Part shown: positions 1-25,505 of the stretch, piece after piece
Layout of the letters: every line of letters begins with the position of its first letter
Position numbering within the stretch: position 1 is the first letter of the stretch
Source: Acrasis kona
Lineage: Eukaryota; Heterolobosea; Eutetramitea; Acrasida; Acrasidae
DNA length: 25,505 nt
Reading direction: 5' to 3'
Assembly: GCA_026419775.2 (NCBI GenBank)
Contig: JAOPGA020001081.1
Location: 1 to 25,505 of the forward strand
Position numbers and translations under genes: made by a program
Notes under the pieces: model-generated
Told to the model about the DNA's origin: nothing
Database searches by the model: none
The model's input: only the letters and a program-made list of their open reading frames with translations

Positions 1-18
1 GTTGGGACCAAAACGGAG

Positions 19-1687
19 ATGAAGGGATTCAATGCTTCACTTTTTACGCAACTAGTAATCTTGTTGGCCACATTAGTCTTGACATCACTCGCTACACCCG
101 AATGCCCTACAGGTAATATATTTTATAGTTATTCTGATCCATGTAACAATAGTTTCTGACCTTACCTCCGTTAACATTGCACCAGGACAAGCATCCTGTT
201 TCGAGACATCGAATCAAATAGTAAAGCTAAATGAGCCATCTAAAACTATCAACGTAACGGCGAGGTTTATGTTTCCTCCCACTGAGACAGAATTTGATTG
301 GGACTTTACGAATGGATTTACACAAATTTACCGCACTTATTCTCCAAGAAAAATTTTTTATTCATTCAGAAATACGGGACAAGAAAATCAAACTTTTCCA
401 GTTTTTGTAATTAACAACAAAGAAGGAGGAATGCCTTTTGAGCGACTTGAAATTTTCGAAACTTCTAATTATACCATAGTCTACCCCTCTGCTTCTTCTT
501 TCTCATCGTATTATTACAGGGTCCAAGTTTTTAACCCGATTTTTTCTTTTTATATTTCTGCAAACGGTGACAATAGTCCATTCTTGTTGAGTTTTGGTGT
601 TGGCCAGGTCTGGGATTCTAAATTGATTGTAAAAGATGCAAACATTACAAAAAGCTCTCCTTACTCCTACGTGAGTTCGTCGGGTGTCGATTATAGTGAA
701 TGTTATTTTAGAATTGTACCTCTTTGTAAAGTAAATTGTACTGACATCACGCTCAAGTTTATCATTGGCGTGTATAATGCAGAAGAACGAACTACCTTTG
801 ATGTTATTATTCCACCGGATGGTGGTAAATTCTTTTTTGACCATAATGTGGATCCGCTCACTGAGATGACGATCACTTCTTCTGGCCAAGTCAATTTTGA
901 CATTTTTGCTTCTCATTCTGATAGAGTATTTGACTTGTCTGATAACATTCTGTATGAATTGGACACTAATAATATTTTCATCTACCCGAACGAAACAAAA
1001 AGGAACATGAAGTTTTTAATAAAAAGTGCAACTGGTTTTAGTTCTAATAAATCAACATGGGTCAAAATGACTGTGGTGTCTCGTCCGATTGAAGTTCATG
1101 CTTTGGTTAACCAAAGGTCTTTTAGATGCGTATCGTCAGATCATCATAAAGAAACTGTTGATTATTATTCAATATCATTCTATAAAAATAAGCTGTCCTT
1201 TGCTATTGAATTACAGTATTCTGATTATTATTTTGCACTAGAGGAGATTACGGTAACTGCGGATGCCGGCACATATGGATATAATCCTTTCTTGATATAT
1301 AGAAACGATGACTATGATAGTCTTATTAAATATGAGGGTGTTAGTCCCGGAGGGAAACAAATCGTCATTGTTAGGAGAAAGAATAAAGATGATGGCTCTC
1401 GAAGTTTAGCAGGATACTGCATATATGCTAATCATAATGGTGGTCGTCTATATAAAACAAAAGAAGGGTTATGGATTGCAATTGGACTCACCATCCTTTT
1501 TGGCGTCGTCCTTGCCACTTTCACCTTGTTTGTTGTAATCTATGTGTTGGCATTCATTAAAACAAAAGTTGGGATTGGAAAAGTGACTGGATCTAACACA
1601 GAGGAGGAACCTATTTTATCCGAAATATATCACAAGCCCAGTTATTACACGTCAAAATCACCAGAATTAAAAGCACCACTCTTGTAA
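19..1687 (+). CDS. Type I membrane glycoprotein, two exons, family not recognised
   Basis: Exon 1 is 19-112, the intron is 113-185 (73 nt, GTAATA...CACCAG) and exon 2 is 186-1687; the splice keeps phase and gives about 531 aa. The ATG at 19 was chosen because it opens with a signal peptide (Met-Lys, then a hydrophobic run to residue ~24, then TPECP). The long luminal region is rich in Tyr, Ser and Phe and has several N-glycosylation sequons (NVT, NYT, NIT, NCT, NET, NKS). One strong transmembrane helix lies near residues 459-488, followed by a cytoplasmic tail of about 42 residues with several Tyr. This predicts a cell-surface or endomembrane single-pass receptor-like protein. I recognise no named domain, so the function is unknown. 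The stop is only about 30 bp from the convergent Sde2 gene. Confidence 0.8.
113..185 (+). other. Spliceosomal intron, 73 nt
   Basis: It has GT-AG ends and in-frame stops. Removing it joins the signal peptide in phase to the large exon, so the downstream ORF (first internal ATG at 269) is extended to a proper secretory N-terminus. Confidence 0.75.
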
Positions 1688-1717
1688 ATATCAGTAAATG
1701 TTTTAATGTACAATTGG

Positions 1718-2482
1718 TTATTTTTCTTCGCTCTCACTATCAGACGACACGTCGTCAAATTCGGTGGCAAACATGTTCTTTTTTTTCTTGACTGGTTTTG
1801 ATGGCTCCTCCGTTCTTTTTCTCTTGTTTGGTTGTTCCTCGTCCTCTACTTTTGGTGAAGTAAATACTTTTCCACCCGTTTTGGCAAGACCTTTAGAAAC
1901 AGCACTTGATACTGCGTTGGCTGTCTCATCTAATTCATGGCCGACGTCGGCTGTTTGGCTCCTTCGTTCTTCCATTTTGACAAATTTTTCATTTTCGACT
2001 CTTAGCATTTCCTCCTGCTTTTCAGTTTCCTTTTTTGCAAGCCACTCTTGTAGTTTCTTTTCGTCCTCAACATGCCTTATTCTTCTACCTGACAAGTCTC
2101 TCATGGCATTGAAGTTGGTAGTTTTTTTTGATGACTTCTGACCACGAAGAAGACTTCCGAATCCTCCTTTACCTCCAACAATACAAAAGTATTGTGACGT
2201 AAGTTCAATGTCTTTGTCCCTATTAATGAGATAATCGCTCAGCCTATTGTGTGGAACTAGAGGTTTTGATTTATAGAATAATGTTGGAGTGTGCTCAATG
2301 TCGTGAAACAATGCTTGGTATATTTCCGAAACAAGAATATCTGTTTTCTCAAAGCTTATTCTCCCAGTCTCGTCACCGCATACATAAATGTTCATATCTT
2401 CGATTACTTTGGTTGAGTGGATTATATTACAACAGGATGAACCTGACTTGAGCTTATGGATAATCGTATCTAGTATAGTCAA
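1718..2482 (-). CDS. SDE2: Sde2 family protein (ubiquitin-fold precursor, splicing and genome stability)
   Basis: The 254-aa product has the Sde2 layout. An N-terminal ubiquitin-like fold (residues ~1-102) ends in the processing signal [12 protein letters not shown] (103-114). The conserved Sde2 block follows ([20 protein letters not shown], about 123-142, then LQEWLAK). After that come a charged coiled-coil segment, a basic KRKR/KKKK nuclear-localisation-like region and an acidic Ser/Glu C-terminus. In fission yeast and human, Sde2 is cut after the Gly-Gly to expose a Lys N-terminus; the C-terminal part works with the spliceosome and in replication-fork and telomere stability. The cleavage site is intact here. 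The gene is intronless and convergent with the glycoprotein gene. The family assignment is firm; the role in this organism is inferred from the family. Confidence 0.95.
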
Positions 2483-3406
2483 GGAATTAAAGGGAAGTTA
2501 TTTTATTCTGCAAATCAATACAGTACACTTCGCAATCAATGCTGTTCCGAAAAATTGAGAATAGGGCTCCTAATGAAGCTCAGAATTGCTCAGTTATATC
2601 TGTTTGATTAAATGTTCGTCGATGGTCATGAATCTACTACGAGCTGCTGCTTGGTGTGAAAATGTGAAAAATTGTATCCCATCCATTTGATCCATTCTCC
2701 AATGCATTAAAATACATTCTTGTTGTCCATTCCTATTGTGTCGAATCGTTGACTTATAGTGATTTAGCGAGTGTTGAGGGAATCTCCTGTCTCGTAGACT
2801 TGATGCCAATCGTCGACTTCAATTTATTAAATTACAATAAAGATTTGGCAAATCTTGAAAAAACCTGGAACTCTGAAAAGCATATGACATTATTAGAGTA
2901 TATCACCCTTTCAATGGCACGCTGATTGAACCTACCAGCACTGAAAAGAAGAGACATGCAACCCGAATTTTTACTTGCAGCATACCAGCCTGCCTGACTA
3001 GCACACTGTCAAGATAGAGCTCCTACTGAAATGTTTCGAAACACTTTAACTTGTTTTTAGACTAAAGATTAATAACATCAACTATATCACTTCCAAATCA
3101 TATCGTCCGATCGATTCTTTCTAATGTGACGGTGTTTGAATGAGAACACAACATCTCAAGAGATTCGTTATAAGATACTTTGAACGTTTAAATGGACAAG
3201 TACAAGCAGAAGAACATTATGCGATGGATGCAACTCCATCACAGAATTGATGTCAAGATAAAGTAGAAGTAGGAGGTATCATTTTGTGGGATAAACTCCC
3301 AGATTTCTAGAAACGTCGCCTTTATATTTCCGTCATTGTATTTCAATTATTTTCGGTTGTGTTTCGATAGTTTTTTCCTTACTAATTTGCTAGATTGTAA
3401 ATCAAA
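2483..3406. other. Intergenic region without a supportable gene
   Basis: About 920 bp between the start of Sde2 (-) and the CDS at 3407. Only short open frames occur, for example a non-ATG minus frame at 2594-2809 (71 codons) and a 36-codon ATG frame at 3141-3248 (+); neither has a recognisable motif. Just before 3407 an AT-rich TTTATAT stretch (about 3321) could be a TATA-like promoter element. I see no RNA gene or mobile-element ends. Confidence 0.5.
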
Positions 3407-4177
3407 ATGTCGTTTGAAGTTGAACACCCACACATTCTAAAAAACGAGCCCATTACGAGATTCTTTGAAGTTGTCTTCGATTTCGGGTTATCACAAGCTA
3501 TAACAACGACAAAGATCTCTAAAAGCCCACTGAAAAGAGATACATTTGTGCAGCATGGATGTATACCAACTTTAGCGTCGAGAAACATTGATTGGTCAAA
3601 GGAATATACTAAAAAAGTCAAAGATACACACTTTACGGACCATGATGATTCTCTACAAAGTAAGAACATCTTTCCTGTGCGCCGAGATACAGAAGCAGGT
3701 GCTACAGAGTTTTTGATTCACTTCACAAAAGACGACCCGGACACAAGCGGAAAAGTGTTATCTACAACGGAAACTTTTGCGTCCATGATTGAAATGCAGA
3801 ATTACCTTTTCTTCAGTAACCATATGAAAAAGAACTATTTGTGGGAGTTGGCGGTTATTGACACTATCAAAAGTATTCAAACTACCCATGATATCTTTGG
3901 ACAAGAAATTATTCTAACCACATCCAAGTCAATAATTAACAATAGCATTCCTTACGAGCACTGCAGCCTGAGGTGTGGTGTCGAATTTGATCCACTTTCT
4001 TTTTTGAACGAAGAATTAGGGATAGTAGTTTGTGATCACCCAATAATTCATTTTATGAAAGAAAGAGAAAAAGAGAAACAAATACCGGATGCGAAGGATT
4101 ATATCGATTATAGTGAAGTAAACGAGGATGATCTCGAAGACTATTTTTTTAAAAATAGAAGCAAGAAACAAGAATAA
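3407..4177 (+). CDS. Hypothetical protein, 256 aa
   Basis: An intronless ORF starting at an ATG in the context CAAAATGTC. The predicted protein is soluble, with no signal peptide or transmembrane helix. It has a charged C-terminus that is basic (EREKEKQ), then acidic (SEVNEDDLEDY), then basic again (KNRSKKQE). Codon use looks like that of neighbouring genes and the frame is uninterrupted, so I treat it as real, but I recognise no family. A degenerate hAT transposase fragment in another frame begins within about 20 bp of its stop. The ORF itself does not look like a transposase, but it could be cargo or simply the insertion neighbour. Confidence 0.6.
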   Translation: MSFEVEHPHILKNEPITRFFEVVFDFGLSQAITTTKISKSPLKRDTFVQHGCIPTLASRNIDWSKEYTKKVKDTHFTDHDDSLQSKNIFPVRRDTEAGATEFLIHFTKDDPDTSGKVLSTTETFASMIEMQNYLFFSNHMKKNYLWELAVIDTIKSIQTTHDIFGQEIILTTSKSIINNSIPYEHCSLRCGVEFDPLSFLNEELGIVVCDHPIIHFMKEREKEKQIPDAKDYIDYSEVNEDDLEDYFFKNRSKKQE

Positions 4178-4197
4178 AAAATGTCTTTCATCAAAAA

Positions 4198-4437
4198 CAT
4201 CGTTGTGAAAGTTTTCTTCATTGCAATTTCGTCTATTGGGTCACAGAGAATTTTGAGCGTAAGGAGGAATGTCTTGATATGGTTGAGCTGAGCTGCAAGC
4301 ATACTGGCGACGCTTTGGCAAAATGTGTGTTACAAGTCGCTGACGAGTATCATATCCGCGATAAGATTATATGTATAACTGGTGACAGCGTATCTAATAA
4401 TTCGACTTTGGTCCAGTCTTTAAGTTCGACTCAATGA
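4198..4437 (+). pseudogene. hAT-family transposase relic
   Basis: In frame +1, an uninterrupted stretch of about 79 codons reads like the core of a hAT transposase. It has an aromatic Tyr-Trp-Val segment (4234), then CLDMVELSCKHTGDALAK, then VADEYHIRDKIICITGDSV followed by SNN. The hAT family norm is an Ldf...HTG...iA segment followed by kI..iTtDNAsNN, which contains a catalytic Asp. The frame has no plausible start and ends at TGA 4435-4437. The C-terminal dimerisation domain is missing, and I found no terminal inverted repeats or 8-bp duplication nearby. It is therefore a truncated fossil of an old insertion. Confidence 0.75.
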
Positions 4438-5036
4438 TTGATATGATATGTATGCATATTTGTAGTTAATTTTGAAAATTAGGCACAAAAAAATTACGAC
4501 AGTCGACAGTTTTGTTTTGTGTGCACGAAGTGATGAATCATGTCAGGTTATACTGCAAACGATTGTACTTATATCGCAAAAAATCAAAGAATGAACTACA
4601 CCCTGTTATTTGGTATCTTTTATAGTTGTATTTTCTTCTTGTTGACGGACGTGAGGCGACGGGTGGACTCTGATTTTAAACTGAAAAGCAAGTGTATTTT
4701 TAGTAGAATATAACATAAGAGGCAATCCCGTAAAGTCAACCTACAAAGTTCAAAGATATTAGATTCTTTTTTAGACAATACACAAAAGAACACCACGAAG
4801 TACATCACGAACTTTTTTTCTTAAACGAAGACACACAAGGTTAAAAGCCACAACCTATACATCTCCACTTCCGCGCTTTCCCATCGAATCCGCAGCTACC
4901 TTCTTCATACCTCAAAGTGTTACAAACAGAAAGCAATCAAGCCACAAAAACCCGTACATCAGCCCAATCCAACCTTCTAGTACAGAAAAAAAGAGAAAGA
5001 GGCTACGTAGTAGAGCAAAAAGGGAGGCAAAAGAAA
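4438..5036. other. Intergenic region and 5' leader of the kinase gene
   Basis: About 600 bp, AT-rich at first and then purine-rich (runs of AAAAAAAGAGAAAGAGG near 4986-5001) immediately before the kinase start, as in a 5' UTR. No coding similarity or structured RNA was recognised. The first in-frame ATG for the kinase is at 5037; the frame is open upstream to 4917 but offers no earlier ATG. Confidence 0.4.
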
Positions 5037-6324
5037 ATGAGAACCTTAGGCATCGAACAGTATCGAAGCACAAGTAACGACGATATAAAGACATGCAAGC
5101 AAGACTTTCCTTTCCCGTCCCTTCCCTCCCATCATTTATTCAAACAAGATGTTGTTTCGGAGCTTCCTTCAAGATACGAGCTCAAGGAACTAATAGGGAA
5201 GGGCGCCTACGGCTCGGTATTTACATGCAGAGATACTCTGACCGATACTTTTGTAGCTGTTAAAAAAATATCTAATGTGTTTGAAAAAGATTTTGACTTT
5301 CAAAAAAGAATGTACAGGGAAGTAAAGATACTAAAGCACATCCAAAACAAACATCCCAACGTAATTAATCTCATCGACTTGATAAAACCGTCAAGTTACG
5401 ATGATTTTGAGCACATTTACATTGTTACGGAACTAGTCGACGATAACTTACATGATGTGCTCAGGGACCAAAGGTATCGTTATTCTACCGAGCAACAAAC
5501 CAATTACTTCCTCCATCAATTACTCGGTGCCATCAAGTTTCTCCATGACTCTGACATTGTTCACAGGGACATTAAAGTGAGTGTTTTTTCCATCTCATCC
5601 ATTAACATCATTCCAGCCATCTAACATTTTACTGTGCGAAACAGGAGTGGTCAAGTTGTGTGACTTTGGATTGAGCAGAGAATCGTTCAAAAACACCAGA
5701 AGGAATTCCACGACCAACGTCGTGACCAAGCCCTACAGAGCGCCAGAACTACTTTTGGATTATGAATTGTACTCGAAGCCAGTAGACATGTGGAGCGTCG
5801 GTTGTGTATTTGCAGAGCTACTCAACAACGAGAGCGGTTTGCTGTTCGGCAGACCCAAAAATGACCAAGCCCATCTCAACGCCATTGTTGATTTGTGCGG
5901 CACCCCTAACCACGACGAAATCAAGGGCGTGTGTGGTGGGGTCAAGTACATTCGGTCGCTCGACTCCCGAGACAAGGCTGATTTGACCAACGTTTTTCCT
6001 AACGTGAGCGACTGCGCTCTGGACCTGTTGGAGAAATTATTGAGGTTCGATCCAGATCAACGCATCACCGTAGATCAGGCATTGGCTCATCCCTACTTTG
6101 AAATGTTTGATGTGGAGGAAGGGGCTCCAAAAAGTAATAAATTCCAATGCGATGACATGTTGTATAATAGAGTTCCTGCTGATGGCAGTGATTTGGATTG
6201 GATGAAGAGAATGATTTATGACGAGGTGATCAGTTATGAAGGTGGCGACGGGTCCCCTGTATCTCCTCTTAGTTGTATTAATAGTGTTATGGTTCCTCCG
6301 CCTCAGCTCACGAGACACTGCTAG
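5037..6324 (+). CDS. MAPK-like serine/threonine protein kinase with atypical activation loop
   Basis: Exons 5037-5576 and 5617-6324 flank a 40-nt intron and give 415 aa. Visible kinase motifs are the glycine loop GKGAYGSV (54-61), the ATP-anchoring Lys76 in VAVKK, the catalytic loop HRDIKPSN (176-183, with Asp178), DFG (196-198), YRAPELLL (220-227), VDMWSVGCVFAELL (236-249) and LLRFDPDQRITVDQALAHPYF (321-341). The LLEKLLRFDP...RIT..QALAHPY block and the short acidic tail (FDVEEGAP) are MAPK-like within the CMGC kinases. The MAPK TxY dual-phosphorylation motif is replaced by T212-T213-N214, and the usual Trp before YRAPE is Pro219. All catalytic residues are present, so the enzyme is probably active but regulated differently. 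The HRDIK/PSN motif is split exactly by the intron, which supports the splice. Confidence 0.9.
5577..5616 (+). other. Spliceosomal intron, 40 nt
   Basis: GTGAGT...TTCCAG splits the kinase catalytic loop between HRDIK and PSNILL. Removing it restores the invariant HRDxKxxN motif in frame. Confidence 0.95.
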
Positions 6325-6413
6325 AAAATGTAAATAAATGTAACACTTGTATGAAAATTTGATGTATTTTTTTTGAATTTTTAGTTTTTAATGGTGATTG
6401 TTCTTTTGAAATG

Positions 6414-6629
6414 TCATTGGAAGCATAGGAATCCTCCGGATTGAATGTGTGGGTTTGTTTCCTTGTATTTGACCGAGTCGAAGGGCTCTTCTGTTTTTTG
6501 AACGTAATCCACTAGTGTTGCAATTGCTTCTGAGGCCTTGATGGCTTGGGCGCTGTGCTCCACTTCCTTCCTTAGATTGGTGACTTCGGCTTGAAGTTGT
6601 TGAAGAACGAACTGGTTCGCTGCTGCCAT
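6414..6629 (-). CDS. Heterotrimeric G-protein gamma subunit
   Basis: The 71-residue product matches the G gamma family in length and layout. It has an N-terminal amphipathic coiled coil (LQQLQAEVTNLRKEVEHS, 10-27), the family signature IKASEAIATLVDYV (about 30-43), then EEPF and the NP segment (ETNPHIQ), and ends near a cysteine. G gamma pairs permanently with G beta and anchors the dimer to membranes through prenylation of a C-terminal CaaX box. Here the protein ends Cys-Phe-Gln-stop, one residue short of CaaX, with no obvious splice site to extend it. It could be prenylated in a non-canonical way, anchored otherwise, or the stop could be a polymorphism. The gene is divergent from the polycystin-like gene across 131 bp. 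Confidence 0.75.
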   Translation of the reverse strand: MAAANQFVLQQLQAEVTNLRKEVEHSAQAIKASEAIATLVDYVQKTEEPFDSVKYKETNPHIQSGGFLCFQ

Positions 6630-6760
6630 GTTTTGAAAAGTAACAAATTAACTAACTGAACATGTCAATTTTCAGTGGTTACAAGAGGTCTTCGGAATAT
6701 CTGTTAACGTCAACCAACTTGGTATTAAAGTACAATTACAACACATAACGGGAATATACG

Positions 6761-8827
6761 ATGAATTCGACCATCCCTTCAATATTTCTATATAATGATG
6801 CGAGCGTCAATCCCATCGTTATTGTGCCTTGTTTCGTGGCTGGAATGTTAATACTATCAATTTTGTTCTCTATTACACACTTTATACATTCGTACAGTAC
6901 GTTTAGGAGGAGGTTGAGAGATCGAGAACACAAAGCAGAGCTTGAAGATACAATACTTCATGGACATTTCCGACATGTAATTCACAGTTTGATAACTGCC
7001 AATAATTACAGTTCCCTCGTATTTCGAAGCAACATTTGCGATCCATCTTTTACAAGAGCGCGACGTGTTATGGTGATACTTGTAACTATTATGATCATTT
7101 TCAGCCTCAATGCTGTGTACATTCAAATGGACACCGATGGAATTATTCTACCAAACATTAGCGTGGCGGCACTTGGATTTGTAACGAGCTTTTTAGCAGA
7201 ATATTTTGTACAAATACTAGTTTATCTATATTGCATCATACAACCATTCGATGTGTTCAGAGATTTATCTAACATTCTAAAACCATCTTCACACAAGACT
7301 TTTGTGAACTATATAGGATCAGTAGAGAGCCCGACACAGGAGCTTAACTTAATGGGCCCATCACCAAATACCGAATCACCTCGAGATGTTTGGAATCAAA
7401 GCCCAGATTCTGATTTCCCAATTGTAAAGAGGTATTATAAACCACCCAGAAAACAAAACTCTGTTGCTGAACCACAAATTGTTCCTGAACTTGTTGATGA
7501 TCCACACAAAGGAATTATAATACCTAAAGTGCCTGTACCAGACAATCCATGGAGTTTAGTAAACTTGAAGTTCGCCAACAGTATCGTCAAAAGTGACCAC
7601 CATGTCAGCTTTTTACCGTTTGAGTCATTAGGTAATCCATGGCTGTTTTTAACTAGAAAGGGACATGACACAGTTAGAGAGCACCAGGAAACAACTCATG
7701 AGAAGTTCCTGAATGATGCTGCTGCTGAGCTGCACAGTAATGATGGAATGAACCTATTTGATTATGAAAATGAGCCATACCATACGGATGAAGCAAATAC
7801 TGAATTTGATTTGGATAGCTACGGAGGGGTCGATATTCAGTTTGAGAAGAGACCAAAAAAGAAGAATTGGTTATTATCAAAGTGTGGAAGCCCTTCGTAT
7901 GTGATTTTGAAAAAAGCTTATGATAGAATCGACCTTAGAATTGACGATCGGGATAATCTCAGGGAACAAAGAGAAGCTTATGTTCAGACCCTTCCAAATA
8001 ATATATTACGAAAAAGATTACAGGTTAGAAGCAGGATAGATGATGTTGATGATGTTTTTGATGAGTTGATATTAAAATTAATCAAGTGTTGCTGTTTTCC
8101 GATTTGCTCTTCCACTGGAGATAAGATTTGGATATTCTTATTATTTTGTATTTTTACTATAGCTTACTATTTGACGTGTGCCATTCCTTGTATCGTATGG
8201 GCAGTTTTGATTAAGGAGTACTCCTGGAGTATGTATTTTGTAGCTGGCATGGTAACTTCTTTCGTAGTTGGGTATTTTTTTGTTTTGTTATTCATTTATT
8301 ATAGGACAAAATACTCGGTTTATAACCAAACAGAAAAAGAATGGGATAGATCGACAGGTCTAGAAGTATTTTTAATTTTTGTTATAATTCTGTTTCCTCT
8401 TGCTGGTATTGGTATTGCTCTCGGAGTGTATTTTGGTACTAATCTACTGCAAGAGGGTAACACAGCTTATTTTTCTGTGGTACTGGTGGGCCTTATTCTT
8501 TTAGTTTTTTTAGTGATTGTTCATTTGATTTTGAGGAAGATTATACCCCGGAAGGACAATAAACATCATGACGGGCAGCCTCTACCATGGTGGTGTGTTT
8601 TATTTGTGGACCTATTTGTTCTAGCGTTTATTGGTGCTTGCATGTATTGTTGTATACAGTTTGCTCAGAAGTTCAACTCTACAACTGCAAACGCCTTGTG
8701 GGCATATAATTCATTAGTATCAATATTATTCCATCTTCTGGCTTTTCAGCTAGTTTTCAACCCTCTTGTCCGCTTATTCTCACAACTCACCATTGTACCC
8801 GTATTCAAAAGTATGCATTATTATTAA
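6761..8827 (+). CDS. Polytopic membrane protein, polycystin-1-like transmembrane region
   Basis: An intronless 688-aa protein with about nine predicted transmembrane helices (near 18-40, 103-122, 135-160, 456-482, 490-513, 535-558, 571-592, 610-632 and 650-670) and a long hydrophilic loop (about 165-450). The segment SFTRARRVMVILVTIMIIF (96-114) followed by LNAVY resembles the FTRxQR...NAmwY start of the polycystin-1-family membrane region. The PLPWWCVLFVDLF segment (607-619) followed by the last two helices with an NPLVRLF end resembles its LPWW...QPLKV segment. Polycystins are Ca2+-related channel or receptor proteins of cilia and plasma membrane. I see no PLAT, GPS or PKD2-type pore domain, so this may be a reduced or distantly related protein. 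The membrane topology is clear; the family assignment is tentative. Confidence 0.65.
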   Translation: MNSTIPSIFLYNDASVNPIVIVPCFVAGMLILSILFSITHFIHSYSTFRRRLRDREHKAELEDTILHGHFRHVIHSLITANNYSSLVFRSNICDPSFTRARRVMVILVTIMIIFSLNAVYIQMDTDGIILPNISVAALGFVTSFLAEYFVQILVYLYCIIQPFDVFRDLSNILKPSSHKTFVNYIGSVESPTQELNLMGPSPNTESPRDVWNQSPDSDFPIVKRYYKPPRKQNSVAEPQIVPELVDDPHKGIIIPKVPVPDNPWSLVNLKFANSIVKSDHHVSFLPFESLGNPWLFLTRKGHDTVREHQETTHEKFLNDAAAELHSNDGMNLFDYENEPYHTDEANTEFDLDSYGGVDIQFEKRPKKKNWLLSKCGSPSYVILKKAYDRIDLRIDDRDNLREQREAYVQTLPNNILRKRLQVRSRIDDVDDVFDELILKLIKCCCFPICSSTGDKIWIFLLFCIFTIAYYLTCAIPCIVWAVLIKEYSWSMYFVAGMVTSFVVGYFFVLLFIYYRTKYSVYNQTEKEWDRSTGLEVFLIFVIILFPLAGIGIALGVYFGTNLLQEGNTAYFSVVLVGLILLVFLVIVHLILRKIIPRKDNKHHDGQPLPWWCVLFVDLFVLAFIGACMYCCIQFAQKFNSTTANALWAYNSLVSILFHLLAFQLVFNPLVRLFSQLTIVPVFKSMHYY

Positions 8828-8915
8828 ATTAGATGCTTTCATTAGAATGCGGATTGTGACTCAATATAAACCAACCTGAAAATCTTTTACAATAAAACTA
8901 AAAATAGGATATAAC

Positions 8916-9619
8916 ATGTTTGGTGCACTCATACCAGGACAAGCTTTGAATGTACAATTCCAACAGATTGAGCAAGTAATCAGAAGATCTTTAATCTAGC
9001 TACTAAACTTTAAGACTCGTTGGATGTTGACGGTTCCAAACCAGCCATCAAAACCAATTTCACAAATCGCAGTATTCCTTCTACCAAACGGGCAGCAAAT
9101 ACCAGCAGGTACTTTAATATTTACGTTGGTTGTTTAACCTGGCAGGATTCGGTTGCGCAGTCTACTTATCTGATGCTTCACAAAACTTTGAGTACTTTGG
9201 TTGTTTACGTAAGTCGAAGAATTGAAATGAAAACTCACACATGAATAGTAAATGAAGACCCAAGCAAAATTTTCAGCGTGCCATCCACTTTTAACGATAC
9301 ATCAAACAACACATTATTCGGAAGCATGCAATCCAACCAACAAGGCGTTTTATACATTGGAATAACCTTAGAAAAGATTGAAAACCTTCAAAATCTAGAG
9401 GGAACCAACTTTCAAAGGCAACAAAAAGAAGCAAATAATACGGTTGGTCTGGCACAGTTCATCGCAGATGATTTGTTCAAATTCCTACAGAGCTTCGTCA
9501 GGCCTGATAATTCCAACAAAGACATTTTGGTCCTGCCTACTAATGCCATCGATTCTTGGCTACAAAAATTCACCAACAAGTTAAGAGTAGATCCAAACTT
9601 TTGGAAAAAAAGAAAATAA
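8916..9619 (+). CDS. Hikeshi/OPI10 family, Hsp70 nuclear import factor, four exons
   Basis: Exons 8916-8975, 9015-9108, 9146-9208 and 9249-9619 give 195 aa, close to the 197 aa of human Hikeshi. Splicing yields the family N-terminus MFGALIPGQ, then TRWMLTVPNQP, then ISQIAVFLLPNGQQIPAGFG, then AVYLSDASQNFEYFG, then LLNEDPSKIF. The C-terminal half has GVLYIGITLEKIENL, FIADDLFKFLQSFV, DILVLPTNAIDSWLQKF and the terminal DPNFWKK. Each matches the family's order of conserved blocks. Hikeshi carries ATP-bound Hsp70 into the nucleus during heat stress. The downstream exon alone lacks an ATG start; the true start is the ATG at 8916. AATAAAATTATTG directly overlaps the stop as a likely polyadenylation signal. 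Confidence 0.93.
8976..9014 (+). other. Spliceosomal intron, 39 nt (Hikeshi intron 1)
   Basis: GTAATC...TTTAAG, phase 0. It contains a CTACTAAAC stretch that resembles a branch site. Confidence 0.85.
9109..9145 (+). other. Spliceosomal intron, 37 nt (Hikeshi intron 2)
   Basis: GTACTT...GGCAG, phase 1. Removal joins QIPAG to FGCAVYL. Confidence 0.85.
9209..9248 (+). other. Spliceosomal intron, 40 nt (Hikeshi intron 3)
   Basis: GTAAGT...GAATAG, phase 1. Removal joins FEYFGCL to the LNEDPSKIF block in frame. Confidence 0.85.
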
Positions 9620-9776
9620 AATTATTGTTTACATTTAATCTGAAAAGTTTATTTATGACTTGGTACAAAAATATGCACTAGTCCTATACGAGGTAAAGTA
9701 GGTTCAAAAGGGTGTGTTTATGTTTTATCCTATGTTTGTCTGACTGGGAATTGTTAAGGAATATGAACTTCCGCTT

Positions 9777-10081
9777 ATGATAGCCATGGAACTGGAGTTC
9801 AGATGTAGTGTCAGCCGCAGTTATAACAAGTATAGTTTTAATTGCTTCAGTATGAGCATGTTGAGTCTCTTTATAAATCATGCTGCTTTAAATCGTTCTA
9901 GAGGAATTTTGTTCGATCAGATTTCTCGGTATGAACAATCTCAGGTGGATCAGTCCAATTTTATGAAAAAGTGCAAGTCAATAAGATGTTTGAAGTTCAG
10001 ACATGGTCACAAAATGTTGGTGCAGTTTTGACGTGTTGTGGATTGTACAACTTCAGAAAGATGCATGGATCCTATGCTTGA
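9777..10081 (+). pseudogene. Decayed tetraspanin-like fragment
   Basis: The frame ending at TGA 10079-10081 contains VQTWSQNVGAVLTCCGLYNF. This matches the tetraspanin large extracellular loop signature, in which a Trp and Gln precede the invariant Cys-Cys-Gly, often followed by x-Tyr-Asn. The N-terminal part of the loop appears to lie in another frame upstream (9777 to about 9965, with SRYEQSQVDQSNF), so a frameshift near 9966 is needed. No transmembrane helix 4 follows. It is therefore a broken remnant. The large transposon begins 83 bp downstream and may have helped destroy the gene, but I could not find the missing half on the other side. The call rests on one strong motif. Confidence 0.4.
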
Positions 10082-10164
10082 ATTAATGATTATTCAATTA
10101 ATTTTGTTTTACTGGTAAAACCAAAAGACCTTCTTGTTTAATTTCAATTTTACCGGTAAATCTA

Positions 10165-10182
10165 CAGGGGGGTCCACCTTGG
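10165..10182 (+). repeat. Left terminal inverted repeat
   Basis: CAGGGGGGTCCACCTTGG is a perfect inverted match to 16527-16544. It is preceded by TA at 10163-10164. TGCGGT (10187-10192) and GAAATGAGCTA (10193-10203) are subterminal motifs shared, inverted, with the right end. Confidence 0.95.
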
Positions 10183-10344
10183 ATTGTTGCGGTGAAATGA
10201 GCTACGCTAAAATAAATTATTATTTTTAAAATAATATTGCCCGATTACTATATTAGGGTTCATATCAGGAGGAACGTATTCGAGGTATATGCACAAGGTA
10301 ACAACGTTTTCAATTTCTCATATGAGAATTTAAAGACAAACAAT

Positions 10345-11433
10345 TTATTTATTGGTTGTTTTTGACTTTTTTGATATCTTTTTAGGGTTTGGCCTTAGTG
10401 CATTTTGTAGCGGATCGGACCTTTTGCGTGGCAGTGTTGATATAGCATTAAAGAACGAGTTTTTGTCAGTAAAGAAGACTAATGAAAATCTATCTCCAAC
10501 AACGTTTTGATTATAATGGTAAATGTTTGCTGCATCAAAATGTACAAGGTCCCCTGCTTCTGCATCAAACCCCGTGAGAACGTTATCCAATATTAGTTCT
10601 GCCCTGCTAAATTCTCCAAATGGTACAACAAATGCGTGGCCGAACTCAGGGTCTGCTTCATCCATGTGTCTACTTGTTGTTCCATAGTTAATAGCAACAC
10701 AATTAAATGGTGCAAACTTTGATATCTCATTATTGTTAGCACATTTGTATGCTTCAAATAAATGTGGCATCTTCTTTTTAACATAATCTGTTATAGTACT
10801 GAATAGTCCTGACTTATCGTTTTGTTCTAACCATTTTTGTGAATGCTCATTTTTTGTTTCTGATGTTGTGAATACAAATTTCTGGTACTTCCTCCAGCTC
10901 CCAATGTGATGTACCGCTTTCACATTCTTCACCTCTTCTTCTCCTGATTGTGGGGGTAATGCCTCTGCAAGCAGCAATGTGGAATTGTATAGTACTTGCA
11001 TCATTTCCTTTGTAAAAATGTTCTTCGACAACTCGGCAATTATCCCACCATTTGGATGGTGCATCGCGTAATTACACTTAAACACTTTGTAGTCCCTTCT
11101 TTTAAGTAGCGTGTAAAATGCTTCTTTTGAACCCTGTGGTGATTTATGATTGAGAACAAATCCTAATTCTTTCACAGCCACATTTGTGACTGTGTTTTCA
11201 TTTGAATCTGTTTGACGATTAACCTCTTCACTATCATCCATTGAGCTGATTGTTTCATCTACATCTCTCATACCAGAGGTGTCAACCACACCTACTGAGC
11301 CTATAACGTTTACTGCATCCATTTTGTCCAAACTTTCAACTATGAGGGGCTTTTCATGTACTTGTATTATTTTCTTTGCTCTGTTCGAAAATAATTCACA
11401 CTGCTCCTCATCAAGTGACTCGAACTTTTTCAT
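10345..11433 (-). CDS. TET/JBP-like 2-oxoglutarate/Fe(II) dioxygenase carried by the transposon
   Basis: The 362-aa product has a C-terminal double-stranded beta-helix dioxygenase domain (about 240-325). The iron ligands are His256 and Asp258 in RHMDEAD and the distal His306 in IYHYNQN; Arg315 in GDRFSLVFF is the expected 2-oxoglutarate-binding residue. FNCVAINYG before HxD, VVPFGEF, a LILDN segment, then AGDLVHFDA, follow the order seen in TET/JBP enzymes, which oxidise 5-methylcytosine or thymine. The first 100 residues are acidic and low-complexity, and the tail is basic (KKISKKSKTTNK), possibly for DNA binding. The ATG at 11431-11433 lies directly after an in-frame TAA that ends the 73-aa ORF. 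The role in transposition (altering base modification of the element or target) is inference; the substrate cannot be read from sequence. Confidence 0.8.
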   Translation of the reverse strand: MKKFESLDEEQCELFSNRAKKIIQVHEKPLIVESLDKMDAVNVIGSVGVVDTSGMRDVDETISSMDDSEEVNRQTDSNENTVTNVAVKELGFVLNHKSPQGSKEAFYTLLKRRDYKVFKCNYAMHHPNGGIIAELSKNIFTKEMMQVLYNSTLLLAEALPPQSGEEEVKNVKAVHHIGSWRKYQKFVFTTSETKNEHSQKWLEQNDKSGLFSTITDYVKKKMPHLFEAYKCANNNEISKFAPFNCVAINYGTTSRHMDEADPEFGHAFVVPFGEFSRAELILDNVLTGFDAEAGDLVHFDAANIYHYNQNVVGDRFSLVFFTDKNSFFNAISTLPRKRSDPLQNALRPNPKKISKKSKTTNK

Positions 11434-11655
11434 TTAAGGCGATTTTCCCTGATACTTTGCTAAATGAAATTTACATACAAACCCATCCGGTACGGTTGTT
11501 ACGTCAGGATTTTCTGATAATAGAACCTTTAAAATCCTATGCGTTAGTGAATGTGATGGAGTTCCAGAAGCATTTGTATAAAATCTCCCCTTTCTGTGTT
11601 TGACAACTGTCTTTGTAGAGCAGCAGGAGCACACGAATTGTCTGTTTTTTGACAT
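11434..11655 (-). CDS. Small C2CH zinc-binding ORF immediately upstream of the dioxygenase
   Basis: 73 codons from an ATG at 11653-11655 to TAA at 11434-11436. Cysteines at 9, 11 and 12 and the Cys61-x2-His64 pair give a C2CH spacing (about 49 residues between pairs) reminiscent of THAP-type DNA-binding fingers, but I do not see the other THAP residues. It is in the same frame as the dioxygenase, and the TAA is the only codon between this ORF and the dioxygenase ATG. It may be the N-terminal DNA-binding domain of that enzyme reached by readthrough or splicing, a separate protein, or a domain cut off by a nonsense mutation. A possible intron from GTATGT inside this ORF to an AG just past the dioxygenase ATG would remove the stop in phase but also the Cys-His pair. 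Confidence 0.55.
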   Translation of the reverse strand: MSKNRQFVCSCCSTKTVVKHRKGRFYTNASGTPSHSLTHRILKVLLSENPDVTTVPDGFVCKFHLAKYQGKSP

Positions 11656-11829
11656 TACAATAAATACTTTTCAACAGTGGAACTGTTTTTTGGATAATAT
11701 TTAGATAGATGCAAGCTAAATTCTTGTTTATACAGAATGTACTCACACTATAGATGTATAATATTGAGTCAAACTGTTGGTAACACTTTGAATACACTTA
11801 ACAAAATAGCTTTGACTGAAGAATTTATT

Positions 11830-14800
11830 TTACATAATGATAGAGTCATGATATTTAATACTTTCTCTACCTTGATATCGTGTTGGCTTAGCCAATGATG
11901 AGTTATAAATATTATTACGGTTATTAGACATTACGTATGGCACTATATTTAACGAGAAATCATCTGATGCACCTGCTTTTGTCCCATCCATTATATCTAA
12001 ATAGTAGAATGTGTTTAAAATGCCACTAAGATCATAATCTTTTAAAAACAAATATCCAATTTCATCATATATATCTTCGATCAAAAATTGATATCTGCAT
12101 ATATCGTTGTCACTAAAATATTTGCACATCGTTTTTGCAATAAATAACACCCAATAACCACAACTCCAATTGTCGTTTTGGAATCCATCTTTAAACAACC
12201 GTTGAAAATGGAAATTTTCATTTATAACATTTATTTCAAGTAATGCATTCTCTAGCTGTGCATTGTTCCCAATTGAATCAAAATAAATGCAATATACCTT
12301 GTTATCATAAGTAAAACAAGTTAGAGAGGTGTAATGTTGCATAAACAAAAAAACATAATAACAATAACTGTTCGTTTTAAGCACTTCGCAGATGTTTCTG
12401 TAGATATCTGATTCGTCATACACACCTTGGTCTTCGTATTGAAAATATTCTCGAACAATAAAGTTCCCATTTTCAAATATCTTGTTCAATACCGAACACA
12501 TTGTTGTGACGTTCAAACGAAAACCTGGTGTACTAGTATCAATACTATCTGGGTAAATGCTAAAATTGTCATCAAAGTTAGTTGTAGCACCCTCAGAGTT
12601 TGGTCTTCTTATGCACTTTGGGTTTTTTTGTCTAGAATGACAATTTAGCCCACAAAGTCTGTTGGCAACCTTGCAAGGACATTTAATAGTTGCACATTTG
12701 CTACTTGATCTACACAAACAATGGCCTGGGTCATCTAATTTGGCCCTTTTGTTCACCTGTTTAGTTTTTTCAATAGACTCTAGCTCTCGTTTCTTGTGTT
12801 TTATTGCAGGGTTGAGACTGTTATTTTGTTCAGAGACAGGTTCTGCTGTTACAATATCATCATACTCATCTAAATAGTCAATTGCAGCATTTTCTTCCAG
12901 GTCATCAATTTCAATATTCTCATCGTCATCGAAGTTGTTATCGTTCTCAATATCTTCATTTGGTAGGTTCAATCTATTGATAATATAACTGACAATATCT
13001 CTGTGGTGATGTAATATCACATCATATGTCATTTGAACATCCCATTCCGCTCTATGATGTATTGATGAACTATAACTAGCCTCGCCAAAACATGAAATGA
13101 ACAAATCCTTCAACTTCTTTGATTTCTTTACTTGTCCCTCTACTGTGACACCATCTACAAAAGACATTGTGTCTAACCATATCCAGTCTTTATCCCATTC
13201 CTTTTGCAATGTCTTATCAGCCCAATAATCAAGTCTAGACTTGTCAAACTTGCAGTTATGACCAAGTATAATTGGAATTGCTCTACCATTGTTTGTCAAG
13301 TAAGATGCTAGGAGCTCTAATGCCTCGTCCATTTGAACTGCATCTTCAACCATAGAAGGAGTAATTCTATGTGCTTTTGTTATTGCTTGTTTACTCCACA
13401 TTGCAGAATTGGTACTGTCAACAATAATTGGTAAGATCTGAGGCCCTGGATTAACTAACAACGTTCTGATACAAGGGTCGTTAAAGGAGTTTACAGCTAT
13501 TTGAACAATACCAGCAGTTTTAGCTAAACTGGTTGTTTCAATATCAATAATTACTATATGATATTGTTTCCCATTATGAATGTCTGTATCAAAAACTAAA
13601 TCTTCACAGTCAAATTCTTCACTGACCAGAATTACTGTTTCGTCTGGAAGTTGGCTATTAACTTGCTTTGATAGTGGTTGTAGATCAATGCCTAGTTCAC
13701 TCTCATGTATGACAGCTTTAATAATTGACTTTGCAGCAAAATAAACAGCATCTGATTTTTCAGCACCATTTGCCAAATCACTTCTGAAATTCACCTGTGA
13801 CTCAATATGTGACAAAATACATGATCGCTGAATTTCATTTGCAATCGCTTTTGCTGATTTTCCACTAGCATCGACTTCTTTGAAATGCTCAACAGTAAGA
13901 TGAGTGACTAAAGACCCTAGCATTTTATATGGTTTATGCCCACAACTCTCGTATATGCATTGAAATAATACACTTCTTCTATGACCATGTATATTTCTTA
14001 CTGTAGGATCATGTCGACCTGCTGTTCTAGCATTTAGTTTCTCTTTTCCTTGCTTTGATAAAACCGGTTTATTTGAATCTCTCTTTGGGATTTTGTGAAT
14101 ATTAGGGATATCAGGCAATGGTAAAACAACATCTAACGAATTGTAACATTGTGTAGGACCAGGAGGTGGCAAATTTATCAATCTTTCTTTCGGGTCTGCA
14201 TGAATATTTTGCAGTACCCACCATGCATATCCATATGTATTAATAAACTCTCTAGCAGTTGGATATGGTACCTTTGATCGAACAACACTAAATGTATGCT
14301 CAACAGTTAGAGTTGAAAGAGATGATAGCTTTATAAATTCTCCAATCCTAGTGTCAAGAGCTTTTCCTTTTCGTTTTAGAAACTTGATAAGTGATTGACA
14401 TGATGTACAAAAGCTTTTAACTCGGAAAAAAGTCCTGTCGTCAAAATTATTTCTACTGTGACCTTTACCTCCACCTGCTCTTCTTTGAGGCTTAGTTGTG
14501 TTTATTTTTGTAAAGTAGTCTAGAGTCTTTTGTAGTGCAGTCATTTTCTCGTTTAAAGACATTTGATCATTAGGTATTCTCGGAATTTCATATATGTTTC
14601 TGATATTTTCCAGAAATTTTGATAATACTTTTGAAATATCAGTACCAATATCTCGCAATACTGTAACAACTTTTGGGTTCACAATGTTTTTCAAATGTTT
14701 GAAGTTCATTACATCACTAGGTGACAAGTCATCTGATGATAAAAGACTTGATAACTCTCCATGTGTACCATGTAAGGTAACTAAATCTGATAAACGTATA

Positions 14801-16335
14801 GGTACAACTACATCTTTGCCACTAGAGTCTTTGATAACATCATAGAATGTCCTTGTTTTGAAAGCATTTCGCAAAGATTTGGCAAGGTGTTCAGCATCAA
14901 AGATATGAAACCAATTGTTTTTAAATGGTCGAGACAGGTTCCAACTGTTCATTTTGGTTAAAAAATCCTCGTTATGGACTAAATCACCATCTGAACTACT
15001 GCCAATAAACTGCATGTTCTCATCTTCCAGTTCTTCTACAATATGTTTTATTTTCTGCATCACCCATGCATCAGTGTTGTTATCCTTGTATAATTTATTT
15101 TCAACATGAACCCATAGGCCAACTGGAAGAGTTATTTGACCACATATACTAGTAGCTTTAAACACACAGATCTTATTCCCAAGTTGTCGGTCCAGATCAA
15201 TGTCACTCATTTCTTCAAATTCTTGAAACGTTAAGATTTTTTCCCCCCCTACAATGAAATCATTCCATGCCTCATACCCTGCTCGTATCTCCATGTCATC
15301 ATAAGAAATTATGTAATATGGTGAAATAAACTTCTTGGACCTTTCAGTATTGATTTTTTCTTTTGTAACAGCAAATTTAGTTTTGTCAACTAAACCATAC
15401 CAGCCCTTTGGAGTTCTGCTTTTCAACATACTGACAGACACGGTGAACAAATTTTTATTTAAGGAAGTATGAAAAGCTTTGTTAATCTTACTGCTATTGG
15501 AACCACCACCCAAAACATCAAACACTTTCGTACCAGCATAATATCGAACCAACAACCAAAATCTCAACATTGTATCGGAGTAACGAGTTGCATATGGTGA
15601 AACCCCCATGTTGTTTAACATGTCAATTATCATTTGTTCTTGGAAGTTATTGTCAAAGTGGCCTTCTAGTACTTTATTAACAAAGAGCTTGATAAGATCT
15701 GCTCTTTTGTTATTTGTTTCTTGACTAATGGAGCTTGATGGTACAGGGACAAAGGCAGAGTATTCTTTTATTACACTTTGTGCAGCTTCAAGTTGAGCAT
15801 CTGCAATGTGTGGCATGATTCGCAAATGCTTGGATTCTGATTTACTAAAAGAATATTTGTCTGACATCTGTGAATTTAATCGTTTCAACTTTTGTGTCAA
15901 TAAAGCTTTTGTTTTGGCACACTCTTCACACACATTTGATCGTTGTTGCTTCAATCTTTTACATTGTACGGAACGTATTCTGTTTTGTACCCTTATGGCC
16001 ATTACAACAAGCTTAGTAGCAGCACTAGTCGTCCCAGAGAGAATGTTCCCATAAGGATCAAGTAAAGTTTCAAAATCTTTCAAATCTAGACCTATGCAAT
16101 GTACATTCAACCTCTCAAAATCTGTACGTTGGGAACAGTAGGTCTGATGTCTTGCAATATTGGTTGATGATTGGAACCTGTGACAGTAGAAGCAGGCAGT
16201 TAATAATGGTGATTGACAAATCTCACAACTGACGGACCAATCAAAGTTAATATGGTGTGGATCAGCGATGCATTGTTTTTGTTGCGTATGCAGTGAATAT
16301 TGTTGTTCATTTAAATGGTCAACATGTGTTTGCAT
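11830..16335 (-). CDS. 1501-aa transposase with DEDDh exonuclease, CXC and Ulp1-like protease domains
   Basis: Domains in order. N-terminal zinc finger: C37-x2-C40, C48-x2-C51, H62, C67, plus VCEEC (136-140). RNase H-type core: candidate acids Asp346/347 (ISYDDMEI), Asp449 (GSSSDGD), FDAEHLAKSLRN (479-490, like the DpHLxKxxRN of P-element transposases) and Glu679 (LTVEHTFSVVRS). C2H2 finger: C793, C798, H812, H817. DEDDh exonuclease (about 926-1115): Asp931 and Glu933 (DIETT), Asp1031 (GHNCKFD), His1094 and Asp1099 (HRAEWD), all present. Acidic linker and basic KHKKRE. CXC zinc cluster: 1206-1241. Ulp1/C48-like protease: His1334, Asp1353 (YFDS), Gln1386 and Cys1392 (NWSCG). It has one exon and its ATG sits about 190 bp inside the right end. 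AATAAA follows the stop. The exonuclease may trim ends and the protease may remove SUMO-like tags from host factors; both roles are inference. Confidence 0.88.
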   Translation of the reverse strand: MQTHVDHLNEQQYSLHTQQKQCIADPHHINFDWSVSCEICQSPLLTACFYCHRFQSSTNIARHQTYCSQRTDFERLNVHCIGLDLKDFETLLDPYGNILSGTTSAATKLVVMAIRVQNRIRSVQCKRLKQQRSNVCEECAKTKALLTQKLKRLNSQMSDKYSFSKSESKHLRIMPHIADAQLEAAQSVIKEYSAFVPVPSSSISQETNNKRADLIKLFVNKVLEGHFDNNFQEQMIIDMLNNMGVSPYATRYSDTMLRFWLLVRYYAGTKVFDVLGGGSNSSKINKAFHTSLNKNLFTVSVSMLKSRTPKGWYGLVDKTKFAVTKEKINTERSKKFISPYYIISYDDMEIRAGYEAWNDFIVGGEKILTFQEFEEMSDIDLDRQLGNKICVFKATSICGQITLPVGLWVHVENKLYKDNNTDAWVMQKIKHIVEELEDENMQFIGSSSDGDLVHNEDFLTKMNSWNLSRPFKNNWFHIFDAEHLAKSLRNAFKTRTFYDVIKDSSGKDVVVPIRLSDLVTLHGTHGELSSLLSSDDLSPSDVMNFKHLKNIVNPKVVTVLRDIGTDISKVLSKFLENIRNIYEIPRIPNDQMSLNEKMTALQKTLDYFTKINTTKPQRRAGGGKGHSRNNFDDRTFFRVKSFCTSCQSLIKFLKRKGKALDTRIGEFIKLSSLSTLTVEHTFSVVRSKVPYPTAREFINTYGYAWWVLQNIHADPKERLINLPPPGPTQCYNSLDVVLPLPDIPNIHKIPKRDSNKPVLSKQGKEKLNARTAGRHDPTVRNIHGHRRSVLFQCIYESCGHKPYKMLGSLVTHLTVEHFKEVDASGKSAKAIANEIQRSCILSHIESQVNFRSDLANGAEKSDAVYFAAKSIIKAVIHESELGIDLQPLSKQVNSQLPDETVILVSEEFDCEDLVFDTDIHNGKQYHIVIIDIETTSLAKTAGIVQIAVNSFNDPCIRTLLVNPGPQILPIIVDSTNSAMWSKQAITKAHRITPSMVEDAVQMDEALELLASYLTNNGRAIPIILGHNCKFDKSRLDYWADKTLQKEWDKDWIWLDTMSFVDGVTVEGQVKKSKKLKDLFISCFGEASYSSSIHHRAEWDVQMTYDVILHHHRDIVSYIINRLNLPNEDIENDNNFDDDENIEIDDLEENAAIDYLDEYDDIVTAEPVSEQNNSLNPAIKHKKRELESIEKTKQVNKRAKLDDPGHCLCRSSSKCATIKCPCKVANRLCGLNCHSRQKNPKCIRRPNSEGATTNFDDNFSIYPDSIDTSTPGFRLNVTTMCSVLNKIFENGNFIVREYFQYEDQGVYDESDIYRNICEVLKTNSYCYYVFLFMQHYTSLTCFTYDNKVYCIYFDSIGNNAQLENALLEINVINENFHFQRLFKDGFQNDNWSCGYWVLFIAKTMCKYFSDNDICRYQFLIEDIYDEIGYLFLKDYDLSGILNTFYYLDIMDGTKAGASDDFSLNIVPYVMSNNRNNIYNSSLAKPTRYQGRESIKYHDSIIM

Positions 16336-16526
16336 TACTACATTTTCATAAAGTCTTAAGACTCGTTGTCAGAACTGGATATTTAAAATGTGTGGTTATT
16401 TTTATAATCTCTAATTGGGAAAATGCTTTTTAATATAGAAACTTTAAAATAAATATTTATTAATTTAGATGAGACGTCAACTCAAAATTCTTCATAGCTC
16501 ATTTCAGATTTTATTTAACCGCACTA

Positions 16527-16544
16527 CCAAGGTGGACCCCCCTG
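16527..16544 (-). repeat. Right terminal inverted repeat
   Basis: CCAAGGTGGACCCCCCTG is the exact inverse of the left end and is followed by TA at 16545-16546. On the minus strand it is followed by TGCGGT, a 12-bp spacer absent from the left end, and GAAATGAGCTA. Confidence 0.95.
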
Positions 16545-16771
16545 TATATTTCATGTATGAGCAACATTGTGGGAATAACGGTGGGAAATCTTTTTTTGTT
16601 AATGATGTTTGACATTTACCCGAAAAGTCAAGTTAGAGATTATCGCCTCCAATTGGACAGCTGTTCGGAATCTTTTACAATCAATAAGTATGTCAAGTAG
16701 CACCCCTGCTGATTTGAGTAAGTTCCCTGGTTGCAAAAATTCAAATATATACCAAAGTCACTTTCGTTTAA

Positions 16772-17446
16772 ATGGCAGAGGAGCCCCGAGAAGAATACAG
16801 AGAAGAGGACCTACGTTTTTCATATAAAGTTGCGGCTGGAAGTACAATTGTTGGTGGTGTTGGCGCATCTTTAATGTTTTTATGTTTAAAAACGCAAAGA
16901 AATGCCCCTAACACAGACCATCCACCCTTGTTTAACACAGAACCTGTCCTTGACACAGTGGCAGTCCCTGCTATATTGTCAGATCCTGGAACATTAGAAA
17001 GAGTTAACATTTTTCTGAAATCTGCAAACAACGCTATTGATAATCTGAATCAGTTGATAGAAAAACTGGTTCGTTTAGAGGAGTTGGTCGTTAAATCCGC
17101 CATATTAACCTCTGCCCCAGTGCTTTTCGGAAAATTGATTAAGCGGGTGTGGAGGAGTGGTATTTGCCTTCTCATCTCATCTAGAGATGAACACATTGTA
17201 GTCGAGGCACTTTTAGAGTATAGTAAACTTCTTGGTGAGAAGCACAAGGTAAACACACCAATACTTGTAATGTAACACGTTTAGATCGATATCATCAAAC
17301 TCCGCTCATCAAACTCGGATGATGAAGAGCAAAGTATCATTTGCTTTGACGAAAAGAGTGATAACCTTATAATACTAATTCAATTCGCAAATTTAACAAA
17401 ATTTAACAAAATGCTACGGCTTTCAGCTCGTACTGTTTATTTATAA
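16772..17446 (+). CDS. Hypothetical protein with one membrane helix, two exons
   Basis: Exon 1 is 16772-17248, the intron is 17249-17284 (36 nt, GTAAAC...GTTTAG) and exon 2 is 17285-17446, giving 211 aa. Without splicing the frame would end at 17275, inside the intron. After an acidic N-terminus (MAEEPREEYREEDLR) a hydrophobic segment at about 19-40 (VAAGSTIVGGVGASLMFLCL) could be a membrane anchor. An amphipathic helical region (VNIFLKSANNAIDNLNQLIEK) and a second Leu-rich exon follow. No family was recognised. It starts 225 bp beyond the transposon's right end; TCAAATATATACC (about 16740) may be a TATA-like element. The stop overlaps a 16-bp perfect palindrome (17446-17461). Confidence 0.6.
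17249..17284 (+). other. Spliceosomal intron, 36 nt
   Basis: GTAAAC...TTTAG, phase 0, containing the stop that would end the unspliced frame. It has the same size class as other introns in the window. Confidence 0.65.
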
Positions 17447-17635
17447 TAATTGTACAATTATGACTAAAGTGATCAGATCTTGAGCAGTTTATCAAATAAA
17501 CTTGCGTTTGCGATAAGTGTTTTAGGTATAAGAACATAAGGCTGCGGGACGGGCTCGCTTCGCTCGCAGCTCGCTACGCTCGCGGACGGGTGCTAAATTT
17601 GCGAATCTTCGGGTGGTGAGGGAGGGAATAGAGTC
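17447..17635. other. Intergenic segment with a GC-rich GCTCGC island
   Basis: No gene. 17541-17593 is strikingly GC-rich inside AT-rich DNA. It contains four copies of GCTCGC with spacers of 3, 1 and 3 bases, framed by GGGACGGG on the left and GCGGACGGG on the right. The region lies just before the start of the repeat-protein gene. Confidence 0.6.
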
Positions 17636-18739
17636 ATGCCCTTCTTTGGCTCTAGAGCGTTGAAGGCATCAAGAGTAGAAATAGCAGAACCAGAAGCAGA
17701 GGCCATGATGAATGATGATGGTGTGTGTGTGAAAGTATTGTTTTCGAACAATTTAACACATATGTTTCACACACCCAATTTATACCCAGAATATTGTAAA
17801 CTCGTTGAGCAACAATAAAAGCTCATTTAATTAGTATAAGGTTACTACTGTTAGTCCTATGGAAACAGTGATAATCAGGACGTGACGTACGAGAACATTG
17901 TACCAAAAGCAGAAGAGTTGATATCAAAGTTAAGCATCCCCGTCATACAGCGCGGTGAAAACGAGGACAAATCCAATTATTACTTTATAACGAACAAGGC
18001 AGAAGAGTTTACTGCAGAAGGACTTGAAATTGTAAATTAATTATGATTTAGTACTCACATTGTTAAGACCGGACCAAAACCTTTACTTGAGCCGCAATAT
18101 TTTTTGAAGAACGAGTTATCGAGAGAAGAGAGGGTACTCGGTTTGATCGCCTCTCTTGATATTTACGAAGAACACGAACAGAAGCTTGCCTCAAATTTAA
18201 TTTCGATTTTTGGGAAAGATATGGCAAAACAAACGTGCATCGACTTGTGTAAACTACTTTTGAAAAGAGCGCCGGAATCACTTGTCAGGGATTTGTACCT
18301 CGACATTTTCGGAAGGTACAATTTCTCATCCGTTGTTGAAGAGATGCTTGACATACTGTCAGAAACTGCAATCCTTGAAGCACTGGCTGATTCTGCAAGT
18401 TTTTCAAATACAGAAGCTGTTCCAACGTTGATGAAATATTCAAGAGTAACAAATAAAATGATCAATATAGCACTGATAGAAGCTGCAAGGAGTTCAAACA
18501 CAAAAGCTATTTCATTGTTGATCAATGATTCGAGAGCAACATCTAATGCGATCAATGAAGCATTGGTGGAAGCTATAGAAAGATCATGTACAGAAGTTGT
18601 TTCAATGTTGATCAATGATTCAAGATTAACATCTGATGCAATTAATAAAGTGCTGGTACTAGCTGCAGGTTATTCAGAACCAGAAACTTTTTCAACCTTG
18701 ATCAATGATTCAAGAATAATAATAATAATAAATATATAA
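17636..18739 (+). CDS. Ankyrin-like 30-residue repeat protein, 5' part, disrupted by an insertion
   Basis: Proposed exons are 17636 to about 17803, 17879 (or 17855) to 18031, and 18068-18739. The last intron (18032-18067, GTAAAT...GTTAAG, 36 nt) is well supported: exon 3 has no ATG and joins in phase to an exon reading DVTYENIVPKAEELISKL. The first junction is less sure because its donor is weak. After a helical N-terminal region come 30-residue repeats of the form x-V-S-M-L-I-N-D-S-R-x-T-S-D-A-I-N-E-A-L-V-x-A-A-x-x-S-x-T-E, seen three times plus the start of a fourth. These resemble divergent ankyrin repeats (ALxxAaxxgxxExVxxLLxDpR). The frame then runs into the ATT-rich end of a foreign insert and stops at 18739. 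The protein is probably a scaffold; no enzymatic domain is visible. Confidence 0.65.
18032..18067 (+). other. Spliceosomal intron, 36 nt
   Basis: GTAAAT...GTTAAG. Removal links the exon ending TAEGLEI to the exon beginning TGPKPLLEP in phase 0 and bypasses the stop at 18038. Confidence 0.75.
18704..18719 (+). repeat. Target-site duplication, left copy
   Basis: AATGATTCAAGAATAA, identical to 19677-19692. The bases on either side differ, so the duplication is exactly 16 bp. Confidence 0.85.
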
Positions 18740-19676
18740 GTTTATTGGGTACAAGTGTCGTGTAAACGAAAAGCGTCATCATCCCAAAGGGTCGGATGTT
18801 ATGACAGGTAATGAGTTGGTCTATCTTTTCGTGTATGGTTAGTTTCTTTTTTGGCTTTTTCTTCTCGGTTGGGGGACTCAACTCAACGATGTCGTCATCA
18901 CTCCCGTCACTTTCGAAGTATTTGTAGATAGGTTTAGGTGGGGTCAGGGGGGTGTTTTGTCTCTTAGGTGGTGTGCTGGGTCTCTTAGGTGGTGTAGTAG
19001 GTCTCTGGGGTGGTGTAGTGGGCCTCTTGGGTGGTGCGTCTTCTTGGGATTTCTCGTAAGATTGGACTGCTCTTGAAATTTTGATTGGTAGTTGTGCTTC
19101 CAACATAAGGGTTGCCTTGATGTTTGGAACCGACCATGTTCTTTTCTTGATGAGTCTGCTTATTGCTTTAATGTCGTTTGAGCATACTAGCAGGCTTTTT
19201 GGGTTCTCGTCGTTGATCCACATTGGGCCGCTTTCGAATGTGTCCTGGAGTTCGCTAAGTAGTTCGTTGATAGATCCCCTGTCGTTTATGATGTTGCACT
19301 TTAGCGCTAATAAGCTGATGGTTGAGGCTTCTTTGAAGAAATTTCTTGTGGGAATGAGTTGGATGTTTTCTGGTAGCTCACTAATCTCAGACAGGAACTC
19401 TCTATCACAGTCTTCTTTAAAGTAGAGCTGGTGGTGTTCATCAATTGAATTTTTAAACACACTGCATCCATTTTGGATTAGAGAGTGGTTTGCGTTTTGG
19501 AGGAATTCGTTGAGATCTTTCACTGCGGTGTAGAATTGGGTTGCGTTTAGGGCCTGACCTTCTGCATCGTAGAGATCAAAACACTTTAGGTTAGGGTCAA
19601 TGTTGGATTTCCAGCAGGGGAGATCTACACTGTTGAGGGTATCCTGGTAGTAGTTTGCGTTCTCTTCTGAAGTAGT
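18720..19676 (-). mobile_element. 957-bp insertion with 16-bp target duplication, probably a 5'-truncated retro-insertion
   Basis: The insert sits inside one repeat of the ankyrin-like gene and is flanked by perfect 16-bp direct repeats. It has no terminal inverted repeats. At its left end it carries a TAA/ATT simple repeat (18720-18732). On the minus strand this lies just after an AATAAA, as expected of the 3' tail of a target-primed retro-insertion. The minus-strand reading frame is open from the very first base at the right end, which suggests 5' truncation. A 16-bp duplication plus a short-repeat tail is typical of non-LTR retrotransposition. No reverse transcriptase is visible in what remains, so the parent could be a LINE-like element or a retro-copied gene. 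Confidence 0.75.
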
Positions 19677-19692
19677 AATGATTCAAGAATAA
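19677..19692 (+). repeat. Target-site duplication, right copy
   Basis: AATGATTCAAGAATAA, identical to 18704-18719 and in the same codon phase of the interrupted gene. Confidence 0.85.
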
Positions 19693-20273
19693 CATTGGAT
19701 ACGATCGATGAAGCAATGGCGGAAGCTGCAAGAAATTCAAATACAGAAGTTATTCCAATGTTGATGAGTGATCCAAGATTAACATCGGATACGATCAATG
19801 AAGTACTGGTACTAGCTTTAGTAAGATCATATCCAGATGATGTTTCAATGTTGATGAATGACCCAAGAATAACATCAGATGCGATCAATGAAGCGCTGGT
19901 ACTATCTGCAAGAAATTCAGGAAGAGCAGATGTGTTCAAGACATTAACGGATGATGTAATAGTATTATTGGATGAGATCAATGAAACATGGACAGAATCT
20001 ACAAGAAGATCAAATACAGAAACTATTTTAATGTTGGTAAATGATCCGAGAATAACATCGGATACGATTAAAGAAGCACTGGTGGGAGCTGCTAGATATT
20101 CAAAGACAGATGCTGTGTCGGCGTTGATGAATGATCCAAGGGTAACATCGGGTGCGATCAATGAAGCACTGATAGAAGCTTCAAAGAATGCTGACATCAA
20201 TGTTCGATCAGATATTATTGATATGTTAGAATCTAAAGGAATTCCTTCAAGCATCAAACCTTCTTTCAAATAA
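19677..20273 (+). pseudogene. Ankyrin-like 30-residue repeat protein, 3' part, separated from its start
   Basis: The frame continues the repeat gene beyond the insertion, with at least five more 30-residue units (LMSDPRLTSDTINEVL, LMNDPRITSDAINEAL and so on). It ends with a C-terminal cap (KNADINVRSDIIDMLESKG) and a stop at 20271-20273. It has no suitable ATG start, because the true start lies upstream of the insert. One unit (about 19920-20010, KTLTDDVIVLLDEINETW) is divergent. Unless the 957-bp insert is removed from RNA, this part is not translated. Frame and repeat period across the two halves agree exactly when one 16-bp duplicate and the insert are ignored, so the break is recent. Confidence 0.7.
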
Positions 20274-20454
20274 AAAGTACACACCATCTGGTTTCCACCT
20301 CTCTAATTCTAAATCCTCAATAAAAACAACTTGTTGAGTTCTAAATTTATTGATTACACCCTTCTTCCTATTCTTTACACTCTCAAATGCGATATTACTG
20401 GTCATGAATATTTTGATAAAGGATATATATTTATTTTTAATACACAAACAACAA

Positions 20455-21303
20455 TTACTTCAACTCTTTCACCTTTTCTTCGGATTCTGTTGCTTCCATT
20501 ATAGATTGACGCAATTGTGCCATGGCATCACCACCAGCAGTAGGCGAATGATTCGTGAATATAATTTTGGTATTATTGCTTTGAGAAATTTGTTGTATGG
20601 CGTCCATGTGTTGTGTGGTGATGCTCGCAATCATTGCCTCGCGTGGAGAGATGCGCAGATTATCTGACATTTGTCTGATGGAGGCATCGATACCACCAAT
20701 AATGGCTGATCTTTGGAGGGCGATACCTTCTCCGTTGAGTTTTTTGCGCTCTCTATCCGCTTCAGCATGTTTGATGATTCTGATTTTCTCTGCCTCGGCA
20801 TCGTTGGTCGCGGCTTCTCTTCTTCGAATGGAGGCGTTGATTTCATTCATTGCAATTCTTACACCTTCTGCTGGCTCTACACCAGTAACCATGACATCCT
20901 CTATTTCGTAACCGTATGAACTCATCTTGTTTGATAGTTGGGAGGTTACGTTGTTTTTGATGTGGTCTTGGTTGTTGTACAGGTCGTCGAGTGTTAGGTT
21001 GGGTGCAGCAGAGCGAACCACGTTTTCAATGGTGGAGCTGATTTGGAGAGTTGGATTTTCTAATTCGTAGTGGGCTTTTTTAGGGTCGTTGATCTTGTAT
21101 GAAACGGTGAGGTGCATGTCTGCGAATACATTATCCTTGGTCTTGACGGAGAAATGCAGTGGTTGTGTTTTAATGTTTGTTCCTACTTGTACGACTTGTT
21201 GAATCATTGGAATCTTTAAATGAATGCCGGGTGAAAGAACCCTGGTAAACTTTCCAAAGGTTTCCAATATTCCCACGTTTGCTTGCTTGATAATTGCGAA
21301 CAT
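20455..21303 (-). CDS. SPFH/Band-7 protein, hypersensitive-induced-reaction (HIR)/prohibitin-like
   Basis: The 282-aa product starts at ATG 21301-21303. It carries an SPFH domain over about residues 5-190 (GILETFGKF, LSPGIHLKIPMIQQV, KTKDNVFADMHLTVSYKI, ENVVRSAAPNLTLDDLY). A charged coiled coil follows (RREAATNDAEAEKIRIIKHA, then ERKKLNGEG, about 155-195), and then a Ser/Ala-rich tail. SPFH proteins oligomerise on membranes and organise microdomains; the plant HIR subgroup has the same N-terminal layout and length. The N-terminus lacks a clear transmembrane helix or a Gly2 myristoylation site, so membrane attachment is uncertain. It shares a 52-bp divergent promoter interval with the small gene at 21356. 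Confidence 0.88.
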   Translation of the reverse strand: MFAIIKQANVGILETFGKFTRVLSPGIHLKIPMIQQVVQVGTNIKTQPLHFSVKTKDNVFADMHLTVSYKINDPKKAHYELENPTLQISSTIENVVRSAAPNLTLDDLYNNQDHIKNNVTSQLSNKMSSYGYEIEDVMVTGVEPAEGVRIAMNEINASIRRREAATNDAEAEKIRIIKHAEADRERKKLNGEGIALQRSAIIGGIDASIRQMSDNLRISPREAMIASITTQHMDAIQQISQSNNTKIIFTNHSPTAGGDAMAQLRQSIMEATESEEKVKELK

Positions 21304-21355
21304 TTCTGTTATTTAATTTACTCTGGTAATCACAATCAAAGATCTTTTTTAAATA

Positions 21356-21693
21356 ATGACGAGTTCCAGAAGTTCTGAACCTGGAATTGCATCATCGACT
21401 TTCTCAGGTCTACTTTTGTTTTTACAATTTTTTTTGAAGTTTGGTATAGAACGGATTCTGTAGAACGGATAGAGTGATAAGATTTATACAACAAATATAC
21501 AAATAAACAATTTGATCACACGACATACACGACGAGCACTTCCACCTCTTCAAGCACAAACACTGACAGAGCAATTACTGCTGCTAGAAAACACTTCGGC
21601 CACATGAACGAGAAGTCACTGCTTGAATACTCGATAAAGCATCAATCACAAGCACCAATTCCAGAGGCAATTTTGATTCGCGGATGGGAATAG
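21356..21693 (+). CDS. Small hypothetical protein of 87 aa, two exons
   Basis: Exon 1 is 21356-21407 (17 codons plus one base), the intron is 21408-21481 (74 nt, GTCTAC...GATAAG) and exon 2 is 21482-21693. The splice is phase 1 and produces an uninterrupted frame ending in LIRGWE and TAG. The N-terminal half is low-complexity and rich in Ser and Thr. The C-terminal half (AARKHFGHMNEKSLLEYSI, then PIPEAILIRGWE) looks folded and helical. No family was recognised. The gene is too short and too split to show as one long frame; I infer it from the exact phase match and the coding-like second exon. It ends 27 bp before the F-box gene on the same strand. Confidence 0.5.
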
Positions 21694-21720
21694 GCCCTGG
21701 CGGCAACAAAATTTAACCAC

Positions 21721-21966
21721 ATGTCTACACTCAAACAAAAACAAAACTGCATGGATGCTATGGAACACCTGTCAACATCCGAAGGAATATATTCAGAGTT
21801 TGAAAGCGAAAAATCTCACCTCCCATTAGAATTAATTCACCTAACCGCCTCATTTGTGAACTCATATGAAACAACAAAAAGTATGGAGCTCGCATGTAAA
21901 CATTGGATGTGTGCAGTCCGCGACCAGATTTTGGTTTCTCCTGGACAAGGACACATTCAACATTAA
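21721..21966 (+). CDS. F-box-like protein, C-terminal exon unresolved
   Basis: ATG at 21721. Residues about 34-70 read LPLELIHLTASFVNSYETTK, then MELACKHWMCAVRDQI. This fits the F-box pattern of LPxEL at the start and CKxW near the end, which binds Skp1 in SCF ubiquitin ligases. The simple frame stops at 21964-21966 right after the F-box. A 36-nt candidate intron (21932-21967, GTTTCT...TAACAG) would skip this stop in phase and extend the protein to TAG 22059-22061. Another open frame (DTVCWRYMRRIEHIVKQVQ, to 22093) overlaps the same stretch. The substrate-binding part is therefore uncertain: it may be a very short F-box protein, a spliced one or a frameshifted one. Confidence 0.5.
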   Translation: MSTLKQKQNCMDAMEHLSTSEGIYSEFESEKSHLPLELIHLTASFVNSYETTKSMELACKHWMCAVRDQILVSPGQGHIQH

Positions 21967-22348
21967 CAGCGACAAAGTTCAAGATACGGTTTGCTGGAGG
22001 TACATGAGGAGAATAGAGCACATTGTGAAACAAGTACAACATATCAACTTAGGGACAAGTAGTAAAGAAGAAATTTATGTAAAAATCATTTAAAAATGTA
22101 TTCCAAATTATTTAGATTTATGAGCAAAAATAAAATGGTCAACTTAGAGTGCTGTGCTTGAGTACCGATAATGTCTGTTGGTATTCACTTCCATCAACAA
22201 ACCAAGTAAATGTTTGTTCTAAGAAGTTGTAGATAGAAGAAGCTGCTCGTGTTTGAAACAAGGCGCTGCAGAGCAATATTAACAATGATTCCAGTCAACA
22301 TTAATAATTACAGCATTCCAAGTGTGCATTTATTAACAATACAATAAT

Positions 22349-23017
22349 TTATGACTGACTATTTTGGTCAAACTCAAATTGCCTCTTTATTCTTTTTTTT
22401 GGTGGCAATAACCCTCTGTGTTGGAGATCTTCTGTCTTATCCTCAAACTCTTTGAATTCTTCGTGGAGTTTTTTGTAATAGTCATTTTTGTGGTATTTAT
22501 TGAGGTGTCGTTCGAGGTTTGATTTGCGGTTGGATGTGTAATGGCAGTATTCACAGTTGAATGTTGGTAAGGGTATCTTAATCTTCTTCTCTTGCTGCTC
22601 TTTGACGTGATGATTTTGGAGATGGTTTTGAATGCCTATTCCACTTTCGAAATTCTTACCACACTTATATGGACAGTGTATTGTTTTTGTGGGAATATTC
22701 CAATCAATCTCTTTTCTCCCTCTGTCCCTTCTTCTTTTTCTGACCCTAGTTTGATCATCTTCTATGATGACTTCGTCTTGACTACCAGTTTCATCAGCTT
22801 CCTTCTTACTTACAGGTGTGGTGCGTTGTGCAACAGGAGATAAGTCTTCGGTCTTGTTAGCTTGAGTTGAACCTATTATAATCTCTCTCCTTATGTAACT
22901 AGTAAAATTTAACGTTTGGGTGTCCCTCCCATCAACATTCGATTCCTCTTCTATAATCAAGCTACTACAGCTCTCAATGTTAGTAGCTGAAAGCAGTATC
23001 AACAGAGAGTCGCTCAT
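22349..23017 (-). CDS. C2H2 zinc-finger nuclear protein
   Basis: 222 aa from ATG 23015-23017. The frame is open further upstream but only through non-ATG codons and a TATATA stretch, so this ATG was chosen. A Ser/Glu-rich N-terminus is followed by a basic nuclear-localisation-like block (RKRRRDRGRK, 93-102) and two zinc fingers. Finger 1 has C115, C119, H132 and H136 or H137 (atypical C-x3-C); finger 2 has C155, C158, H171 and H176. The C-terminus is charged and coiled-coil-like (KKLHEEFKEFEDKTEDL), then basic (KKRIKRQ). It is likely a DNA- or RNA-binding regulator; targets are unknown. It is divergent from the 602-aa gene, with TATA-like sequences on both sides of the shared interval. Confidence 0.75.
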   Translation of the reverse strand: MSDSLLILLSATNIESCSSLIIEEESNVDGRDTQTLNFTSYIRREIIIGSTQANKTEDLSPVAQRTTPVSKKEADETGSQDEVIIEDDQTRVRKRRRDRGRKEIDWNIPTKTIHCPYKCGKNFESGIGIQNHLQNHHVKEQQEKKIKIPLPTFNCEYCHYTSNRKSNLERHLNKYHKNDYYKKLHEEFKEFEDKTEDLQHRGLLPPKKRIKRQFEFDQNSQS

Positions 23018-23185
23018 CCTTTTATTCTCAAATATTATGATTGAATTGTCATTTATATAGGTAGTCAATTTATTTGAGAATTATTACTCCTTACGTACTA
23101 ATTCGTAGTTTGACTAATACTAAAGCAAGGTTGTTTGTAAACATTATGAATGAGTTAAGTTTTATAAAGTTTGTAAATCTATATA
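23018..23185. promoter_or_regulatory. Bidirectional promoter interval with TATA-like motifs
   Basis: 168 bp between divergent genes. On the minus strand CCTATATAAATG (about 23051-23062) lies some 35 bp before the zinc-finger ATG. On the plus strand TTTATAAAG (23161-23169) lies 17 bp before the ATG at 23186. A short upstream frame on the plus strand (23146-23199) overlaps that ATG. The roles are inferred from position only. Confidence 0.35.
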
Positions 23186-24994
23186 ATGACACATCCTGAT
23201 ACACTAAGCAGAGACAACCAGTATTATGCAGGCGACAAAATCACATGTATCAATTATGAGGATAACTTGAATAAAATACTTATCGAGTTTAAAAACAATA
23301 AGGAGGTGGATGAGTTTCTTGTATGTAAAAATATAGAGAAGAGTATGACAGAAATTAAATATATAATGTTATCACCATGTGATAAAATCAAGTATATTGC
23401 AGGGAAAATGGTTACCTATTCCGCGACCAAGAAATATTGTCGAGCGGCCATGTTTTCCATAAATATTATTTGTCGAGTATGTATACAAGATGAAGATTTT
23501 GTTGACTCAATATTCCTGGAAGTAATTAAAATTCTAAGTTGCGACAAAAAAGGATTTGAGATTCGCAAGATTGCAATTGATATGTTTATTAAAGACTTCG
23601 ATCCGAACAATATTCTAAGAATACTTGATAAGCACAAACGTATAATATACGATCAAGATAAGATTACACCATCTGGTTTGAGGCCGAAATTGGATTATTA
23701 TGTAGTTTGGCAACTACTGGGGAATTGTTTGTTTGAACGAAACATTAATGTTAACATGATAATTGTCGTTCAAATGATCCGTTTTGTGTATCAAAGTAAG
23801 ATCATCACAACAAATCAACTTAAATTTGTTTGTTTACAACAACTAAATAGACCTGTGATCTTGAGTGCAATACAAGATACAAACTACATTATTTTGCATC
23901 GCTGTAAGCTGTTAGACAGTTTTGATATCTCTGAGCAACAACTTGTTATTTTTTTAGATGGATTTTATGGACAAATTAATGTAATTGAACAAATCTTGCC
24001 ACAGAGGTTTGGGCTCGGCTCAATGTTGATGCACACCGAAAAACGTTTTGTTAATGTAGGATTCTCCTCAAAAACAAACAACCATCTTTTGGAACAAAGT
24101 ATGAGGCAGTTAAGTTTATTAAGTGAGCACATTGGTCCGAAACACAGGAGCGAAATTCTAGCAAGGTTTAGAAGAATGCTGACCCAACAATCAACGTTAA
24201 GATGTTGTAATATGTCGATATTACGATGGGCTCTAAAGGCCACGTCCATGTTAATAATGTCAGACGAAGTGGATTTGTCGAATTGTTTAGAAGAATATCA
24301 AAATCTTATTTCACGCTTCCATAAGTACATAAACAACCCCTCAGTAAAGAAGCCACTCATCATCATGGCCAACCAAGTGTTGATCAGGTCAAAAGATGTC
24401 TGTTGTGGTTTAATATCTTTATTAAAAAATTTAAATGTTGACTCCAACACTGTCGAAGAAGATCGAGTACTTCTCATGCTCCTCGATGATCTAACGAAGA
24501 TCAATTTTACGCTTCCTGATGAAATTGTAATCAAGATTTTGAGATATTTGCACGGCCGGGCTCTCCAAGATGCACCGAGTGTTGTTAGGATTTTAGCAAG
24601 TATAGTTTGCGTAGCCTGTTATCTACCACTACTGACTCACTTTCCTAAGGCAAACGAATGTATTATAAATAATTTCAACCATCTGGGCATGCAACAAATC
24701 CACGCAGTCAGTAAAACGCTTAAGAGTGCCACAAGAGATAAGAAGATTGAAATACTTTTAAGAATTGGTAGCTTTGATACATTTTACTACTATAATATAC
24801 AATTCATCTCTTTGTCCGCCGCTCTAGTTTTTGAGATTTTCACGACTTTGGGTGAGGGTGACAAGAAGATGTTGATGGAGAGAAGTAAAAACATTAAAAC
24901 CCTCTCAAAGTGGTGGGGAGAGCACACACTCGGAACAAGTTTGATACAAAAAGCCAACCAACAAATGTTTACCGACATTCAATTAATTTTTTAA
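23186..24994 (+). CDS. Hypothetical protein, 602 aa, probably all-helical
   Basis: A long uninterrupted frame starting at ATG 23186-23188. No signal peptide, transmembrane helix or catalytic motif was recognised. Composition and the spacing of Leu/Ile-rich stretches (for example LEEYQNLISRFHKYI, EDRVLLMLLDDLTKI, DEIVIKILRYLHG, APSVVRILASIVCVACYL, IQFISLSAALVFEIFTTLG) suggest a helical solenoid of the HEAT or armadillo kind, but I cannot assign a family. AATAAACC at about 25016 could be a polyadenylation signal. It is convergent with the amidase gene, with 38 bp between the two stop codons. Confidence 0.75.
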   Translation: MTHPDTLSRDNQYYAGDKITCINYEDNLNKILIEFKNNKEVDEFLVCKNIEKSMTEIKYIMLSPCDKIKYIAGKMVTYSATKKYCRAAMFSINIICRVCIQDEDFVDSIFLEVIKILSCDKKGFEIRKIAIDMFIKDFDPNNILRILDKHKRIIYDQDKITPSGLRPKLDYYVVWQLLGNCLFERNINVNMIIVVQMIRFVYQSKIITTNQLKFVCLQQLNRPVILSAIQDTNYIILHRCKLLDSFDISEQQLVIFLDGFYGQINVIEQILPQRFGLGSMLMHTEKRFVNVGFSSKTNNHLLEQSMRQLSLLSEHIGPKHRSEILARFRRMLTQQSTLRCCNMSILRWALKATSMLIMSDEVDLSNCLEEYQNLISRFHKYINNPSVKKPLIIMANQVLIRSKDVCCGLISLLKNLNVDSNTVEEDRVLLMLLDDLTKINFTLPDEIVIKILRYLHGRALQDAPSVVRILASIVCVACYLPLLTHFPKANECIINNFNHLGMQQIHAVSKTLKSATRDKKIEILLRIGSFDTFYYYNIQFISLSAALVFEIFTTLGEGDKKMLMERSKNIKTLSKWWGEHTLGTSLIQKANQQMFTDIQLIF

Positions 24995-25032
24995 CGCTTC
25001 TACATTTGTGGTCATAATAAACCAAATTATTT

Positions 25033-25505
25033 TTATTGTTTTTGTGTAAGTAGTGAATATGTCTCTGGTTGCCTCACATTCAAGAATGGGAAGATCCTTC
25101 GGTACATGTCAAACTTTTTAAAGTCTAATGTGGCAACGACTACTTCTGGTTCTGTCCTTGACGCCTTCGCGATAATGTTTCCCATGGCGTCGGTAATGAA
25201 GCTACTTCCATAAAATGTGATTAAACCCTCAAAACCAACTCTGTTAGCGGCCGCAACAAAAATTCCGTTTGCAGTAGAATGACCGACCATGACCCTCTCC
25301 CACATGGGCTGAGTGTTAAAATCTTTATCTTCAGGCTCTGAACCAATGGCCGTAGGGTAGAGGATTAGTTCTGCTCCTTTCAGTGCATAAATTCTAGCAA
25401 CTTCCGGGAACCTATTAATTCTTTAGTTGATGTGGTGAATGTGTCACGTTACCATTGATCCCAACAAGTTGGTACGGCAATTTTAATGAAACCCAAATCG
25501 TGAAC
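25033..25505 (-). CDS. N-carbamoylputrescine amidase-like nitrilase, 3' part, cut by the window edge
   Basis: Two exons are visible: 25453-25505 (open at the window edge) and 25033-25411, separated by a 41-nt intron (25412-25452, GTAACG...TTAATAG). The protein shows the nitrilase catalytic cysteine in AVPTCWDQW. FPEVARIYALKGAELI, PTAIGSEPEDKDF, MWERVMVGHSTANGIFVAAA, NRVG and ITFYGSSFI follow. This order matches N-carbamoylputrescine amidohydrolase, which makes putrescine, CO2 and NH3 from N-carbamoylputrescine in the agmatine route of polyamine synthesis. The catalytic Glu and Lys lie upstream, outside the window. The Met in PMWERV is internal and not the start. Confidence 0.9.
25412..25452 (-). 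other. Spliceosomal intron, 41 nt
   Basis: GTAACG...TTAATAG interrupts the codon for Trp in the conserved CWDQW-FPE motif. Splicing restores it exactly. Confidence 0.9.

Follow-up and report, generated by a model that had tools for sequence, protein, structure and literature searches.

A mobile DNA transposon family with a P-like multidomain transposase and a TET/JBP-type dioxygenase gene

Introduction

CXC and Ulp1 domains occur near KDZ elements, and fungal KDZ/TET associations were reportedly described by Iyer et al. in 2014. In the sections of Kojima 2025 drawn on here (PMC12730594), TET-bearing DNA transposons are described in 11 lineages in fungi, where a TET/JBP gene lies inside an inverted-end DNA transposon, TET types have been exchanged between elements, and escape from methylation has been proposed. 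The hosts in that account are Basidiomycota and Ascomycota, the 11 named lineages do not include P, and its main text contains no Ulp1, CXC or exonuclease. Among the KDZ elements (Zisupton, Dileera, and Kyakuja), the same source gives 8-bp duplications for Zisupton as well as TET partners. Members of the P superfamily (P element, Galileo, and THAP9) have a DDE core with D(2)H, and duplicate 8 bp (P) or 7-8 bp (Galileo) of target, according to the portions of PMC8230255 and PMC4168063 used. KolobokD, a DxxH-group transposon, encodes a DEDDh exonuclease, inserts at TTAA and has RR/YY ends, and a zinc finger lies between DxxH and E in all Kolobok but Kolobok1; the excerpts of PMC9587614 that give these features report neither TET nor Ulp1.

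Here we describe an element in a 25,505-bp stretch of DNA (the window), which shares features with each of these systems. It likely represents a cut-and-paste family with a P-like DDE transposase and 8-bp target duplications, whose second gene encodes a TET-type dioxygenase.

Terminal repeats and coding capacity

The element is bounded by CAGGGGGGTCCACCTTGG, an inverted repeat that is perfect over 18 bp and reaches 25 bp at 96% identity. Inside it are two open reading frames of at least 120 aa (362 and 1501 aa), both on the minus strand. Its features are as follows.

10165..16544, no strand: whole element, 6,380 bp between inverted ends
10165..10182, plus strand: left 18-bp terminal inverted repeat, with an exact copy elsewhere in the genome
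16527..16544, minus strand: right 18-bp terminal inverted repeat
10345..11433, minus strand: predicted 362-aa TET/JBP-type 2OG-Fe(II) dioxygenase
11830..16335, minus strand: predicted multidomain transposase, 1,501 aa
16135..16227, minus strand: N-terminal Cys/His motif spanning residues 37-67; Pfam does not identify it as a THAP domain
14236..15318, minus strand: P-like DDE core, residues 340-700, with D346, D449, D480xxH483LxKxxRN, and E679; no Pfam hit
13018..13554, minus strand: DEDDh (DnaQ-type) exonuclease, residues 928-1106; RNase_T E = 4.3e-6, 2p1j by profile 9.7e-5
12613..12720, minus strand: CXC-like cysteine-rich motif, residues 1206-1241, by cysteine pattern only; no Pfam hit
12145..12351, minus strand: Ulp1-type (C48) protease motifs H, D, Q, and C, residues 1329-1397; no Pfam hit

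The 18-mer end has 28 matches with up to three mismatches (12 of them exact) in the 37.35-Mb genome, vs 1 for a control consisting of the same pattern read backwards, and chance is therefore ruled out as the source of the ends. This search and the reading-frame list confirm the perfect inverted ends enclosing minus-strand frames that the first-pass annotation had noted, and the search of the host genome that it had proposed thus yielded further copies.

Mobility of the element ends

Four copies of 358-362 bp have lost the interior of the element at one common junction and retain the following pieces.

10165..10318, plus strand: left piece, element 1-154
16339..16544, plus strand: right piece, element 6175-6380

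All four are flanked by perfect 8-bp target duplications, which are four different 8-mers, and related empty sites were found for three of them. For the copy on contig C188 there are three such places at 97-98% identity, and for that on C295 one at 97%, each covering the full 140-bp query; for the copy on C66 there are three of 136-138 bp (84-91%) and one of 111 bp (95%). Because the deletion copies have target duplications and empty sites, the ends are mobile and belong to a cut-and-paste DNA-transposon family. One half of what might have told against the original proposal, namely that no second copy or empty site existed anywhere, is thereby removed. An 8-bp duplication is not specific to P, since hAT and Zisupton have it too, and P-like target palindromes, seen in 12 of 35 pairs, were not significant (P = 0.16).

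The transposase and its superfamily

The domain architecture of the transposase is repeated in relatives at 36-52% identity. Most of the parts named in the first-pass annotation held up: the exonuclease matched RNase_T at 27.8 bits (cut-off 24 bits), the Ulp1-type protease was recognized by its family profile against PDB 7fiu (E = 0.0028), and the family profile of the second gene's product matched the TET-like NgTet1 at E = 2.2e-8, while the CXC-like motif is a cysteine pattern only, preserved in five of six aligned members, all that cover it. Outside the genome, four loci on viral contigs and at least ten on prokaryote contigs matched the transposase, over the exonuclease stretch only in the viral loci and in all the prokaryote loci listed. 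No homologue was among the matches listed from 5.8 billion proteins, a weak negative in that the protein itself was also not returned.

The DDE core resembles that of P in its HLxKxxRN and VEHxF motifs and in its near-equal spacing (103/31/199 vs 73/36/192 in P), and the four P motifs were all in register with P in two of three MAFFT modes. Signature and spacing thus support a P-like core and a predicted membership of the superfamily. Pfam scans of the element proteins gave no P-superfamily profile hit, nor a THAP domain in transposase residues 1-200; the PF21787 profile had no match in the genome, in a search that gave no match anywhere. Alignment of the core with a single P sequence by hhalign was weak (probability 0.6% and 5.4%), and the global mode gave no sensible alignment. 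The P-like core of the earlier annotation therefore survives in its signature and spacing and lacks the profile hit. The element also differs from known P-superfamily members in the exonuclease, CXC-like motif, protease, and dioxygenase added to it, and in that no significant target palindrome was found.

The lack of P profile hits would also suit a transposase derived from Kolobok or KDZ, with a P resemblance common to the whole DxxH group. The DEDDh exonuclease of KolobokD, as given in the excerpts of PMC9587614, and the 8-bp duplications and TET partners of Zisupton (KDZ), as given in the cited sections of PMC12730594, point the same way. We nevertheless regard such an origin as rather unlikely. 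The element lacks the TTAA target and 5'-RR ends of Kolobok, its ends being CAGG with four different 8-bp duplications. The Kolobok zinc finger between DxxH and E was not found in four sequences either, H483 being the only invariant Cys or His between D480 and E679 in the four aligned cores. As for KDZ, its profile is absent from the Pfam hits, and the spacing together with the HLxKxxRN and VEHxF motifs fits P. We thus retain the P-like reading of the core.

The dioxygenase gene and its pairing with the transposase

The smaller protein is classed as a predicted TET/JBP-type dioxygenase by profile similarity and its HxD...H...R residues: H256, D258, and H306 are invariant in 12 relatives, R315 is kept in at least 90%, and 11 of the 12 have a TET/JBP match at E <= 1. 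The family profile matched CcTet at E = 2.5e-7 and NgTet1 at the value given above, whereas the window protein alone, being too diverged, had no hit to Pfam Tet_JBP. The similarity to these two solved TET-like dioxygenases extends across the metal-binding part, although neither has been reported in a transposon of this type. A search of 5.8 billion proteins for dioxygenase homologues returned the window's own protein only.

A TET-like gene lies downstream at 8 of 15 transposase 3' ends (the window and 7 of 14 other places); at the other seven places none was seen within the 1.5-2.3 kb examined. On contig C147 the transposase and the TET-like gene are on opposite strands. A TET gene lies between two ends in the window and on C361 (45295-51520), with matching flanks in neither, and a diverged TET-like gene lies between two ends with unmatched flanks on C149 (108436-114831), where the dioxygenase perhaps carries a BRCT-like tail. 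The two-gene order is thus repeated in relatives.

The flanks of the window copy itself are the following.

10157..10164, no strand: left flanking 8-mer TAAATCTA, equal to none of the right-end flanks compared
16545..16552, no strand: right flanking 8-mer TATATTTC, also present next to the left element end of contig C255

TAAATCTA and TATATTTC differ, and there is thus no target duplication at this copy; nor were matching flanks found at two short end-pairs of related families on C515 and C761. The window copy is recombinant or mis-joined, because its right flank recurs by the opposite end on C255. The 'complete transposon' of the first-pass annotation accordingly keeps its inverted ends and its genes but not a target duplication. 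From 175 bp inward of its end, the C255 copy no longer follows the element. Its interior was considered as alternative cargo and rejected, because this sequence recurs in many copies (29 matches, itself included) and is read as a nested insert.

An assembly chimaera could go further than this and have brought the TET half and the transposase half together from different insertions, and both the mismatched flanks and the different interior beside TATATTTC on C255 are in keeping with it. We consider this doubtful, though the least so of the alternatives weighed here. Two ends enclose the same gene order on C361, and also on C149, where the TET-like gene is diverged; contigs C677, C919, and C558 show the same gene adjacency.

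The dioxygenase might also be a mere passenger that does nothing for the element, its gene being of host or foreign origin and trapped by chance, as the seven places without a TET-like gene and the genomic TET genes away from this transposase would allow. That seems quite improbable, more so than any other alternative. Besides the window's own transposase, those of the C361, C149, and C558 types have the gene in the same position and orientation, and on C149 and C361 related transposases accompany very different dioxygenases, as though this position had to be occupied. Five shorter elements retain dioxygenase remnants in order, and recent pairs, one broken copy included, give dN/dS values under 1 (0.35, 0.42, and 0.73, the last for a short piece).

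Host methyltransferase domains, CpG decay, and the possible role of the dioxygenase

C5-methyltransferase domains are encoded on six host contigs. The observed/expected ratio of CpG is 0.51, 0.54, and 0.53 in three elements vs 0.82 and 0.78 in the sequences flanking the element of the window; beyond the C149 element, the downstream sequence has a low ratio as well (0.65). Among copies, transitions affect 45 of 252 CpG positions vs 77 of 2,432 other C/G positions; the 360-bp deletion copies have no change at 18 CpG positions. The elements thus bear a footprint of CpG decay. The methyltransferase domains, CpG depletion, and CpG transitions fit a dioxygenase that, we infer, probably serves escape from host DNA methylation. 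Its substrate might instead be a different base (6mA or thymine) or RNA, with no part in countering 5mC silencing, and CcTet, one of its profile matches (2.5e-7), is reported in the cited sections of PMC12730594 to be active on 6mA too. This is unlikely given where the decay footprint falls, at CpG, in a host with C5-methyltransferase domains, both of which are still compatible with further substrates.

With methylation escape as the preferred role, the parts suggest a possible mode of action. The P-like core would cut and join the element ends, the fused exonuclease may trim DNA ends or aid gap repair, and the CXC-like and N-terminal Cys/His motifs may bind DNA. The Ulp1-type protease might strip SUMO or a similar modifier off silencing or repair proteins. 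The dioxygenase would oxidize 5-methylcytosine placed on the element by the host, which could restore expression of the element or access of the transposase to its ends. The fusion of exonuclease and SUMO-type protease suggests one protein for DNA ends, silencing, and repair.

A new combination of known parts

The claim of a new transposon family holds for a real mobile family with a new domain combination, less so for its cargo, as TET and DEDDh have precedents in the cited parts of PMC12730594 and PMC9587614, respectively; because of these, the element is a new combination and not a new kind of system. It is probably also one in a new host group, the host being probably a flagellated protist rather than one of those fungi in which TET transposons are known. 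A literature search whose coverage stops short of most subscription journals and of Repbase turned up no paper that combines these parts with a P-like core. We hold it somewhat better than an even chance that the family is a distinct P-related lineage outside fungi, in which exonuclease, CXC-like motif, and SUMO-type protease are joined to the transposase and a second slot is repeatedly filled by one TET-like gene or another, the element being under selection to bring along an enzyme of its own against methylation. If so, neither the transposase lineage nor the host group in which these demethylase-type enzymes were acquired would be on the list in the cited sections of PMC12730594, and the TET-carrying strategy would extend beyond fungi. 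The C5-methyltransferase domains and CpG footprint would make erasure of silencing by a transposon TET directly testable in this host.

The placement of the host as a probable flagellated protist draws on a flagellar RIB43A gene in its genome (E = 7.6e-100), and on a search for chitin synthase 1 that found none, though it gave no match in any control either. The host enolase is nearest to those of animals and more distant from that of yeast. The genome has other TET genes away from this transposase, and there are TET genes beside reading frames that are putatively CACTA- or MULE-like by their motifs, which Pfam did not confirm. One TET copy in the genome is closest to CcTet.

Results and Discussion

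The ORF listing of the window element contains two ORFs of at least 120 aa, both on the minus strand, and the perfect inverted ends described around them in the first-pass annotation are borne out.

10165-16544: window element, 6,380 bp, bounded by perfect 18-bp inverted ends
11830-16335, minus strand: transposase ORF, 1,501 aa
10345-11433, minus strand: dioxygenase ORF, 362 aa

The family of this element is real, mobile and unusual. In the genome (37.35 Mb in 1,021 contigs, given here C-numbers), the end 18-mer with up to three mismatches occurs 28 times (12 exact), compared with once for the pattern read backwards as a control. Four short copies of 358-362 bp (C66, C188, C295, and C672) share an identical internal deletion fusing element positions 1-154 to 6175-6380, and all four are flanked by perfect 8-bp duplications (TATAAAAG, TGGATCAT, GAAATTTG, and GTAATTTG). 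The flanks of each short copy, joined with one duplication removed, were used as an empty-site query against the genome. Full-length matches of 140 bases were obtained for C188 (three, 97-98%) and C295 (one, 97%), and the C66 query matched three places over 136-138 bases (84-91%) and a fourth over 111 bases (95%). In all of these places a related target sequence stands free of the element. The C672 query returned only partial, repeat-like matches in the genome. The flanks also differ at C515 and C761, which are short end-pairs from related families. The proposed transposon thus has both further copies and empty sites.

The flanks of the window element, TAAATCTA and TATATTTC, do not form a duplication, and TATATTTC also adjoins the left end on C255. 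No genomic match spanned the join when this flank pair, from C255 and C539, the contig that makes up the entire window, was used as an empty-site query. The most straightforward interpretation is that each flank stems from a different insertion and that either recombination or the assembler brought the two together. Matching flanks were not found for the C149 and C361 elements either. The first-pass view of a complete transposon therefore holds for the perfect 18-bp ends and the two genes inside, but not for a target duplication around the window copy. Since these three elements lack matching flanks, the TET gene and transposase as one unit must be argued from relatives. Two copies, on C255 (L006) and C160 (L003), share only ~125-175 bp of one end with the family before other sequence begins, which in C255 is a multicopy repeat. 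One flanking sequence adjoins the dioxygenase end of the related copies on C361, C677, and C147 and the transposase end of the copy on C578, perhaps reflecting independent insertions into one repeat in both orientations.

The genome contains 39 matches to the 1,501-aa protein and 52 to the dioxygenase. Near copies of the window element are either degraded, as on C715 (81-88% protein identity with many stops), or incomplete where the contig stops, as on C359. In six members with 36-52% identity to the window, the core, exonuclease, cysteine motif, and protease occur together where covered. A TET-like gene lies downstream on the same strand at 7 of 14 further transposase 3' ends (C361, C677, C919b, C558, C149, C314, and C919a, the C677 and C919 copies being truncated or broken); with the window this makes 8 of 15. 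No TET-like gene was found in the 1.5-2.3 kb downstream of the other seven (C231, C715, C196, C118, C815, C96, and C59), and on C147 the two genes are on opposite strands. The C361 and C149 elements lie between the ends CAGGGGGGTG and CAGGGACGTG, and their transposases are related (dN 0.18, dS 1.3).

C361:45295-51520: element
C149:108436-114831: element
C149:113201-114532, plus strand: second gene of the C149 element (loci L010 and L077), in the dioxygenase slot

This second gene matches the TET profile weakly (21 bits; hhalign E 3e-4) and the C474 TET by BLASTP at 1e-6, a single-comparison value, with nothing significant in PDB or Pfam; it is a diverged TET-like protein with a possible BRCT-like tail. 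Five shorter elements (C31, C222, C296, C552, and C676; both ends located in three) retain element positions near 1106-1165, which fall in the TET gene, together with positions inside 1499-1731, a stretch made up of the intergenic gap and the transposase 3' end, as would be expected of deletion products of a two-gene element.

The exonuclease exceeds the Pfam cut-off for RNase_T in the window protein (27.8 against 24 bits), and RNase_T matches all six family members at E<=1. Its family profile matches PDB entry 2p1j (9.7e-5), and the motifs DIETT, HNCKFD, and HRAEWD supply the DEDDh residues. The protease family profile matches the ULP_PROTEASE structure 7fiu (E=0.0028), and the CXC assignment is based on the cysteine pattern alone. 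A dioxygenase profile was built from 12 relatives free of stops, of which 11, including the window, come from the 52 genomic places and one from a Tet_JBP search; it matches NgTet1 (2.2e-8) and CcTet (2.5e-7). Tet_JBP matches 11 of the 12 at E<=1, and on its own the window dioxygenase has no Tet_JBP match at this threshold. At least 56 Tet_JBP matches, 19 above the cut-off, occur in the 37-Mb genome, many of them away from a window-type transposase, which amounts to a large TET/JBP expansion. ORFs adjoining other TET genes (L059 2-1234, L049 66-1268, and L046 1-1176, all minus strand) resemble CACTA/tnp2 and SWIM-finger MULE transposases in their motifs, an identity that Pfam did not confirm; should it hold, TET genes are cargo of several transposon types in this genome.

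Judged by its sequence, the transposase core is better called P-like than a P element. In two MAFFT modes, residues D230, D303, D339xxH, and E531 of the P element (query identical to 6p5a at 423 of 424 residues) align on D346, D449, D480xxH483, and E679; a third mode aligns three of the four motifs. The core spacing of 103/31/199 compares with 73/36/192 in P and 70/40/199 in human THAP9 (PMC8230255), and 88/34/193 in Galileo (PMC4168063). We use the name P-like because no P-superfamily profile matched the window protein, family members, or genome in profile searches, Pfam found no THAP domain in the window transposase, and hhalign against a single P sequence was weak, aligning just the E-motif region with a score of 28.9 (27.2 for the best of 150 shuffles) and a probability of 5.4%, which was 0.6% in another run. 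The placement in a superfamily and the functions of the accessory domains are the least certain points.

Kojima 2025 describes 11 TET/JBP-bearing DNA-transposon lineages in fungi, P not included, and its main text makes no mention of Ulp1, CXC, or exonuclease (PMC12730594). In KolobokD, a DEDDh exonuclease accompanies a transposase of the DxxH group (PMC9587614), but the window family does not share Kolobok's TTAA target, RR ends, or zinc finger. In the open-access literature, which does not cover Repbase, no paper was found that combines these parts with a core of the P-like type. The suggested novelty thus applies to the combination, but not to TET cargo or DEDDh exonucleases, both already known in DNA transposons.

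In fungal TET+ transposons, the enzyme has been proposed to counter methylation (PMC12730594), and by analogy the element-borne dioxygenase might do likewise. Ten matches to C5-methyltransferase domains, all above the cut-off, are found on six contigs. Three elements have CpG observed/expected ratios of 0.51, 0.54, and 0.53, compared with 0.82 and 0.78 in the window flanks and 0.91 and 0.84 in two host genes; the ratio is also low just downstream of C149 (0.65). Counted across codon boundaries, it stands at 0.47 in element ORFs versus 0.83 in other window ORFs. Consistent with this, the NCG share of NCN codons is 0.064 versus 0.131, although a host methyltransferase gene is likewise low (0.076). 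In three sets of near-identical copies, transitions affect 45 of 252 CpG positions versus 77 of 2,432 other C/G (P about 1e-17) and 23 of 4,519 A/T positions. A fourth set, the 360-bp copies plus window ends, was excluded from the test (0 of 18 CpG, 4 of 98 other C/G). Read from element copies alone, this pattern resembles the footprint expected of methylated CpG.

The neighbours of the window element resemble eukaryotic genes in a Pfam scan, e.g., SDE2 and a Band_7/SPFH protein. The genome has a strong RIB43A match, and its enolase is closer to animal than to yeast enolase; both features point to a flagellated protist as host rather than a fungus of the Basidiomycota or Ascomycota. Tandem repeats of 90 bp occupy window positions 18104-20287, where an ORF (18104-18739) codes for ankyrin-like repeats.
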